Source: Phycisphaeraceae bacterium (GTDB taxonomy: Bacteria; Planctomycetota; Phycisphaerae; Phycisphaerales; Phycisphaeraceae). Taken from it: a stretch of DNA of 64,000 nucleotides. Shown here piece by piece: positions 1 to 64,000 of this stretch; within the stretch, counting starts at the first letter, position 1; the number at the start of each line of letters is the position of its first letter. The stretch is from positions 1-64,000 of the forward strand of contig PBAS01000017.1 of the NCBI GenBank assembly GCA_002716625.1, given 5' to 3'. A program made the position numbers and the translations under genes. Below the pieces are notes generated by a model, which saw only the letters and a program-made list of their open reading frames with translations, was not told the origin of the DNA and made no database searches.

Positions 1-393
1 CTGGCCGTTGTGAGAAACGCACCAAAGCCCCTGTTCGGTGTTGAGGATGTCGGCGTTGGCATCACCCGCTGAGTCGAGGTAGGAGTTCATGACGGAGCCA
101 AGAGTCTGAAAGCCTTTGCCCCAGAACCAGTTGCCACTTGCATCAACCTTCAGTTTTGAGCGGTGATGATCTTCGTACCAAGCCTCGTAGTATGGCATCC
201 AGTCATTCCATTCATTGACGTAGGATTCCATTGCCATGCCCATCTGCCGCAAGTTTGTGGCGCACACGATCTGTTCACCCGAAGCACGGGCTTTTTCGAC
301 CGAGGGAAGGAGCATCGCAATCAGCAGGGAGATAATTGATATGACGACGAGAAGTTCAATGAGTGTAAAACCAGTTGTTTTATTTCTTGCCAT
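1..393 (-). CDS. Prepilin-like protein with N-terminal methylation motif (3' end outside window)
   Basis: The first 131 codons of a leftward gene; the rest lies beyond the window edge. Translation from ATG at 393 gives a short basic leader, then G^[13 protein letters not shown], the type IV prepilin cleavage/methylation motif, followed by one hydrophobic helix. Cleavage by a prepilin peptidase after Gly and assembly in a type II secretion or pseudopilus-like structure is the family expectation. The downstream sequence ([30 protein letters not shown]) matches almost residue for residue the prepilin-like gene at 17349-18320, so the two are recent paralogues. An AAGGA ribosome-binding site lies about nine bases upstream of the ATG, inside a direct repeat. 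By analogy with the paralogue it may head an operon for substrate binding and transport, but its neighbours are not visible. Confidence 0.85.
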   Translation of the reverse strand, partial: MARNKTTGFTLIELLVVISIISLLIAMLLPSVEKARASGEQIVCATNLRQMGMAMESYVNEWNDWMPYYEAWYEDHHRSKLKVDASGNWFWGKGFQTLGSVMNSYLDSAGDANADILNTEQGLWCVSHNGQ

Positions 394-394
394 G

Positions 395-418
395 ACTTAA
401 TCCTTTTCACTTAATCCT
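395..418 (-). repeat. 10-bp direct repeat covering the ribosome-binding site
   Basis: ACTTAATCCT occurs at 395-404 and again at 409-418 (14-base period). On the minus strand it reads AGGATTAAGT twice, immediately before the start codon of the prepilin-like gene, so two AGGA ribosome-binding cores are present. This may be a slippage product or a site for a translational regulator. It is too short to say which. Confidence 0.4.
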
Positions 419-464
419 GTTCCTGAGAACAAAATGTCCTGCAACTACCTTATTAAAGTTCCAG

Positions 465-519
465 TTACTAGCTTGCAGGCGATTTGCACGAGCGAGGGTT
501 CGCTCCATGGGGCTAGTAA
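465..519. promoter_or_regulatory. Nested inverted repeats in the leader of the prepilin-like gene
   Basis: An outer perfect 8-bp inverted repeat (TTACTAGC at 465-472, GCTAGTAA at 512-519) encloses an inner perfect 6-bp hairpin with a 4-base loop (GAGCGA at 490-495, TCGCTC at 500-505). It lies 70-125 bases upstream of the prepilin-like start codon. It could be a structured 5' leader, an operator or a terminator of upstream transcription. There is no U-run, and no known riboswitch class is recognised. Confidence 0.4.
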
Positions 520-817
520 TGAAGCGGGCAATTATAGCCTTTTAGCTCTAAGCTTGGCAAGAATATAGCTACTGGTTATTGGTCTGGTGACGTGGTAAAA
601 CCCGCCAATGCCCCTAGCTGGAGGAAGCCGGTTGATGGCCTTGCCACTAATCCAGAATGTGTAAGTCTTAAATATAGCGGTACATAACACAGTTTGAATG
701 ATTAACATGCCAGTGGAATTGTTATTCCAATAAATCTAGTAATGCAAGAGTGAATAATTGGAAATCGGATAGTTGGATTTCTTGTTCCCAGGTAGCAGGA
801 TGATCTGGTGATTGTTG

Positions 818-1507
818 TTACCCAGTGCAGTGTTTAAGTACAAGTGCTTTCATTTCCATCATGGCGGCTAGGTTCTCATCATCATTTTTTTTATCAAAAA
901 TATGAATGAGGTTATTGAGTATGCGGACGATCCACTGGTCATGCGTGGCATGCTGCATGAGCAGGGGCGAGCGATTTGTGGCTTGGCCGATCATTTTCTC
1001 GATCAGTTCAAACGTTTCTTCCCGACTTCGCATTTGTCCGCGGCAGAATGGATCAATAATCATCGGGTTTCCCTTAACTTCGACCCTTGCAAGAAAATGC
1101 CCCGGTGTATTGAGACCATGTACACATAATCCCAGGCGTTCCAGCACAATCTTATAAATAAGTGTGAGGGTGATCGGAATCCCCGTGCGTGTTTCAAGTA
1201 CAATGGGGATATAGCTGTTCTGTGGCTCGTAGTAATGGTCCGTATTACCAGCAAAGCCATATTCTTCAAATAGAACTTGGTGGGCATGTGCCAGTAGCGC
1301 TTGGTGTTCATTGCTTCGCAAACGTTGACGAATCTGATCGGTGATATCCTGTAGTGAGCGGTCCACCTCGTTGGGGTCGATGTTTTCCATGGTATGCATC
1401 GCGATTGCGACCGCTGCGTGCAGCAACCCATTCGGTGTCTCGATTACCGGCATCTGTGATGCCAGCAACGCATAGGCTTGTGGCTTGACATGGTTAGGTG
1501 GGGTCAT
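818..1507 (-). CDS. SirB1-family transglutaminase-like protein
   Basis: A 229-residue protein of the SirB1 / transglutaminase-like family. The diagnostic block is clear: YYEPQNSYIP near residue 95, RTGIPITLTLIY, LGLCVHGLNTPGHFLAR and IDPFCRG. These correspond to the family pattern of a GIPI(T/S)L segment followed by PGHFL and a conserved D-P-F. The catalytic Cys typical of true transglutaminases is not evident at the GIPI segment, as is usual for SirB1 proteins, and the biochemical role of the family is unknown. No signal peptide, so cytoplasmic. Divergent from the small membrane protein gene at 1694, with about 185 bp between them for two promoters. Confidence 0.85.
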   Translation of the reverse strand: MTPPNHVKPQAYALLASQMPVIETPNGLLHAAVAIAMHTMENIDPNEVDRSLQDITDQIRQRLRSNEHQALLAHAHQVLFEEYGFAGNTDHYYEPQNSYIPIVLETRTGIPITLTLIYKIVLERLGLCVHGLNTPGHFLARVEVKGNPMIIDPFCRGQMRSREETFELIEKMIGQATNRSPLLMQHATHDQWIVRILNNLIHIFDKKNDDENLAAMMEMKALVLKHCTG

Positions 1508-1693
1508 TTTGGCCCATGATTTTAGCGGTAATTGCTTTACGCATGGCTGTTCGGTCCATAATGGCCTCCGGGGTCACATGAGGTTTCATGGCCCAAACTG
1601 GGGTATCGGCCTTCCTGCGTGTAGCGTTTATGAAAGTCGAGGGATGATTTCGTATTATGTACCATTCATGTACGGGTAAACTTTTATGTCGGG

Positions 1694-2017
1694 ATGACCA
1701 ACATGGCTACCTCATCAGATTCTGATCACGCCGACTCCCAGCTCGATCCTGTATTTATCCATGCAAGGCGAGAAGCGATCATCATTCTGGCCGTTTTTTG
1801 CGTTGCGGTCGTCTGGTCGGTTTTATGGTGCTATCTGATGGGCTACAACCATTTAGCGGGTGAGCCAGTAGCAACCATATTAGGTATTCCAAGCTGGGCC
1901 TTTTGGGGGATTGGATTCCCTTGGCTAGTTGTTGATGCCTTTACTGTTTGGTTTTGCCTGCGGGTCATGGAAGACGATTCCCTTGAAAGCGTCACAGTAG
2001 ATGAGGTGATGAACTAG
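1694..2017 (+). CDS. DUF997 (YhdT-like) small membrane protein
   Basis: 107 residues with two hydrophobic segments (about 30-50 and 65-90), preceded by DPVFIHARREA and containing GIPSWAFWGIGFPWLV. This resembles the DUF997/YhdT family, whose members sit directly before a PanF-type sodium:solute symporter, as yhdT-panF does in E. coli. Here the symporter gene begins 43 bases downstream. The likely role is an accessory subunit or chaperone of that symporter in the inner membrane, inferred from linkage. Two in-frame ATGs (1694 and 1703) are possible starts and neither has a strong ribosome-binding site. Confidence 0.7.
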   Translation: MTNMATSSDSDHADSQLDPVFIHARREAIIILAVFCVAVVWSVLWCYLMGYNHLAGEPVATILGIPSWAFWGIGFPWLVVDAFTVWFCLRVMEDDSLESVTVDEVMN

Positions 2018-2060
2018 GTATTGCCTGGTTTTAGGTATACGAAGATCCTTATTTAGAACC

Positions 2061-3980
2061 ATGATTGAAGCGGTACCCCTTATTGTGGCAAAGAGTGGCT
2101 CCAACGTTGCATTGGTGACGTTTGGCATTTACATGCTAGCTGTATTTGCCTTGGCAGGTGTTTCGGCAACGCTTTTGCGTAAGAAAGAGTTTCTTTCAGA
2201 GTATTTTTTGGGTAGCCGCAGCTTGGGGATGTGGGCATTTGCTTTGACGTTTGCAGCAACAAGTGCATCGGGTGGAAGCTTCATGGGGTTTCCCGCCAAG
2301 ATTTACACGCATGGTTGGATCGTCGGATTCTGGATCGCTGGGTATATCGTTGTTCCGATTGTGGTGATGGGTTTTTTGGGTAAGCGTATCAACCAGGTGG
2401 CCCGAAAGGCCGGGGCAATTACTGTGCCCGACATTTTGCATGCGAGATTTTCCAGCCCACTTGTGGGTGCCTTAGCCGCCGTATCAATCGCGGTGTTCAT
2501 GACTTGCTTTCTGGTGGCCCAGTTCAAGGCCGGGGCAATTATTTTGCAGACTTTGCTCGACGACGTCCCAGCTTATATCACTGCACGAAATAGTGTCGGG
2601 GGCTGGTTGGCAGGTCATCCGTTGGCTGCCAATCTACAACCAGGATACGTGCTTTGCCTGGTTGCTTTTGCGGGCGCGGTGATTCTTTATACCTGTTATG
2701 GAGGTTTTCGAGCGGTCGTGTGGACCGACGTGTTGCAGGGTCTGGTCATGGGGGTTGGTGTTGTTGTCCTGCTGGGATTGACGTTGTGGCAGGTGGGCAG
2801 TTTGACGAAAGCAACCAATGAGATTGCCCGCATGACGCCGCCACTTCCCGTGACTGCGCGCTTGGAGTTGCGTGAGCCAGCAACGCAGGAATTAGTTGTT
2901 CCTTTTGGAACATGGCTGCAGCGCAAGGCGATGGATGGTGAACCTCGGCGCCTGTTTCGTGTTTCATCAAAAGCCCGGGTGACCTTTTTGCAAGGCCAGA
3001 CACATGCCCACACTCTCACCAATCAAGGCGACGAGGATGATCGGATTTCACTTCTGGAAATCACAACTAAAGAACAAATTGATCGACAAGATGTCGATGA
3101 TCTTGGAGTTGAACTGCAGGTTCATCAGGTCAAGACCAAGGATTACAAGTTTGGTAAAGGCCAAGAAGGTGTTTATGTGAGTGGGCCAGGTCCTAGTGAA
3201 ACAAATGAAGCGGGTTTTCATCCACTGATGGCGGCAGTTGCATTCTTTTTCTTCTGGCCGATGGCGGGTGCCGGGCAACCGGGAACGGTTGTTCGTCAGA
3301 TGGCATTTAGTAATACAAAGATCCTCCAGCGATCCATTATTACGGTTGCTATTTACTACTCACTGATTTATTTTCCGCTTGTCATCATTTTCTGTTGTGC
3401 AAGGATCCTGCTGCCTGGCATGGAGATCGCCCCCGATCGCATCATGCCTGAGATGGCTGAATACGTCACGGCAATGGCTGGTTGGCCCTGGATTGCCGGG
3501 TTGCTATTAGCAGCGCCTTTTGCTGCCGTCATGTCAACTGTAGACAGTTTTCTGCTGTTAATTTCATCTGCAGTGGTGCGTGATGGTTATCAGCGCTACG
3601 TCAATCCACAGGTGAGCGAGAAAAGGATCCGACATCTGACGTATGCCGTTACGTTTATTGTGGGTGTCGTGGCCTTAATTGGTGCTTTTAACCCACCCAA
3701 GTTTCTGCAGTTCCTGATTATTTTTGCCAGCGGTGGCATAGCAGTTGTGTTGCTGATCCCCCTGTCCCTAGCTCTCTATTGGCCTCGCTTTAATTCTCAT
3801 GGTGCAGTGGCATCAATGATTGCAGGTGTTGGGGTCTACCTGGGGGGATACCTGCTATATCAAGATACGATCAAACCATTCCTGCCAGCATTGGCCGCAT
3901 CCTTGATCGTTGCCTATTTGGTAACAAACCTTACGCCCAAACCACCAGAGCATTTGGTGAAACGTTACTTCTACCGTTAG
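2061..3980 (+). CDS. Sodium:solute symporter (SSS family, PanF-like)
   Basis: 639-residue polytopic inner-membrane transporter. SSS hallmarks include the N-terminal EYFLGSRSLG segment with ATSASGGSFMG, the YTCYGGFRAVVWTDVLQG signature at 210-227, and AAPFAAVMSTVDSFLLLISSAVVRD in the second half, which carries Na+-site residues. Family members import pantothenate, sugars, proline or similar solutes with Na+; the substrate cannot be read from sequence. It is about 150 residues longer than E. coli PanF because of a hydrophilic, beta-rich insertion at about 252-384, between two membrane segments. It follows a DUF997 partner gene and precedes an SDR gene by 47 bp, so the three probably form one rightward unit. 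Confidence 0.88.
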   Translation: MIEAVPLIVAKSGSNVALVTFGIYMLAVFALAGVSATLLRKKEFLSEYFLGSRSLGMWAFALTFAATSASGGSFMGFPAKIYTHGWIVGFWIAGYIVVPIVVMGFLGKRINQVARKAGAITVPDILHARFSSPLVGALAAVSIAVFMTCFLVAQFKAGAIILQTLLDDVPAYITARNSVGGWLAGHPLAANLQPGYVLCLVAFAGAVILYTCYGGFRAVVWTDVLQGLVMGVGVVVLLGLTLWQVGSLTKATNEIARMTPPLPVTARLELREPATQELVVPFGTWLQRKAMDGEPRRLFRVSSKARVTFLQGQTHAHTLTNQGDEDDRISLLEITTKEQIDRQDVDDLGVELQVHQVKTKDYKFGKGQEGVYVSGPGPSETNEAGFHPLMAAVAFFFFWPMAGAGQPGTVVRQMAFSNTKILQRSIITVAIYYSLIYFPLVIIFCCARILLPGMEIAPDRIMPEMAEYVTAMAGWPWIAGLLLAAPFAAVMSTVDSFLLLISSAVVRDGYQRYVNPQVSEKRIRHLTYAVTFIVGVVALIGAFNPPKFLQFLIIFASGGIAVVLLIPLSLALYWPRFNSHGAVASMIAGVGVYLGGYLLYQDTIKPFLPALAASLIVAYLVTNLTPKPPEHLVKRYFYR

Positions 3981-4027
3981 GGTAAAAGCACCTGTCGTGA
4001 TAGTGAAGATTACAAGGAGCCGGCGTC

Positions 4028-4903
4028 TTGAACCAAGTAAAAGATCAAAATAACAATGGGGATATTATGCCTCTGGAATCTTCAGTCTTGACGGTACCGC
4101 TTCGGCGCACCATGGCCCGAAGGAATATTCTGATCACGGGAGGCCTGGGTGGAATTGGCCGGAGAGTGTATGAGCTATATTCAAATGTTCTCCCAGATGC
4201 CCATTTCATCGTTGCTGATCTGGAGGGTGAACGGGCTGAAGCCTTTCGCGACAAGAATCCAGCAGCACAGTTCCTTTCGGTTGATTTTCTTGATGCGACT
4301 TCTATTGATCACTTCATTAATCAGGTTTCTACTGGCGAACCATTAACGGATCTGATTGCCGTTCACGGAGGTGTTGGTAATACCGAGTGGGAGACAAAAC
4401 AGCGTAGTGATTCCCTGACTGCCGAACAGATGGTGTATTTGAACCTGACCAGCGTGGTACTCCTCCTGGGGGGCCTGCTGGATCGTAGGTTGCTTGTCGG
4501 GACGGCTGATAATCACGGTACTGCCACTTGTATTTCATCATGCAACCGTTTCGGTGGCTTTCGATCTGAGCCCTATTCGGCAGCCAAATCAGGATTGCTC
4601 GGTGCAGTTCGTGAATTTGCGGCCACGCGTGGTGCCAAAAGTGCCGTACGTGTCAATATGGTTACGCCCGGCACAGTGATTGATACATGGGCGCGGGGGC
4701 CACGCGAAAAGATGCAGCAGATTGCATCCGGCATGCCAATCGGTCGGTATGCTCATGCCAACGACATCGCTACCACGATCCTTATGTTGACTGAACAGAT
4801 GATCGCCGTAACCGGGCAGGAGATCGTGGTAGATGGTGGGCAATTGTTGGTTCGTGTGACGCCGCGAAAAGTGGCGGAAGTCGCAGCAATGATGAAAGAG
4901 TGA
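4028..4903 (+). CDS. SDR-family oxidoreductase
   Basis: 291-residue classical short-chain dehydrogenase. It has a Rossmann glycine motif TGGLGGIG near residue 38, an acidic VADLEGE after beta-2 (suggesting NAD preference), a Ser in ISSCNRFGG and the catalytic YSAAK. The C-terminal VTGQEIVVDGG is typical. The N-L-T-S segment supplies the usual helix-4 Asn. Start: a TTG at 4028 is preceded by AAGGAG eight bases upstream; an in-frame ATG at 4067 is the alternative. Third gene of the DUF997/symporter unit, so it may oxidise or reduce whatever the symporter imports. The substrate is unknown. Confidence 0.85.
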   Translation: MNQVKDQNNNGDIMPLESSVLTVPLRRTMARRNILITGGLGGIGRRVYELYSNVLPDAHFIVADLEGERAEAFRDKNPAAQFLSVDFLDATSIDHFINQVSTGEPLTDLIAVHGGVGNTEWETKQRSDSLTAEQMVYLNLTSVVLLLGGLLDRRLLVGTADNHGTATCISSCNRFGGFRSEPYSAAKSGLLGAVREFAATRGAKSAVRVNMVTPGTVIDTWARGPREKMQQIASGMPIGRYAHANDIATTILMLTEQMIAVTGQEIVVDGGQLLVRVTPRKVAEVAAMMKE

Positions 4904-5009
4904 GAATGTAGATGCCGTTGACAGCGCAGGGTCATCGCCTTGTTGCGTTCGCGGTAATAATTCTCGCCGTCCCGCCATGCGATGAGAAGATCTCCTGCGT
5001 GAGGTTGAA

Positions 5010-6287
5010 CTAAATAGCGATCTCGTATTTGTAGGAATTGCTTGTGAAGGCCTCTTTGGTCATAAAAGGGCCGCAGTAGGAACTTGGAACGCTGTGATGG
5101 GAAAATGGCAATGCACAGGCTTGGCACATTGTGAGGATAAAGTATCCGGTGTCCCTGTCTTCATAAATCCACGCGTTGGAATATTCCTTCGGATTCTCTG
5201 GGTCTATTGATTCGTCAATGGTCGTTACCGTTTGTTTCCTGATCGTGCAGGTGATTTCATCCACTTCGGCAATTTGCAGGATGAACCGATGTCGATTTGA
5301 CGACAAGTTGAGATAGTTAGCCCCTTTTTGGGAAAGGATATTGCCAATCCAGTAGAGCTTGCCATTGCATGAACTTCGGATCAGATGAGAAATGGAACTG
5401 GGCGAGTAGAGAGGATCACCGTTGTCAAAGGACAATCGCTGAACCTGGGACCAGGTTTGACCATGGTCATGTGAGATGGAGTAGAACTTGCCGGGTGAAT
5501 CTGGTGAACTGGCACGCATGATTCCTAATATTGACCCGTCGTTACGCTCGGCGAGGGTGATTTCGCTAAGGCATCCGGATTCTTCCGTGATGGAAAGATA
5601 TTCACTCATATCCCAATCAATACCACTGCAAGTGTCTTTCCAGTGAGCCGTTACAACCCCCGAGGTTTTCTGATTTGGGTCAGCTTTTTGCTCCCGTTCA
5701 TTCCATGGCCAGATATGAAATGGCAATAGAAGACTACCGTCACGCAATTGAAGCGGTGTGTTACTGATAAATCCTGCATTACAACCAAAACGTATGTTGC
5801 GCATGTAATGGGTCTGGTTAAATTCAGGCCCGGTCTGGATCATGGTCCGTTCTTTCCCCCATGTTTTCCCGCCATCATGAGAAATTTGATAGAGTTGGCG
5901 GGAATATTTTTTAATGTCACGGGCAGCTGTTTGGGGGCTTTTGACCCAACGGCGTAAGGTAAACAGTAGGCACAGATCATTACGCTGATCAGTCAGGATA
6001 AATTGCAGATAATTTTGGCAAGATCCATTATCGGTTTTATCCGATGTACGCACCCATGGCCGAGCCTGCCAACTATGGCCACCATTTTCTGAGCGGATTA
6101 ACCTGGACAAACCACCATCGGCAACCGGTTGTTCAATTTGATTAAAATCAACTTCTCGAATGATTCCCATCAGGTGTGGATCTTTGGGGCTGGTATAGCC
6201 ATTGATGTATGCATCCACCCGGCAGCCGATACGAGGTGATTCCCAGAATAGTGATTTGTTGACGGTAATTGTGTTGGGCATCATCAT
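5010..6287 (-). CDS. Sialidase-like BNR/Asp-box propeller protein
   Basis: 425 residues carrying three bacterial neuraminidase (Asp-box) repeats of the S-x-D-x-G-x-T/S-W type: SENGGHSW (66-73), SHDGGKTW (136-143) and SHDHGQTW (272-279). This predicts a six-bladed beta-propeller of the exo-alpha-sialidase superfamily. Catalytic residues cannot be assigned confidently; candidate arginines and a Glu in SGCLSEITLAERNDGS fit where family members have them. There is no signal peptide, so unlike most sialidases it appears cytoplasmic, or it uses a start I cannot see. It lies downstream of and collinear with the FAD oxidoreductase/hydroxyacid dehydrogenase pair (149 bp gap), suggesting use of an oxidised sugar or glycoside. 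Confidence 0.75.
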   Translation of the reverse strand: MMMPNTITVNKSLFWESPRIGCRVDAYINGYTSPKDPHLMGIIREVDFNQIEQPVADGGLSRLIRSENGGHSWQARPWVRTSDKTDNGSCQNYLQFILTDQRNDLCLLFTLRRWVKSPQTAARDIKKYSRQLYQISHDGGKTWGKERTMIQTGPEFNQTHYMRNIRFGCNAGFISNTPLQLRDGSLLLPFHIWPWNEREQKADPNQKTSGVVTAHWKDTCSGIDWDMSEYLSITEESGCLSEITLAERNDGSILGIMRASSPDSPGKFYSISHDHGQTWSQVQRLSFDNGDPLYSPSSISHLIRSSCNGKLYWIGNILSQKGANYLNLSSNRHRFILQIAEVDEITCTIRKQTVTTIDESIDPENPKEYSNAWIYEDRDTGYFILTMCQACALPFSHHSVPSSYCGPFMTKEAFTSNSYKYEIAI

Positions 6288-6436
6288 TTCAGGCGACGAA
6301 CCACACCTTTTCCCATAATATCGAATGGAGACTAGTACCGGCAGGTCGTGTTATGGGGAGTCATATTTCTTGTGAACTCATCACAGTCCAATGAAGCATC
6401 TTCTACTTCAAGTCCATCTGATAGGTGTGCTTTGAG

Positions 6437-7411
6437 CTAGTACCCCAATGTTTTGTCGCATATACCCATTAATGATTTTCCGTTGAGGTATCGGCGCAGG
6501 TTTGCTTTGCAGAACGCTCTTCGCGCTGCGAACATTTTGGCAGTTGGGCTGGAACTGTGTGGGGAAATGAGACAGTTATCTAGGTTCCACAGTGGGCTCG
6601 GCTTTTGGGGGTCCGGTGGTTCGATAGTCAGTGCGTCAGTAGCAGCACCAGCCAGTTGTCCGCTGCGCAGTGCATGGGCAAGTGCCTCTTCATCAATAAT
6701 GGCGCCACGTGATATTACGATCAAGTGAGCACTTGGTTTAAGCAAAGCTATGCGCCTTTTGTCGATGAGCCCTTGCGTTTCACCCGTGAGAGGCGATGAG
6801 ATGACGAACCAATCCGAGATCTTGAGCAAATCGTCAAGACGATCGGGAGCCCAGATGACCTGCTCCTGGTTGGAGTGGGTGGGTGGTGTGCGTGCGATGG
6901 CACAGATTTTCATGTCGAAACCATCTGCCCGGCGTGCTACGGCACGACCCACCGCGCCAAATCCAAGAATTCCGATTGTCGACCCCGCAAGTTCCAGGAT
7001 ACGGTTGTGGTATTTCTGCGTGTCAAATCTGCGGTTCTTTTGATCATCAAGCACCTGCGGTAAGCAATGGGCAAAAGAAAGCATCATGGCAAATACATGA
7101 TCGGCCATTGAAGATGCATGAACATAGGGAGTATGGGTAATGATCACGTCACTATTAACCAGTTCAGGTATTGCCATCGCGAAATCAATACCAGCCCAGG
7201 GTGAAGCGACCCATTTGATTTGACGGGCGGCCAGAAATGTATCACGTGTAATGGCGCCGATACAGACATCCGCGTCGCGGATATGCTTACGTTGCTCGTC
7301 AGGTGTGTTGCCGATTGAAAAAACAACACCTGGAAACGCTTGGTGCCAATCCTGCAGTGATGGGATGCAGGAATCGACCCCGACCATAACCTTGATAACT
7401 TTGTTAGTCAT
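6437..7411 (-). CDS. D-2-hydroxyacid dehydrogenase family protein
   Basis: 324 residues. The NAD-binding glycine motif GILGFGAVG is at 147-155, the substrate-binding Arg in ISRGAIID (R235) is present, and the catalytic His lies in SPHSSSP (H285), where most relatives have SPHxSG. The family interconverts 2-hydroxy and 2-keto acids with NAD(P)(H). Its ATG overlaps the stop of the FAD oxidoreductase gene by four bases (ATGA), implying translational coupling and a shared pathway. Substrate unknown. A second, only moderately similar paralogue lies at 42600-43625. Confidence 0.87.
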   Translation of the reverse strand: MTNKVIKVMVGVDSCIPSLQDWHQAFPGVVFSIGNTPDEQRKHIRDADVCIGAITRDTFLAARQIKWVASPWAGIDFAMAIPELVNSDVIITHTPYVHASSMADHVFAMMLSFAHCLPQVLDDQKNRRFDTQKYHNRILELAGSTIGILGFGAVGRAVARRADGFDMKICAIARTPPTHSNQEQVIWAPDRLDDLLKISDWFVISSPLTGETQGLIDKRRIALLKPSAHLIVISRGAIIDEEALAHALRSGQLAGAATDALTIEPPDPQKPSPLWNLDNCLISPHSSSPTAKMFAARRAFCKANLRRYLNGKSLMGICDKTLGY

Positions 7412-8952
7412 GTAAGCAACTTTGCAACTCGCTGTGGTTCGCCAAGATTGACGCCTGATTCGTGCAGTACTCGTTGCAACTGTTTGATTTCAAGTTGCCT
7501 GGGAGAAATGTCCTGTCTGGCACAGATTGCAGCAGCAATGCCTGCAGCCTGCCCCATGGTTAACACGACTTCCCTGTAACGCAAATTAGGGGGTTTTTGG
7601 TGGGCGGCTACGCCAACGGCGAGTAAACCCTCGACATGCTTGGGCAGCAGTTGGCGAAATGGGATATCGGTGAAATTCGAAATCACACGTAGATCGTAGG
7701 TTTGGTGGATCACATCATCGTGGCGGGTTGCATCGATCAAGTCCTGCTTGGTGACAATATATTCTGCTTCAATGGCTCGTCCGCCACGAGTGCCAATATA
7801 GGGCGAAAGGTACAGCACGTAAGCGTTTTCAAACCCCGGACAATATTTTCGGTAAAAGCGAACCGTTTGGAACACATATCGCCTTACGTCGTGCTCAACC
7901 ATCGTCATGTGGTCTGCATTCAATGTGTCCACGTCACCGTCGATGTCTGCTCTCGTAGACACCACGCCGGCTTCGCCCTGCCAGGGCCAGGGCCAGAGTG
8001 TAATGACGCGTCCAATATCGCCCACCCAACCGACAGCTTCGTAGCCGTTTTCTTCATAGGCACGTCGAAATAAATCCCCCATGGGGCGCAGGCGGTTGAG
8101 ATGGGCGCCAAAACGCCTCGCCACAAATTCATTGATGTTTGGAATGACCTTCTCGTCAATCCATGGATCCGGCCAGTCAGATGTCTTTTGGCGGGCCCTG
8201 ACCGTTTGGTCAAAATCCCACATGGTTGTTCCAGTACGTTCTTGCATGAATGCATCAAATTTCACTTGGTCAGCCCCTCCGATACCAATGGAGATGTTCA
8301 TGCTCGGTTCTCTGTTGCATGGGACGGTGGGCGCACCGGCTCTTTGGGACAGGGATGCATTTGCGGTGGCATCAATAGTCACCTTGGCCCGTACCGCACA
8401 GCGACCGGAAACCGTTTGAACATAAACCCCGCGTACTGAGTTCTTATTTTCAATGATTGGGTCGCATGCGTAGGATTGCAGCATCTGGATGACACCAGCT
8501 TCCTCAAGCATCTGATTGAAAAGATACCGGATTCGCTCGGCCCAGTTGGAAAAATTCGGGCAGGGACCAGATGTTTCGATCATGTCGAACATCCGTGCCA
8601 TCCACTCCCCTGCCAGGCCGCAGCCACGGAGGTATTCATGGGTGTCAGTCGGGATTTCTGACAAACCCAGTGGACTGATCCAATGTGCTTCGGGTGCGGT
8701 CTGGTGGGATTCGCCTTCTGCAACAAGAAATTGGTGTGGGGCCAATGGTGCTAGGTCGAGGGCTCCTGCAGCCCAGCCGCCCGTGGTCATACAGCCACCG
8801 ACTGAACCATATTTTTCAATTAATACGGTACTTGCGCCTTGCCGGGCTGCAGCCACGGCTGTTGCCACGCCCCCGGCGCCTGATCCAACAACAACCACAT
8901 CCACGTCGTGGGCAATGTGGATTGAACATGAAGATTCTGTGACGTGATTCAT
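7408..8952 (-). CDS. FAD-dependent oxidoreductase
   Basis: About 514 residues from ATG at 8952. It starts with a dinucleotide-binding fold, DVDVVVVGSGAGGVATA, with the GxGxxG motif and an acidic EKYGSVGG after beta-2, and ends with a second FAD segment (GLLAVGVAAH and MGQAAGIAAAICARQD). This is the FAD_oxidored/HI0933-like layout seen in many planctomycete proteins annotated simply as FAD-dependent oxidoreductase. The reading frame stays open upstream to 9087, but that would run into the divergent FG-GAP gene and adds nothing domain-like. It is coupled through ATGA to a 2-hydroxyacid dehydrogenase. Substrate unknown; a sugar, polyol or other hydroxylated compound is plausible. Confidence 0.85.
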   Translation of the reverse strand: MNHVTESSCSIHIAHDVDVVVVGSGAGGVATAVAAARQGASTVLIEKYGSVGGCMTTGGWAAGALDLAPLAPHQFLVAEGESHQTAPEAHWISPLGLSEIPTDTHEYLRGCGLAGEWMARMFDMIETSGPCPNFSNWAERIRYLFNQMLEEAGVIQMLQSYACDPIIENKNSVRGVYVQTVSGRCAVRAKVTIDATANASLSQRAGAPTVPCNREPSMNISIGIGGADQVKFDAFMQERTGTTMWDFDQTVRARQKTSDWPDPWIDEKVIPNINEFVARRFGAHLNRLRPMGDLFRRAYEENGYEAVGWVGDIGRVITLWPWPWQGEAGVVSTRADIDGDVDTLNADHMTMVEHDVRRYVFQTVRFYRKYCPGFENAYVLYLSPYIGTRGGRAIEAEYIVTKQDLIDATRHDDVIHQTYDLRVISNFTDIPFRQLLPKHVEGLLAVGVAAHQKPPNLRYREVVLTMGQAAGIAAAICARQDISPRQLEIKQLQRVLHESGVNLGEPQRVAKLLT

Positions 8953-9069
8953 AACGGCTACTTTTACCCTCATGGGGGGGATAGGGCCAATATCTATTGT
9001 GAGATCCTGTCTTGTGATTCCCATGAAACTACTTTGCCTTTTTTCTTTTTCTCCGGTAGTTATAGCTGG

Positions 9070-11448
9070 ATGGTTAGGTATGAACATTGGATCACACGCG
9101 GGTTTGAATCATTTCGCCGCGGTACGTTTGGAAATGCAGGGCAAAACCTTTATGTATCCCGGCGCGGTATTCTGCAGCGAATATTTCTGCATGATCTGAA
9201 TCAAGATGGATATATCGAGGCCATCTTTTGTAACTGCCAGGATCAATTGGAGGCGCCGGATATCTATGTTTATACCGATCCACTCAATAGCCATGATCGC
9301 ATTGAACTTCCTGCCGACGGCGCGTTAAGTGGCGCCGTGGCTGATCTTAATGGCGATGGGTATGATGATCTGGTTCTGGGCATGGAGTACAACGGTGCTT
9401 CAACTGAACTGCATGCTTTCATCTACTACGGCTCAGCCGAGGGTTTTCGTGAGCAGCATTGTGTGCATATTCCCGTTCCGCAATGCCAGTCCGTAGCAAT
9501 TGGGGATTTCGATGGTGATGGTCGGCCTGACCTTGCATTTATCTCGAAGGGTAAGCTGCGGGTGTTTTATCAGACTGAATTAGGATTTGAACCCTCAGCA
9601 TTCACAGATCTTGATATTAGTGGCGACCATTTAGCCAGTGCAGATTTGGATTGTGATGGTTATGCGGATCTCTACATCATTTCAGATCGCCTCCCGCCGC
9701 GAGTCCTGTGGGGCGGTAAGGGTGGCCTTAGCGTGTCACGAAAAAGCGAATACAGGATTGAAGGCGAAGTCGGATCGTTTTCAGAACAAGCCGACGAAAC
9801 GATGGAGCAAGAGCGTGTAGGGCTAACACCTTTGGCGCGTACCAGCTGTCTAGGAAATGAACATCACCTTTTCGTGGCCTTTTCAGACCATGTTTATCTT
9901 GTTCCAATCGCAGCGGATCGGTCTTTCGGTCGCCGTCTGAAATTCTTCTGTCCTGCAAGCGTATCTGTGGCGAGTGGTGATTTCAACGGTAACGGTGAAC
10001 AGGATCTGGTGTTTGCGACACGTGAAAAAGCAGGTAAGCATGAGCGGTCCTGGATTTATTGGGGTGCTCCTGATGGGTTTAGCGAGGATCGACGCACCGA
10101 GCTTGACACATTTTGCGCGTGTGATGTGACCGCAGATGACCTCAACGGCAGCGGTTGCGATGATATTATTATTTGTCAAAACCAAACCCCTGAAACATAT
10201 TCAGTGAATTCACGGATTTTTTGCGGTTGCAAAGAGGGCGTTAATTTAACTCCAGTTGAGCTGCCCACCGAAGGCGCGCGTCTCGCACTAGTTGCCAAAG
10301 GTGATAGTCAGGTTCATCCGCATGTGATTTTCATAAATCGATGGGGCCGAACCGGGCGCAATGTGATCAAGCCAGTCATTTACTTCGGTGGCAGTGATGG
10401 ATTTTCAGTCGATCGCTGTCAATACCTTGAAGGTATTGGTGCGGCAACCGCGCTGCCGTGTGATTTTAATGATGATGGCCGGCCGGATCTTGTGTTTGCA
10501 AATAGTGCTGAAAATGCCCAGTACCTGGACCCGGGTACCTATTGTTACCTGCAGGGTGACACTGGATTTTCAGGTGAACCAAGTGTGGTATTGCCTTCAA
10601 AGCATGCATGGGGTCTGGCTGCTGCTGATATTGATCGAGATGGTTGCCTGGAACTGGTTATTATCCCCTTTATCGGTGAGGAGGTTCTCATTTACAGGTC
10701 ATCTGGCGATGGCTTTGACACAGGAAATCCTCAGCGTATACGGCTGATCGAGAATGGAAAAGCTTATAAGTCTTCATATCGTGGGTGTCTTGCGGATTTA
10801 AACAATGATGGCTATCTCGATTTGGTTCTTGGCCAGCTTGGTAGTGACCGCTGCTTTGTGCTCTGGGGTGGTCCGGATGGTGCATTTAGCCAGAAAAAAC
10901 TTACACGCATTGCCGGGCATTCGGTTACAGCGAGCCTTGCTGCGGATTTTAACGAAGATGGCTGGGTAGATCTTGTGATTGCCAATCACAAGATCATGGG
11001 GGATCACAAGGGTGATTCCTTTGTCTTGATGAACGGCCCTGATGGATTTGATCCACGGCCTGTTACGCGTCTGCCGACAATGGGCCCACACGGGATGATT
11101 CCCGTTCAACCAGGCAACCAGAAGGATCGTGGTCCTGAAGAATATTATATTTCAGAGCCCCATGAACTGTCTGGGAATGCATGTGTTCAAAAGATCGAAT
11201 GGGAAGCAGATGTGCCGGCAAAGACATGGGTGAAAGCCCAGATACGTCTCGCCGACAGCGAAAATTTGCTGGACAGCGCAGTTTGGCAGGGTCGGGATGG
11301 CGCAGGGAGTTGGCTTGATTGTGGTGAAGAGGCGCATCACATCCATCATGAAGGTGGTTGGGTTCAATATCGACTTGCACTGGGTGCAATCAATAGTGGG
11401 AGTACGCCGCGCATTCAAGAAGTGAAGGTGACTATCTCTAAGCTTTGA
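9070..11448 (+). CDS. FG-GAP/VCBS repeat protein without a visible signal peptide
   Basis: About 792 residues with roughly ten Ca2+-binding FG-GAP loops of the D-x-(N/D)-x-D/N-G type, for example DLNQDGYIEA, DLNGDGYDDLVLG, DFDGDGRPDLAF, DFNDDGRPDLVFA, DLNNDGYLDLVLG and DFNEDGWVDLVIA. They predict an integrin-like beta-propeller, or two consecutive propellers. The last ~90 residues look like a separate beta-sandwich. A GTG at 8944 would give a longer protein but overlaps the divergent FAD gene; ATG at 9070 begins the conserved part. Neither start gives a Sec or Tat signal, which is odd for this usually exported class. The partner or ligand is unknown. Confidence 0.82.
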   Translation: MVRYEHWITRGFESFRRGTFGNAGQNLYVSRRGILQRIFLHDLNQDGYIEAIFCNCQDQLEAPDIYVYTDPLNSHDRIELPADGALSGAVADLNGDGYDDLVLGMEYNGASTELHAFIYYGSAEGFREQHCVHIPVPQCQSVAIGDFDGDGRPDLAFISKGKLRVFYQTELGFEPSAFTDLDISGDHLASADLDCDGYADLYIISDRLPPRVLWGGKGGLSVSRKSEYRIEGEVGSFSEQADETMEQERVGLTPLARTSCLGNEHHLFVAFSDHVYLVPIAADRSFGRRLKFFCPASVSVASGDFNGNGEQDLVFATREKAGKHERSWIYWGAPDGFSEDRRTELDTFCACDVTADDLNGSGCDDIIICQNQTPETYSVNSRIFCGCKEGVNLTPVELPTEGARLALVAKGDSQVHPHVIFINRWGRTGRNVIKPVIYFGGSDGFSVDRCQYLEGIGAATALPCDFNDDGRPDLVFANSAENAQYLDPGTYCYLQGDTGFSGEPSVVLPSKHAWGLAAADIDRDGCLELVIIPFIGEEVLIYRSSGDGFDTGNPQRIRLIENGKAYKSSYRGCLADLNNDGYLDLVLGQLGSDRCFVLWGGPDGAFSQKKLTRIAGHSVTASLAADFNEDGWVDLVIANHKIMGDHKGDSFVLMNGPDGFDPRPVTRLPTMGPHGMIPVQPGNQKDRGPEEYYISEPHELSGNACVQKIEWEADVPAKTWVKAQIRLADSENLLDSAVWQGRDGAGSWLDCGEEAHHIHHEGGWVQYRLALGAINSGSTPRIQEVKVTISKL

Positions 11449-11576
11449 TATTTGGTCAGGGCGTTTGGGGTCAAGGATTATGCCGAACCTGGGGCATTAC
11501 CCAAACAGATGCCTTTGTATTCATGCATGGGTTTTAAAACTTATTCAATATTAGATCACTAAGAGAAAAACGTAAA

Positions 11577-12335
11577 ATGAAAACAGGCCGAAAGGTTGCA
11601 ATCGTTACGGGTGCTGGATCAGGGATCGGCAAGCGGGTTGCGTTGGCTCTTCTGTCAGAAGGGTATTCGGTCGTTCTGGCCGGGCGGCGTTCTGAGCCGC
11701 TTGCTGCCATTGCCAATGACGTAGAGGTAGATTCGTCTCAAGTACGGATCATCCCAACGGATGTAAGAGACTCTAGCGCAATCAAAAATCTGTTTGACCA
11801 GTCCATGCAAGAGTTTGGCCGCCTGGATGTGCTGTTCAATAATGCCGGCGTATTTGCCCCCCCGGGATTACTTGAAGACCTTTCCGTGGAACAGTGGCAG
11901 GCGGTTGTAGACACCAATCTGACCGGTACATTTCTGTGTACGCAGGCTGCATTTGTGATCATGAAAGCCCAACAGCCTCGTGGTGGTCGTATCATTAACA
12001 ACGGGTCGGTATCTGCCCATGTGCCCAGGCCCAATTCGGCGCCCTATACCGCCACCAAGCATGCAGTCGCCGGGCTTACCAAGTCAACATCTCTGGATGG
12101 CCGCAAGTACAACATCGCCTGCAGTCAGATCGATATCGGTAACGCCGAAACAGAAATGACACAACGAATGAAGCAGGGTATTCTCCAAGCCAATGGAGAT
12201 ACATTGGTCGAGCCGGTCATGGATCTTGACCATGTTGCACAAGCGATCGTGTATATTGCTAATCTTCCGTTGGATGTGAATGTTCAATTTATGACGGTGA
12301 TGGCAACCAAGATGCCGTACATTGGCCGTGGGTGA
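11577..12335 (+). CDS. SDR-family oxidoreductase
   Basis: 252-residue classical short-chain dehydrogenase. It has TGAGSGIG at residues 11-18, AGRR after beta-2 (basic, pointing to NADP), [15 protein letters not shown] with the catalytic Ser, and [14 protein letters not shown] with the Tyr and Lys. Preceded by an AAGAGAAA purine stretch. It lies 128 bp after the FG-GAP gene and 56 bp before the broken PIG-L gene on the same strand. Substrate unknown. Confidence 0.87.
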
Positions 12336-12391
12336 TTCAGTGCATAAAGACTAAGGCCCTGTGTAATTAGGTAATAAAGGAAAGGGATACG

Positions 12392-12909
12392 ATGTCCGAA
12401 CACATGCGAGTCCTTCACGTTGGCGCACACCCCGCAGATGCATTTGATCATGCAGGTGGAACCTTGGCTAATCACGTTGAACGCGGTGATGAAGTAACCA
12501 TTGTGACATTGACCCATGGCGTCCAATCTCATGCCTGGAATCTGATTGCAAAAAGTCGTGACAAAAATGAGGTGGTGGATTCGGCCAGGATTCCATCTTT
12601 GATTTTGAATCCAACCGCTTTCCTTATATTCTGATCGACATTACCGATGTCGTTGAAAAGAAAGTCCGGGCGCTTGAGAAATTGAAATCACAGTTCTATT
12701 CAGGCCCACTTGGCCGCAAGCTCATAGAGTGCCAAAACGGGTATTTTGCCGTTCATGCCCGAGTCCCCTACGTGGAGCCGTTTTACCCATGGCGTCCCGA
12801 AGTTCACAAGACACTTCCCGTTGGTGATTTCAACTTGAATCTAAAGGGTCGTGCCAGCAAAGAACTGTTTGATGAATCTGCGAGAATGATTGTCCCGTTT
12901 CTCAAGTAA
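12392..12909 (+). pseudogene. PIG-L (LmbE-type) deacetylase remnant, internally deleted and frameshifted
   Basis: The 5' part encodes an intact PIG-L start (AHPADAFDHAGGTLA, then GDEVTIVTLTHG), with the H-P-x-D metal-site motif, and stops at 12634. The 3' part lies in a different frame, open from about 12571, and encodes IDITDVVEKKVRAL and FYSGPLGRKLIECQNG, typical of the C-terminal part of PIG-L proteins, ending at 12909. Together they span about 170 codons where family members have about 230-260, so roughly 60-90 central residues are missing as well as the frame. A good ribosome-binding site (AGGAAAGGG) remains before 12392. It probably once followed the SDR as a sugar N-deacetylase-type gene. 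A sequencing error could explain the frame change but not the missing residues. Confidence 0.75.
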
Positions 12910-12926
12910 CTCGAATAAATGTTTAT

Positions 12927-14801
12927 TTACCGCTCTACCGGCACCACGATGCCACGGATAATAATGTTTTGGGCAAAGAGGAAGATCAGGAACATTGGGA
13001 TGGCGGCGAGACACAGACTGGCGTAGATGACTGCCGGATGGGCCTGGGTTTGAAGTTGATAGAGCCAGACCATCAGCGTCCACATTTCTGGGTCGGGGAC
13101 AATGATCAAGGCGTACATGAAATTGCTGTAGGCATTGGTGAACGCGCCTAACCCAATGACCGCCAGGATTGGCTTGGACATGGACATGGTGATTGCCCAG
13201 AACTTCGTCCATTCACTGGCGCCGTCCATGTCGGCTGCCTCATAAAGTTCTCGTGGCAAGGAATCAAAGAATCCTTTCAGTAAGAAGATCCAGAATCCAT
13301 TGGCCATTGTCGGCAAGATTAGTGCGGCAAACGTGTTGAGAAGGTTTAGATTTCGAAGCAAAATAAATGAGGGGATCATTGTGACAGCGGGCGGGAAGGC
13401 CATCGTGGCCATGCAAATCAGGAGGATCTTGTAGCTGCTGGGTGGTCGATAGCGGCTAAGGGCGTATGCGGCTAGGGGATTAACGATGAGTTGGCTCAAT
13501 ACAGCCAGTATGCAGTACACGATCGTGTTCAGCACGCCACGGCCATGCAGAAGGATGTAATCCAGTACTACCAGGTAGTTCCGCTTTAGGTTCTCAACCA
13601 GAGAAGAATTGATCTGGGCACGGAAGTCACCCCAATCGCTTGCACGAACTGCAGCAGCCTGGGCTGAGTGATTACCGAATACCGTTCGGTCAAAACCCTG
13701 GCTTTCCAAAAAAGTCTCAAACTCCTGTCTCGGTCCGACAACTTGAATTGCATCCAGATCAGCATCTTCCTGTACAAAAAGATCCCAGGTCACGATTTGT
13801 TTCGGGATTTGTGGCATGCGTGTTGGAAAGTGAATGTCCTCCCATGTGGCATGTGTTGTTCCGTAATACTCATTGAGTTCAGCAAGGTTACTGTATCGAC
13901 GTTTTAGGAAATGACGGTACCTCGCGGCCTGCGAGGGCGCAATCCGGATAAAAATAAGACTTAATTCATTTCGAACAAATTGTTCCCAGTCTGCGCGGTG
14001 TGTTGATTGGGTCGGTGGTATGGATGGAAGTAACACCTCGTGGAACGAGTGGAGTTCGGCGCCATGGTGGGCGTTGTACTTTTCAATGCTGTTGTACGTT
14101 GGTCGCACATAATACAACTGGTAATAACCATCAAGATCAACGATGAATCTTTCAGCGGCATCCAGTGACATTTTGAATCGGTTGAAAAGTAGCTGTTGGT
14201 TGCCGCTATCAGGACGATGGCGACGGGAAGCGAGTTCTTTTTCAATGGGTGGCCGCAGATGCAGAAAAGATGGATAAGCAGTCTTCCATTCTCGGTTCAT
14301 TGCTTCCAGGGATCCGCCAAAAGAATCTGCCACAAACTGTCGATACCGGCGTAGATTCTTAAATTGCAGTCGCGAGGGCCCGGTTATGTGCCCTAGCATC
14401 TGCCAGTCCTCCTCTACCAACTGTTTTCGAAATTGATTAAAAAGATGCGCGAGTTCCTTGTGGGTGTCGTTACTTGGTATGTCGATCGTATGCCAGGACT
14501 TTTCATCCCGGTGATGAATTTGTTGATAAAGCAGGATCTGCCCGCTGTACTTACTTTCGAGAAACTTGCGGTAGTGTACTCGTTGATCGGTAAAGTATCG
14601 GGGAACCGGACGCATCTCGATGATATCAGTTTCTGATTTAACGGAGCCAGCGATCATCAAGATCATTGGATACAACATGGATAGCGCACCTAGGATCAAC
14701 ACGGTGTAGATGCACAGGTAGACGATCTTGACGCGTTTAGATCTGGCTTCAACTCGGTTGATGATGGGCATAAGAGAGAAGTCCGAAGTTTGAACGATCA
14801 C
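12927..14801 (-). CDS. Carbohydrate ABC transporter permease (MalG-like) with a large periplasmic insertion
   Basis: 624 residues, about twice the usual length. TM1 is at about 24-50. The remaining membrane helices run from about 423 to 615 with an EAA loop (EAADMDGASEWTKFW, 521-535), the site that contacts the ATPase in MalG-type permeases. Between them, about 60-405 is a hydrophilic insertion that topology places outside the cytoplasmic membrane. It holds four degenerate ~35-residue repeats at about 75-110, 152-186, 226-262 and 294-330, with a Y-R-x-F-(L/V)...Y..L..(L/M)N...x-T...P pattern that recalls the helical LN-x-x-(W/Y)-G-T segment of glycosidase-type barrels. Last gene of the leftward transporter operon, 28 bp after the binding protein-permease fusion. 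No ATPase gene is adjacent. Confidence 0.85.
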   Translation of the reverse strand: MIVQTSDFSLMPIINRVEARSKRVKIVYLCIYTVLILGALSMLYPMILMIAGSVKSETDIIEMRPVPRYFTDQRVHYRKFLESKYSGQILLYQQIHHRDEKSWHTIDIPSNDTHKELAHLFNQFRKQLVEEDWQMLGHITGPSRLQFKNLRRYRQFVADSFGGSLEAMNREWKTAYPSFLHLRPPIEKELASRRHRPDSGNQQLLFNRFKMSLDAAERFIVDLDGYYQLYYVRPTYNSIEKYNAHHGAELHSFHEVLLPSIPPTQSTHRADWEQFVRNELSLIFIRIAPSQAARYRHFLKRRYSNLAELNEYYGTTHATWEDIHFPTRMPQIPKQIVTWDLFVQEDADLDAIQVVGPRQEFETFLESQGFDRTVFGNHSAQAAAVRASDWGDFRAQINSSLVENLKRNYLVVLDYILLHGRGVLNTIVYCILAVLSQLIVNPLAAYALSRYRPPSSYKILLICMATMAFPPAVTMIPSFILLRNLNLLNTFAALILPTMANGFWIFLLKGFFDSLPRELYEAADMDGASEWTKFWAITMSMSKPILAVIGLGAFTNAYSNFMYALIIVPDPEMWTLMVWLYQLQTQAHPAVIYASLCLAAIPMFLIFLFAQNIIIRGIVVPVER

Positions 14802-14829
14802 TGCCCGCAGGCGGGCAATCCGTCCAGTG

Positions 14830-17262
14830 TCATCCTGCTGTACGAAACTCCATATGCCGAAGTTTTCGTAATTGGATTAAAGTAAAGCCAATCAACATGA
14901 GGCCGACGATCCAGGCCATTGCCGTGGCGACACCAAAACGAAGATAGAAAAATGCCGTCGAAAAAATATGCAGGCCAACCACCTCGGTACGACCATATCC
15001 TGTCCATGGGCCACCACCGGTCATGGCCAGGATGAAGTTGGCTGACTGAAAAGATGCAATGACTGCACCGATCAGATTGATCAAAATAAGCGCTTTAAGT
15101 GATGGTAGCGTGATGCGTGTAATGCGGGTCCAGATGCTGGCGCCGTCAATACTCGCCGATTCGTAGAGTTCGTCCGGAACGGTTTTGAGTGCCGCTAGGT
15201 AGATCAAGCATCCTGGCCCCATGCCGGCCCAGACAACCGGCACCACGCAGCACACCAGTGCCCAACGCGGTTCGGCTAGCCAGTTGGTGTGTCCATCCAG
15301 CCCCACGGCATTCCTTAATTCATTGATCAGACCGAAGGGGCCGAAGAAGGTCTTCCAGAGAAAGATTACAAGCACCCCGCTGATCACGGCGGGGAGATAA
15401 TAAATGCTGCGAAATATGATTTTTCCACGGGGGACCTCTTGGAGAAGAATAGCCAGGATGATTGGCGCTGGGAAACCAAAAAGCAATACGAGAAATGCAT
15501 ATTTCAAACCAACCCAAACCGACATCCAGAAGGCACGGTCAAAAAGGATTTCTTCAAAATTCCCCAAGCCAACCCATTTGGCATCACCTGTGACGCGGTA
15601 GTCTTGAAATGCCATGGCTCCACCATGAAGAAGTGGCCAGTACTGCCAAAGAGCAATTGTTCCAACTCCCGGGACCAGTAAAAGGTAGGCAACCTTATAT
15701 TTCCGAAATTGCCATCCCCCTTTTCCGGCTCCGGAAAAGAATTCAGGCGGCGCAAAGATGCGCCAGATGTAAAAGAAACCAGCGCCAAAGATGGCGGCAA
15801 TGCCAATAGTGACCAGTAGTGCCACGCGTCGTCGAAACTGCCGTTCCTCAGGGTGTACAAGGCCAAGCATCTTTTCATTGGCTTCAGAAACACCGTGACG
15901 GAGAATATCTTTTATTTTGGCAAGAGCAGCTTCGTCATCGCCCTTGTTGATGGCATCCTGGATTTCATCGTCTCTTGCAATTGCTCCCAGGGGCTTAGTC
16001 ATCCAGCGATAGATCTGCTGGCTGTTGCGACCGTATGGCGCTGGTTTACCATTCTTGACGGATTCCTCGAAAGTTTTTCGCCAACTTTCAGGAATGAGCC
16101 TTACGTATTCGTGATAGCCGAACTTTTCCAAAAGTTGGGGTTGAACAAACCGGCCGTAGCCATTTTTAATCATGGTTTCTACCATGATTTTTTGCGCCGT
16201 TGGGCGCATCCAAAAGGAAATGTATTTCCATGCTGCTTCACGTACGCGCGGGTCTTCTATTCCTGAGTGGATGGCCAGCATCGTTGCGTTTAGATCACTG
16301 CCGCGTACGCCTGCGGGCCCTAGCGGCATGGGGCCAATCCCATGCAGTTCAGGGTTTCGGATCTGTGTCATCTGATCAAAGCCGAGCCGAATTTGAAACA
16401 TGCCGATCTTACCGGCAAACCAAACAAGAAAGCGGTCAGCTTCTCCATAGGTCACCCCCATCAACTTCTTTTCAACCATCTCGCCGTTGATTTCATATTG
16501 CTTTAGCCAACGTTGGCGCCGTATTTTGGTGAAAAACAATGCTGCTTGTGCTGCCGCATCGGAGTCAAACGTGCATCGCCAGTTTCCCTCCGCATCCTGA
16601 GACATCGCTTCGCCGCCGGCTGACCAGAGATAAGGAAGCCAATGATAGGAACCTTCATCGCCAAATCGCAGTGCAATTCCAGATCGCTGTTTACCGGGAT
16701 CGGTCAGCTTGCGTGCAAACATCATCAGCTCATTCCAGTCGTTTGGCGCCCGGTCCGGGAGTCCGGCTTCTTGGAAAAGATCTCGCCGATAACACAGCGC
16801 ACGCACTTGGAGTTGGATGGGCCAGCAGTAGATGTGTTCTTTGTCGTCTGGGGGACCGCGTCGTTTGATGACGGGCCAGAGCTGATTGGGAATCTGTTTG
16901 CGTTCCTCATCAGTCACGGTGGTGATCTGATCAATCGGATAGAGGAATCCTTGTTCAATATATGTCGAGGCATTATGAAAACGGACTTCGAATACGTGTG
17001 GTGCGATATCACCGGCAATTTGCATCAAGGGTAAGAATTCAGCAGCGCGATCTTCGATCATGATGCCGGTCGATCGAAGGACTTTAATTTGTGGGTGTAG
17101 TCGGTGAAATTCCGCCAGGATCGCTTTGGCCACTTGGACTTCAATGGTGGTAAATGCTGCCGAGTTGATGTCGGGCAGGCCATGAACACGGAGCGTGATT
17201 GGCCGGTCTGCTAGCGGTGTTCCGAACGCATGCGTTGCAATTAACACAGCCATCAACCACAT
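14830..17262 (-). CDS. Solute-binding protein fused to ABC permease (MalF/UgpA-like)
   Basis: About 810 residues from ATG at 17262. The N-terminus is a signal-like helix (MWLMAVLIATHAFGTPLA), followed by a family-1 extracellular solute-binding domain (about 20-430; ALCYRRDLFQEAGL, NDWNELMMFA and KYISFWMRPTAQ are typical). A linker and single TM (about 478-501) lead to a MalF-type six-helix permease (about 520-803) with an EAA loop (ESASIDGASIWTRI). Binding protein and channel are normally separate genes, so here the receptor is tethered to the pore. The frame extends upstream to 17418, but that overlaps the prepilin-like gene and precedes the signal peptide. Second in the operon; substrate probably an oligosaccharide. 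Confidence 0.88.
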   Translation of the reverse strand: MWLMAVLIATHAFGTPLADRPITLRVHGLPDINSAAFTTIEVQVAKAILAEFHRLHPQIKVLRSTGIMIEDRAAEFLPLMQIAGDIAPHVFEVRFHNASTYIEQGFLYPIDQITTVTDEERKQIPNQLWPVIKRRGPPDDKEHIYCWPIQLQVRALCYRRDLFQEAGLPDRAPNDWNELMMFARKLTDPGKQRSGIALRFGDEGSYHWLPYLWSAGGEAMSQDAEGNWRCTFDSDAAAQAALFFTKIRRQRWLKQYEINGEMVEKKLMGVTYGEADRFLVWFAGKIGMFQIRLGFDQMTQIRNPELHGIGPMPLGPAGVRGSDLNATMLAIHSGIEDPRVREAAWKYISFWMRPTAQKIMVETMIKNGYGRFVQPQLLEKFGYHEYVRLIPESWRKTFEESVKNGKPAPYGRNSQQIYRWMTKPLGAIARDDEIQDAINKGDDEAALAKIKDILRHGVSEANEKMLGLVHPEERQFRRRVALLVTIGIAAIFGAGFFYIWRIFAPPEFFSGAGKGGWQFRKYKVAYLLLVPGVGTIALWQYWPLLHGGAMAFQDYRVTGDAKWVGLGNFEEILFDRAFWMSVWVGLKYAFLVLLFGFPAPIILAILLQEVPRGKIIFRSIYYLPAVISGVLVIFLWKTFFGPFGLINELRNAVGLDGHTNWLAEPRWALVCCVVPVVWAGMGPGCLIYLAALKTVPDELYESASIDGASIWTRITRITLPSLKALILINLIGAVIASFQSANFILAMTGGGPWTGYGRTEVVGLHIFSTAFFYLRFGVATAMAWIVGLMLIGFTLIQLRKLRHMEFRTAG

Positions 17263-17348
17263 GGCAGGTCTTTGAATAGCAGGGTTTACTCGTGGGGCAA
17301 TATCAATATAAGGGGTATTGTCCGGACGTGTTGATATTGTGGGCTTGA

Positions 17349-18320
17349 TCACTCGAACCAGCCGGTTGATGGCGCATTCAGTTCGCGCCAATGATGATCG
17401 TTTTCTGACCGGTGCCATTTAACCTGTGTGTTCCAATCAACATGGCCATCTAAGCATACCGCATTTGCGCCGTCAAAATGAAATTCGCCGACTGGATACC
17501 GCAATTCGTCCCTGTATTCCGGTAATGGGTCAAAGGTGCTAATTTCCTTTTCTTTCGAGGTTTCAAAGGGCAACACGCGGTTGATTTTTGCCCAATAGTG
17601 AAATCCGGTATGGCTCCCAGGAAACGAATACCCACTATCTGCATGGGAAATGATATTTGATGGATAACGGATCCACGACAGTTTTCGATACAGCCAGTTG
17701 TTCGCACTTGGCGAGTCGGTCCACTGGGTGCCTAGAAACAAATGGTTATATCCGTAGGCTGCAAGGATGCCATGGGTGGAGTCGCTCGTGCTGATGGGGA
17801 TGCCACCACCACCTGGCAGTGGGTTGTTATGACTTTGCTGTAAATTGGCTTGTTCTCCGGGATGGCTGGGGCACCAGAGGCCCTGTGCCGTGTTGAGAAT
17901 ATCTGCATTTGCATCACCGGCAGGGTCTAAATAAGAATTCATGACCGCTCCGAGTGTCTCGAGCCCTTTCCGCCAATACCAAGTGCCGTCCGCATTTACC
18001 ACGAGTTTGGACCGGTGGTGGTCCTCATACCAGTTTTCATAAATTGGAAGCCAGTCATTCCAGTCATTGGTATAGGTGGCCAGTGCGGTACCCATCTGCC
18101 GCAAGTTGGTTTTGCAGACAACCTGTTCGCCAGATGCCCTCGCCTTTTCAACTGAAGGCAGTAGCATTGCAATTAAAAGTGAGATAATAGAGATCACAAC
18201 GAGAAGTTCGATCAGTGTAAACGCCCGGATTCTAGCTGGGCCACGGGAATATATCCCCCCTTGGTTTTGTTGAGTAGTGGTTTTTGTGGGCTCAATAAGA
18301 CCGATTAGTGCGCATTGCAT
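17349..18320 (-). CDS. Prepilin-like protein with H-X9-DG domain
   Basis: 323 residues. A long 33-residue leader precedes A^[13 protein letters not shown], the prepilin methylation motif, but with Ala instead of the almost invariant Gly before the cleavage site. The C-terminus carries H-x9-DG (H281, D291-G292), the processing-associated domain widespread in Planctomycetes, Lentisphaerae and Verrucomicrobia. The central part is rich in Trp, Tyr and Asn, as in the carbohydrate-contacting faces of such proteins. AGGAAG lies upstream of the ATG. First gene of the operon with the fused binding protein-permease (87 bp gap) and second permease, so it may be a surface glycan-capturing pseudopilin feeding the transporter; this is inference. 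Closely related to the gene at 1-393. Confidence 0.85.
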
Positions 18321-18546
18321 TTCATAAGCTTCCTAGGTATCCATATGCTTAGATAAATTGGTAATCATTGTACTAATTTCTCTCGACTGCCATGAAACAA
18401 AAGATTGGGCGGCGTTTCTTCCGTACGATCAAGTCATCAAAATACAATGTTTTCCCAAGAACACAATTGTGGCATCAGTGAGTCTGACAGCACAAATGCC
18501 ATCTGATGTATTTTCAGGCGGGTCAGATCCAAAGCCGTCGTGGTAA

Positions 18547-19539
18547 TCAATGTTGTGGCCGCCAGCCGCTGATCGTGCCGGCATTTTTTCTCGCCCCAAT
18601 TATCCATACCGTGACGCCTGCCAGCAGGAGCAATCCGCTGAGCCATTGGCCTCTTGTGATCTTGAGAAAGGAATACTCTAGGTGGGCAATATGTTCATCA
18701 GGTTGACGGAAAAACTCTACAGCGATCCGGGCCAGGCTATATGCTGCGCAGCAGATTCCGAAAATAACTCCTGGTTTTTGCGGGCGTATCCACGCAATCA
18801 TCAGAACAAGAAAGACGCATAGTCCCTCTAGGAATGCTTGGTATAGTTGGGATGGGTGGCGCGGAGTGAGAAAGGGTGATACTGCATTGATGACCTGTTG
18901 ATCACCCGACTGTATCTTCCTGATAATCCAACTGACTGGCCCTGATTGCAAAGCGGTTGTGGTAGCCTGTGCTGGCAGGGTCAAAAGAAGTGCATTGATC
19001 TTATCGCTGCTCCATACGAACATTTCCTGTGGGAACTTAACTGCCAGCGCGAACGTCTCTGCGCACGCACGACCGTAGAGCTCGCCATTAATAAAGTTGG
19101 CGATCCGTCCTAGGCATAATCCCAGTGGTATTGGAAAGGAAACGAGATCCAACACATGTAGCATGTCGAGTTTGTGGCGTCGTGCAAAACACAAGGCTGC
19201 AACAACGATTCCCACGAACCCACCATGACTGGACATGCCGCCTTCGTGAATTGCAAACAGGTCCCAAAAAGGAAACCCAGCCCGAAACTCTATGAATAAT
19301 GACGGTTTGTAAAGTACTGCATAGCCGAGCCGGCCACCAAGGAGAATACCTATTACCATGGCAAAGACTAAATCGCCCGCAAGCGCGGGTTTAAGCGGAC
19401 TGTTGCCAGCATGTACAATCTGCTTGATGATCATGAAAGCGATGAGAAATCCAAGGGCATACGATAGTCCGTACCAACGAATGGGACCGAATGCAAAAGG
19501 GTCCATGTCATGAACGTAGAGGGCAAGTGTGGTGGCCAT
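18547..19539 (-). CDS. lgt: Prolipoprotein diacylglyceryl transferase
   Basis: 330-residue polytopic inner-membrane enzyme that transfers diacylglyceryl from phosphatidylglycerol to the lipobox Cys of prolipoproteins. Recognisable signatures are IRWYGLSYALGF, GGRLGY, HEGGMSSHGGFVG, GLCLGRIANFINGELYGR (the Lgt signature with its essential Arg and Asn) and RHPSQLYQAFLEG. A ~50-residue insertion lies between YGR and RHPSQLY, lengthening the protein over E. coli Lgt (291 residues); longer forms are common in Planctomycetes. It begins nine bases after the end of the RNase R gene, so the two are probably co-transcribed. Confidence 0.96.
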   Translation of the reverse strand: MATTLALYVHDMDPFAFGPIRWYGLSYALGFLIAFMIIKQIVHAGNSPLKPALAGDLVFAMVIGILLGGRLGYAVLYKPSLFIEFRAGFPFWDLFAIHEGGMSSHGGFVGIVVAALCFARRHKLDMLHVLDLVSFPIPLGLCLGRIANFINGELYGRACAETFALAVKFPQEMFVWSSDKINALLLTLPAQATTTALQSGPVSWIIRKIQSGDQQVINAVSPFLTPRHPSQLYQAFLEGLCVFLVLMIAWIRPQKPGVIFGICCAAYSLARIAVEFFRQPDEHIAHLEYSFLKITRGQWLSGLLLLAGVTVWIIGARKNAGTISGWRPQH

Positions 19540-19548
19540 TATGCTTGA

Positions 19549-21861
19549 TTATTTACGTCTTTTGCGTTTTGTCTGTTTCGGTTTCATCATCTTTTTCTGT
19601 GCTAGTCGTACACCCGAGGTTCGACGCCCGGGTCTTGTGGGCTGACTTATGGCGATCAATTCAAGTTGGCGGGCCGCTGGATTCACTTTAACGATACGCA
19701 CGTCAAGCCGATGTCCAACTGCGATGGTTGCCCGGGATCGTTGCGAGACAAGGCACGCCGATTTGGCGTCATGGCGCCAGCGGTCACCCTGTGTGCCCGG
19801 TAGGTCGGCGATGGGGACAAAGCCATCGGTCAGATACTTATCTAACTGTACAAAGATGCCATCGCGGCTAATACCACTGACGATGCCTGGGCAGTCATCT
19901 CCAACTTGATTGCTAAGTAATTGAAGGATAAAGAACTCCTTCAGGTCCCTTTCTGCTGCTTCGGCATTTCTTTCTGTAGAGGAGCAATGGCGGCAAAGGT
20001 CGACCAGGCTCTCATCCGCCAAGATACGAGAATCATTGCGCACGTCTTGCATCAGGCGACGTTTATTTTGCCCACCAGATCTACCGTGTGCCTCGTTGTG
20101 TGACAAATATACATCTAGTATCCGATGTACAACCAAATCAGGGTATCGGCGGATGGGGCTGGTGAAATGTGTGTAGTGATCACTCGCCAGTGCATAGTGT
20201 TCTCGGTGCACGGGCGAATATTCCGCCCGACTCATTGTTTGCAATATCGCTAGGTGCACGGCCTGCTGAATTGATGTGCCTCTTGTATTGGCCAAGAGTT
20301 TCTGTAGTTCCTCGCGGTTTGGATTTAATGGGATAACTTGGCCGGATATACGCAAAAGACGACGCAAGGAGTCCATGTTGTTCTGTTGCGGTTCGGCATG
20401 AATACGCCGGATCATCGGTATGCGATCAAAAAAGCGGGCAACCGTCTCATTGGCTTCCACCATGAACATTTCAATAATTTTGTGTGTATAGGATTGATCC
20501 TGTGGCGTTACACCTTTTAAGTGCCCATTCGTATCAAAATTGAGTTCTGGATCTGGCAGTTCGAGTTCGATCATTCCCTGCCGGCGACGACGGGCATGTA
20601 TGATGCCGGCCAATTCAGCCATGGTCTTGAGCATGGCGACCAAAGCATCTGAGTATGTAGGCTTGCCGCGTGCGTGTCGACCTGCCCCGTGAAGATCATC
20701 GTCAATTACTGCCTGTGCTTCGAGGTAGGTCAATCGTTTGGACGAATGGATCAAACTGTTCATGAATCGCTGGCCAAGAATATGGCCTTTGCTGTCATAC
20801 CGAATGAATACGGACTTGCATGCACGATCCACGCCTTCTTGAAGGGAGCAGATTCCATTCGATAGGATATCGGGCAACATCGGCACCACCTTTCTTGGAA
20901 GGTAGACGCTATTGCCCCGCCGATAAGCTTCGTGATCCAACTCGGATCCGAGTGGCACGAAGTGCGCGACGTCGGCAATATGTACTCCCAGTTCATAGGT
21001 TTGATTGCCGGTTTTATCGACTTGTCTTTCAATACTGATGGCATCATCAAAATCTTTGGCATCTGGAGGGTCGATTGTGCAGATCAAGTGCTCCCTCAGA
21101 TTCACACGCTTGCCAATTGATTGGATATCAAACTTCTGGACGGTGTTCCGTGCCTCGTTGAGTACAGTGGATGGGAATTGTGGCTCAAGTCCATATGCAC
21201 GCATCACGGCAACGGTTTCAACCGAGGGCTTGCCCTGTGGTCCCAGGATTTCTGTAATTGCTCCTTCACCCAGCTGGTCTTCGGAGGGGTACTGGATCAA
21301 TTCGATGATAACCTTGTCGCCTTCAACGGCCTCCTTGGTTTGTGCATTGCGTACGACCACCGGCTCGTTGAGATCATTACCATCCACTTCAACCAACCAT
21401 AGGGACCGTCGTGTTTTCAGTGTACCCACATACTGTTTGTCTACCCGCTTAAGGATCTCTGTGACCCGCCCCACAAAAGGTGCATGACCATCTCGTGTTG
21501 ATTGGCGGCGCGGGATTAATTTAGCTCGCACGCGATCTCCGGTCATTGCATTGCCTGTATAGCGTGCTGGAATGAATAGATCCCCATATTCAGTTGGCGA
21601 ATCAGGTTGCAAGAAGCCGAAACGCCTCCTGGTTATGCGAATCGTGCCGATAAGTTCTGAAGCGGGGGCTGGTCGCCGGACAAGTGAATTATTGTCTAGG
21701 CTAAGGCGATCAGCCATGATCAAATGGTTAAAGCTATCCTCGAACGCCTCATACTCTTCGTTTTCAATGCCAAGTTCCTCTCCAATCTGTCGGATAGGCC
21801 GTGGCGTGTAGCCGGGGGCTGAGACATATTGAACGATCTGATTTGCATACCTGTTTGCCAT
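19549..21861 (-). CDS. rnr: Ribonuclease R
   Basis: 770-residue 3'-5' exoribonuclease of the RNB family. Order: N-terminal winged-helix-like segment (about 1-60), cold-shock OB domains, RNB catalytic domain with TIDPPDAKDFDDAIS (acidic Mg2+ ligands), HYTHFTSPIRRYPDLVVHR, and a C-terminal S1 domain (GIVSGISRDGIFVQLD). It ends in a strongly basic tail (KKMMKPKQTKRKRRK) as RNase R does; RNase II lacks this. It degrades structured RNA in the cytoplasm. Divergent from the YlbF-like gene at 21978, with about 115 bp between. Confidence 0.95.
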   Translation of the reverse strand: MANRYANQIVQYVSAPGYTPRPIRQIGEELGIENEEYEAFEDSFNHLIMADRLSLDNNSLVRRPAPASELIGTIRITRRRFGFLQPDSPTEYGDLFIPARYTGNAMTGDRVRAKLIPRRQSTRDGHAPFVGRVTEILKRVDKQYVGTLKTRRSLWLVEVDGNDLNEPVVVRNAQTKEAVEGDKVIIELIQYPSEDQLGEGAITEILGPQGKPSVETVAVMRAYGLEPQFPSTVLNEARNTVQKFDIQSIGKRVNLREHLICTIDPPDAKDFDDAISIERQVDKTGNQTYELGVHIADVAHFVPLGSELDHEAYRRGNSVYLPRKVVPMLPDILSNGICSLQEGVDRACKSVFIRYDSKGHILGQRFMNSLIHSSKRLTYLEAQAVIDDDLHGAGRHARGKPTYSDALVAMLKTMAELAGIIHARRRRQGMIELELPDPELNFDTNGHLKGVTPQDQSYTHKIIEMFMVEANETVARFFDRIPMIRRIHAEPQQNNMDSLRRLLRISGQVIPLNPNREELQKLLANTRGTSIQQAVHLAILQTMSRAEYSPVHREHYALASDHYTHFTSPIRRYPDLVVHRILDVYLSHNEAHGRSGGQNKRRLMQDVRNDSRILADESLVDLCRHCSSTERNAEAAERDLKEFFILQLLSNQVGDDCPGIVSGISRDGIFVQLDKYLTDGFVPIADLPGTQGDRWRHDAKSACLVSQRSRATIAVGHRLDVRIVKVNPAARQLELIAISQPTRPGRRTSGVRLAQKKMMKPKQTKRKRRK

Positions 21862-21977
21862 AATTTGATCCAGGCACCTTAGGTGATGTCCTGGGACAAG
21901 GTCATCCCAATTGCCAAGGTGAATTGATGGGTTATGCTAATGGACGGAACCGTTTATGGATAGGAATACTGACTACC

Positions 21978-22367
21978 ATGGCAAATACTGATGAGATTCT
22001 TAGATCAGCAACCGATTTGGGCAAGTTGATTGCCAAGCATAAGGCATCAATCCAGCTGGAGGATCTTGTTAAGCGTTTGCGTGATGATACCGACGCTCAG
22101 CATATTCTCAACGATTACAACCGTCAGGTACAAAATATCAGCGAGAAGGAGCAGGGCGGTAAGCCAATTGAGGTTGAGGAAAAACACCAGTTGGAGAAGT
22201 TACGCGCCAAACTCATCCAGACTCCAATTTTGCGTGATTTTCAGATGGTACAAATGGATTATCTGGATCTGATGCGGCGGGTCGATGAGGCAATCCAATC
22301 GCCGATTACGCCCCCACAGCCGGCAACTGTTGCTGAGGATGGGCCACTGCCAAATACCAACCCATAA
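21978..22367 (+). CDS. YlbF/YmcA (Com_YlbF) family protein
   Basis: 129 residues, all helical and charged, beginning MANTDEILRSATDLGKLIAKH and containing the LRDDTDAQHILNDYNRQVQ and LIQTPILRDFQMVQMDYLDLM segments typical of the Com_YlbF fold. In Bacillus, YlbF and YmcA act with YaaT in RNase Y-dependent mRNA processing and in competence and biofilm control; in Planctomycetes the family is present but untested. Its position opposite rnr fits an RNA-turnover link, which is inference. The frame opens at 21924, but ATG at 21978 starts the conserved part. Confidence 0.72.
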   Translation: MANTDEILRSATDLGKLIAKHKASIQLEDLVKRLRDDTDAQHILNDYNRQVQNISEKEQGGKPIEVEEKHQLEKLRAKLIQTPILRDFQMVQMDYLDLMRRVDEAIQSPITPPQPATVAEDGPLPNTNP

Positions 22368-22435
22368 GATATTTCTTGCCGCAGGTAAATTTAGGTAAGT
22401 GGGTTTGGGGGTTTGTGTTACTGGCTGGCGGCGGG

Positions 22436-23497
22436 TCAGTCGGATGAGATTTTCAGATCTAACTTGGAAGCGTCAATCCCCAGCGTATTTACAAGTAGAT
22501 TTGTCCACTCTTCGCTTCGCAGCTTGAGGGCCAGCCAGTCTTTTTGGGCGATCAATGGTTTGAGCTCAGTTGCAATTGACGCGGGCCAAGAATCCCTACT
22601 GATGTTTTGGCGATCTACGAAGGTCACGAGGCTATCATCCGCGGTCTCGGCCATCTTTGTGTAGTCATCAATAACTTGCTCAGGCACAATCTGCTCACTC
22701 AATTGCGTGGCAACAAGTCGCAGGTATCGCGATGAGACGCGGGTAATAAGCTGAATATGAGACGCTGGCACGGATTGTTCACCCACAAGTTTTCTGATCA
22801 GTTGATGTGACAAGCGGCGCAACGCTTTAGTCTCGGTGATTAATGGCATGCTTGGGTTTGCAAGATGGACGGGAATGCGTTCGTTGAGTGACAGCAGAAT
22901 CTGCGGGGCAGCGTCCTGGATGGTTAGCTGCGCCAATGCCAGCATCAACTGCTGAGTCACCAATTCAATGTTTTCAAGTTTAACCGCCTCGGAAAGTGCG
23001 GTTAACAGCTCTTTTTGCTGGGGGTCGGCTGCTTCAGCTGCGGCAGAACTATTTAGGGTTTTGGCTGCCCAGTACCGTACCGCTGGGTGGGGATCCTTGA
23101 GGGCCATTAAATAAAGAGATACATCCGAGGAATCTTTGAGCCCCGCAGAGATGATCATGATATTAATACGGATAATGTCCCGCTGACCTTCAAATGCTTG
23201 CCGCAATGCTATCCGGAGTGTATTGCGGTATTCGTTCAGAAAAAAGGTTGATGGATCAGATCGAAACGGTTCGATCAATTTTCTTTTTGCTTCTGCGACC
23301 TGTCGATCATCCTCCGATACCAATAAGGATGACCATTGATTCCCATAACTTTGGATCAGGTTTTTCTCTTCTGGATTCGGCGTGCGATCGCTTTTTAAAA
23401 TGGACGTTGGGATGCGGTCTGCCGCCAGAAGATTAGAGGACAGGTACAGTGAAAACAACGCTGTAGCGACCAATGCATATTTTGCCAAACAGATCAT
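22436..23497 (-). CDS. Exported HEAT-repeat-like protein of unknown function
   Basis: 353 residues. A Sec-type signal peptide is visible (basic start, hydrophobic stretch ending in LLAAD near residue 26). The remainder is largely helical, with DPHPAVRYWAAKTLNSSAA near 130-150, a recognisable HEAT/PBS-type repeat, and further amphipathic helices. Such repeats form protein-binding solenoids. No enzymatic motif. Convergent with the YlbF-like gene and followed upstream by the sigma-54 activator, which reads the same way 120 bp away. Confidence 0.7.
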   Translation of the reverse strand: MICLAKYALVATALFSLYLSSNLLAADRIPTSILKSDRTPNPEEKNLIQSYGNQWSSLLVSEDDRQVAEAKRKLIEPFRSDPSTFFLNEYRNTLRIALRQAFEGQRDIIRINIMIISAGLKDSSDVSLYLMALKDPHPAVRYWAAKTLNSSAAAEAADPQQKELLTALSEAVKLENIELVTQQLMLALAQLTIQDAAPQILLSLNERIPVHLANPSMPLITETKALRRLSHQLIRKLVGEQSVPASHIQLITRVSSRYLRLVATQLSEQIVPEQVIDDYTKMAETADDSLVTFVDRQNISRDSWPASIATELKPLIAQKDWLALKLRSEEWTNLLVNTLGIDASKLDLKISSD

Positions 23498-23617
23498 CTA
23501 AACTCCGCCCGCAGCCAGAATTTCGTGTCGAGCACGCCGCACGCCGACACTACACAGGGAGATCCCCAGCTGAAACTTCGAAAGTAACAATTCGTCGGAA
23601 TATGGTCAAACGATTGG

Positions 23618-25303
23618 TTAGGTTGTTTGGAAATCATCTGCGTGTGATCGTGGTAACCGGTTGGTGCCAAGCCTACTTATATTTGGCGAGATTTTCACAG
23701 CAGGTGCTTGCTCGGAGCCGTCGATGTGGAGTTCTTTAACCTTCTTATTCAGCGTGTTTCGGTTAATTCCCAGAAAATCGGCGGATTTTGTCTTGACGCC
23801 GCCGGTACGTCGCAAGGCTTCACCAATAAGTTGCCGCTCTACTTCGCTTACGATCAACTCATAGATTTCGCCCTCGCGCTCCGCAAACCGCTTGACACCT
23901 TCCCGCGCAAGTTTACGGGCGATGGCATCCACCGATTCATCCCGGTGATCCCCCCGCACCTGTTTGGCAAATAGTCGGATCTGCAGAGGCAACAGGTCCA
24001 AGTTGAATTCCTCGCCACTACAGAGCACGACCGCACGCTCGATTGCGTTTTCCAATTCACGTACATTGCCAGGCCAAGGATATCGCAACAGTGTATTTGC
24101 TACGTCCCGGGTGATCTTGCAGAGTTTTCGCCCGTTTTCGGCGTTATAACGATCCAGGAAATGGTCAACCAGCGGCAGAATATCTTGACGACGGTTGCGG
24201 AGTGGCGGCAGATGAATCGTGACCACGTTGAGCCGGTAATAGAGATCCTCACGGAAAGCGCCTTGACGTACCTCTTCGTCTAGGTCACGGTTGGATGCTG
24301 CGATGATACGCACATCCACCCCAAATGTTTGGTGGTCGCCCACGCGTTCTAACTCTCTTTCCTGTAATACACGGAGCAGTTTGACTTGTAAGGCGGGCTC
24401 AAGCGTCCCAACTTCATCTAGAAATATCGTGCCGCCTTCCGCAGCTTCAAACCGACCAATTTTGTCGCGGATGGCGCCGGTAAAAGCTCCTTTAACATGT
24501 CCAAAGAGTTCCGATTCAAGTAGTTGGGGAGATAATGCACCGCAGTTGATGCGGATCAGTGGTTTGTTTTTGCGTGGGGAGTTGAAATGGATTGCCTTCG
24601 CGATCAATTCTTTACCGCATCCGGTTTCCCCCATGATCAAACACGTCGCACGTGATGAAGCCACTTGTCCGATCGTTGCCAGCACATCGGTCATTGCAGG
24701 GCTTGAACCAATAATATTGTCAAATCGGTACCGCCCATTCAGATTGTGTCGTAGCTGTTGGTTTTCTTCCAGTAATCGTTCCTTCTCGATCTGGATTAGG
24801 TGGTGGATCCGCGTGGTTTGAGCGATTGAGCCAGCGATAATGGTCAAAAGCCTGGCATCAGCTGCCAATGAGACTTCGTTGATAAGCGGTTTATGCACGC
24901 TGATGACCCCGACGTAGCGGTCACCATCCTTGATTGGTACACAGATGAAGCTCGTCGGCCGATCCGGATCATTCGTCCCGGTGCCAATACGATTAAGAAA
25001 CTGTGGATCTTTGCTGATATCGGGGATGACGCGGCCTTTGCCCGTCTGTAGGACGCTGCCTGTCACGCCCTCGCCTAGTGGATATTGTCCTTTTTGCATA
25101 TCCTGTGGCGAGAGTCCTACCGCCGCCACAATTCTTGCCATGTCTGTTGCATCATCCCTAAGCAGTAGGCAGGCTCGTTGGATCTCCAGCTTTTCACTGA
25201 TCAGGGCCATGGCACGCTGGAAAACCTCATTAATCTCTAGTCCATCGCCGAGGATCTGGCTGATCCTTTCAAGGATGTCTAATTCTTGTTCGTACCTGTC
25301 CAT
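23618..25303 (-). CDS. GAF-domain sigma-54-dependent transcriptional activator (NifA-type architecture)
   Basis: 561 residues in three parts: an N-terminal GAF sensor domain (about 20-170), a central AAA+ sigma-54 interaction domain with Walker A GETGCGKE, the signature ELFGHVKGAFTGA that contacts sigma-54, and Walker B GGTIFLDEVGTL, and a C-terminal Fis-type HTH (EALRRTGGVKTKSADFLGINRNTLNKK). It activates promoters of the -24/-12 class in response to a small ligand or redox signal bound by GAF. This is the NifA/FhlA layout, but no nitrogen-fixation or formate-lyase genes are present, so the target is open. No -24/-12 promoter was found by eye. Confidence 0.92.
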   Translation of the reverse strand: MDRYEQELDILERISQILGDGLEINEVFQRAMALISEKLEIQRACLLLRDDATDMARIVAAVGLSPQDMQKGQYPLGEGVTGSVLQTGKGRVIPDISKDPQFLNRIGTGTNDPDRPTSFICVPIKDGDRYVGVISVHKPLINEVSLAADARLLTIIAGSIAQTTRIHHLIQIEKERLLEENQQLRHNLNGRYRFDNIIGSSPAMTDVLATIGQVASSRATCLIMGETGCGKELIAKAIHFNSPRKNKPLIRINCGALSPQLLESELFGHVKGAFTGAIRDKIGRFEAAEGGTIFLDEVGTLEPALQVKLLRVLQERELERVGDHQTFGVDVRIIAASNRDLDEEVRQGAFREDLYYRLNVVTIHLPPLRNRRQDILPLVDHFLDRYNAENGRKLCKITRDVANTLLRYPWPGNVRELENAIERAVVLCSGEEFNLDLLPLQIRLFAKQVRGDHRDESVDAIARKLAREGVKRFAEREGEIYELIVSEVERQLIGEALRRTGGVKTKSADFLGINRNTLNKKVKELHIDGSEQAPAVKISPNISRLGTNRLPRSHADDFQTT

Positions 25304-25566
25304 GGAGTGCTTATTTTATAGGCACAAAGTGTTGTGTTCAAATTTGGTTAGCATGACATTGAACATGTGCAGCAGGGTGTCGATGCCTTGAGAAAATAGG
25401 TGCCTGCCCAACAAAATCAATGCAGAATCCTCTTGGAGCCAGCCATTTGGTGAGGATAAAAGTGATGAGGGTGGATGACGCCTTTTCCCCGCACGGGCTA
25501 TTTCCACCAGGCATGACGCGCGGTTTAAGTTTGAACCTAACCCTGATCAGGTCTATTCTCACCCGG

Positions 25567-26127
25567 ATGTCACGCCGAATGTCCTTGGCGGGCCGGGGTC
25601 AACTGGCCATGATTGGTCTGATTGCGGTCTTGTCCTTACCGGGCTGTACATTTAAGGGGGCAGCGACAAACCGAGGCGCCAGTTCCAAGGCGGTGGATGG
25701 GGTTCAGTGGGTTGTTCGCCCGGTTAAGATGCGTGTATTTCCCACGACGCGATTTACTCGTAGTGGTGACGTGATCCTTCTGCAGGCTCGGGTCGAACTT
25801 TTTGATGTGATGTCTGACTCGGTCAAGGGGGTTGGCCAGTTTAGTTTCGATCTGTATGCCATCCGCGTTGAAAAAGGCTCAAAGACGGAAAAATTTCTTT
25901 ACAACTGGACGATCAACATGCGGACACTTAAGGAGCAGGCACTCTATTACGACCCCGTGATGCGTGGCTATCATTTCCCGCTTGAACTTCCCAAATGGCC
26001 AGTGGGCAAAGAGGATCTGAGAATCGAAGTTGTTTTTATTTCCGAAGATGGGAAGCGAATTAATACCCAAGCAAGGTTAGATCCTACGATCCGCTCCATG
26101 GATTTGCCTTCCCGCATTCAGCAATAA
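25567..26127 (+). CDS. Putative lipoprotein of unknown function
   Basis: About 186 residues from ATG at 25567. A basic start and hydrophobic core lead to LSLPGC, a plausible lipobox with Cys27 as lipid attachment site, so membrane-anchored after Lgt and Lsp processing. The mature part is a beta-rich domain (VIEL-type strands, DPVMRGYHFPLELPKWPVGKEDLRIEV cut across several strands). The frame is open from 25420 and an ATG at 25465 has a good GAGGA site, but that start would put about 50 residues before the signal core. Homology not recognised. It sits between the sigma-54 activator and the phosphohexomutase and converges on the latter. Confidence 0.6.
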   Translation: MSRRMSLAGRGQLAMIGLIAVLSLPGCTFKGAATNRGASSKAVDGVQWVVRPVKMRVFPTTRFTRSGDVILLQARVELFDVMSDSVKGVGQFSFDLYAIRVEKGSKTEKFLYNWTINMRTLKEQALYYDPVMRGYHFPLELPKWPVGKEDLRIEVVFISEDGKRINTQARLDPTIRSMDLPSRIQQ

Positions 26128-26134
26128 GAATTTT

Positions 26135-27520
26135 TCAGTTCGACTGTGCTGTAAGTAGCATGCCAACCTCTTGGACTAGTGCCCTGGATGTCGATGGGTC
26201 AGTTGCTTCAGCAATTACACGTATAATCGGTTCGGTATTGCTGGCTCGCACATGTACCCATCTATCCGGCCAATCCACCCTTACGCCATCGCGTGCGTCG
26301 ATGTTATGATTAGAAAAATGGGAACGCATGGTCGGTTCAAGTCTTTCGATAATAGTGTCAGTTATCTCAAATCGATCCTTGACAATCGTATATTGTGGCA
26401 TGCTGTCAATGATTTGGGAGAGGCGTTGACTGCGTTCAGCAAGCATTTGCAGGATCAGTGTAATTCCCACCAAACTATCACGAACGTATGAAATTGCAGG
26501 TAGAATTACGCCACCGTTACCTTCACCGCCTAAGAGACCGCGGTAATCATGTAGTGCGTCCGCAACGTTCGCTTCACCCACAGCGGTTCGCTTGACCGTT
26601 GCGTTGAACGATGCAGCAATGTCATCAATCATTCGGCTGGTCGAGAGGTTTGTGACTAGTACTTTGGGAGTTCTCGCTTGTTGTCTACTGGTTAAATGCA
26701 TTGCGCACAGTGCCAGGGTGCATTCTTCGCCTATGTATCTTCCGGTTTCATCCACAATGGCCAACCGATCGGCATCTGGATCCTGTGCGAATCCAATATC
26801 ACAATTGGCCTGCCGGACCGCATGGCAAAACTCAACGAGATTTTTGGCGGTGGGTTCTGGCGGGTGTGGGAATTGGCCTGTGGGTTCCGCATGTCGGTGT
26901 ACAAGATCTACGCCAAGTTGCTCTAGGAGAAGTGAGGTTGAAGGCCCCCCTGATCCGTGCAAGCTGTCCAAGACAACTTTAAACCGCTGCTTTTGAATAA
27001 GGGCGGTATCAACAATTCCAAGGATTTTTTTAACATGAATTTCCACGGTATTTGGGTTAACCGGTATGGAGCAGGATTCATTGATGCGGGTGCTGGGGAG
27101 GGTTCGATGATACTGGGCAATGATTTGCTCGGCTTGATTGGCGGTTGGAGCAGCACCGTCTGATCGCAGTAATTTGATGCCATTCCACGGAGCTGGATTA
27201 TGGCTTGCCGTAATGACCATGCCTCCGGTTGCGTGCAGGTGCATGGTCATAATAGCCACGCCAGGTGTCGTTGCGATACCCAGCCGGGTTACTTGGCAGC
27301 CGCTATTGGTGAGGCCTGCTACCACCGCCAGTTCGAGTTCTTGACCAGACGCCCTGCTGTCACGGCCAACAACAATATGAACGGGTGCATCGCTCTGGTG
27401 TATGCCTTTAAGCCACATCCCAAATGACTCGGCGTAGCGGCAGGCTACTTCGGATGTCAGGGAGGTGCCGGCGATCCCTCGTAGTCCGCTTACGGTCAGC
27501 ATTAAAGGTTCAGTAGACAT
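26135..27520 (-). CDS. Phosphohexomutase (phosphomannomutase / phosphoglucosamine mutase family)
   Basis: About 461 residues from ATG at 27520. Four-domain alpha-D-phosphohexomutase: the N-terminal SGLRGIAG loop, the phosphoserine loop GGMVITASHNP, the Mg2+-binding DPDADRLAIVD, the sugar-binding GGEGNGGVI, and a C-terminal phosphate-binding RASNTEPIIRVI. It interconverts hexose or glucosamine 1- and 6-phosphates; EGNGG is the loop that distinguishes PMM/GlmM-type from glucose-type enzymes, but mannose versus glucosamine cannot be decided here. The longer frame to 27604 would overlap the divergent moeA start. Confidence 0.9.
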   Translation of the reverse strand: MSTEPLMLTVSGLRGIAGTSLTSEVACRYAESFGMWLKGIHQSDAPVHIVVGRDSRASGQELELAVVAGLTNSGCQVTRLGIATTPGVAIMTMHLHATGGMVITASHNPAPWNGIKLLRSDGAAPTANQAEQIIAQYHRTLPSTRINESCSIPVNPNTVEIHVKKILGIVDTALIQKQRFKVVLDSLHGSGGPSTSLLLEQLGVDLVHRHAEPTGQFPHPPEPTAKNLVEFCHAVRQANCDIGFAQDPDADRLAIVDETGRYIGEECTLALCAMHLTSRQQARTPKVLVTNLSTSRMIDDIAASFNATVKRTAVGEANVADALHDYRGLLGGEGNGGVILPAISYVRDSLVGITLILQMLAERSQRLSQIIDSMPQYTIVKDRFEITDTIIERLEPTMRSHFSNHNIDARDGVRVDWPDRWVHVRASNTEPIIRVIAEATDPSTSRALVQEVGMLLTAQSN

Positions 27521-27584
27521 TTTGAGCCCAGCCAGTTGATGCCCGCTAGAGTTATTGCCCCCGGCCACATATCCTATCGTCGCC

Positions 27585-28826
27585 ATGGCCATCAGCCCTC
27601 CCAATTACGATGAAGCACTAGATGTTGTGATTCGTGCCGTCAAGCCGTTGTCTTCGGAGCGGGTATCGTTGCGGTCAGCACTTGGGCGGGTATTAAGATC
27701 AGATATTGTGGCAGACCGAGATCAGCCGCCATTTGATCGTTCGGCGATGGATGGTTTTGCAGTACAAAGCATCGATTTGGTGGCTGGTCAGGTTTTTAGT
27801 GTGGTCGGGTCAGTTGCAGCGGGTGAATCCCCATTGGGCGTAACAGGCCAGCAGCCTCCACCCTTTTCTGCGATCCGTATTGCCACGGGTGCTGCAGTAC
27901 CGAAAGGTTTCGATGCCGTCATCCCAATTGAACAATCAAGTATTGACCAGGCAGAAAATGGCGACCAGGTTACGTTTACCATTGATGCGGTCGACCCATG
28001 GGCTAATATCCATCAACAGGGAAGCGATGCCAAAGCGGGAGACGTTGTTGTTCATTCCAATCAGCACCTAGGTCCGCACCAACTGGGTATCACTGCAACT
28101 GTGGGTGTGTCTGAACCCAAGGTTTCAATTCTCCCGAAGGTAACCATCTTGACGACCGGAGATGAAGTTCTTCCGCCGGATACATCGCGGGACAATTTGG
28201 CTGCCCACCTCATAAGAAACTCAAATGGACCGATGCTGGAGGCTTTTTTGGATTCGCTAGGTATTGCTACTCAACAGCGTTCACATGTGGCGGATGAGCC
28301 GGATTGTCTGCAGGCGGCAATGGCTAGTGCGATTGCCAGCAGTCATTTGGTTGTGACAGTGGGAGCTGTCAGCGTTGGCCAGCGGGATTGGGTTCCCCAT
28401 GTTTTGGAGAAACTTGGGATGAGGGTTTTGCTTCACGGAGTAGCCATCCAGCCTGGCAAACCAGTTTTGTTCGCTGTTGGGAAGAAGACCCTTGTGGTCA
28501 GTTTGCCGGGCAATCCAGTCAGCGTACTTGCCACATCACATCTGTTTCTGTGGCCTGTAATTCGGAGGATGATTGGGCTTAATCCATGGCTTCCGTGGCG
28601 GATGGTTGAACTTGCTGAGCCGGTATCCACAAAAGCAAGCAGACAAGTTTTCCGGGTGTCAACGGTTAATTCCGGTGGCTTGGCCTATGTTGTGAATTGG
28701 CATGGCTCAGGTGATCTTGTCCACACAAGTCACGCCGATGGTTTTGTCCGTTTGCCATTGTTGGAAGGAAAGGCTTCAGCGGGGACGAAGGTTCCATTCC
28801 TGCCCTTTATGGGGAATAAGCAGTGA
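27585..28826 (+). CDS. moeA: Molybdopterin molybdotransferase
   Basis: About 413 residues starting MAISPPNYDEAL. It inserts molybdate into adenylylated molybdopterin. Signatures: DQPPFDRSAMDGFAV (domain I/III catalytic segment), GAAVPKGFDAVIPIE, TTGDEVL, AVSVGQRDW and the domain III LPGNPVSVLA loop. AVSVGQRD replaces the more usual GGVSVGDYD, a mild variation near the metal-insertion site. Its stop codon overlaps the GTG of moaD by four bases, so the two are translationally coupled. No other molybdenum cofactor gene, and no recognisable molybdoenzyme, is in the window. Confidence 0.93.
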   Translation: MAISPPNYDEALDVVIRAVKPLSSERVSLRSALGRVLRSDIVADRDQPPFDRSAMDGFAVQSIDLVAGQVFSVVGSVAAGESPLGVTGQQPPPFSAIRIATGAAVPKGFDAVIPIEQSSIDQAENGDQVTFTIDAVDPWANIHQQGSDAKAGDVVVHSNQHLGPHQLGITATVGVSEPKVSILPKVTILTTGDEVLPPDTSRDNLAAHLIRNSNGPMLEAFLDSLGIATQQRSHVADEPDCLQAAMASAIASSHLVVTVGAVSVGQRDWVPHVLEKLGMRVLLHGVAIQPGKPVLFAVGKKTLVVSLPGNPVSVLATSHLFLWPVIRRMIGLNPWLPWRMVELAEPVSTKASRQVFRVSTVNSGGLAYVVNWHGSGDLVHTSHADGFVRLPLLEGKASAGTKVPFLPFMGNKQ

Positions 28827-29071
28827 TCTCAATCCATGTTTTACTTTTTGCCCAGGTTGCCGTTGATATTGGCCAGGCCGAACTTCAAATTGAGTTGCCC
28901 GATAATGCGACGGTAGATGATGCATTGGCGGCCCTCAGTGAGCGGTACCCGTCAATTGCCCTCCAGGGCCACCAACTGGCAATCGCAGTCAACGCAGACT
29001 ATGCAGACATTGGCCACAAGTTATCTCCTGGAGATGAATTGGCGTTGATTCCGCCTGTTTCCGGTGGCTGA
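28823..29071 (+). CDS. moaD: Molybdopterin synthase sulfur-carrier subunit
   Basis: 82 residues with a ubiquitin-like beta-grasp fold (VTVLLFAQ-type first strand, LPDNATVDDALAALSERYP, AIAVNADYADIGHKLSPGDELALIPPVSGG) ending in the Gly-Gly tail that is adenylylated and thiocarboxylated. It delivers sulfur to precursor Z with MoaE, which is not in the window. GTG start inside the moeA stop codon. Confidence 0.93.
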   Translation: MISIHVLLFAQVAVDIGQAELQIELPDNATVDDALAALSERYPSIALQGHQLAIAVNADYADIGHKLSPGDELALIPPVSGG

Positions 29072-29191
29072 TCAGATCACTTTGCAATCAGGAGACCCTT
29101 TGTGAGGGCAGGATCGATCAGGGGATTATTTCGGATTTTCCGTTTTAATGGGTTAACCGATGCGCGATGGTGACCGATCAAATCAGTGACG

Positions 29192-29210
29192 GTCGCATCC
29201 TCTTTGCGAC
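29192..29210 (+). promoter_or_regulatory. Hairpin in the leader of the response regulator gene
   Basis: GTCGCA (29192-29197) and TGCGAC (29205-29210) form a perfect 6-bp stem with a 7-base loop, 31 bases before the response regulator ATG and 121 bases after moaD. There is no U-run. It could be an end-of-transcript hairpin for moeA-moaD or a leader structure. Confidence 0.3.
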
Positions 29211-29241
29211 GGAAAGGATTTTTGGAGAAAGGTAAAATCCC

Positions 29242-29820
29242 ATGCCACGACAGAAAGATATTCTTACCACCGGTGAAGTCGCAAAGATCTGTAACGTAGC
29301 ACCCCGCACGGTGAGTAAATGGTTTGATTCCGGGCAATTGCGTGGGTACAGAATACCAGGGTCAAAGGACCGGCGTATTCCGCTCAATGCGCTGATCCGG
29401 TTTATGAAAGCCCATAACATTCCGGTTGATGGTTTACAGTCAGGAAATACGCGGATACTGATCGTTGATGATGAGTCTGAGATTGTCGACGTACTGGAAA
29501 AAGTACTGTCTGAGCAGGCAAACTATGAGGTTCACACGGCACATAGTGGTTTTGGTGCCGGGGTGGAGTGTGAGAAATATCGTCCGCACGTCATGCTGCT
29601 CGATGTTCACCTGGGTGATATTGACGGCGAACGTGTTCTTAATCTGGTACGAGATAATGCGGATCTTCAACTGACCAAGATCTTGGCCATGAGCGGCAAA
29701 CTTACTGATGGCCAAGCCCAAACGCTGATCACTAAGGGTTTTGATGGGTACCTCAAGAAGCCTTTCCATGTCCGGCAGGTGATTGAGGCCGTCGAAGACG
29801 CAACCGCAGTGGTATATTGA
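29242..29820 (+). CDS. Response regulator with N-terminal excisionase-type HTH
   Basis: 192 residues. The N-terminus (about 6-63) is a MerR/excisionase-type winged helix (TTGEVAKICNVAPRTVSKWFDSG, then RIPGSKDRRIP), normally a DNA-binding module. The C-terminus (about 70-190) is a receiver domain with the acidic pair D76-D77, phospho-acceptor D121 in MLLDVHLG, S151 and K173 in LKKP. This order, DNA-binding first and receiver last, is the reverse of OmpR/NarL proteins and is seen in Planctomycetes. ATG at 29242 follows a GGAGAAAGG site. No histidine kinase gene is adjacent, so it is an orphan regulator here. Confidence 0.9.
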   Translation: MPRQKDILTTGEVAKICNVAPRTVSKWFDSGQLRGYRIPGSKDRRIPLNALIRFMKAHNIPVDGLQSGNTRILIVDDESEIVDVLEKVLSEQANYEVHTAHSGFGAGVECEKYRPHVMLLDVHLGDIDGERVLNLVRDNADLQLTKILAMSGKLTDGQAQTLITKGFDGYLKKPFHVRQVIEAVEDATAVVY

Positions 29821-29835
29821 TCATCGAGTGCGAGT

Positions 29836-29857
29836 GGAAATATCTAAGAGATATTCC
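29836..29857. terminator. Hairpin between convergent genes
   Basis: GGAAATATCT (29836-29845) pairs with AGATATTCC (29849-29857) with a single bulged A and a 3-base loop. It lies between the convergent response regulator (ends 29820) and Gfo/Idh/MocA gene (ends 29866), as expected of a bidirectional terminator, but without a clear U-run. Confidence 0.45.
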
Positions 29858-29865
29858 GCGATGGG

Positions 29866-31017
29866 CTATCCGGATTGATCTGATATGGTCCAACTGAGGC
29901 GGTGGGTTTTCATCGCATCGGCATATGTTGATCGAACTAATTGTGTAGAACCCTCACGGACCGCTGTAATAAAAGCAATATCCTCCGCTAGGTAAGGATC
30001 GTCATCAAAATCCTGCCAATCGGTCTCCTCAAGGCCGCTACGTCGGATGCCCAGGCGGCACATTTGATATGGATTGGTTAGTACGCAATGTACTCCATCC
30101 GCCCAAACCTCCAGGCTCGCTTCATAGCGCTGTTGATGTAAGAGTAAGCCATGAGCCAGACTACCTACGGCACCAGTAGAAAAACACCATTGGGCTAATG
30201 TGGTTCTTGGAATTTTTGCAGTTGATGGTACGTTGCGGTCAACCTCGGTATCTGTCGAATCCTTGGGCATGGCGCTTAGTTGCCCCATCGGATTGGCCGC
30301 ATCTATGGTGGTTACTTGGATTGAATCCAGATCAACTTCACCGCATATAAAACGTGCCAGATCCAAAAAATGAGTGGCTTGTTCAATGATTGGCCCCCCG
30401 CTTCGCCGCTTGTCCCACCATGCGATGCGGTTGATGGTGCTGTAGGCGCAGTTGTACCTGCCTAGGAAAACGCAGGGTCCGCTTGGCGTATCTTTAAGAA
30501 CCTGCCGCATCTTGGTGATTGCTTCGGCATATCGAAACATATATCCCACGCTGATAATAGAATCTGATTTTTCTAATGCATAGGCTACCTCATTTAACTT
30601 ATTGGGAGGTGTCATCCCAAGAGGCTTTTCAATTAGCATGGCAATGCCATGTTTGGCCAGCGTTACCTCCACATCATGTGGTGGGTCAGATTGACCATGC
30701 TTGTCAGGTTGTAGTCCAATAACAACTGCGTTGGGTCTAATCTTTGCAATCATCTGGCGCCAGTCAGCGAATACTTGACATGTTGCCCACACTTTTTGGT
30801 ATGGGCCGGCTTGGCGCATAGCCAAAGCGTTGGAGGCACGTAGCACGTCGACATCAGCTACGCCAACGAATTCAACGCCCGCAATTGTTTCAAACCGACT
30901 GGCATGATCCCATGGGCCCTCAGCACCACCAAAGTTCACGCCGCCAGCGCCAATAAATGCGAGTTTGACCATATCATTATTCATGATGGAGGTGTTTTGC
31001 GCAATAGAATTATCCAT
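29866..31017 (-). CDS. Gfo/Idh/MocA-family oxidoreductase
   Basis: 383 residues. N-terminal Rossmann domain (LAFIGAGGVNFGG with the glycine motif; VGVADVDV) and the family's EKPLG motif (LIEKPLGMTP), whose Lys is catalytic, then the alpha/beta C-terminal domain with GGPIIEQATHFLDLARF carrying the conserved His of the GG...H.D pattern. These enzymes oxidise or reduce sugars, inositols and related polyols with NAD(P). The ATGs at codons 1, 12 and 16 are all usable; the fold begins at the last. Substrate unknown. Divergent from a second family member at 31369. Confidence 0.87.
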   Translation of the reverse strand: MDNSIAQNTSIMNNDMVKLAFIGAGGVNFGGAEGPWDHASRFETIAGVEFVGVADVDVLRASNALAMRQAGPYQKVWATCQVFADWRQMIAKIRPNAVVIGLQPDKHGQSDPPHDVEVTLAKHGIAMLIEKPLGMTPPNKLNEVAYALEKSDSIISVGYMFRYAEAITKMRQVLKDTPSGPCVFLGRYNCAYSTINRIAWWDKRRSGGPIIEQATHFLDLARFICGEVDLDSIQVTTIDAANPMGQLSAMPKDSTDTEVDRNVPSTAKIPRTTLAQWCFSTGAVGSLAHGLLLHQQRYEASLEVWADGVHCVLTNPYQMCRLGIRRSGLEETDWQDFDDDPYLAEDIAFITAVREGSTQLVRSTYADAMKTHRLSWTISDQSG

Positions 31018-31368
31018 AGGATGATTTGAGACAGTTTACTGTACCTGCAAGCATCGTCGACAAATCCCGCCGTGTCCACATCCTGCACCGTGGCTGCTGG
31101 TTGCGGTTCTGCGTACTGGCAAGGCATTCGGTTATGTGGGGTTAATGCGGTCTTGAAGTGTTTGTCTACCATCCCGATGCCACAGGTTTCATGTGTTTGG
31201 CAGGGTAACTAGTTCCCATGGTTGTTCACATTTTGACCTTGAGTCCGGAGTGCCAGGAGGTTTCCTGTTCGGACGGGAAACAAATCATAGCCGGGTATCA
31301 TGGTCAAGGTGCTGTTAGTACATACGCCGTTCAATTAACCGGTATAATTTTTAATCAGGAAATCAAGT
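31018..31368. other. Divergent intergenic region, 351 bp
   Basis: Separates two divergent Gfo/Idh/MocA genes and must hold both promoters. A short open frame from 31218 runs into the rightward gene in another frame and has no recognisable product. A good -10 hexamer lies at 31343-31348; I see no other clear element. Confidence 0.5.
31343..31348 (+). promoter_or_regulatory. Candidate -10 box for the Gfo/Idh/MocA gene
   Basis: TATAAT, a perfect -10 hexamer, 20 bases before the ATG at 31369. No good -35 is found 16-18 bases upstream, so an activator may be required. An AGGA ribosome-binding site lies eight bases before the ATG. Confidence 0.4.
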
Positions 31369-32427
31369 ATGACAAAGATATCTCAAAAGCAGGCACCATA
31401 CAGGGTCGGCACGATTGGTTTCGGTAACATGGGCTCAAAATGGGCGGCGCAGTTTGTCGCCGATTCTCGATGGCAACTCGTCAGTATTTGTGAGCAGAAT
31501 GCGGATCGCCGAAATGAGGCCGCCATTCTTGCTCCCAACGCTCATGTCACGGATGACGCCGAGGCGGTATTGGCCGAGCCATCCATTGATGCGGTGGGGC
31601 TCTTCACCTTGGCGGATCATCGGCCTGATCAGATCCGTCGTGCTCTTGCAGTTGGCAAACATATCATTGCTGAAAAGCCCATAGCGCCCGATTTGGAAAC
31701 CGAGAAAACACTTCTTTCGGAAATTGAAGCGCACAACCAATTGGTTGCGGTTAATTTGTTTAACCGCAATGCATGGTATCACCATGAAATTCAAGCATTC
31801 ATTGAGAAGGGCGAGATTGGGAAAGTGGGTGTTTTGCGGGTCTGTCATATGACATCAGGTCGTCTGCCGGGTGTGAGCCACGAACCCGAAGGCCCCTGTT
31901 TCCGTGATTGCGGCATGCATTACGTGGATGTCTTACGCTGGTACGCTGGCTGTGAATACGCCCATTGGCACTCGCAAGGTGTGCGTATGTGGGCGGAGCC
32001 GGAACCATGGTGGGTGACGGTTCACGGTCAGTTTGAGAGTGGAATCGCATTTGAAATCACCCAAGGTTTCGTTTACGGGCAAACGGCAAAGGATTGGACG
32101 TGCCGATGTTACTTCGAGGCGATTGGCACGCAGGGAATTGCGCGCTACCATCACGACTTCACGAACGTAAATCTGGAAATGCATGGCACCCATGAGACGG
32201 TCCGCAAGATCGACAGCTACGGGGACAAGAAACTTGATGTGATGACGGACCTGTTTGCTCGTAGTCTAGGCGCAGGGTGTGACTTGGGGTTGCCCAATGC
32301 GCGAGATTCAGTGATTGCTTCACGGATTGCGCAGCAGATGCATAATGACGCAGTGACAGCCAAGCCTCCATGTATTGGAGACGAGGATGATTTGCAGTTT
32401 GCAATTAAGAATAAAACCCAAAAATAA
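31369..32427 (+). CDS. Gfo/Idh/MocA-family oxidoreductase
   Basis: 352 residues. VGTIGFGNMGSKWA is the dinucleotide-binding loop, AEKPIAPDLE the EKP motif with catalytic Lys, and FRDCGMHYVDVLRWYAG supplies the His/Asp pair of the active site. The C-terminal domain is Trp-rich (GWRMWAEPEPWWV-like segment near 205). Family chemistry is NAD(P)-linked oxidation of sugars or cyclitols. Only distantly similar to the divergent neighbour at 29866, so not a simple duplication. Good AGGA ribosome-binding site. Ends four bases before the convergent formamidase-like gene. Confidence 0.87.
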   Translation: MTKISQKQAPYRVGTIGFGNMGSKWAAQFVADSRWQLVSICEQNADRRNEAAILAPNAHVTDDAEAVLAEPSIDAVGLFTLADHRPDQIRRALAVGKHIIAEKPIAPDLETEKTLLSEIEAHNQLVAVNLFNRNAWYHHEIQAFIEKGEIGKVGVLRVCHMTSGRLPGVSHEPEGPCFRDCGMHYVDVLRWYAGCEYAHWHSQGVRMWAEPEPWWVTVHGQFESGIAFEITQGFVYGQTAKDWTCRCYFEAIGTQGIARYHHDFTNVNLEMHGTHETVRKIDSYGDKKLDVMTDLFARSLGAGCDLGLPNARDSVIASRIAQQMHNDAVTAKPPCIGDEDDLQFAIKNKTQK

Positions 32428-32430
32428 ACG

Positions 32431-33381
32431 TCAAACGAGGTACTTGCGATCTACTTTGACAAGTACTGCATTCCAATCATCAAGGGTCTGGTGAACTACC
32501 ACTTCGCCAACTTGCCCCAGTAGCTGGTAGGCATCCATCTTGTCAAAGCCCTGGAACTGGTTCAGTCGGTTAACCATATCCCGAAAGGCGCTGCGTACAT
32601 TTTCTCCCAGTGCTCGACCGAAATGGCAGCCAACTGAGCCAATAGTGCGGGGGCATTCGATTTGTGGGCAGACCAAATATTCACTGGACCGGGCTTTAAT
32701 AAGATCAATCTTGATATGAACATCGCCGGCGGTTTCCATCGCAATACCCGTGATCTCGCCATGTCCCATGCAGGCATGTATATCACCGAGGCTAACCATC
32801 CCGCCCGGGACCTGTACCGGAAGCAGGATTGTTCTTCCTGCACCAAGTTCGTGGCAGTCCACGTTGCCGCAGTTGTGCACATCGTAGACATACGCTAGCC
32901 GCCGCTCGGCTGCAGGAGCTGACCAAATGGTGCCGATCATTGGTTTGACAGGCAGTTCCACCATTCCTTTGCCACGCAATGGAAACTCAATGACATTGTC
33001 ACGAATGTCGCAGACCTTCGTATCTGGACCAAGTTCATCTACGATTGAATAGGGATTGCAAAGTCCGCCGAAATCAGGAAAGATTGCGGTGACGGCTTTA
33101 CCATTAACCATACCAACTTTGATATCAATCACTTCAACGCTCAACACGTCGCCAACCTCGGCACCGCGTACGGCAATGGGGCCGGACACGGCATTTAGGC
33201 CAGTTACAACTTCCAATACATCGGCGACACTGCTGAACTTTTGATCGTTGCTGGTTATGGCGCCCGAAAAGCAGTCGATAGTTTCGACTACAACTTCTTC
33301 TCCTGGATTGATTTCTAGAACTGGATCGATATCGGGGCTAACAAAATACTGGTGTTGGTCACGGTTGACACGCTTAATCAT
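32431..33381 (-). CDS. Acetamidase/formamidase family protein
   Basis: 316 residues of the FmdA/AmdA family, Zn-dependent hydrolases of short amides giving ammonia and formate or acetate. Family signatures: GPIAVRGAEVGDVLSVEVIDI, a central FPLRGKGMVELPVKPMIGTIW, and GDIHACMGHGEITGIAMET with conserved Asp, His, Gly and Glu. No signal peptide. It stands alone on its strand in the catabolic region, convergent with an oxidoreductase and divergent from an alpha/beta hydrolase. The true substrate may be another amide. Confidence 0.9.
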   Translation of the reverse strand: MIKRVNRDQHQYFVSPDIDPVLEINPGEEVVVETIDCFSGAITSNDQKFSSVADVLEVVTGLNAVSGPIAVRGAEVGDVLSVEVIDIKVGMVNGKAVTAIFPDFGGLCNPYSIVDELGPDTKVCDIRDNVIEFPLRGKGMVELPVKPMIGTIWSAPAAERRLAYVYDVHNCGNVDCHELGAGRTILLPVQVPGGMVSLGDIHACMGHGEITGIAMETAGDVHIKIDLIKARSSEYLVCPQIECPRTIGSVGCHFGRALGENVRSAFRDMVNRLNQFQGFDKMDAYQLLGQVGEVVVHQTLDDWNAVLVKVDRKYLV

Positions 33382-33563
33382 TTCTTGAGCCCCAATTGTA
33401 GAGTGTGTTACAAATACGCGAATATACTAGTTTATTTTAAACTCTGGTGATGAGGGTATGGGCCGTCTGTCCTGTATCAGCCGCGATATGGCGTTCCATC
33501 TACAGGATCCAGTGTGGCCCTGGGATTCGACATCGGCCAGGCCTCGTCTTACATTTGCAATCC

Positions 33564-34523
33564 ATGCATTCTAAAACTGCAACAGACAGCGAAGCGGCTA
33601 AATGGTTTCATCGGTGTCTTGGTCCACTGCCACCGCGTGAATCAATCCGTGTTGAATCGCAGGATATCGACAATGTGGGACCTTGGAACGTTGAAAGACT
33701 GCAATTTCGCTGCGGCGCACAGGAGCCCGTGACGGCTGTTTTGGTTCGTCCAGAGGGCATTGACCACCCGCCAGTCGTGATTGCCCACCATGGTTACGGA
33801 GAGGGAAAGGATATCTTCATGTTCGGCCGGTATAGTGGTTATGAGTGGGTCCGGCAGCCAGGTGCGGCAAACCTTGTATCCAGTGGCCTGGCGGTACTTG
33901 GTATTGACGCTCATGGACACGGTCCACGTTTAAAAGATGCGCCGGACAGATTGATGGATAAAGATGCATGGCAGGATGCATTTGTTCGTAATTGGGAGTG
34001 GTTTGCCCGAAAATGTATTATCAGGGGCGTGGCTGTTCAGGGGCTTTTGATCCATGATGTCCAGTGTGCAATTGACTACTTGGAATCACGTGGCGATGTC
34101 GATGCATCACGATTGGGCATGTATGGATATTCCATGGGTGGTACGACCTGTTGGTCAACAACGGTGATAGAGCCCCGCATTAAAGCCGCCGTTGCCGGCG
34201 GATGCATGATCAATTACGAGACGGCGTTGCGTGTTAGGCGTGATGCATCATGGCATGCCTGGGTTCCTGCACTATGCCAGCGGACAAGCCGAGAGGCGTT
34301 GGTTGCATCTATTGCGCCACGGCCACTGCTGGCAGTCCACGGCGAAGATGATTTTCCTTATGAAGGGGTGGCGCCGATTCTTGATGCCGCCAGCGACGAG
34401 TACAACCAGCGTGGTTGTCCAGAACTTTTTCGATCAATGTTTTTGCCGGGCGACCATACTGCTGCTGCAGATAACCCTAGGCTTGTTGACGAGACCGGTT
34501 GTTGGTTGGCCAAGCATCTGTAA
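33564..34523 (+). CDS. Alpha/beta hydrolase (acetylxylan esterase / dienelactone hydrolase-like)
   Basis: About 319 residues from ATG at 33564. Alpha/beta-hydrolase core with an oxyanion-side VIAHHGYGEGKD, the DAHGHGPR loop, nucleophile elbow GMYGYSMGG (Ser), an Asp in AVHGEDDFPYEG and a His near LPGDHTAAADN. It resembles the acetyl-xylan-esterase/'prolyl oligopeptidase-like' group common in Planctomycetes, acting on acylated sugars or small esters. The open frame begins at 33447, but the first ~39 residues look non-coding. No signal peptide visible. Confidence 0.82.
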   Translation: MHSKTATDSEAAKWFHRCLGPLPPRESIRVESQDIDNVGPWNVERLQFRCGAQEPVTAVLVRPEGIDHPPVVIAHHGYGEGKDIFMFGRYSGYEWVRQPGAANLVSSGLAVLGIDAHGHGPRLKDAPDRLMDKDAWQDAFVRNWEWFARKCIIRGVAVQGLLIHDVQCAIDYLESRGDVDASRLGMYGYSMGGTTCWSTTVIEPRIKAAVAGGCMINYETALRVRRDASWHAWVPALCQRTSREALVASIAPRPLLAVHGEDDFPYEGVAPILDAASDEYNQRGCPELFRSMFLPGDHTAAADNPRLVDETGCWLAKHL

Positions 34524-34544
34524 GAAAAATTTGATTCCAAAAAT

Positions 34545-34568
34545 CAGGAAAGACAAGGGGATTTCCTG
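34545..34568 (+). terminator. Hairpin after the alpha/beta hydrolase gene
   Basis: CAGGAAA (34545-34551) and TTTCCTG (34562-34568) form a perfect 7-bp stem with a 10-base loop, between convergent genes ending at 34523 and 34588. It is followed only by TT, so a weak intrinsic terminator candidate. Confidence 0.35.
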
Positions 34569-34587
34569 TTCATTGAGAATTCAGGGT

Positions 34588-35322
34588 TCACTGGTTGTCT
34601 ATCATCTTTTTCCGGATCTGTTGATACTGATCCATCGTCTCATGATCAATGCTGCATCGTTCGGCGTGAAAGAACATGACCAACCCGCGACGTGGCCGAT
34701 CACTAGTATTGGGGTGGCTGCTATGAAAAAGGTTGCAGTGGTGCAGGCTTGCGTCGCCCCGATTCAGCTCAATCGCAACTTCACTTTTGGGATCGACTAC
34801 CTTTTTAATGCCGTACGAAATACCTCGTACACCTGTCGGGCCGTGTTCGATAACACCGTGTTTGTGTGACTGGGGCACGATACGCAGGCATCCGTTTTTA
34901 ATTGTGCTGTCATCAAGTGCAATCCAAACGGTTAATGCATCATCAGGTGTCAGAAAGTAATAGGCATTGTCCTGGTGCCAGGGTACGACGGCACCAACCC
35001 GTGGCGGTTTGGCCATATATGAGACATTATCGCAGACAGCATGATCCGAAAAGATATTTTCAACTAGATCCCGGATCCTTTGGTGGTTAATGGCTAGGTT
35101 TCTAAAATAGGGCGAATACTTTTGTAGATGCTCGATTTGCTGAACGATGTCGGTATCCTGAGCGAGGAAGAAATCGCCTTCTTCAAATCTGCTTCTTTCC
35201 TGCCGAGTAACCGCTTCGACTTCCTGCTCGATGGTGGCCAACTGCTCTTCGTCGAGGAGGGCATGGATTACTTGGAAGCCGTCATCTTCGTATGAACCTC
35301 TTTTTCCTGTAAAATTGTTCAT
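34588..35322 (-). CDS. Phytanoyl-CoA dioxygenase (PhyH) family protein
   Basis: 244-residue Fe(II)/2-oxoglutarate oxygenase with a double-stranded beta-helix. The iron facial triad is visible: H116 and D118 in VPWHQDNAY and H200 in HHCNLFHSSHPN, with the 2-oxoglutarate-binding Arg in the following RPRRG. Members hydroxylate small substrates such as ectoine, halogenated natural products or phytanoyl-CoA; the substrate is not predictable. Divergent from an SDR gene with only 49 bp between start codons, suggesting shared regulation. A second PhyH is at 48616. Confidence 0.88.
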   Translation of the reverse strand: MNNFTGKRGSYEDDGFQVIHALLDEEQLATIEQEVEAVTRQERSRFEEGDFFLAQDTDIVQQIEHLQKYSPYFRNLAINHQRIRDLVENIFSDHAVCDNVSYMAKPPRVGAVVPWHQDNAYYFLTPDDALTVWIALDDSTIKNGCLRIVPQSHKHGVIEHGPTGVRGISYGIKKVVDPKSEVAIELNRGDASLHHCNLFHSSHPNTSDRPRRGLVMFFHAERCSIDHETMDQYQQIRKKMIDNQ

Positions 35323-35371
35323 TTAAATATAATCCCATAAATTGGTTGTAAATAAAAACGGAGGATCACTG

Positions 35372-36175
35372 ATGGCTGAACGTCGTCATGTAATGGATAT
35401 GTATCGGCTCGACGGTCGGGTCGCCCTGGTCACAGGCGGTACACGTAATCTGGGTTTTGATATGGCCGAAGCTCTCGGTGAAGCAGGGGCAAGCCTTGCC
35501 ATTACCAGCCGAGAATTGGATAAGGCCCAGATCGCGGCAAAACGTTTATGCAAGGCAACCGGACTGACCGCAAAGGCCTATGCGTTGGATGTCACTGACG
35601 AGCAAGGCATTGTTGAAGTGATTGCCAAGGTGATTCGCGACTTTGGCACACTTGATATTCTGATCAATAATGCAGGCAATGTGCAGAACTCAGCCCCGTT
35701 CGAGCAGCGTGCGCTTGAGGATTGGAATTACACTTTTGCCGCTAATTCAACGGGTACATTTCTATGTGCCAAAGAGGCGGCCAAACACATGATGGCACGA
35801 GAAACGGGTACCATCATTAACATCGCATCCATATCTGGCATGATTGGTAAGGAACGCAGTGTTTATGAAGGTACAGAAATGGTTGGTGTGACGATTGACT
35901 ATAGTGCGGCCAAGGGAGCGGTTATTAACATGACACGTGATATGGCCTGTTACCTGGGGCCGCACGGTATTCGAGTGAATTCAATTAGCACCTCTGGATT
36001 TGAACGAGGTCAGCCCGAATCCTTTCTGAAACGGTACAAGGCCCAGCATCCACTTGGGCGACTTGGTGAAGATGGCAAGGATATCAAGGGCGCTGTCGTC
36101 TATCTGGCGAGCGATGCAGCTGCGTGGGTAACCGGGCACAACCTGGTGTTGGATGGCGGGTTCAGTGCATGGTGA
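35372..36175 (+). CDS. SDR-family oxidoreductase
   Basis: 267 residues from ATG at 35372, which has a GGAGGA site six bases upstream. Classical SDR: VTGGTRNLGFDMAEALG (glycine motif), LDILINNAGNVQNS, the Ser in NIASISGMIGKE, the catalytic Tyr and Lys in YSAAKGAVINMTRD, and VTGHNLVLDGGFSAW at the C-terminus. The layout is that of gluconate/2-keto-sugar-acid dehydrogenases (KduD/IdnO-like), suggesting sugar-acid oxidation, which is inference. Shares a 49-bp divergent control region with the PhyH gene. Confidence 0.88.
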   Translation: MAERRHVMDMYRLDGRVALVTGGTRNLGFDMAEALGEAGASLAITSRELDKAQIAAKRLCKATGLTAKAYALDVTDEQGIVEVIAKVIRDFGTLDILINNAGNVQNSAPFEQRALEDWNYTFAANSTGTFLCAKEAAKHMMARETGTIINIASISGMIGKERSVYEGTEMVGVTIDYSAAKGAVINMTRDMACYLGPHGIRVNSISTSGFERGQPESFLKRYKAQHPLGRLGEDGKDIKGAVVYLASDAAAWVTGHNLVLDGGFSAW

Positions 36176-36210
36176 TTCTTGGAGGTGATCATGGTCGATT
36201 TGACCGTGAG

Positions 36211-37317
36211 TCACACGGAGCCAACAGCCTTGTTCAATGCAGGCATTAATTCTTTGGCAAATAGTTCCATGCTGTGTATCCAACTGGCTTTGTCGTCCCA
36301 GTCATCGCTCATCATTACCAACGTGCCGAATGGGCCTGTTTCTTCAACCAGTTGAAGCAATCGTTTTAGCACTTCATTGACATCGCCGGCGATGATCTGT
36401 TCGGTCATTAGAAAATCGAGGTTACACTCGGCATCAGGCATGTTTAAGTCGCGCTTATAGATCCTGCGCCCCAGCCCCTTATCAAACAGGCGACCAATGT
36501 ATTCATACTTCTGCCCGACGGAGTTTGTCCGTACCCGTTTCACAGCTTCCTTTGTCGTGTCGGCAAGAAAGATTGAACGGGCCACTTTGTAGTCTGATCG
36601 GTTTGGTCGGCGGCCTGTTTCACGGGTGGCTTTTTCATGGGTTCTTAGGACATCAGCGACGACATTACCGGTGACGAGGCAATGGGCAAAGGGCGAGAAA
36701 CCGAGTTGCGCGGCCTTCTTCATTGTGGAAGAATTTGGGCTCATCCCCGGCATGCAGATCGGTGGATGGGGCTTTTGGAGTGGTCGGTGGATGTAACCAA
36801 TGAGTGTTTCCTCATCGACATGCTTTGTAAGATCGATTTTCCAGAATTGCCCATCGTAATAATAAGGTGGATCGTTTGACCACAGGTACAAGATGATGTT
36901 GGTGGCTTCCTCCACCATGTCGGGACCCTTTTGGGGGTCAAGTACATACAATTCTTGGTCCGCAGTCACACTGCCTGAACCAAAGCACAGATTGAGCCTT
37001 CCTTTTGACAGGTGATCCAGGAAAGCCAGACGACTGGCAACATGTGCGGGATGATGTTGTTGCAAGCAGACCGGCGCCGGGCCAAGACGAATTGACTTGG
37101 TTTCGCCTAGCGCCCTAGCAATGAAAATCTCCGGCATCACGATGTTCTCGTATTTCATCGTGTGGTGTTCACCAATCCAGAATTCTTCGAAACCAAGCTC
37201 TTCGGCCCGCACGATCAGTTCAAGATCCTCGTCATAACATTGAGCCAATGGTTTTTCCGGAACGTGGTATGGCATGATAAACACACCATGTTTGATTGGT
37301 GACCCATTGTGTGTCAT
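36211..37317 (-). CDS. LLM-class flavin-dependent oxidoreductase
   Basis: 368 residues of the luciferase-like monooxygenase family: TIM-barrel with FEEFWIGEHHTMKYEN, SIRLGPAPVCLQQHHPAHVASRLAFLDHLSKGRLNLCFGSG (split here over two strands), and typical C-terminal helices. Uses reduced FMN and O2 to oxygenate an unknown substrate; sulfonate monooxygenases and limonene-type enzymes belong here. Starts 15 bp after the transglutaminase gene and is the last gene of the unit 39919-36211. Confidence 0.87.
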   Translation of the reverse strand: MTHNGSPIKHGVFIMPYHVPEKPLAQCYDEDLELIVRAEELGFEEFWIGEHHTMKYENIVMPEIFIARALGETKSIRLGPAPVCLQQHHPAHVASRLAFLDHLSKGRLNLCFGSGSVTADQELYVLDPQKGPDMVEEATNIILYLWSNDPPYYYDGQFWKIDLTKHVDEETLIGYIHRPLQKPHPPICMPGMSPNSSTMKKAAQLGFSPFAHCLVTGNVVADVLRTHEKATRETGRRPNRSDYKVARSIFLADTTKEAVKRVRTNSVGQKYEYIGRLFDKGLGRRIYKRDLNMPDAECNLDFLMTEQIIAGDVNEVLKRLLQLVEETGPFGTLVMMSDDWDDKASWIHSMELFAKELMPALNKAVGSV

Positions 37318-37332
37318 GGGCGTTAATTACCT

Positions 37333-38346
37333 TTATTTGATTTGAATATCTTCATAACTGAACTGTTTGGAGATTAGCTCCATGGGCCATGGCTTGCCAT
37401 CTACTTCAACGTGGGGGTATACAAAGTAATTCAAAAGCGGTCCGGATTGTCTGGGGACGAGAATAATGTCGCGCCCAGTACTAAATTCGATGCGGTTCGG
37501 CGTAAGATTCCCAAAATAATATTTCCGCATTTGCGGGTGTTTATCAGCTTCAGAGATGTCAACAGGTATCCAGCCGCGGTTTTTTACATGGAAATAAGCC
37601 CAGCAGTGATAACCGGATATTTTTCCCTGCCCCCGCGTTTGGGGCAGGGGGAAGCCCATCACGAATTTAGCCGGGATGCCTAATGAGCGTGACATTGAAA
37701 TGAATAGGCTGTGAAAATCCGTGCAGTTTCCGAAGCGACTTTCGCATGCCCACAGGGCATCACCATAGCCATAGCCTGGTTTTGATTTGTCATACCGCAT
37801 GTGGTCGCCCACATGATTGTAAAGTACATGACCGCGCCCCATGGCGTCTTTCGGTAAATCTACGAGGGGAATTAATGCCAGCGGCTTGCCGCCGATGGGG
37901 ACAAGCTGGTTGGCAGTCAAGAAATTAACCTGTTGCTGGCTGGTGAGTGTTTTGGCAAGTTGGTCATCCATATCCGTCAAACTGCGGACTTCATGTCGTT
38001 CAACTTGGTAGGAAATCTGAAACGTGATTTCCCTCGATTCATTTGCCTTGGTTTTAAAATAGATGATCTGGTTGCCGTATTTGGTTTCGTTGGTGAACCG
38101 GGCATTGCCCGGGATATTCCAGCCAAGAAGCGTAATCTTCTGGTGGCTGGTGGTTTGTGGCATTGGAGACCATACCTGTACGCGGGATCCGGCGGGCAAA
38201 TTCTGTATTGAAGCTCCATAGTGAAATTGGAAATGTCGAATTCTTGTGGTTGGCAAACCCTCGCCCTGCGATCCGCCTGTCGGCAAGGGCAAACCAAAGG
38301 AGAGTAATCCAATAATTAGAATGATTTTTATAATTTGATTTATCAT
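37333..38346 (-). CDS. Exported transglutaminase-domain protein
   Basis: About 337 residues from ATG at 38346, beginning with a hydrophobic signal peptide (MINQIIKIILIIGLLSFGLP). The C-terminal half is a transglutaminase/protease-like domain with the Cys-His-Asp triad: Cys in SRFGNCTDFHSLF, His in SGYHCWAYF and Asp in WIPVDISEAD. The N-terminal half is a beta-sandwich like the domain preceding bacterial transglutaminase cores. It may act as a periplasmic peptidase or amidase. Lies between the glycosidase-like and luciferase-like genes on one leftward transcript. A frame extends to 38418 but overlaps the upstream gene. Confidence 0.85.
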   Translation of the reverse strand: MINQIIKIILIIGLLSFGLPLPTGGSQGEGLPTTRIRHFQFHYGASIQNLPAGSRVQVWSPMPQTTSHQKITLLGWNIPGNARFTNETKYGNQIIYFKTKANESREITFQISYQVERHEVRSLTDMDDQLAKTLTSQQQVNFLTANQLVPIGGKPLALIPLVDLPKDAMGRGHVLYNHVGDHMRYDKSKPGYGYGDALWACESRFGNCTDFHSLFISMSRSLGIPAKFVMGFPLPQTRGQGKISGYHCWAYFHVKNRGWIPVDISEADKHPQMRKYYFGNLTPNRIEFSTGRDIILVPRQSGPLLNYFVYPHVEVDGKPWPMELISKQFSYEDIQIK

Positions 38347-38380
38347 AAAAGTTTTTATTGAAATAAGGGATTGATGGAAA

Positions 38381-39919
38381 TTATGCGATTGGATCATAGC
38401 AGGGAAAGTTTGCCGCAAAAAGGCGAGATTGGTTTAGATAAAATCGTACTCGCAGCGCTCGGCGAAAAGCTAAATCATGGTCAATCGCATCACAAATGCG
38501 ACGTTTCTTATCCCCGGCAGCACCCCATCGGACGATGTGCTTAAGCTGATCTGTTTCAATCGGATGGCAATCCTCCTTACTAAAACCTTCAATGGTATTG
38601 CCATTGAAATCGGTCAGTTCCACCTGAATTTGACCGAGCGATGCATCTGCATTCACCAAAAGGTCACCTTCGTGCATATAGAGCGGTTTGGTTTCAATGA
38701 TTGCCGGTTGATTCAATCGTGTTGGCCGTAATTTCTGAAATCGATGCAAAGGCAGCGTGGCAACGCCAATACGCGTACGGATATCCTTTGAGGTTTTTGG
38801 ATTGTATGCGGGGCGATCACTTCTCTTTACGGCAGTTGCATTGTAGTAGAATCGCATTTGATCGTCAGTTAATACAATGTTGTGCATGACAACTAGCCAG
38901 TTCGCATCCCAGGTGCCTGGCAAGCCCATTGGCAGAAAGGTCTGTCGGTTAGCAACGCGGGACCAATGCAAGCCGTCTCGACTGACGGTGAGCTGCATGT
39001 CAATTGGCCCATCTTCCATCAGGATATTCTTGCCTGGAATATCCCGAAATTCTTCGATGGGAAACATTCCAAGTAGTCCCACATATTGGTTTCCCATCCG
39101 TGTTACCGCCAACTGATGCATGTGATTGAATGGATCACCGTCACGTTCATCAGCTCGCATCAGTTCGACTGGTTCACTCCAATGCTCGAAATCCTCAGAG
39201 ACACTCAGCCGCACATATCGAACCCGCACCGTTTCCCCCCATGGGCTGGTAAATGCACCGTAATGGGGTTCGAATGTCCGCGTGCCACGTAAATACGCCA
39301 TATAGCGGCGTTTAATTGGATCCCACACAATTGATTGCCCGCAGTCTGCTTTGCCTGAGATCGCCGGTCGGCCTTCAGGCGGATGCCAGTTAAGGCCGTC
39401 AGGACTCGTGGCGACAAAGCACCAGCGGCTGCCCTGCATCATCTGTTCATATTGAGGGTAGCAACGTGGATATGAGTTGAACATTAGCAGCAGGCGTGAT
39501 TCTGGGTCTTCATTGTGCTGATTCTCAATCACGCATGGTCCAGCGGTATGCGGTTGGGGGCCGATGACGATATTGGTTGGCGTATGACCATGGTAGGGGT
39601 GGTTGTCTGACATCACGCGGTTCCACGAAAAGCCATCCTCGCTTTCGGCATAGCAAAGTGCTTTATCAGCTTGTTCGCCCTTGGCGCCAGCGTTATACCA
39701 CATGCGGTATCCGCCCTCAGCCCGAGGCAGGACATTACCGTACATTTGGACAAAACTTTGTTCCCACGGGTTTTCCAGTTGAAGGATTGGATTACCTTCA
39801 TATCTGGTGGGTTGATTCAGTTCGCGTGTGACGTTGTACTGCCAGCTAATGCGGTGGTCATCGAGAAATAATTCAAGACCATCTACATTGTTTGTTTCGG
39901 CGGAAGGTAATTTTGACAT
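38381..39919 (-). CDS. Glycosidase-like beta-propeller protein (GH32/GH43-like fold)
   Basis: 512 residues with five-bladed-propeller features: ESEDGFSW, SPDGLNWHP, SEDFEHWSEP and SRDGLHWSR recur at blade turns, and GNVLPRAEGGYRMWYN, FNSYPR and GKADCGQSIVWDP resemble the substrate-side strands of GH32/GH43/GH117-type proteins. The C-terminal ~120 residues form a beta-sandwich, as in GH32. Catalytic acids cannot be assigned securely. No signal peptide. ATG at 39919 has an AGGAG site. First gene of a leftward unit with the transglutaminase and luciferase-like genes; a -10 box lies at 39969-39974. Confidence 0.72.
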   Translation of the reverse strand: MSKLPSAETNNVDGLELFLDDHRISWQYNVTRELNQPTRYEGNPILQLENPWEQSFVQMYGNVLPRAEGGYRMWYNAGAKGEQADKALCYAESEDGFSWNRVMSDNHPYHGHTPTNIVIGPQPHTAGPCVIENQHNEDPESRLLLMFNSYPRCYPQYEQMMQGSRWCFVATSPDGLNWHPPEGRPAISGKADCGQSIVWDPIKRRYMAYLRGTRTFEPHYGAFTSPWGETVRVRYVRLSVSEDFEHWSEPVELMRADERDGDPFNHMHQLAVTRMGNQYVGLLGMFPIEEFRDIPGKNILMEDGPIDMQLTVSRDGLHWSRVANRQTFLPMGLPGTWDANWLVVMHNIVLTDDQMRFYYNATAVKRSDRPAYNPKTSKDIRTRIGVATLPLHRFQKLRPTRLNQPAIIETKPLYMHEGDLLVNADASLGQIQVELTDFNGNTIEGFSKEDCHPIETDQLKHIVRWGAAGDKKRRICDAIDHDLAFRRALRVRFYLNQSRLFAANFPCYDPIA

Positions 39920-39968
39920 TCAGGCTCCTGGTGGCGGGACATTAAAGTGATAAGGTTCCGAAAGACCT

Positions 39969-39974
39969 ATTATA
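39969..39974 (-). promoter_or_regulatory. Candidate -10 box for the glycosidase-like operon
   Basis: Reads TATAAT on the minus strand, about 50 bases before the ATG at 39919. No convincing -35 lies at 16-18 bases; the palindrome at 40001-40021 occupies about that region, so it may be the operator. Confidence 0.4.
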
Positions 39975-40000
39975 CAAAGTGAAGGACCTAGATTATTTCA

Positions 40001-40021
40001 TCCCTTGTTGTTAACAAGGGA
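40001..40021. promoter_or_regulatory. 21-bp perfect palindrome in a divergent control region
   Basis: TCCCTTGTT (40001-40009), GTT, AACAAGGGA (40013-40021): a perfect 9-bp inverted repeat with a 3-base spacer. It lies between the leftward glycosidase-like unit and the rightward antiporter gene, over the -35 region expected for the former and upstream of the promoter for the latter. A dimeric repressor operator is the simplest reading; a hairpin is possible. Confidence 0.5.
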
Positions 40022-40052
40022 ACTGTCCAGCAAGAACCGGAGATTAAAAAAA

Positions 40053-40082
40053 TTCAAACGCGGATTGCACACAATGTATAAA
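40053..40082 (+). promoter_or_regulatory. Candidate sigma-70-type promoter for the antiporter gene
   Basis: TTCAAA at 40053-40058 and TATAAA at 40077-40082 with an 18-base spacer. The GTG start of the antiporter is 39 bases downstream. Matches to consensus are moderate (4/6 and 5/6). Confidence 0.4.
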
Positions 40083-40120
40083 ATTGTTTCTTGGTCATAA
40101 TAACGCCAATTGGAGTATAT

Positions 40121-41821
40121 GTGGAACCTGCCTGGATCGTCATTCTGGATATTTTGATTCTACTCACAGCTGCACTTGTGCTGGGTACGGCGGCGGGACA
40201 GATTCGTCAAAGCGCTATTCTTGGATATCTCTTAGCCGGCATGATTGTTGGCCCAAATTGTTTGGGGTGGGTGGGGTCTACAGAAAAGGTTGAAGTATTT
40301 GCTGAGCTGGGGGTGGCGCTATTGCTGTTTACCATCGGCTTGGAGTTTTCTATTCACCGACTTCGTCGGCTCGGGTCTGTAGCACTAATTGGTGGTTTAC
40401 TGCAGGTTATTTTCACGCTTCTGGCTGCCATGTCAGTAGCCATAGTGTTTGGATTGGGATTACGATCATCAATTGTTCTAGGTGCGATTGTGGCGCTGTC
40501 AAGCACGGCTTGTGTTCTACGGCTTTTGGTTGATCGGGCGGCGCTTGACAGTGTCTATGGGCGTTACGCGTTGGGCATCCTGCTGTTTCAGGATACGGCA
40601 GTGATTCCCTTGGTGCTTGTGACGGCGGTACTAAGTGGTAGTGAGCATTCCGGGGCAGAAAATATAGGGGAGAATATCTTTTTAACAGTAACAATCGGTG
40701 TCACCTTGATCGCTATATTTTTCTTGATGTTCAATTTTGTCATACCAAAACTTTTTAATCTTAGGAATTGGGTGAAAAACCGCGACTTGCCGATCCTGTT
40801 GGCAATTGTTGTCGCGCTTGGTGCTGTCATGGCAGCGCACAAAATTGGAATATCACCCGCGATGGCTGCATTTGTGGCTGGCGTACTTCTGGGTGGGTCA
40901 CCGTTCGCTATCCAGATGCGAGCAGATGTCAGTTCTGTTCGCACGCTTTTGGTCACTATCTTCTTTGCATCAATCGGTCTTCTAGGTGATCCGCGTTGGA
41001 TTGTTGGGCATTGGGGGCATGTTACCGGCGCGGTTTTGGCCATTATGATGGGCAAGGCGATCATTATTTTGGGGATCTTAAGGTTGCTTGGACTCACGCA
41101 AGGGCTTGCCATGGCCACGGGGCTGTGTCTTGCGCAAGTCGGTGAATTTTCTTTCGTGCTAGCATCGATGGCTCGTGATCGAATCATTTCCGAGCATGTA
41201 TTTAATCTGATTATTTCAGTCATGATCGTCACATTATTCCTGACCCCTTTTCTGGTGACCGTGGCACCTCATGCTGCACATTGGTTGGAAGTTGGACGTA
41301 TGCGCCGCCGCGTAAGACGACGTCGAGACATTCCGGGAAACAGTTCCCCAGTGGAGGCAGTGGCTGTCACCGCGTCAGGTGATGAACTTGATGAAGCGGG
41401 AGATCAAAAAGGAAAGATTTACATTATGGGTTTTGGCCCTGCCGGCCAGCGTGTTGCGCATGCATTGCTTGATCAACATCTAAAACAGATAGTGGTAATT
41501 GATCTTAATCAGCGCAACATAGCACTTGCCAAGGGGCTGGGTGTTGAAGTTCAGTTGGGAGATGCAACACAACGGGAGGTGCTAGAGCACACCCAGATTC
41601 ATGGGGCTGATGTAATCGTTGTGACAGTGCCAGACCCCAATGCAAGTCGCTTGATTATCCATCACTGTAGGTTTCTTGCCCCCATGGCTAGGATTATTGT
41701 GCGTGCACGTTATCACGTTATGCGGTGGGAACTGCAATTAGCAGGTGCAACAGAAGTGGTTGACGAAGAGGACCAGGTTGGATTAAGGCTTGCTGCAGAG
41801 GCGCGAAAACATCTGCGATGA
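40121..41821 (+). CDS. CPA2-type cation:proton antiporter with C-terminal TrkA-N domain (Kef-like)
   Basis: About 566 residues. Twelve or so membrane helices of the CPA2/KefB family (GYLLAGMIVGPN, ELGVALLLFTIGLEFS, LSSTACVLRLL, LFQDTAVIPLVLV), then an RCK/TrkA-N cytoplasmic domain with IYIMGFGPAGQRVA (NAD-binding glycine motif) and VVIDLNQRN. It exchanges K+ or Na+ for H+ and is gated through nucleotide or thiol ligands on TrkA-N. Start: GTG at 40121 with TGGAG five bases before it; a TTG at 40091 keeps the frame but has no ribosome-binding site. Single gene, convergent with the TauE gene. Confidence 0.92.
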   Translation: MEPAWIVILDILILLTAALVLGTAAGQIRQSAILGYLLAGMIVGPNCLGWVGSTEKVEVFAELGVALLLFTIGLEFSIHRLRRLGSVALIGGLLQVIFTLLAAMSVAIVFGLGLRSSIVLGAIVALSSTACVLRLLVDRAALDSVYGRYALGILLFQDTAVIPLVLVTAVLSGSEHSGAENIGENIFLTVTIGVTLIAIFFLMFNFVIPKLFNLRNWVKNRDLPILLAIVVALGAVMAAHKIGISPAMAAFVAGVLLGGSPFAIQMRADVSSVRTLLVTIFFASIGLLGDPRWIVGHWGHVTGAVLAIMMGKAIIILGILRLLGLTQGLAMATGLCLAQVGEFSFVLASMARDRIISEHVFNLIISVMIVTLFLTPFLVTVAPHAAHWLEVGRMRRRVRRRRDIPGNSSPVEAVAVTASGDELDEAGDQKGKIYIMGFGPAGQRVAHALLDQHLKQIVVIDLNQRNIALAKGLGVEVQLGDATQREVLEHTQIHGADVIVVTVPDPNASRLIIHHCRFLAPMARIIVRARYHVMRWELQLAGATEVVDEEDQVGLRLAAEARKHLR

Positions 41822-41840
41822 TAAACACACTAATCCCTGA

Positions 41841-42590
41841 TCACGCAAGCCACGGTAGTACGCCGGTTGCACAAATCAGGCATATTGCTGCATAGCGAAA
41901 TCTATTGCCATGTATATGTTTGGCAATAAGTGCACCGGCAATGAATCCGATGGTCAGTCCGGGTGTTCCGGCAACCGCATACCTTATTGATGTTTCTGTA
42001 ATCAAGCCTTGCCACTGACAGATTCCAATGGTGGCAATGCTCAATAGGGTGAAATAACCGAGTAGATCTGCTCGAAATTGTGCAGCTGGCCAGCCCTGGT
42101 TAAGCCCGAGGAGTACCAGGGGTGGTCCTGACATCCCTGTGCTTCCGCAAAGCAAACCGCTGAGTCCCCCGGAGGCGAGGATCCAAGGCTTTTCGTGACG
42201 AAATGGTCGGTGGAATTTCAATGCAATGGCGATGGTCGCCAAGATGGTAACGGAACCGATTGCTCGGTTGAGAAAATGCTCATTTGATTCATCAAGTTGA
42301 CTGAGTACCCAAACGCCAATGAATACCGCCGGAAGTGCAGACATAAACCAGAGCGCGATGCGCCGAGCATTCATCTGGTGCCACAAGCGTAAACAGATGG
42401 CCAGTCCCAGGAGAAACCAGGACAGGTGCAAAGCCGGAACCACTTCCTTGGGATCTTTCAAAAAGAAAATCAGAAGGGGTGCGGCCACTAGATTAAAACC
42501 GAAACCTACGACCGATTGGAGTGTGCCCGCCAGTGCCGTGATGGAGGCGATAATTAAGTACAGCTGAAGGCTATCCGGGGTAAGATTCAA
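41841..42590 (-). CDS. TauE/SafE (TSUP) family permease
   Basis: 249 residues, about seven to eight membrane helices, in two homologous halves: TALAGTLQSVVGFGFNLVAAPLL and SGGLSGLLCGSTGMSGPPLVL are the paired family repeats. TSUP proteins export sulfite, sulfoacetate and other anions. TTG start, nine bases after the hydroxyacid dehydrogenase stop, so it closes the enolase/dehydrogenase operon. The likely cargo is an acid product or sulfite from that pathway; inference only. Confidence 0.88.
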   Translation of the reverse strand: MNLTPDSLQLYLIIASITALAGTLQSVVGFGFNLVAAPLLIFFLKDPKEVVPALHLSWFLLGLAICLRLWHQMNARRIALWFMSALPAVFIGVWVLSQLDESNEHFLNRAIGSVTILATIAIALKFHRPFRHEKPWILASGGLSGLLCGSTGMSGPPLVLLGLNQGWPAAQFRADLLGYFTLLSIATIGICQWQGLITETSIRYAVAGTPGLTIGFIAGALIAKHIHGNRFRYAAICLICATGVLPWLA

Positions 42591-42599
42591 AACAACCTC

Positions 42600-43625
42600 T
42601 CAATAGCCGCGTTGCCGGGTTACAACATTGAATAGTGATTCGCCCTGGAGATACCGTCGCAGATTTTCACACAGGATGTCATTCATCTTCTGAAAATAAG
42701 CACGATTGCGATTCCCTGATACATGAGGCGAGATGTATGCATTGTCGAGTGTCCACATTGGATGATCGGGAGGCAAGGGATCTGGATCACTGGCAAAGAC
42801 ATCGACAGCGGCGCCAGCAATTGAGCCATTTTCAAGTGCTTTGGCCAATGCCATATCATCAAGAGTTGGTCCGCGACCCACGTGAATGAAATAAGCACCG
42901 GATTTCATCGCACCAAACTCCTTGTGGCTGAATAAATTTTTGGTCTTCGGTGTCAGTGGTGCACAGCAAACAACGTAATCCGACTGTTCAAGTGCCTGGT
43001 GTAGTTGCCCGGGGGTGAAGAATTCCTTTGGAAAGTTTCCTTGGGGATCACCGACACCGGGCCATTGAAATCCAGACGATGTTCGCCAATCTGGATTTGG
43101 GTCGACTGCCATGATTCGCATGTGGTAGGCGCTTGCCAACCTTGCGACTTCCCGTCCAATCTGGCCATACCCAACGATACAGAGTGTCTTGCAATGTAGG
43201 TCAAGTACTGGGCTATGGCTGCGGTCTCGAATGGTTGATTGTTGATCCCGAAAAAACTGCAGCAGGTTACGTGTGAGTATCCCCATTGCCGCCATGCAGT
43301 ATTCAGCAATTGCAACTGCATGAGCACCCGCACCATTGGTGACCGTGATCTTGCGGTGGGGGTCGAACATTTGGTTTTCCACCTTGTTATCAACCCCGGT
43401 GAAACACAACTGCACCCACCGCAGACAGTTTGCATAATCAAGGTGATTTGGAGGAGTTTGGGTATAGAGGACTTCCACATCCTTTAGGATGTTAGCTGTT
43501 TCGATATTGGTCTTGCAGGGTTTAAAGAGGACGTTCACCCGGTCGGAAACAGCTTCTATTTGCTTGATAATATCTGATTCGCCTTCCAAATCAGGAACGG
43601 TGATAAGAACGCGCACAGGTTGCAT
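42600..43625 (-). CDS. D-2-hydroxyacid dehydrogenase family protein
   Basis: 341 residues with the usual two-domain layout: NAD-binding VGYGQIGREV (GYGQIG 152-157), substrate Arg in HVGRGPTLDD (R251) and catalytic His in SPHVSGN (H301). Contains a ~20-residue extension after the NAD Asp (DPNPDWRTSSGFQWPGVG), found in some planctomycete and archaeal relatives. Middle gene of the leftward operon with an enolase-superfamily enzyme upstream (56 bp) and a TauE permease downstream (9 bp); it may reduce a 2-keto acid made by the dehydratase. Confidence 0.88.
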   Translation of the reverse strand: MQPVRVLITVPDLEGESDIIKQIEAVSDRVNVLFKPCKTNIETANILKDVEVLYTQTPPNHLDYANCLRWVQLCFTGVDNKVENQMFDPHRKITVTNGAGAHAVAIAEYCMAAMGILTRNLLQFFRDQQSTIRDRSHSPVLDLHCKTLCIVGYGQIGREVARLASAYHMRIMAVDPNPDWRTSSGFQWPGVGDPQGNFPKEFFTPGQLHQALEQSDYVVCCAPLTPKTKNLFSHKEFGAMKSGAYFIHVGRGPTLDDMALAKALENGSIAGAAVDVFASDPDPLPPDHPMWTLDNAYISPHVSGNRNRAYFQKMNDILCENLRRYLQGESLFNVVTRQRGY

Positions 43626-43681
43626 GTTATTCAGGTCCGCTTTAAGCCTAAAGTCTTTTCATAATTGCGTGGCATGTCACC

Positions 43682-44893
43682 TTACCACGATACCGTATCT
43701 TGATACTTCGGTGTCCAGTTCGGTGTTGGTCGTGGGAATGGCGCACGGCTGTGTGCAATGCCACTGTTTGGAACGAACGGGAACTTATTTATCAATTCCT
43801 GGTTCAAGTTAATCCCCAAACCGGGAACACCAGTGGGCTGGACATGGCCGTCCTTGAATTTAAATGCGTGGCCAATCAGGCCGCGTGCCAGCGTATTTTC
43901 CTGTGTGGGATACTTGAGCATGAAACAGTTTCGACTGGAAAAAGCCACATGGTAATTGGCGGCTAGTCCTACCGCACCGCTAAAGCTATGTGGCGCAACA
44001 CGCATGTCATGTGCGGCCGCGGCAGCGTGGATCTTGGCGCATTCGCTGATTCCACCGCACCATGATGCGTCAGGTTGGACAATGTCAATGGCTCGCTTTT
44101 CAAAGAAGGGTTTATAATCGTGCAAGGTTGTACCCATTTCACCTGCTGCGATTGGCGTGCTGGTGAGTGCGCGAATGCGTGCATAATCATCTACATTGGT
44201 TGGTAATGCAGGCTGCTCCATCCACAGGAGATTGTAGGGCTCGAGTGCTTGTACGACCTTGAGCGACATATCTGCAGACCATGGGGCGCGGTTAAACTGA
44301 ATCGCGGGATCAAGAATCATGTCCACATCATTACCCAGGGCTTGGCGAATATTGGCAGCCTTGGTTGATTCCTGGTTGACCAGTGCCGCAATACTGAGGT
44401 GACCTTCCTGTGTCATCTGCCCTGTGTGCGCCACCTTGACCGCCGTATAGCCTTCATCTTTTAGTTTCTTGATGGCTTCCATGTCAGGGCCAGCCAAGGA
44501 TGTGTAGCAACGGATTTGGTTGTGGGCCAAGCCACCAAGGAGTTGGTAAACAGGAACTTCCAGGGATTTGCCCAGAATATCCCATAACGCCATTTCGATG
44601 GCGCCGATGACCGTGACGGCCACACCCAGTGGGCTCCAACGGAGGGCTTTGACATGCATCATCCTCCACAGGCGATTGATTTGAAAGGGATCTTCGCCGA
44701 CCACAACATTACCAAAATGTTCCACGTAGGGCGGGATTACCTCGGGGGCATACCAAGCAACATATGTTTCACCAAATCCAACTAGACCATTATCCGTCGT
44801 GACACGTACAAAGCCGTATGTGCATGGCCTCGTACCCCACTGCCATTTGGTATAGGTTGTTAATAGAATGGGTTCAACGTTCACGATTTTCAT
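43682..44893 (-). CDS. Mandelate racemase/muconate lactonizing enzyme (enolase superfamily) protein
   Basis: 403 residues. An N-terminal capping domain (MKIVNVEPILLTTYT, GFGETY) precedes a TIM barrel. Metal ligands are visible as Asp in MILDPAIQF, Glu in LLWMEQPALP and Glu in AAGEMG; the general-base dyad is Asp in DIVQPDASWCGG and His in VAPHSFSGA. At the end of beta-2 the sequence is VKVAHTG, so the second Lys of the K-x-K motif is absent, as in acid-sugar dehydratases with K-x-H/A. Expected reaction: dehydration of an aldonic or uronic acid to a 2-keto-3-deoxy acid. Heads the operon with a hydroxyacid dehydrogenase and TauE permease. Confidence 0.88.
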   Translation of the reverse strand: MKIVNVEPILLTTYTKWQWGTRPCTYGFVRVTTDNGLVGFGETYVAWYAPEVIPPYVEHFGNVVVGEDPFQINRLWRMMHVKALRWSPLGVAVTVIGAIEMALWDILGKSLEVPVYQLLGGLAHNQIRCYTSLAGPDMEAIKKLKDEGYTAVKVAHTGQMTQEGHLSIAALVNQESTKAANIRQALGNDVDMILDPAIQFNRAPWSADMSLKVVQALEPYNLLWMEQPALPTNVDDYARIRALTSTPIAAGEMGTTLHDYKPFFEKRAIDIVQPDASWCGGISECAKIHAAAAAHDMRVAPHSFSGAVGLAANYHVAFSSRNCFMLKYPTQENTLARGLIGHAFKFKDGHVQPTGVPGLGINLNQELINKFPFVPNSGIAHSRAPFPRPTPNWTPKYQDTVSW

Positions 44894-45024
44894 AGATAGA
44901 GGATCTTCCTTGGTCGGTGTTCGTGTGATTTATTTTAGTGGATTAACGGCATTGTGCGCAACGTGCGTGGCAATTTCAATGTATATTAAAAAAATCGGCA
45001 GGGTGGTTTGTATTTTAACACGAT

Positions 45025-45897
45025 ATGTTCGGCAGAGGATATAGATGTGTTTTCATGACGGGATCTTCAATTTCACCTGAAATGCGCGCAGTTGAAATCA
45101 ATGGCCAGCGCATCGAGTATTATGAGGTTGGGCAGGGTCCACCAATCGTTCTGAATCACGGCGCCAACTGCGGGGCGGACGATTGGTTTAATGTCGTTGG
45201 GCCGCTGTCCTTGCATTACCGGCTCATTATCCCAGATAGACTGGTTCATGAAGTTGATCCCTGGCGATTGTGGTTATTGCTTGAGCATCTCAATATCGAT
45301 CGCGTGGCTCTCTTGGGCCATAGTGGTGGAGCGTTTACGAGCCGTGAGATGTATAGGCAAAATCCGTTGCGAGTGTGGGCTTTTGTATGCATTGATTCTG
45401 CTGCAGCAGGTGGAAAGGTCAGTGCTATTTCATTGCCGAACAGTCTTTGGCCTCCCCATGTGGCGACCATGTTTGCTAGGAACAAGGCAAAGCTCTTGGC
45501 GATCTCACCAAATCGTGTTTCGGATTATCCATCTGACGAAAATGTAGCCATCCTTGCGAAAACTTTCCAGCGAAAGGCCCAAACACCGAAAGAGCGCATG
45601 GTGGGGCGTAGTCAGCCCATGGCTTGCAAGGTGGCCGGTCCGTTTTCGCCCGGACCGGAACCGATTGACGATAAAGGTTGTTTTTTTCAGTGCCCAATGC
45701 TGGTGTTCAATTCAGGTCGCGGAAAACTTGATGCATCGGATCCTCCGGAGTCAACCAACACATGGTGGGGCACGCCGATTCAGGCGGAGAAATATAAATT
45801 TGTACTAGTTCGGGATAGCGGACACTGGGTTTGGTTGGATCAGCCAAAGGAGTTTCTGGAACAGACAATACGGTTTCTCACACACCATCAGCCGTAG
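45025..45897 (+). CDS. Alpha/beta hydrolase fold protein, shortened between beta-4 and the nucleophile
   Basis: 290 residues. Core motifs: PPIVLNHGANCGADDW (oxyanion strand), nucleophile elbow LLGHSGGAFTS (Ser) and the C-terminal DSGHWVWLDQPKEF (His). The usual PDxRGHGxS loop is replaced by IPDRLVHEVDPWRLW, and about 20 residues between it and the HLNIDRVALLGHS strand are missing, which suggests a small in-frame deletion. Function may be altered or lost. Starts at 45025, 45055 or 45082 are all possible and none has a good ribosome-binding site at normal distance. Convergent with selD. Confidence 0.72.
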   Translation: MFGRGYRCVFMTGSSISPEMRAVEINGQRIEYYEVGQGPPIVLNHGANCGADDWFNVVGPLSLHYRLIIPDRLVHEVDPWRLWLLLEHLNIDRVALLGHSGGAFTSREMYRQNPLRVWAFVCIDSAAAGGKVSAISLPNSLWPPHVATMFARNKAKLLAISPNRVSDYPSDENVAILAKTFQRKAQTPKERMVGRSQPMACKVAGPFSPGPEPIDDKGCFFQCPMLVFNSGRGKLDASDPPESTNTWWGTPIQAEKYKFVLVRDSGHWVWLDQPKEFLEQTIRFLTHHQP

Positions 45898-45990
45898 TCC
45901 CGTGGACATGGTATGGGTGCAGTATTGATAGCAAGTATTGTCCCCTTCGTGGGGTTCAGTTGGGGCTGTAAGTTGTCTTTTGTGGGAACG

Positions 45991-46015
45991 TATAAATGGG
46001 TGTTACCCATTTATA
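45991..46015. terminator. Perfect 11-bp hairpin at the end of selD
   Basis: TATAAATGGGT (45991-46001), GTT, ACCCATTTATA (46005-46015). The right arm covers the last codons and stop of selD. The position between two convergent genes fits a bidirectional terminator; no U-run follows on either strand, though the stem itself is AT-rich at its base. Confidence 0.55.
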
Positions 46016-47058
46016 ACGAGCGGTACATCCTGTTTTTCCGTAACGCATCCAATGACACAGGCTGCATCAGCTCCATCCATCTTGGCTTGTTTCACCAGTT
46101 TGTCCGCATTTTTCTTAGGTGTGCTGAGCAATAATCCACCGGATGTCTGCGCATCGTAAATCAGTTCAAGCAGCACCATTGATGGCTGGCCTTCAATTCG
46201 AGTAAGTGGTGCGGTGTGGCTTTGATTTGTTTTTGTCGCGCGCGTTTGGTGGCCAGATTCAGCAAGCGCAAGGACCCCTGGAAGGATCGGTAATTGATCA
46301 AGTTCAATCACCAAGGTGACGTTGCTGGCCTGAGCCATTTCCGTCGAATGTCCGGCAAGGCCAAAACCTGTCACGTCAGTGGACGCATGTGCGCCGGCAT
46401 TCTTTGCCGCTTGGGCGCCTGCATGATTAAGCTGGACCATGCTGGCGATAGCAGCATCAAGTGTAGCGGTTGGACACTTGTTGGCTTTGAAAGCTGTCGT
46501 GACGTAGCCGGTTCCCAGCCCCTTGGTCAATATCAGTACATCGCCGGGTGTTGCTTCTTGGTTGGTTAGAAGATCATTTGGGGACACGACACCTGTAACC
46601 GCCTGTCCGTACTTGATCTCTGTATCGCGAACCGTATGCCCGCCGATGATCACGGCGCCCGCATGACGGGCACATTCAGATCCTCCTTTAAGGATGTCAC
46701 TAAGGATGCCGAGGTCCAATTCGTCGTCAGGAAAGGAGACGATATTGAGTGCGGTGGTTGGCTTGCCACCCATGGCAAACACGTCGCTCATTGAGTTGGC
46801 CGCGGCGATTTGACCAAAGATAAAAGGATCGTCAACCAGCGGTGGAAAGAAGTCGACCGATTGCACAATTAGCAGATCATCGCGCAAGCGAAAGACACCC
46901 GCATCACTAAAGTTATCAACTCCGACGACCAATCTATCGTTGCTGAACATCGGCAAGTCCCGCACAACCTGTGCGGTTCCCTCTTGGGATAATTTGCCCG
47001 CTCACCCTGCGCAGTTGGCGTAATCGACGAGCCGTTTCTTTTTTCCAAACAAGGCCAT
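46003..47058 (-). CDS. selD: Selenide, water dikinase, selenocysteine-containing (in-frame TGA)
   Basis: Makes selenophosphate from selenide and ATP for selenocysteine and selenouridine synthesis. Reading from ATG at 47058 through the TGA at 47004-47002 as Sec gives 351 residues, the usual length, with the active-site sequence ANCAG-U19-AGKLS; the Sec/Cys followed by Lys (K22) is the catalytic pair (C17/K20 in E. coli). Without readthrough, translation would have to begin at GTG 46965 and lose the active site. The body is canonical: DFFPPLVDDPFIFGQIAAAN, SDVFAMGGKP, DVTGFGLAGH and YDAQTSGGLLL. A SECIS-like hairpin follows the TGA. A TAA 12 bases above the ATG fixes the start. SelA, SelB and tRNA-Sec are not in the window. 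Confidence 0.88.
46952..47004 (-). promoter_or_regulatory. Bacterial SECIS-like element downstream of the selD TGA
   Basis: On the minus strand, 31 bases after the TGA, CCGCAC and GTGCGG (46960-46965 and 46971-46976) form a perfect 6-bp stem with loop AGGTT, carrying G at loop position 2. A lower stem of GGCAA just after the TGA (46994-46998) with TTGCC (46952-46956) can close the structure. Bacterial SECIS elements bind SelB through a short stem with a G near the start of the apical loop, within a few tens of bases of the UGA, which this satisfies. Confidence 0.7.
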
Positions 47059-47218
47059 TTTGGATTCCCGTTAGACTTAAACAGTTTTTCAGATGGATAT
47101 TACTTTTTTATGCATGTGTTTATTGGCCGCAAGATGCAAGTGGTTTTATTGTGTTTATCATCCTTTGGTTTATTCCGATTTATTGCGGTTGCTGTGCTGA
47201 CAGGATAGAACAAAGTAT

Positions 47219-48592
47219 ATGAATCTGCACGGGATGCTCACATCACGGGCTCAGACGGGTAATCCAATACGAATAGGTCTTGTCGGTGTGGGGAAATTTG
47301 GCACCATGTTCCTCAGCCAAGCCCGCACGATGGTTGGTGTCCACATCTTGGGAATTGCGGACTTGGCCGTGGAGCGGATGGCGGAGAGATGCCTTGGAAT
47401 TGGCTGGGCAAAGGAGCGGTTGGACGCGACAAATTGTCAAGATGCAGTGGATAACGGCACAACCTGGCTGATGGAAAATGCAGAAGAAATGATCCGCAAT
47501 GGATGTATTGATGTACTCATCGAGGCGACGGGCAGCCCTGCGGCTGGGATCCACCATTGCCTGATGGCCATTGAACAGGGCATACACGTCATCATGGCTA
47601 ACGTGGAGGCGGATGTTGTGGCTGGTCCGCTTCTGGCCCGAAAAGCACAATCAGCGGGGCTGGTTTATAGTCTGGCTTGGGGAGATCAGCCGGCTCTGAT
47701 CTGCGAACACATCGACTGGGCACGCACATGTGGGTTTGACGTGGTCTGTGCAGGCAAGGGGACGCGTCACCATCCAACGTTTTGCCAGTCAACACCACAG
47801 ACGGTTTGGAACCTCTACGGACTTGATCCACAAGATGCCGAACGCGGGGGCATGAATCCAAAGATGTTTAATAGCTTTGTTGATGGATCTAAATCTGCCA
47901 TTGAGATGACGGCTGTATGTAATGCTTCTGGATTGACTCCCCAAGAAGACGGTCTGGGCTTTCCGCCGGCGTCCTGTAGGGAGTTGGCGCAGGTGTGCAA
48001 ACCCCACTTTGATGGCGGTGTCCTCAGTCATGTTGGTACAACAGAGGTTGTGTCGTCATTGAATTACGATATGAGTCCTGTGGAGGATGATCTTCGGTTT
48101 GGCACATTCGTTGTTGTTACATCAGATAACAATTATGTACGACGGTGTTTTGGTGAATACGGCATGCAGGTGGATGAGACTGGTCGGTATTGTGCCCTGT
48201 TTAGGCCGTCACACATGATTGGGTTGGAGTTGGGGATCTCTGTGGCCAGCGTGGCTTTGCGTGGAGAGCCGACAGGCGCCCCTTTCAGCTGGTCAGCCGA
48301 TACGATTGCGGTTGCTAAGCGAGATCTCAAGGCAAAAGAAATACTCGATGGCGAAGGGGGTTGTTGCGTCTGGGGTAAGCAGGTGCCGGCAGATCAGTCA
48401 CATAAGAATGGATTGGTTCCATTGGGTTTGACTCACGACGTCATGCTTTTACATGATATTCCCCGGGGGAAGCAACTATGTTGGGATGACATTGAGTACG
48501 ATGAAAGTTGTGAAATAATGAAAATACGGCGCGAAATGGAGGCTGAATTCGGTTCGGATGTTGGAGGACTGGCTGTGACATCAACCTGCTGA
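47219..48592 (+). CDS. NAD(P)-binding oxidoreductase with C-terminal SAF-type domain
   Basis: 457 residues. N-terminal Rossmann domain like homoserine dehydrogenase or Gfo/Idh/MocA (IGLVGVGKFGTMFLSQ; IDVLIEATGSPAAG), a central catalytic-type domain (GFDVVCAGKGTRHHPTF, MFNSFVDGSKSAIEMTAVCNASGL), and a C-terminal SAF-like segment (VAKRDLKAKEILDGEGG ... GLTHDVMLLHDIPRGKQLCWDDIEYD). Proteins with this architecture occur in sugar and sugar-acid catabolic loci of proteobacteria; reaction unknown. Divergent from selD with 160 bp between. Confidence 0.82.
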   Translation: MNLHGMLTSRAQTGNPIRIGLVGVGKFGTMFLSQARTMVGVHILGIADLAVERMAERCLGIGWAKERLDATNCQDAVDNGTTWLMENAEEMIRNGCIDVLIEATGSPAAGIHHCLMAIEQGIHVIMANVEADVVAGPLLARKAQSAGLVYSLAWGDQPALICEHIDWARTCGFDVVCAGKGTRHHPTFCQSTPQTVWNLYGLDPQDAERGGMNPKMFNSFVDGSKSAIEMTAVCNASGLTPQEDGLGFPPASCRELAQVCKPHFDGGVLSHVGTTEVVSSLNYDMSPVEDDLRFGTFVVVTSDNNYVRRCFGEYGMQVDETGRYCALFRPSHMIGLELGISVASVALRGEPTGAPFSWSADTIAVAKRDLKAKEILDGEGGCCVWGKQVPADQSHKNGLVPLGLTHDVMLLHDIPRGKQLCWDDIEYDESCEIMKIRREMEAEFGSDVGGLAVTSTC

Positions 48593-48615
48593 ATTGTAAA
48601 CGGTCCGTCCTGATG

Positions 48616-49458
48616 CTATTGAACATCATCTGGAATCAGATGATGTCGATCTGGTGGCAGTACTTCCCGGAGTTTTGGCAAATATGACTGGCGGCCATTG
48701 AAGCGTGATTTTGCTTCTCCCATCACCACATCCCTCGGGCGAAATCCAATAAAGAAAGAATATCGTGGCTTGGTGTCAACATTCGTCGAAGCTCCATGAA
48801 TGGCAGCCTGGTTGACTACTGATACTTGCCCCGCATGTCCCACTACGGGAATAGGATCTTCAAATTCCAGGTCCGGCCAATCATCTGGATGCTTCGCATG
48901 GCCGGCGGGACGGCTGTGCGTATCTTGCATATTGACATAATTATTAATGTCCGTCGATTTGGTCAGATATGTTGGGCGATCATCCATCCATTGAGCGATC
49001 TGCAGATGGCTTTTAGGGCGGTACATCAGCGGCGCGGTTTTCGGGCCCACATCTTTAATCCATATAAATAGCCCCAGGTCCATTCGCCGGGGTTTAGACG
49101 CCATATCGGCCAGGCCATAGGTGATGTCAGTATGTTCGCCAATTTCAAATTTCGCATTCGGCTGAGGATGAGTTTTGCGAATTGCCGTATTGGTGATTAC
49201 CACGTTGTCGGTATAGAGGAGTTTCTTCATGACCTCCTCAAAGAAGGGGTTTGCAATGATTGAAACAAATGATGGTTGGAGCAGGCTGTTCTCGCCGACT
49301 CGATAGCGGGGTTTCTTCTCGCCCGGCCGAGGTGGCCCCAAGGGGAGCAGGGTATCCATCAATTGGGCCGCTTGAGTTAACTGGTCATCAGTGAGTGGCG
49401 TATCGATTGTGACCGCGCCTTCCTGTTCGAATGTGTTGATTTGTGTATTAGTGATCAT
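48616..49458 (-). CDS. Phytanoyl-CoA dioxygenase (PhyH) family protein
   Basis: 280 residues from ATG at 49458 (the frame opens at 49500). Fe(II)/2-oxoglutarate oxygenase: HxD in IGEHTDITYG, the distal His in NQAAIHGASTNVD, and an Arg about ten residues on in KPRYSFF. The chain is only distantly related to the PhyH at 34588. Substrate unknown. The start lies 46 bases downstream of the ASPIC/VCBS gene on the same strand, so probably co-transcribed with it. Its last codons form half of a perfect hairpin. Confidence 0.85.
   Translation of the reverse strand: MITNTQINTFEQEGAVTIDTPLTDDQLTQAAQLMDTLLPLGPPRPGEKKPRYRVGENSLLQPSFVSIIANPFFEEVMKKLLYTDNVVITNTAIRKTHPQPNAKFEIGEHTDITYGLADMASKPRRMDLGLFIWIKDVGPKTAPLMYRPKSHLQIAQWMDDRPTYLTKSTDINNYVNMQDTHSRPAGHAKHPDDWPDLEFEDPIPVVGHAGQVSVVNQAAIHGASTNVDTKPRYSFFIGFRPRDVVMGEAKSRFNGRQSYLPKLREVLPPDRHHLIPDDVQ
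48623..48646. terminator. Perfect 10-bp hairpin at the end of the PhyH gene
   Basis: ACATCATCTG (48623-48632), GAAT, CAGATGATGT (48637-48646). It lies within the final codons of the leftward PhyH gene and 30 bp past the convergent gene ending at 48592. Terminator-like position, no U-run. Confidence 0.45.
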
Positions 49459-49503
49459 GGTGGCCAATCGTATCAACTTGAGATTGAGAGCAGGTGCCAA
49501 TAT

Positions 49504-51828
49504 CTAGTGTTGAGTGAACCCCATTGGCTTGAGGCGAAGTTTGCGAAAGGATTCTTTACCTTCGGTGATGTGAAGCCATTGGCCAGCACTAATATTATCA
49601 ATGCGTTGTTTGTGTCCTGTGGTTGGCCAAAAGATTTCAAGTATATCGACTTTGGTTGATTGGCCCAGTCCTATCACCTGCCTTAATGGATTTGAGCCAA
49701 AGCTTCCGCCACTGGTAACCTGTCGATAGATGGATCGCGGCTTCCCATTCTCCGTGATCCGGACATGGATTTTCGCTCCAATGGCCGAGCGATTTGATTT
49801 GGTGCCGACAAGTTTCACGCCAATCCAGTGATTTGAAAAGCCTGGATTTTCAAAGAGAGCATCTCCGTATGCATCACCTGGGAAAGCCCCTCCCATTTGT
49901 TCAAATACATCGAGATCACCATCATTATCCAGATCGGCGAAGGCGATGCCGTGCCCTTTTTGTAAGTGCCCAAATCCACCCGCCATGGTGACGTTTTCAA
50001 ATCCCCCCCCCCCTTGATTGAGGAACATCATATTGGGGACCAGAACGTGGTAGTTGATATCGCCAGTACCCAGATAAAAGTCAAGATAGCCATCATTGTT
50101 AAGATCACCAAAGTTCGAGCCCATTGGTTGCATGGGTAGATTTAGATTTTGGCTGGTAGAAACATCTTCAAATCCACCTCGTCCGTCACCACGGTAAAGT
50201 GCTGGAGGTTCGAATCGGACCTGATGGCCTAAATATACTGCAGCAACCTGTGGCAAACTACTGGAATAGCTTGCGGCGAACAGGTCTAGATTCCCATCGT
50301 TGTCAAAATCCCAGAACCAGGTTGGAAAGCTGCTGATTGGTTTTGTAACGCCTGCACCGGGTGCAACATCGGTGAAGGTGCCATCCCCATTGTTGTGATA
50401 GAGGCGATTAGGGGAGTTCAGCGTTGATATGTAAAGATCAGGCCATCGGTCGTTGTCGTAATCGCCCCAGGTTACGCCTTTCACAAAAAGAGGGTGGTCA
50501 ACACCCGCATCAGGTGCCACATCAGTAAAGGTGCCATCCCCATTGTTGCGGAATAGTTGACATGGTACGTGTTGTTTGGATTCATGAATCTCGGAGCTAA
50601 ATCGACCGACTTTCGTGGGCGGCTTGTCGCCAATGTAAAAATCGATGTTCCCGCCTGATTCATTGCCAATAAATAGATCGAGGTCACCATCATTGTCATA
50701 GTCGGCCCAGGCAGCAGTCTGGGTCGGGTAGTGATGATTGGCAAGTCCAGCGTCAAAGGTGACGTCGGTAAAGGTGCCATCCCCATTGTTGCGGATTAAC
50801 GAGTTGGGATGTCGCCCTGCCTCAAACATCCAGCCACCCCGCAGGACCAGGATGTCCAGCCAGCCATCGTTGTTGTAGTCCGCGGATACGATATTAAGGC
50901 CACCGTAGAGCCCCGCCAGGCCAGCCTCCTTGGTTCGATGAGAAAAGGTGCCATTACCATTATTTCGAAAGATTTTAAGTTGCCCCGTGCTGTCCCAGGT
51001 TGAACTGATAATGTCGAGGTAATGATCATTATTGAAGTCATCGACAATCACACTGCCGCATAAGTTAAACGTATTGAGTCCAAGTGATGGGGCGATATTC
51101 TTAAAACGGGGGAAGGAGATCTTTGACTCGAACACGGCGGGATTGATGAGATATTGGGGCGGAACGCCATCGGGGTAGGCGCCGATGGTCATGTATGCAA
51201 TATTAATTAGCCATCTGGCGGAAAGATAGATGTTGGTATCTCTCCGTTCTTTGACCCCATGGGTTAATACTTGCGTGAAATAGTGAATGGCTTGTTCTGA
51301 ACCGGTCGTGTTTGTATGTAGGCCACCTGTTGCAATGGGGACAATGCAGCTTTCCGGCGTATTTCGCAAGCAGCAGTTCTGGGTTTCACCCAGGCGCAGA
51401 TACGCCACGCCCAGTTGAAACCGCATGTAGTTTCCCGGGTATTTAGTCTTGTGGGTTTTCGGGAGGAGTTGATAGGCCTTGAGTTGATTTTCTATGGACG
51501 CCTCAGTGTTGCCTAAGCGAAGTTCGGCAACGCCCAGAAATGAATGGAGCTTCCACCGCTCATGGTTGGGTGTATCTGCCGGTAGATTTCTTAGCTGATG
51601 CTTTAGCTGTTGTGCCCGATCAGTACGAAAATAAGGGTGTCGGTCATTCCGCTCCTTTGCGATCTGATGGAGCAGGGCGACCATTTTTTGGTGCCCTGCT
51701 TCATTTTTATATTGCTCAAGGGGTTGGGGATTAGGGTTGACGTTAAGGTCTGAATCGATAGAAAAGCCCGTCGTGGCAGTGGCGACGAAACACATGGCGG
51801 CCAAGATGATCTGGATAGGTATTGGCAC
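49504..51828 (-). CDS. Exported VCBS-repeat protein with ASPIC/UnbV domain (CRTAC1-like)
   Basis: 774 residues. Sec signal peptide (IILAAMCFVATATTGFS), then a TPR-like helical region (about 70-160: LGVAELRLGNTEASI, LGVAYLRLGETQ), about eight VCBS/FG-GAP units of the D-x-N-x-D-G-x-L-D type, each followed by NNGDGTFTDV-type turns, and a C-terminal ASPIC/UnbV domain (IGAKIHVRI ... RQVTSGGSFGSNPLRQVIGLGQ). Predicted extracytoplasmic propeller of the CRTAC1 type, with Ca2+ loops; function unknown. It contains an 11-base G tract (50003-50013, C on the plus strand). Upstream neighbour on the same strand is the five-gene membrane cluster; downstream is PhyH. Confidence 0.87.
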   Translation of the reverse strand: MPIPIQIILAAMCFVATATTGFSIDSDLNVNPNPQPLEQYKNEAGHQKMVALLHQIAKERNDRHPYFRTDRAQQLKHQLRNLPADTPNHERWKLHSFLGVAELRLGNTEASIENQLKAYQLLPKTHKTKYPGNYMRFQLGVAYLRLGETQNCCLRNTPESCIVPIATGGLHTNTTGSEQAIHYFTQVLTHGVKERRDTNIYLSARWLINIAYMTIGAYPDGVPPQYLINPAVFESKISFPRFKNIAPSLGLNTFNLCGSVIVDDFNNDHYLDIISSTWDSTGQLKIFRNNGNGTFSHRTKEAGLAGLYGGLNIVSADYNNDGWLDILVLRGGWMFEAGRHPNSLIRNNGDGTFTDVTFDAGLANHHYPTQTAAWADYDNDGDLDLFIGNESGGNIDFYIGDKPPTKVGRFSSEIHESKQHVPCQLFRNNGDGTFTDVAPDAGVDHPLFVKGVTWGDYDNDRWPDLYISTLNSPNRLYHNNGDGTFTDVAPGAGVTKPISSFPTWFWDFDNDGNLDLFAASYSSSLPQVAAVYLGHQVRFEPPALYRGDGRGGFEDVSTSQNLNLPMQPMGSNFGDLNNDGYLDFYLGTGDINYHVLVPNMMFLNQGGGGFENVTMAGGFGHLQKGHGIAFADLDNDGDLDVFEQMGGAFPGDAYGDALFENPGFSNHWIGVKLVGTKSNRSAIGAKIHVRITENGKPRSIYRQVTSGGSFGSNPLRQVIGLGQSTKVDILEIFWPTTGHKQRIDNISAGQWLHITEGKESFRKLRLKPMGFTQH
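50003..50013. repeat. C11/G11 homopolymer inside the ASPIC/VCBS gene
   Basis: Eleven C on the plus strand, encoding four consecutive Gly codons (NQGGGGFENV) in the leftward gene. Other repeats of the same protein have NNGDGTF here, so GGG-type codons are not needed. Tracts of this length are slippage-prone and could switch the frame. Confidence 0.6.
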
Positions 51829-52190
51829 GATTCTAATTGTACTTGTCCGCGATTGATAGGTTCAAAGGCGGTACCTGGCATTAATATCCGGCGATCGTAT
51901 CCACATTGTCTACGTCTTGCCGGATGGAGGCTTCATGATTAAATCGGCGTGTGTCAAATAGCCGATTTTCTGTACAGAACCTACACCTATGATTCTATCT
52001 ATACCACCAGCGTCATAGCCACAGGGCAAATGGTAACCCAACCGTTCCAGCCATGCCCCAATCAGGCATGACACGATTGAGAAATGGATGCGATCGGCTT
52101 TGTGCTGCAAGTCACGCGACAGGCCTTAAAAATCTGATTTATCCAGGCCTCATATGCCACTTGACTTACGGTCAACCGTTCATGCATCCC
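51829..52190. other. Intergenic region between two leftward units
   Basis: No supported gene; a 66-codon open frame (51910-52110, leftward, TTG start) has no ribosome-binding site and no recognisable product. Two inverted repeats lie here: AATCGGC/GCCGATT at 51942-51948 and 51961-51967, and CATGCC/GGCATG at 52052-52057 and 52065-52070. The promoter of the ASPIC/VCBS gene must lie in the leftmost part. Confidence 0.5.
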
Positions 52191-52216
52191 TCCCTTGGTT
52201 GAATAAAGCCAAGGGA
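52191..52216 (-). terminator. Perfect 8-bp hairpin abutting the stop of the membrane cluster
   Basis: TCCCTTGG (52191-52198) and CCAAGGGA (52209-52216) with a 10-base loop; the stop codon of the ATPase gene ends at the adjacent base 52217. Likely 3' end of the five-gene transcript, by a Rho-assisted or stabilising hairpin since no U-run follows. Confidence 0.5.
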
Positions 52217-53029
52217 TTATTCGACCAACTTGCCAACTTCGATCTCCACATCCTTACGTTTTTCAACGCGATCTACCCGCCCATCAGCAACCCAGACAAT
52301 TCGATCGGAAACATCAAGCATTTTATGGTCGTGCGTGGCAGAAATGACCGTAGTTTGGCGTTCTTGGTTCATATCCTTGAGAAGCGTAATGATCGCCTGC
52401 CCGGTTTTTAAATCAAGGTTTCCAGTTGGTTCATCGGCAAGAATGATTGCTGGATCATTTGCGAATGCGCGTGCGATTGCCACGCGTTGCTGTTGGCCAC
52501 CGGACAGTTCGGTGGGTTTATGCTTGCAGCGTTCACCAAGACCAACACGCGTGAGAATATCAACCCCCGCATCCAAAGCCTCATCATTTGATTTACCGGC
52601 AAATGCCATTGGTAGCATCACATTTTCCAATGCTGTCATGGTTCCAATGAGGTTGAAGGTTTGAAAGATGTATCCAATTTTCCGGCAACGCAGCCAAGCA
52701 AGTTCAGACGGATCCAACTCCGCAATATCCACATCATCCACATAGACCTTACCGCTGGTCGGTTTGTCTAGGCCCCCCATCATATTGAACAGGGTTGATT
52801 TTCCTGATCCGCTGGGTCCCATGATGGATATGTACTCGCCACGATTGATCTTGAGGTTTACGCCATCGAGTGCTCGAACCTCTATTTTCCCCATTCGGTA
52901 CACTTTTTGAACATCATCGACACGAACGGCTAGTCCTGAGCCCTCAAACGAACTAACTTCATCAATAAATGCTTTAAGTCGTTCACCATTATCCGCCGTG
53001 TCTTTGGTATTCTGCTCAGATGAGTTCAT
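52217..53029 (-). CDS. ABC transporter ATPase (MacB/LolD type)
   Basis: About 270 residues from ATG at 53029. Walker A GPSGSGKST, Q-loop YIFQTFNLIGTMTALEN, signature LSGGQQQRVAIARA, Walker B IILADEPTGNLD and H-loop SATHDHKML. The sequence RALDGVNLKINRGEYISIMGPSG is that of the mechanotransmission type (LolD, MacB, FtsE). A ~40-residue acidic N-terminal extension precedes the ABC core. It should energise the FtsX-type permease encoded immediately upstream, and possibly the FtsX half of the large fusion protein. Last gene of the cluster. Confidence 0.93.
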   Translation of the reverse strand: MNSSEQNTKDTADNGERLKAFIDEVSSFEGSGLAVRVDDVQKVYRMGKIEVRALDGVNLKINRGEYISIMGPSGSGKSTLFNMMGGLDKPTSGKVYVDDVDIAELDPSELAWLRCRKIGYIFQTFNLIGTMTALENVMLPMAFAGKSNDEALDAGVDILTRVGLGERCKHKPTELSGGQQQRVAIARAFANDPAIILADEPTGNLDLKTGQAIITLLKDMNQERQTTVISATHDHKMLDVSDRIVWVADGRVDRVEKRKDVEIEVGKLVE

Positions 53030-53075
53030 ATCATCAGTCCTTCCTACGGCTCCTGCTCTTATCGAGTTCCAGAAA

Positions 53076-54155
53076 CTAAATTTCGGTTCGCATTGCATCT
53101 GCCGGTATCATCGCGACCGCAATACGTGTTGGATAAATTGCAGCAATCAATGCTACGACCAATCCCACCACCCAGCAGATCACACATTGTTTTAATAGTT
53201 CCGGCCCGTGGATTGATCCGATGACCATGTTCATGTCATAGGAACTGATCCATCCAACAAGCGAAAACATAATCCCGCTGGCAGTTCCCGCCAACGCTCC
53301 AGAAAGCCCCAGTACGGCGCTTTCAATAAACATTAGATAGATAATAAAGGAGTTCAGGGCGCCTAGGCATTTAAGCGTGCTGATTTCTCGGTATCGTTCG
53401 GTCACACTCATTAACAGTGCGTTGGTGATGCCAATTGCCGCCACGAGTAATGAGATGCCAATCAGCCATTGCGTACGCAACTTTTGTTTGTGTGCCTGCT
53501 CGCCTGCCTTTTTCTTTTGGCCCTCAGAGACCTTTGGCAGGATTTCAGTACCACGAATGGCATCATCAAAAATGAATGGTCCGTTGGGATCGGGCGTGTA
53601 GCGCAGTACAACCGCTTGTTGCATAGTTTTGGTCATGTCCTGCCAGCTGGGCGTTAATGACCATTTTTCCGGTACCCAAGCCACAATTGCGGATGCGTTT
53701 TCGTATAGCGTCAGATCCATTGTGGCTTTGCTGCTCTTCACAGGGCCGACAATTTGCATTTGCTCTGCATTTTCCTTTAGCCATGCAAGAAAACTCTCAA
53801 GCATGGCTCCAGATGATTTCTCATCGGGCGTGATGACAACAATCTTCTTGTTGTCCAGTTTCCCGACTTCGGCCCGTAGTACGCCATACATACTTTCAAC
53901 AGCGGCTCGACGATCAGAGGGTTCCTGTACTGCTTGGCGGATTCCGGAAGACACCATCGCTGACATGAGGAATGTAATGCCAAGCACAATGCCCAGCCAA
54001 GTTACAACCATTCGTCCAAGCCGGTTTCGGACACCGCGATAGGCCATGCGTATAATTTCCAGCATGGGGGGATTTTTGACACGTCCAAATTGGTCCCGAG
54101 ACCCAGCGCCGCTGGTTGGGGGTATGGGGCGTTGGGATGGTTGTGATTTATTCAT
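53076..54155 (-). CDS. FtsX-like ABC permease (MacB-type)
   Basis: 359 residues with four membrane segments: TM1 near 45-70 (RMVVTWLGIVLGITFLMSAMV), a periplasmic domain of about 160 residues, then three TMs (IGISLLVAAIGITNALLMSVTERYREISTLKCLGAL is the characteristic TM2 plus coupling helix). The ~30-residue N-terminal tail is Pro-rich. Partners with the following ATPase gene; it begins 13 bp after the OPT-like gene. Work on energised conformational coupling of an envelope partner, rather than solute translocation, is usual for this class. Confidence 0.9.
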   Translation of the reverse strand: MNKSQPSQRPIPPTSGAGSRDQFGRVKNPPMLEIIRMAYRGVRNRLGRMVVTWLGIVLGITFLMSAMVSSGIRQAVQEPSDRRAAVESMYGVLRAEVGKLDNKKIVVITPDEKSSGAMLESFLAWLKENAEQMQIVGPVKSSKATMDLTLYENASAIVAWVPEKWSLTPSWQDMTKTMQQAVVLRYTPDPNGPFIFDDAIRGTEILPKVSEGQKKKAGEQAHKQKLRTQWLIGISLLVAAIGITNALLMSVTERYREISTLKCLGALNSFIIYLMFIESAVLGLSGALAGTASGIMFSLVGWISSYDMNMVIGSIHGPELLKQCVICWVVGLVVALIAAIYPTRIAVAMIPADAMRTEI

Positions 54156-54168
54156 TCATCATCGTCCC

Positions 54169-56211
54169 TTAAAGCGCGGTGGACGATACCGAGCGCGCAA
54201 TAAGCGCAAATGCCACGCCGAGCATTGCAATTAAACCAGCCCCCGTCATGTAGCCGGCCAACAACACCGGTGCGATTTGGAGGAATCGTTGCGCACCATA
54301 TTTCTTGTGGAAATGAAACTTCGCGAGCAGAGCGCCGAAGATTTCAAGAACCAGCATATGTGGGAATGCGCCCGCCCCACGAATAATGCCATAGATGAAC
54401 ATGATGGGCAGCCCCACCCACCGGAACACAAGGAATGCAAATACCGTCAAGCCGCATACCAGGATAATCTGCGGAGGGTGAAATGCTTCTTGGAACATGG
54501 TTGTTTCACCTTCAGCGCCCATCGTGGCAGACCACATGATCATGTTGGACCGAACTTGCAGCTCCCACATTTTCTCGACGTAGGGAAATGTCGGCGATGG
54601 AATGGCATTGGTGTGCCACACAAAAGACCAAAAAAAGAAGCTGAAGACAAAAGCTAGGGGAACAGTCAATGCGCGTGCTTTAGCTTCACTCCAGAATCGT
54701 GTGCCGGTCAATTCAAGTTGGCGGAATATCTGTGCTTGACCAGCATCGCGTTCAGCATCAGTTTGCGGATCGATCGCCGGCGAAACCCAGACGTCCAGTC
54801 CTTTATACCCGCTAAGGATAAACATCCCTTCACGAATGAATGGAACCTGCACAGCCTGTCCGCATATACCGACAAGTCGGGCATTAAGATATGCCATCAT
54901 GGGCGCATAAAGGAAGATATATAAAAGTAGAAATGTAATGAGCAGGGGCGTCGGATTTCGGATGAGCCAATAACACAGCAAGAAAGTGGCGATCAGGCAC
55001 GTGATGTAGACCATGAAAGCAATCTTCAGCGGAAAATCACCGCGCCCAGGGGGTGTGGCAAGTCCACCTTGCAGCCTTTGGCTGCGCCCAGTGCCCTGCC
55101 CCTTGGCTTCACGCATGGCTGAACGGATAGCCGTAACCGTCTGAATCATACTGACCAGCATCAGCCCCAGCGCAATTCCCATGCCGGCGCTGAACCAAAA
55201 GTCCAACTGATTGGCGATTTGGGTATTGATTGTCTCCATCCCCTCTTTCCAGGTGTGTAGGACACCGTTGTGATAGAGGATTGGATTGACAATGATTGTG
55301 ATGAGCACCCCGGCGGCGGCACCCATAACGGCCCAGAAAGGAACGACAAAACCAATCAGCACCAATGCAAGGTCAATTACCACGCCTAATGCAACGGCTG
55401 GCAAAATCCCTTTGAACATCGGTGTGAGTTCAATCCAAGGTAATGGAATCAGGGTGATTGGCCGGGCAAGCAATGCGCCAGTGACCAGGGGGATGAGGCT
55501 GTGGATGGCTGCGAACCCGGCACCGATAATGGTGCCGGTGGAAAATACCGTCCACCGCCACGACTGGCTCTTCTCGCCCGCTTCGACGAGAGCCATACTC
55601 CCAGCGGCACCAACAGAAGCCATCGGAAATGGCAGCTTTTCAATATCACTGGAAAGGCGAAAAAAGATATATCCGGAAACGTAACTTCTGATTACCCAAA
55701 TAAACAGCAGCCCGACCATCAGCGAAAGGGGAAATACCCAGTCTCTGTGGAAGAAAGTGCGTTTGACCAATGCTTGTGAATCTGCAGCGGGCGCATACCA
55801 CACTGGGAATTCCTGTGAAAAACCAGCTTCCCGCACAGCTTCTGAGCCAATGATGAATTGGCGGTAGATATATTCTCCCAGTGGTCCGCCAGCACTCATC
55901 GAACCGGCGACGCCGAGCAGAATGATCATTTCCTGTTTGCGTAGTGTGGTTAATGAGCGACGCGCTATCTCGGCGAACAAGATGAGGGTGACCCAGGACG
56001 CAGCAACATTCATGTTGCCACCTTGTAGAAGGCTCAGATAGATCGACCCCGGGATCATGACGATGCCACAGAACAAGGCACCGACCACGGCTTTCATGGT
56101 AAAGCCTTCCTCGAACTTATTCGGCACTTCGATGATGCCGCGATACAGTTCGAGTTCGGCGTCTTCCGAGATCGCCTTTGTCCGGCGTTTAAAAATTGAT
56201 CCTAGCGCCAT
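54169..56211 (-). CDS. OPT-superfamily-like membrane transporter
   Basis: 680 residues, roughly 14-16 membrane helices. VGALFCGIVMIPGSIYLSLLQGG, LRKQEMIILLG with a following GGPLGEYIYRQF, and DIEKLPFPMASVGA match the pattern of the oligopeptide transporter (OPT) superfamily (the LPFP motif and the N-terminal G-x2-Y-L-S loop). OPT proteins import peptides or metal chelates driven by protons; the bacterial planctomycete branch is uncharacterised. Contains a Gly/Arg-rich cytoplasmic loop near residue 380-395. Third gene of the five-gene cluster; 152 bp separates it from the M28/FtsX fusion upstream. Confidence 0.75.
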   Translation of the reverse strand: MALGSIFKRRTKAISEDAELELYRGIIEVPNKFEEGFTMKAVVGALFCGIVMIPGSIYLSLLQGGNMNVAASWVTLILFAEIARRSLTTLRKQEMIILLGVAGSMSAGGPLGEYIYRQFIIGSEAVREAGFSQEFPVWYAPAADSQALVKRTFFHRDWVFPLSLMVGLLFIWVIRSYVSGYIFFRLSSDIEKLPFPMASVGAAGSMALVEAGEKSQSWRWTVFSTGTIIGAGFAAIHSLIPLVTGALLARPITLIPLPWIELTPMFKGILPAVALGVVIDLALVLIGFVVPFWAVMGAAAGVLITIIVNPILYHNGVLHTWKEGMETINTQIANQLDFWFSAGMGIALGLMLVSMIQTVTAIRSAMREAKGQGTGRSQRLQGGLATPPGRGDFPLKIAFMVYITCLIATFLLCYWLIRNPTPLLITFLLLYIFLYAPMMAYLNARLVGICGQAVQVPFIREGMFILSGYKGLDVWVSPAIDPQTDAERDAGQAQIFRQLELTGTRFWSEAKARALTVPLAFVFSFFFWSFVWHTNAIPSPTFPYVEKMWELQVRSNMIMWSATMGAEGETTMFQEAFHPPQIILVCGLTVFAFLVFRWVGLPIMFIYGIIRGAGAFPHMLVLEIFGALLAKFHFHKKYGAQRFLQIAPVLLAGYMTGAGLIAMLGVAFALIARSVSSTAL

Positions 56212-56363
56212 TCTAATTTCCAGTCCAGACTACACTTGCAGGTCACGTGCCTAGGGAAACGGCCATCGTCCCGCGGCCCATGCAAGGCCCATTTTCCGCC
56301 CGTTTGAACTGACCAGTCGGGCACGGGCGACCAAATCAGCATTGTGAAATCTCCATGGTGTAC

Positions 56364-59300
56364 TTATTTTGCAAAAACTACGGGAACGAGCAATCTTGCC
56401 CCCTTTTCCGCCAGGTGTTGTTTACCCTGTTGTGGAAGGGCACGCCAGCTTAGCAGATGTCGACGTAACAGACGTACAAAGCGGTCGTTGGTTCGCCTCC
56501 AGGACGTTTCACTGCCACTTAGTTGCCTGATATCGATGGTAACCTGATAAATCGTTGGGTCCGAGGAGGGCTGTACCGACACCTTCACACTCTGGCTGAC
56601 GCCTAGATCATAGGGTCTTAGCCAGACGGTTGTAGCAATCGTCAGTTCGGGTCTGGAGTGGACCCAATCCACCTGTATGTTTGGTGCGGAAGCGGAAAAC
56701 TCACCGGAGGAGTCCTCCCCGTGGGCATCGAACCACGATCGGATAAACGGTACGGCGGCGATAATATCACGTCCAATATATGTGAAGGGTAGATCAAACC
56801 GGAGTTGCCCCGGCATTTGAGCCTGGGGTAATGTCCAGGAGATGTTTTCTGAAGGAGCTGCCACACGTGCCGCCTGGTATGCCGGCACGAAGCTGGAGAC
56901 AATCACGGCCGCCATCAGTGTGAGGCTTACATAAATGGCGCTGCGGCTTGAATAGTTCATATCCAACCCCAAGAAACCGCCGCCAAGTTGCGAGATCCAC
57001 TGCAAACTGAGGGCAAGGAGATAGCCACCTACCACGCCGATGATGGCGTACACCAAGCTCTCGGCAAGGAACAGGTAGAAGACATGTCGCGGTGATAATC
57101 CTACAGCCGAGTAGATTGAGATCTCTTTCTTGCGTTCGTAAACACTTCCCAGCATGGTATTGAATACGATAAACGATCCGACCAGTAGTGGGATCACGAT
57201 ATCGGCGTAGCCTTGTAGCCCGATTGAGCGTAACCGCGCACCGTAAAATGCAAGGCCATCGATCGCATAGCGGACAAATGTGGGTGATCGGTAGAGCATT
57301 TGATCGATCAGCTCACGCATGGAGCCATATGGCTGATTATTAAATAGGATTACTGCAGAAGTCTGTTCCTCCTGCCCCATGGAGCCCGACCAGCGTGGTA
57401 ACTCTGAGTTGGCATTAAAGGGCAGCAAGATAACCTCGGATCCGGCAGTCCGTTCGACGGACACCTGTTGGCCGCCTTGCCCCGAGAATCGCTTGAATTG
57501 GGCGGCACGGCTACGTTTTTCTTTCGCCTCGCCTTGTTCTAACCCTGGCAGAAGGCTTTCCTTGTCGATGTCACGCAGGGCTTCAAGCTTTCGGCTGTCA
57601 AAAATACCATTGACAACTCGTCGCTGGCCGCGGAGTACGACACTTACGTTGCCTTGCTTCAGATGTGCCGGATCAATTCCCAGATCACCTGCCGTGACGT
57701 CGGAGATATAGCAAAATCCCGTATCACCATCTTTAAACCACTTTCCTCCTGGCAGTAAAATAGAGTCGATATTACTAATCAAGCGTTCTGCAGTTTGCAG
57801 ATAGATGACACCTTTGTGTTGGGCATGGCGGATAGGGCCCTGTGGTGGCTTGTAACTTACAGTTAAATTATCAGCATAATATTTACGCCGACTGATTACC
57901 TTGGCCCGATCTTTGAATTGAAGCTGTGTAGCTCGGACATCACCACCTTCGCGCAAAATCAGCCCATTGAAACCAGATGATCCGACGGCGATCCGCCGAT
58001 CCTTGAGTTGAGGGCGGGGGGCGGTGAAGCAAACGAGGCAGAAGCATATCAGCACCAAGGTTGCTACCGTGCAGGCGGTGCGAACCTTGCGCTTGCGCAT
58101 GTTGTTAATCCCCAGTGTAAAAGCTGCACCTGCAGTTCCAAGATGTGTTGTGTCTGAGTCCCCAGCATCCTCTCCAGAACCTCCGGCTCGACGCAGCGTT
58201 CTCACCCGTTCAGCAAATTTGCCAAAGACGAACGATAAGATCATCAGGCAAAGGATGAAGATAATAAAACCAACCAGGACAACCAGTGAGGAGGAAAGCA
58301 GTTCATAGGCGGGGTGTGTGATACGAATAATAGCGAATACAAGGAGAAAGATTCCAAGCATTCCAGCCAATCGCGCACGAATATCGGGGAATCCAAATAT
58401 GATTCGCTCGGCAAAAAAAGAAAATGGAACAATGAGAAACATGTACAGCATGATGCCACCCACGGCATCAAACACTGCGAGACGAACTTCCGGGTAGGCA
58501 CGTACCGAAACCGACATCGAGTTGTTTAAGTTTCGAAAAGCGGCGCTGTAATCCTTTTGTCTGTAGGCTTCTAGCCCGCGTTCCAAGTAGTGTTCAGCAC
58601 GCTGATTGAGTTCTACCGTGACATCGTCGTCCACGCCGGTACGTATTTGGTTCTTGATCCGTTCGGCATTGCTCATGGCCACACTTACCGCGGTATCCAT
58701 GTCCTGAAAGACGATTCTTCGATCGTGGCCGGATAGATAACCAGGCCCCCAGAAATCTTCCATGTTCTCGCGCATACTCCAACTGTTTTCATTGTGACCC
58801 AGTGCAAACCCACGGTCGTTGAAACCCTTGATCCCAAATACGCGCGAGGGAATTTTGTTGCCTCCGGTCGGCAGGTCCTTCCACACCAAGTAGAAGCGAT
58901 CACCTGGCGGCATAAAGATGGTGGCACCCTGTTCCCAAAACTCCGATAACGAGTACTCTGACGGTGGCATTCGGAATCGTGCATCCAGTACTTCAACGGT
59001 CACAGCGCGGCCTTCAGGATCAATTGTGCGGTAGATATCAGTAGGCGCAACACGCGCAAGTAAAATGGTCATGTCATTCGATTCGATTTCTTCATAAATC
59101 GATCCGCGACCTTCATTCCAAGTTTTTGTCGGGAATCGCTGGCCCTCGGGACCCAAATCCTTGGCGCCTGAAAGCTGCCCTGATACCTCATCAATCGTAT
59201 AGGCTTCGGCTATAAACTGACCAGCGGTGTGGTGAGCAACGGCGGGAAATCGAAAAACACCATTGCGCGTCTTCTGCAGCCAATATTTCTGGCCCCCCAT

Positions 59301-61388
59301 CGCCTTGTGGACGATAATTGCGTCAGGTACCCGTTCGCTGGGCAACAAAGAATTCGATGTGCCGGCGGTCATCACCTGACCCGAAAAATCTGAGAATCTT
59401 GTCGTGACACCTGCCAATGCCTTGCCGGGTCGATCCATTTGCTCAACACCGGATGCAACTTGCGCCGCCATGGCAGCCATCATCTGTGTGTGATTCGTGA
59501 GCGTATTGAAATTCACATGCCGGTCCAAGGGTGTTTGGTAGGTGTTGGATTGAGCATTGCTACTGAACAGGAATGCAGAATTTCGACTGTGGATTAGCAG
59601 GCCTTGCCAATCTGCTTCCAACCTGTGGGCAGCACGAAGTATTGCAGGGACCCACGAGCTTGGATGTGTTGACTCTTCTCGGTGTGTTTCTCGCCGTTGC
59701 CTTGTCTTTTGAACATTTACCAAATAATTTGGATAAAGCATGGCGTCGTTGGCATTCATGCCGCGCCACCGCAGCCAAGAAGCAACAATGGCATTCCTGC
59801 CACCTTCAAGCATGGTGCACAGTGTTATGTCGCCACCATAGCCCAACTGCCCGCCCTGGCTTGATGGTTCAAATGAGAAGTAATAGTTCTGCTCGAAGGG
59901 TCCCAATAGATCGGCAATTTGGATAGTATCCCGTTGGTACCGCCACTCTGCTTCTGCGTGCTTTACCATGTCTTGAACGGCAACGAAAAATTTACTCTGG
60001 ATTTGGGCCTGTTCGAGGACGTCTTCAAAGTATTGCTTTACGTCACTCATGTCAGCGCTGATTGCAGATGCGGCACGTCGCCGCCGTTCCGAAGTCGCAA
60101 TCAACTTGTCATAACTCTGTCCTGCCGTCGGTTGGTTGTCCGCTATCCAATGGACCCTTGCTCGCTCCGCTTCTTTCCTGGCTTGGGTCGCGTATTGCGT
60201 AATTAACCGCCTGACAACGGTTGACAAGGTGCGCTTAGTGCTCAAGCCATGTTCGGTCCAGAGAGCGGCTTCTTTTTGTTCATCCAACGCCCAGTAATCC
60301 AGCCCTTCGATCGCTGCGGCTACGGCTTGTGCCGTCAGCTTCTGTTTCTCTAGCTTTTGTAGTCGCGCGTGCAGCAAATCATAATTTTGCTTTTCGATAC
60401 CTAACCCGCCGATTGCATCGGTCATCCGGCGTATACCTGCAGAAGCCTGATACCGCCCTGAGTGGGCTACAAAGATGGTAGTTCTTAGCAATCCACCACG
60501 TTGACCTGCCAATGCGCGGGCGATCGAGACCATTGATGCAAGGGAGCAGCCGTCCTGATAGCCGGGTGCCTGATCGGGTACCACGGACCAGGAGTCGGTG
60601 TTTGCCATTAACGTGACCGCTTCAGTACTCGGTTGGAGTGGATCCAAGATGCCGTACACATTGCGTGTTTCGCGGATTTCCCAATCAACCCGAGCCTCGA
60701 TCCGAACATGTTTTCCAATTAAACTTTCCACATCACCCGTTACAAGAAACCGCGGCATGTCAGCCGGAAAGTCGAGGAACTTTTTCCGGTAAGCCAATGG
60801 GTCAGGACTGGACCGAAACAGTATGGCACTTGCGCCGAGCTTGGCGGTATCGAGCCATTCAAAACCATGCTGCATGGTGACCAGGGCGATCTTGTTTCGA
60901 ATGTTGAGTCCATCGAGTTCTTCGAGTGTTCCCCCACCAACATCAATGACCGGTCCGGTGATTCCACCCGGCTTGGTCGTGCACGTGCGGACCAGATTGG
61001 GCCACATTGGCGAAATCGAGATATGGGGCAGTTCGTCGCCGTTTTTATCTATGATGCGACTGTACTTGGTGATGGGTACAGTCACCGGATAGGATTGAAT
61101 CAGTACTCGCAGGCCTAGTCGCTTGAATTCCTCTTCGACCCATTTGGATACCGCCTGCTCCCGCGGGGTGCCTGATAGCCTTGAGGTTTCTTTAACGACT
61201 TCAGCGTGAAGCCTTTGCAGCTCTTTTTGGGTGATACTTTCATATAGGGCGTTAAAGTCAATAGTCTTGGCTAATTCGCCGCGTGCGCGAGCTTGCTTGG
61301 CGGGGACCCCATCTTGGCCCCAGAAGGCCACCAATATGGTGATGGCAGCCGAAACAGCGACCATGCTTATTGCAAGAACCACACGCAT
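56364..61388 (-). CDS. Giant M28-peptidase-like / FtsX fusion membrane protein
   Basis: About 1674 residues from ATG at 61388 (GAGGG site about 13 bases before it). Order: N-terminal signal-anchor (1-25); a peptidase M28-like domain with an inserted PA-like part (about 60-330); a long helical and beta extracytoplasmic region (about 340-970); three membrane helices (about 972-1062); a MacB-type segment (TLGINNMRKRKVRT) with a further TM and periplasmic domain; an FtsX triple-helix domain (about 1375-1510, YERKKEISIYSAVGLSPRHV); and a ~165-residue soluble tail. At the M28 metal site, NTDS (263-266) replaces H-x-D-S and FVAHSGRYQAS replaces the G-E-E dyad; only D279 (QDGCS) may remain. Probably catalytically dead and used for binding. 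Confidence 0.85.
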   Translation of the reverse strand: MRVVLAISMVAVSAAITILVAFWGQDGVPAKQARARGELAKTIDFNALYESITQKELQRLHAEVVKETSRLSGTPREQAVSKWVEEEFKRLGLRVLIQSYPVTVPITKYSRIIDKNGDELPHISISPMWPNLVRTCTTKPGGITGPVIDVGGGTLEELDGLNIRNKIALVTMQHGFEWLDTAKLGASAILFRSSPDPLAYRKKFLDFPADMPRFLVTGDVESLIGKHVRIEARVDWEIRETRNVYGILDPLQPSTEAVTLMANTDSWSVVPDQAPGYQDGCSLASMVSIARALAGQRGGLLRTTIFVAHSGRYQASAGIRRMTDAIGGLGIEKQNYDLLHARLQKLEKQKLTAQAVAAAIEGLDYWALDEQKEAALWTEHGLSTKRTLSTVVRRLITQYATQARKEAERARVHWIADNQPTAGQSYDKLIATSERRRRAASAISADMSDVKQYFEDVLEQAQIQSKFFVAVQDMVKHAEAEWRYQRDTIQIADLLGPFEQNYYFSFEPSSQGGQLGYGGDITLCTMLEGGRNAIVASWLRWRGMNANDAMLYPNYLVNVQKTRQRRETHREESTHPSSWVPAILRAAHRLEADWQGLLIHSRNSAFLFSSNAQSNTYQTPLDRHVNFNTLTNHTQMMAAMAAQVASGVEQMDRPGKALAGVTTRFSDFSGQVMTAGTSNSLLPSERVPDAIIVHKAMGGQKYWLQKTRNGVFRFPAVAHHTAGQFIAEAYTIDEVSGQLSGAKDLGPEGQRFPTKTWNEGRGSIYEEIESNDMTILLARVAPTDIYRTIDPEGRAVTVEVLDARFRMPPSEYSLSEFWEQGATIFMPPGDRFYLVWKDLPTGGNKIPSRVFGIKGFNDRGFALGHNENSWSMRENMEDFWGPGYLSGHDRRIVFQDMDTAVSVAMSNAERIKNQIRTGVDDDVTVELNQRAEHYLERGLEAYRQKDYSAAFRNLNNSMSVSVRAYPEVRLAVFDAVGGIMLYMFLIVPFSFFAERIIFGFPDIRARLAGMLGIFLLVFAIIRITHPAYELLSSSLVVLVGFIIFILCLMILSFVFGKFAERVRTLRRAGGSGEDAGDSDTTHLGTAGAAFTLGINNMRKRKVRTACTVATLVLICFCLVCFTAPRPQLKDRRIAVGSSGFNGLILREGGDVRATQLQFKDRAKVISRRKYYADNLTVSYKPPQGPIRHAQHKGVIYLQTAERLISNIDSILLPGGKWFKDGDTGFCYISDVTAGDLGIDPAHLKQGNVSVVLRGQRRVVNGIFDSRKLEALRDIDKESLLPGLEQGEAKEKRSRAAQFKRFSGQGGQQVSVERTAGSEVILLPFNANSELPRWSGSMGQEEQTSAVILFNNQPYGSMRELIDQMLYRSPTFVRYAIDGLAFYGARLRSIGLQGYADIVIPLLVGSFIVFNTMLGSVYERKKEISIYSAVGLSPRHVFYLFLAESLVYAIIGVVGGYLLALSLQWISQLGGGFLGLDMNYSSRSAIYVSLTLMAAVIVSSFVPAYQAARVAAPSENISWTLPQAQMPGQLRFDLPFTYIGRDIIAAVPFIRSWFDAHGEDSSGEFSASAPNIQVDWVHSRPELTIATTVWLRPYDLGVSQSVKVSVQPSSDPTIYQVTIDIRQLSGSETSWRRTNDRFVRLLRRHLLSWRALPQQGKQHLAEKGARLLVPVVFAK

Positions 61389-61407
61389 CTGTTTTACGCC
61401 AATCCCT

Positions 61408-64000
61408 CTAAGACCAGACTCCGGCATTGGACATTGCTTCAAGGATGCGCCAGATCAGTGTCGTCAGTAGATCGGAAACGAACACACCGACGAAAAACGG
61501 GCGCAGAACACGGCGGACCAGTTGGACCCCGCCAAAACGCAACCCCACGAATTTAACCGCCCATGCGACCGCTACACTCGACCATAAACTCAACATCGCG
61601 TGGGAAAAAGCCAACGCAAACCCTAGTGGATGCAAAGGGAATCCCAGCCAGATCAACCGCGCCAGCGCCAGTAAGCCTGTAATTGCGAATGAAATGCCCA
61701 CCACAACCCAAGTGACATACTGTGGCTCAATAATCTTCTCTTTCACTTCTTCTGTAAGGATCTGGTCTTCGTCGGGATTTTCCTGGAAGTATTTTTCAAC
61801 CTGTCTTTGGTCGCCTTCGATCAGGCCGGTCATCTGGTTAAATTCGCCTCGCTTCTCCATGACTTGGCGGGTCATGTTGAGTGAGCCGATGGTGTATCGC
61901 CAGGACATCGAGACAATCCCGCCAACGAATATCGAAATTAGAAAGCCGATGATCAGGCACCGCCCCATCTTTTTCAGCGGTACGCCCACTCGTGTTGCTG
62001 CCGCCATGGATTCTGCCAGCACCGGCGCGATCATCAGGAAAGTGCCCGTGTAAAGGAAATAAGCCTGGGCGGCGAAAACCAGTTGGTTCATGCCCCATAG
62101 CAGGACACCTCCGAAACCCATCATTAGATAAGTGGGCCATTGGATGATGAGGTAGGTTGTCGGAAGCCCAATTTCAGATCGAATACGTGCAGCTGATAAC
62201 GCCAGCAGCATACATATCCCAATATAGATGAGTAAGAACCATGGGTTGATCTGTGCCAGTTGCGCAAACCAAACAATTAAAGCTACTGAAACAGCCAGGC
62301 CAATCACGGCCATTCGATAGGTTAGTGCTTCATCGGAATCATCCGCGGTGGATTTCAAAGAGAGTGCTTTGCGGAATACTTGCAGCAAGTGTTTTCGGGC
62401 GGCAATGACGCAGATCAGTGCCATGCATAGCAGCCCGCCGTAAGTCAGTAGCGATTGGTAGGGCCACCATCGATTAGATTGGTACCGTTCGGCAGCCGGC
62501 AAGGTCTTGAGGGGTGTAAAGTATCCGATGTAACGGTAGACCCATGCCAAGCCAAAGAATATGACGAGGCTGCGTAGCATCTCGAGACTCATAAAGAAGG
62601 CTACGGCAATGGCAAGTGGGCGCACATTTACTTCTAGAGGTTGTGCGAAATTTCGATGGTCAGTCACTTCCCGCAGCGGTCCAGCGGGCATAACATCAGC
62701 CACGCGGAGGTGCAGATTGACGAACGGAAGTTCCGGCCAAAATGCCTTGTTGGCGTATTGCAGCGATAGGTGAACGGCGCATATCACTCCCCCGATCCAG
62801 AATGGAGTGCTACGCAGAATCGTTAGTCGTCCCCGGTCATCGCCTTTTGTCAGATCCACGATAAACGTGGTCATCGGGAAGGCAAGTCGATCACCACGTT
62901 CCCATTGACGGTAAAAAATAGTGACCAGGCAGAACATGGCCATGAACATGGCAATGACCAGTAATCCCCATCTAAACAAGGGCTTGGACCATTCACGCCA
63001 AGGTGCTTTGCCGAAAAGCATGAATTTCACGTACTCAACCGGATTGCTCTTATCCGGCCGTAATCGCACTCGCATCCGATCGGCTTCGTTGAGTTGCTCC
63101 CATACCTCCGGTGTGGCTTCTTCGTAGCCCTCGAGGTATCTGGGGATCTGCTCGGTATCAATAATGGTAAAATCTTTTGCCCAGAGTTTGCCCTTGCCTT
63201 CAAAGCGAAGTTTGACGTAGAACTTGTCTTCCAGATCGCGAGGGACCTGATAATCGATCCGTCCTTTCGTCATGAATCGAAGCGGGGAGACAACTTCGAC
63301 CTTGGTGCGTGTTCTAAGGATGAATAGTTCATATCCCTGCTCGGGGTCTACGCCGGCGGTCAATGTAACGACCGATGAAGATGACGGTTCATCTAAGCGA
63401 ACACGAGCAAAGACGGCATAACGAGTCAGTGGCATTACAAACCGCTCGTTAGCCAGATTCTTGTCCAGTTCTAGAAGAAGCTCCGAGACATCGGTGTCCT
63501 GCGTATGGAGCATTTCAATGCACCGCCCGGCTCCATTAGGTCCATCGATGACCGGAAGCTTCTGGGAGCCATTGGAACCATGGAATGTCCAGCGAACGCC
63601 AGGTACCGGCGTGCCATTCACATCGACCTCTGGCCCCGCATTTTCAAGCCGGTCACCCAGGTTAGGCCACAGATCTTTTGAGATCATCATGGCGCGATCG
63701 AGATCGCGTGTACGGTGCATTTCGATCTGTGCGGGTACAAGATGGTTCCAAAATGCGCCGGTATTAATAGGAATACCAAGTACCAGAATGCTAAAGACCA
63801 CAACCAATTCACCGCGGGCCACGTGCCAACTGCGGCGTAACATGGGTATTGCCGCGAATAGAAGAAGTAGTGGGACGAACAGCCCCATTGCCCCAGCTGG
63901 CGGCACGTCAGGCCGTGGCAAAGCGCCTGTGGGTGGTGGTGATCCGGAGAAATTGCCGATTTGCGATTCGGCTCCGGCATTCATATAGGTATCAATGGCT
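61408..64000 (-). CDS. DUF6785-like polytopic membrane protein with extracytoplasmic beta-domain (5' end outside window)
   Basis: At least 864 codons. No stop precedes the first visible ATG (63984) up to the window edge, and the first visible TM is where family members have TM2, so the start and TM1 probably lie beyond 64000. Order: TM (LFVPLLLLFAAIPML), RGELVVVFSILVLGIPINTG as in DUF6785 proteins, a ~200-residue hydrophilic beta-sandwich-like insertion (about 105-320), then about ten to twelve TMs with RIRSEIGLPTTYLIIQWP near the middle. Related to the OPT-like protein two genes downstream only in general layout. First visible gene of the cluster; its stop lies 19 bases before the M28/FtsX ATG. 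Confidence 0.75.
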   Translation of the reverse strand, partial: AIDTYMNAGAESQIGNFSGSPPPTGALPRPDVPPAGAMGLFVPLLLLFAAIPMLRRSWHVARGELVVVFSILVLGIPINTGAFWNHLVPAQIEMHRTRDLDRAMMISKDLWPNLGDRLENAGPEVDVNGTPVPGVRWTFHGSNGSQKLPVIDGPNGAGRCIEMLHTQDTDVSELLLELDKNLANERFVMPLTRYAVFARVRLDEPSSSSVVTLTAGVDPEQGYELFILRTRTKVEVVSPLRFMTKGRIDYQVPRDLEDKFYVKLRFEGKGKLWAKDFTIIDTEQIPRYLEGYEEATPEVWEQLNEADRMRVRLRPDKSNPVEYVKFMLFGKAPWREWSKPLFRWGLLVIAMFMAMFCLVTIFYRQWERGDRLAFPMTTFIVDLTKGDDRGRLTILRSTPFWIGGVICAVHLSLQYANKAFWPELPFVNLHLRVADVMPAGPLREVTDHRNFAQPLEVNVRPLAIAVAFFMSLEMLRSLVIFFGLAWVYRYIGYFTPLKTLPAAERYQSNRWWPYQSLLTYGGLLCMALICVIAARKHLLQVFRKALSLKSTADDSDEALTYRMAVIGLAVSVALIVWFAQLAQINPWFLLIYIGICMLLALSAARIRSEIGLPTTYLIIQWPTYLMMGFGGVLLWGMNQLVFAAQAYFLYTGTFLMIAPVLAESMAAATRVGVPLKKMGRCLIIGFLISIFVGGIVSMSWRYTIGSLNMTRQVMEKRGEFNQMTGLIEGDQRQVEKYFQENPDEDQILTEEVKEKIIEPQYVTWVVVGISFAITGLLALARLIWLGFPLHPLGFALAFSHAMLSLWSSVAVAWAVKFVGLRFGGVQLVRRVLRPFFVGVFVSDLLTTLIWRILEAMSNAGVWS

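Follow-up and report, generated by a model that had tools for sequence, protein, structure and literature searches.

Selenophosphate synthetases (SelD) that themselves contain selenocysteine (Sec) are among the commonest bacterial selenoproteins. A survey from 2006 included 38 Sec-containing bacterial SelD proteins (PMC1794560). Other SelD proteins, such as that of E. coli, carry Cys in place of Sec, and hence need neither the UGA codon nor a SECIS element. Among planctomycetes, the Porphyra-associated strains P1 and P2 possess the full Sec machinery, and the FmdB protein of P2 is a selenoprotein (PMC4807772). Here we describe a selD locus of a Phycisphaeraceae bacterium, contained in a stretch of 64,000 nucleotides (hereafter the window) on contig C17. 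The gene almost certainly encodes a selenophosphate synthetase in which a TGA codon specifies Sec, as judged from sequence comparison.

The selD reading frame

With TGA translated as Sec (U), positions 46003-47058 of the minus strand form a single frame from ATG to TAA, with just one TGA inside. A sequence-only reading of the window had claimed that the selD frame stays open upstream of an apparent GTG start, except for one TGA at the catalytic Sec/Cys site, and the 351-residue translation confirms it. The features of the coding sequence are as follows.

46003..47058, minus strand: selD, 351 codons, start ATG at 47058, stop TAA at 46003-46005, with one in-frame TGA
47002..47004, minus strand: TGA codon 19, predicted to be read as Sec, aligned to the E. 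coli catalytic Cys
46993..46995, minus strand: Lys-22 codon, partner residue three positions past Sec, invariant in the SelD alignment
46963..46965, minus strand: GTG, the start expected from a standard-code gene caller, but not considered the true one

The predicted protein scored 345.3 bits (cut-off 125; E 3.1e-103) with TIGR00476, the equivalog model of SelD, over residues 9-317, a match that takes in much of the region upstream of the GTG, and it contains two AIR-synthase domains (Pfam). The residue context around codon 19 is YANCAG-U-AGKLSQ. In an alignment with E. coli SelD (PDB 3u0o), residue 19 lies opposite the Cys of GCGCK, with Lys three residues on, as the same reading had anticipated for a Sec or Cys column at this position; the columns of U19 and K22 are both invariant in the SelD alignment. 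Standard annotation would lose residues 1-31 of SelD, including the catalytic residue.

Conservation of the TGA codon

Among 151 genomes of the order, 14, counting the present one, encode a full SelD with one TGA. The TGA column is identical in all 14, and the residues that precede it are present in every one (14/14). Homologues thereby keep the N-terminal residues, the 31 whose absence from close relatives had been named as evidence against a Sec-containing SelD. SelA scored above its cut-off in 15 of the 151 genomes, namely the 14 with TGA-containing SelD and G067; the co-occurrence of the two is strong (Fisher p 7.6e-19 over 151 genomes, kinship not corrected for). In G067 (contig C109, L031), a Cys-type SelD without TGA is encoded at a distance of about 2 kb from selA. 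Another genome (G003, contig C86) has, alongside its TGA copy, a further SelD-like copy that is uninterrupted and lies in a frame of 763 codons.

The closest named relatives of this SelD, at 62% identity, belong to two metagenome-assembled genomes (MAGs) filed as Planctomycetaceae and have TGA at the same site. Across 80 SelD loci from many phyla, the Sec/Cys site is TGA (Sec) in 59 and Cys in 20.

The SECIS element

Downstream of the TGA, within the coding region, two helices were recognized.

46960..46976, minus strand: upper hairpin of the putative SECIS element, CCGCACA-GGU-UGUGCGG, loop at 46967-46969, 32 nt past the UGA
46985..47001, minus strand: lower helix, the weaker of the two in the consensus, pairing alignment columns 4-8 to 16-20, with 3/5 pairs formed in the window

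The 60 nt that begin at the UGA align without gaps over the 14 genomes. The upper stem, of 7 bp with a GGU loop, is paired in 95.9% of cells of this alignment, and covariation, with both bases changed, is seen in four of the seven pairs. The covariation score was reached by none of 500 shuffles (kinship not corrected for), and shifting the pairing partner by one to three columns destroys the signal. At the base of the stem, CC/GG in the window stands against UU/AA in most relatives, and the encoded amino acids shift along with it (Thr and Arg in the window, Val and Gln in most relatives), so that pairing has been kept across amino-acid replacements. Synonymous codons in the stem are nearly frozen: the Val-31 codon is GTT in 13 of 13 cases, as against approximately 11% GTT among the other Val codons of these genes. 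The hairpin is more divergent in two of the 14 loci (L025 and L028).

A published bSECIS model requires a stem of 4-16 bp, a loop of 3-9 nt with G in its first two positions, a distance of 16-37 nt past the UGA and an energy of at most -7.5 kcal/mol (PMC13188914). The selD hairpin fits this model (7 bp, loop GGU, 32 nt, -9.6 kcal/mol). When the 14 genomes were searched with a covariance model built on the selD SECIS, the 14 selD elements were retrieved, all remaining matches scoring 23 bits or less.

Sec machinery of the genome

The assembly comprises 3.35 Mb in 83 contigs (88% complete, 0.6% contamination). All three genes that the sequence-only reading had proposed searching for, selA, selB and selC (tRNA-Sec), are present and adjoin one another on contig C67, where ARAGORN identified the tRNA as SeC with anticodon tca; a lack of selB and selC would, by that reading, have refuted the claim. 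Neither ARAGORN nor Rfam searches gave any tRNA or RNA match within the 64-kb window, the tRNA-Sec being on a different contig. A second match above the Rfam tRNA-Sec cut-off (C4:79096-79182) was rejected, since ARAGORN identifies it as tRNA-Ser. In many relatives, selD and selA are located within a few kilobases of each other. The assignment of selD and selABC to one organism rests on the draft assembly, its low contamination and similar G+C content. Taken with the TGA column and the covarying hairpin, these genes support the earlier claim that SelD is itself a selenoprotein.

A second putative read-through gene, fmdB/fhcB

The sequence-only reading had also forecast further UGA-interrupted genes elsewhere in the genome, and one came to light: a match with an internal TGA surfaced on contig C28 in the search for FdhA.

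C28:66239-67567 (L066:4240-5568), minus strand: fmdB/fhcB with in-frame TGA at a Sec/Cys site, SECIS-like hairpin, subunit A adjoining

TIGR03129 (512 bits, cut-off 328) identifies the product as formylmethanofuran dehydrogenase subunit B, and the gene is followed by that of subunit A. The TGA of fmdB lies in the context TSL-U-HGP, which corresponds to TSV-C-HGP in homologues of the Cys type. FmdB proteins 76-80% identical to this one, each with one TGA, are encoded in nine further planctomycete genomes, all from outside the order. Those homologues whose sequence was read directly have a hairpin (7 bp, loop AGUU, 25 nt past the UGA), and its stem shows C/U and U/C exchanges. The fmdB hairpin was absent from the matches of the selD SECIS covariance model in the 14 genomes searched.

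In a tree of 22 FmdB rows, all ten Sec rows lie to the same side of a branch that has full support. The two relatives nearest by SelD have a Cys-type FmdB. It is plausible that the Sec-type fmdB was gained by transfer into this lineage, a point that the tree leaves unsettled. A Sec-type FmdB in a planctomycete has been reported previously (PMC4807772). Standard annotation would split fmdB at the UGA.

Alternative readings of the in-frame TGA

Were the TGA a true stop, a shortened SelD of 320 residues would start at GTG 46965, the frame that is indeed the longest standard-code ORF. Such a protein, however, would have no catalytic loop, neither Sec nor Lys-22, and both the 18 codons before the TGA and the codons from the TGA to the GTG are conserved at the protein level in 13 relatives, while the hairpin past the TGA is conserved at the RNA level. 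We consider this reading very improbable. Less credible again is that the TGA reflects an error of sequencing or a Cys codon recently mutated to a stop: TGT and TGC are one base from TGA, and Cys occupies the same column in other SelD proteins, but recurrence of the same TGA in independent assemblies, those of 13 further genomes of the order and of the two named MAGs, refutes it. The TGA at 59 of the 80 loci from many phyla and the conserved SECIS adjoining it also speak against this reading.

In-frame UGA in two genes of one genome could also mean that UGA is a sense codon throughout, rather than Sec at chosen sites. Yet long frames of the window do terminate at UGA: the one at 14832, for example, follows 862 open codons, with 26 open beyond, and the one at 11446 follows 838, with 37 open beyond. 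Moreover, each of the two read-through sites falls on a known Sec/Cys column and has a SECIS-like hairpin downstream, and the genome has a tRNA-Sec with anticodon UCA. Genome-wide reassignment therefore seems as remote as error or mutation. We hold with high confidence that the locus is the selD of a Sec-decoding planctomycete, in which UGA codon 19 would be read as Sec to give the 351-residue SelD; no observation made here speaks directly against it.

Predicted synthesis and role of SelD

Translation would start at ATG 47058. SelB, carrying Sec-tRNA(Sec) and anchored at the hairpin that lies 32 nt downstream, would decode the UGA at codon 19 as Sec, yielding a selenophosphate synthetase of 351 residues. 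Sec-19 and Lys-22 would then act in the synthesis of selenophosphate from selenide and ATP, and SelA would use this selenophosphate to form more Sec-tRNA(Sec). Because SelA needs selenophosphate for Sec-tRNA(Sec), SelD would depend on its own product. We infer expression, Sec insertion and enzyme activity by comparison.

Other candidate selenoproteins

FdhA of this genome (C83) is of the Cys type (RVCHSPS) and has no internal stop. Candidate FdhA matches with one in-frame TGA were noted in two relatives, L051 (G061) and L062 (G003). Within the genome, no internal stop was found in the ArsS-type radical SAM protein (C68) or in the seven AhpC/TSA matches. SelU was not found, its model matching only a 28-position piece far below the cut-off.

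Scanning the window for long frames that are interrupted by TGA and carry a model SECIS returned selD and two weak cases, at 36173 (plus strand) and 14832 (minus strand). In both, a long frame ends at a TGA beyond which it stays open only briefly, and a hairpin fits loose SECIS rules; these cases are probably due to chance.

In a census made family by family on an 88% complete assembly, FdhA was of the Cys type and a selenouridine synthase was apparently absent. The whole Sec system might be kept for very few clients, perhaps only SelD and the FmdB of the Sec-only clade, a reading that we regard as rather unlikely. If it were true, formylmethanofuran-type C1 metabolism, and not formate dehydrogenase, would maintain Sec here.

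Comparison with known systems

These data add a well-supported lineage that decodes Sec, a trait found in approximately one-tenth of the genomes sampled from the order, together with a SECIS family whose alignment shows covariation. P1 and P2 additionally possess a 2-selenouridine synthase (PMC4807772), which was not found in the genome studied here; P2 is a Rhodopirellula, whereas this genome falls with the Phycisphaerales. E. coli SelD (PDB 3u0o) belongs to the same fold family, its Cys aligned with the predicted Sec. As in Sec-containing bacterial SelD proteins, the putative Sec occupies the N-terminal loop, three residues ahead of a Lys, the SECIS is in the coding region, and selA, selB and selC are encoded in the same genome. 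The present locus differs from known Sec-containing SelD in its CAG-U-AGK motif, its order-specific SECIS and its Planctomycetota host, and we found no difference in kind. The Sec-type SelD described here is a further example of a well-known kind of protein and leaves the general view of selenium biology unchanged.
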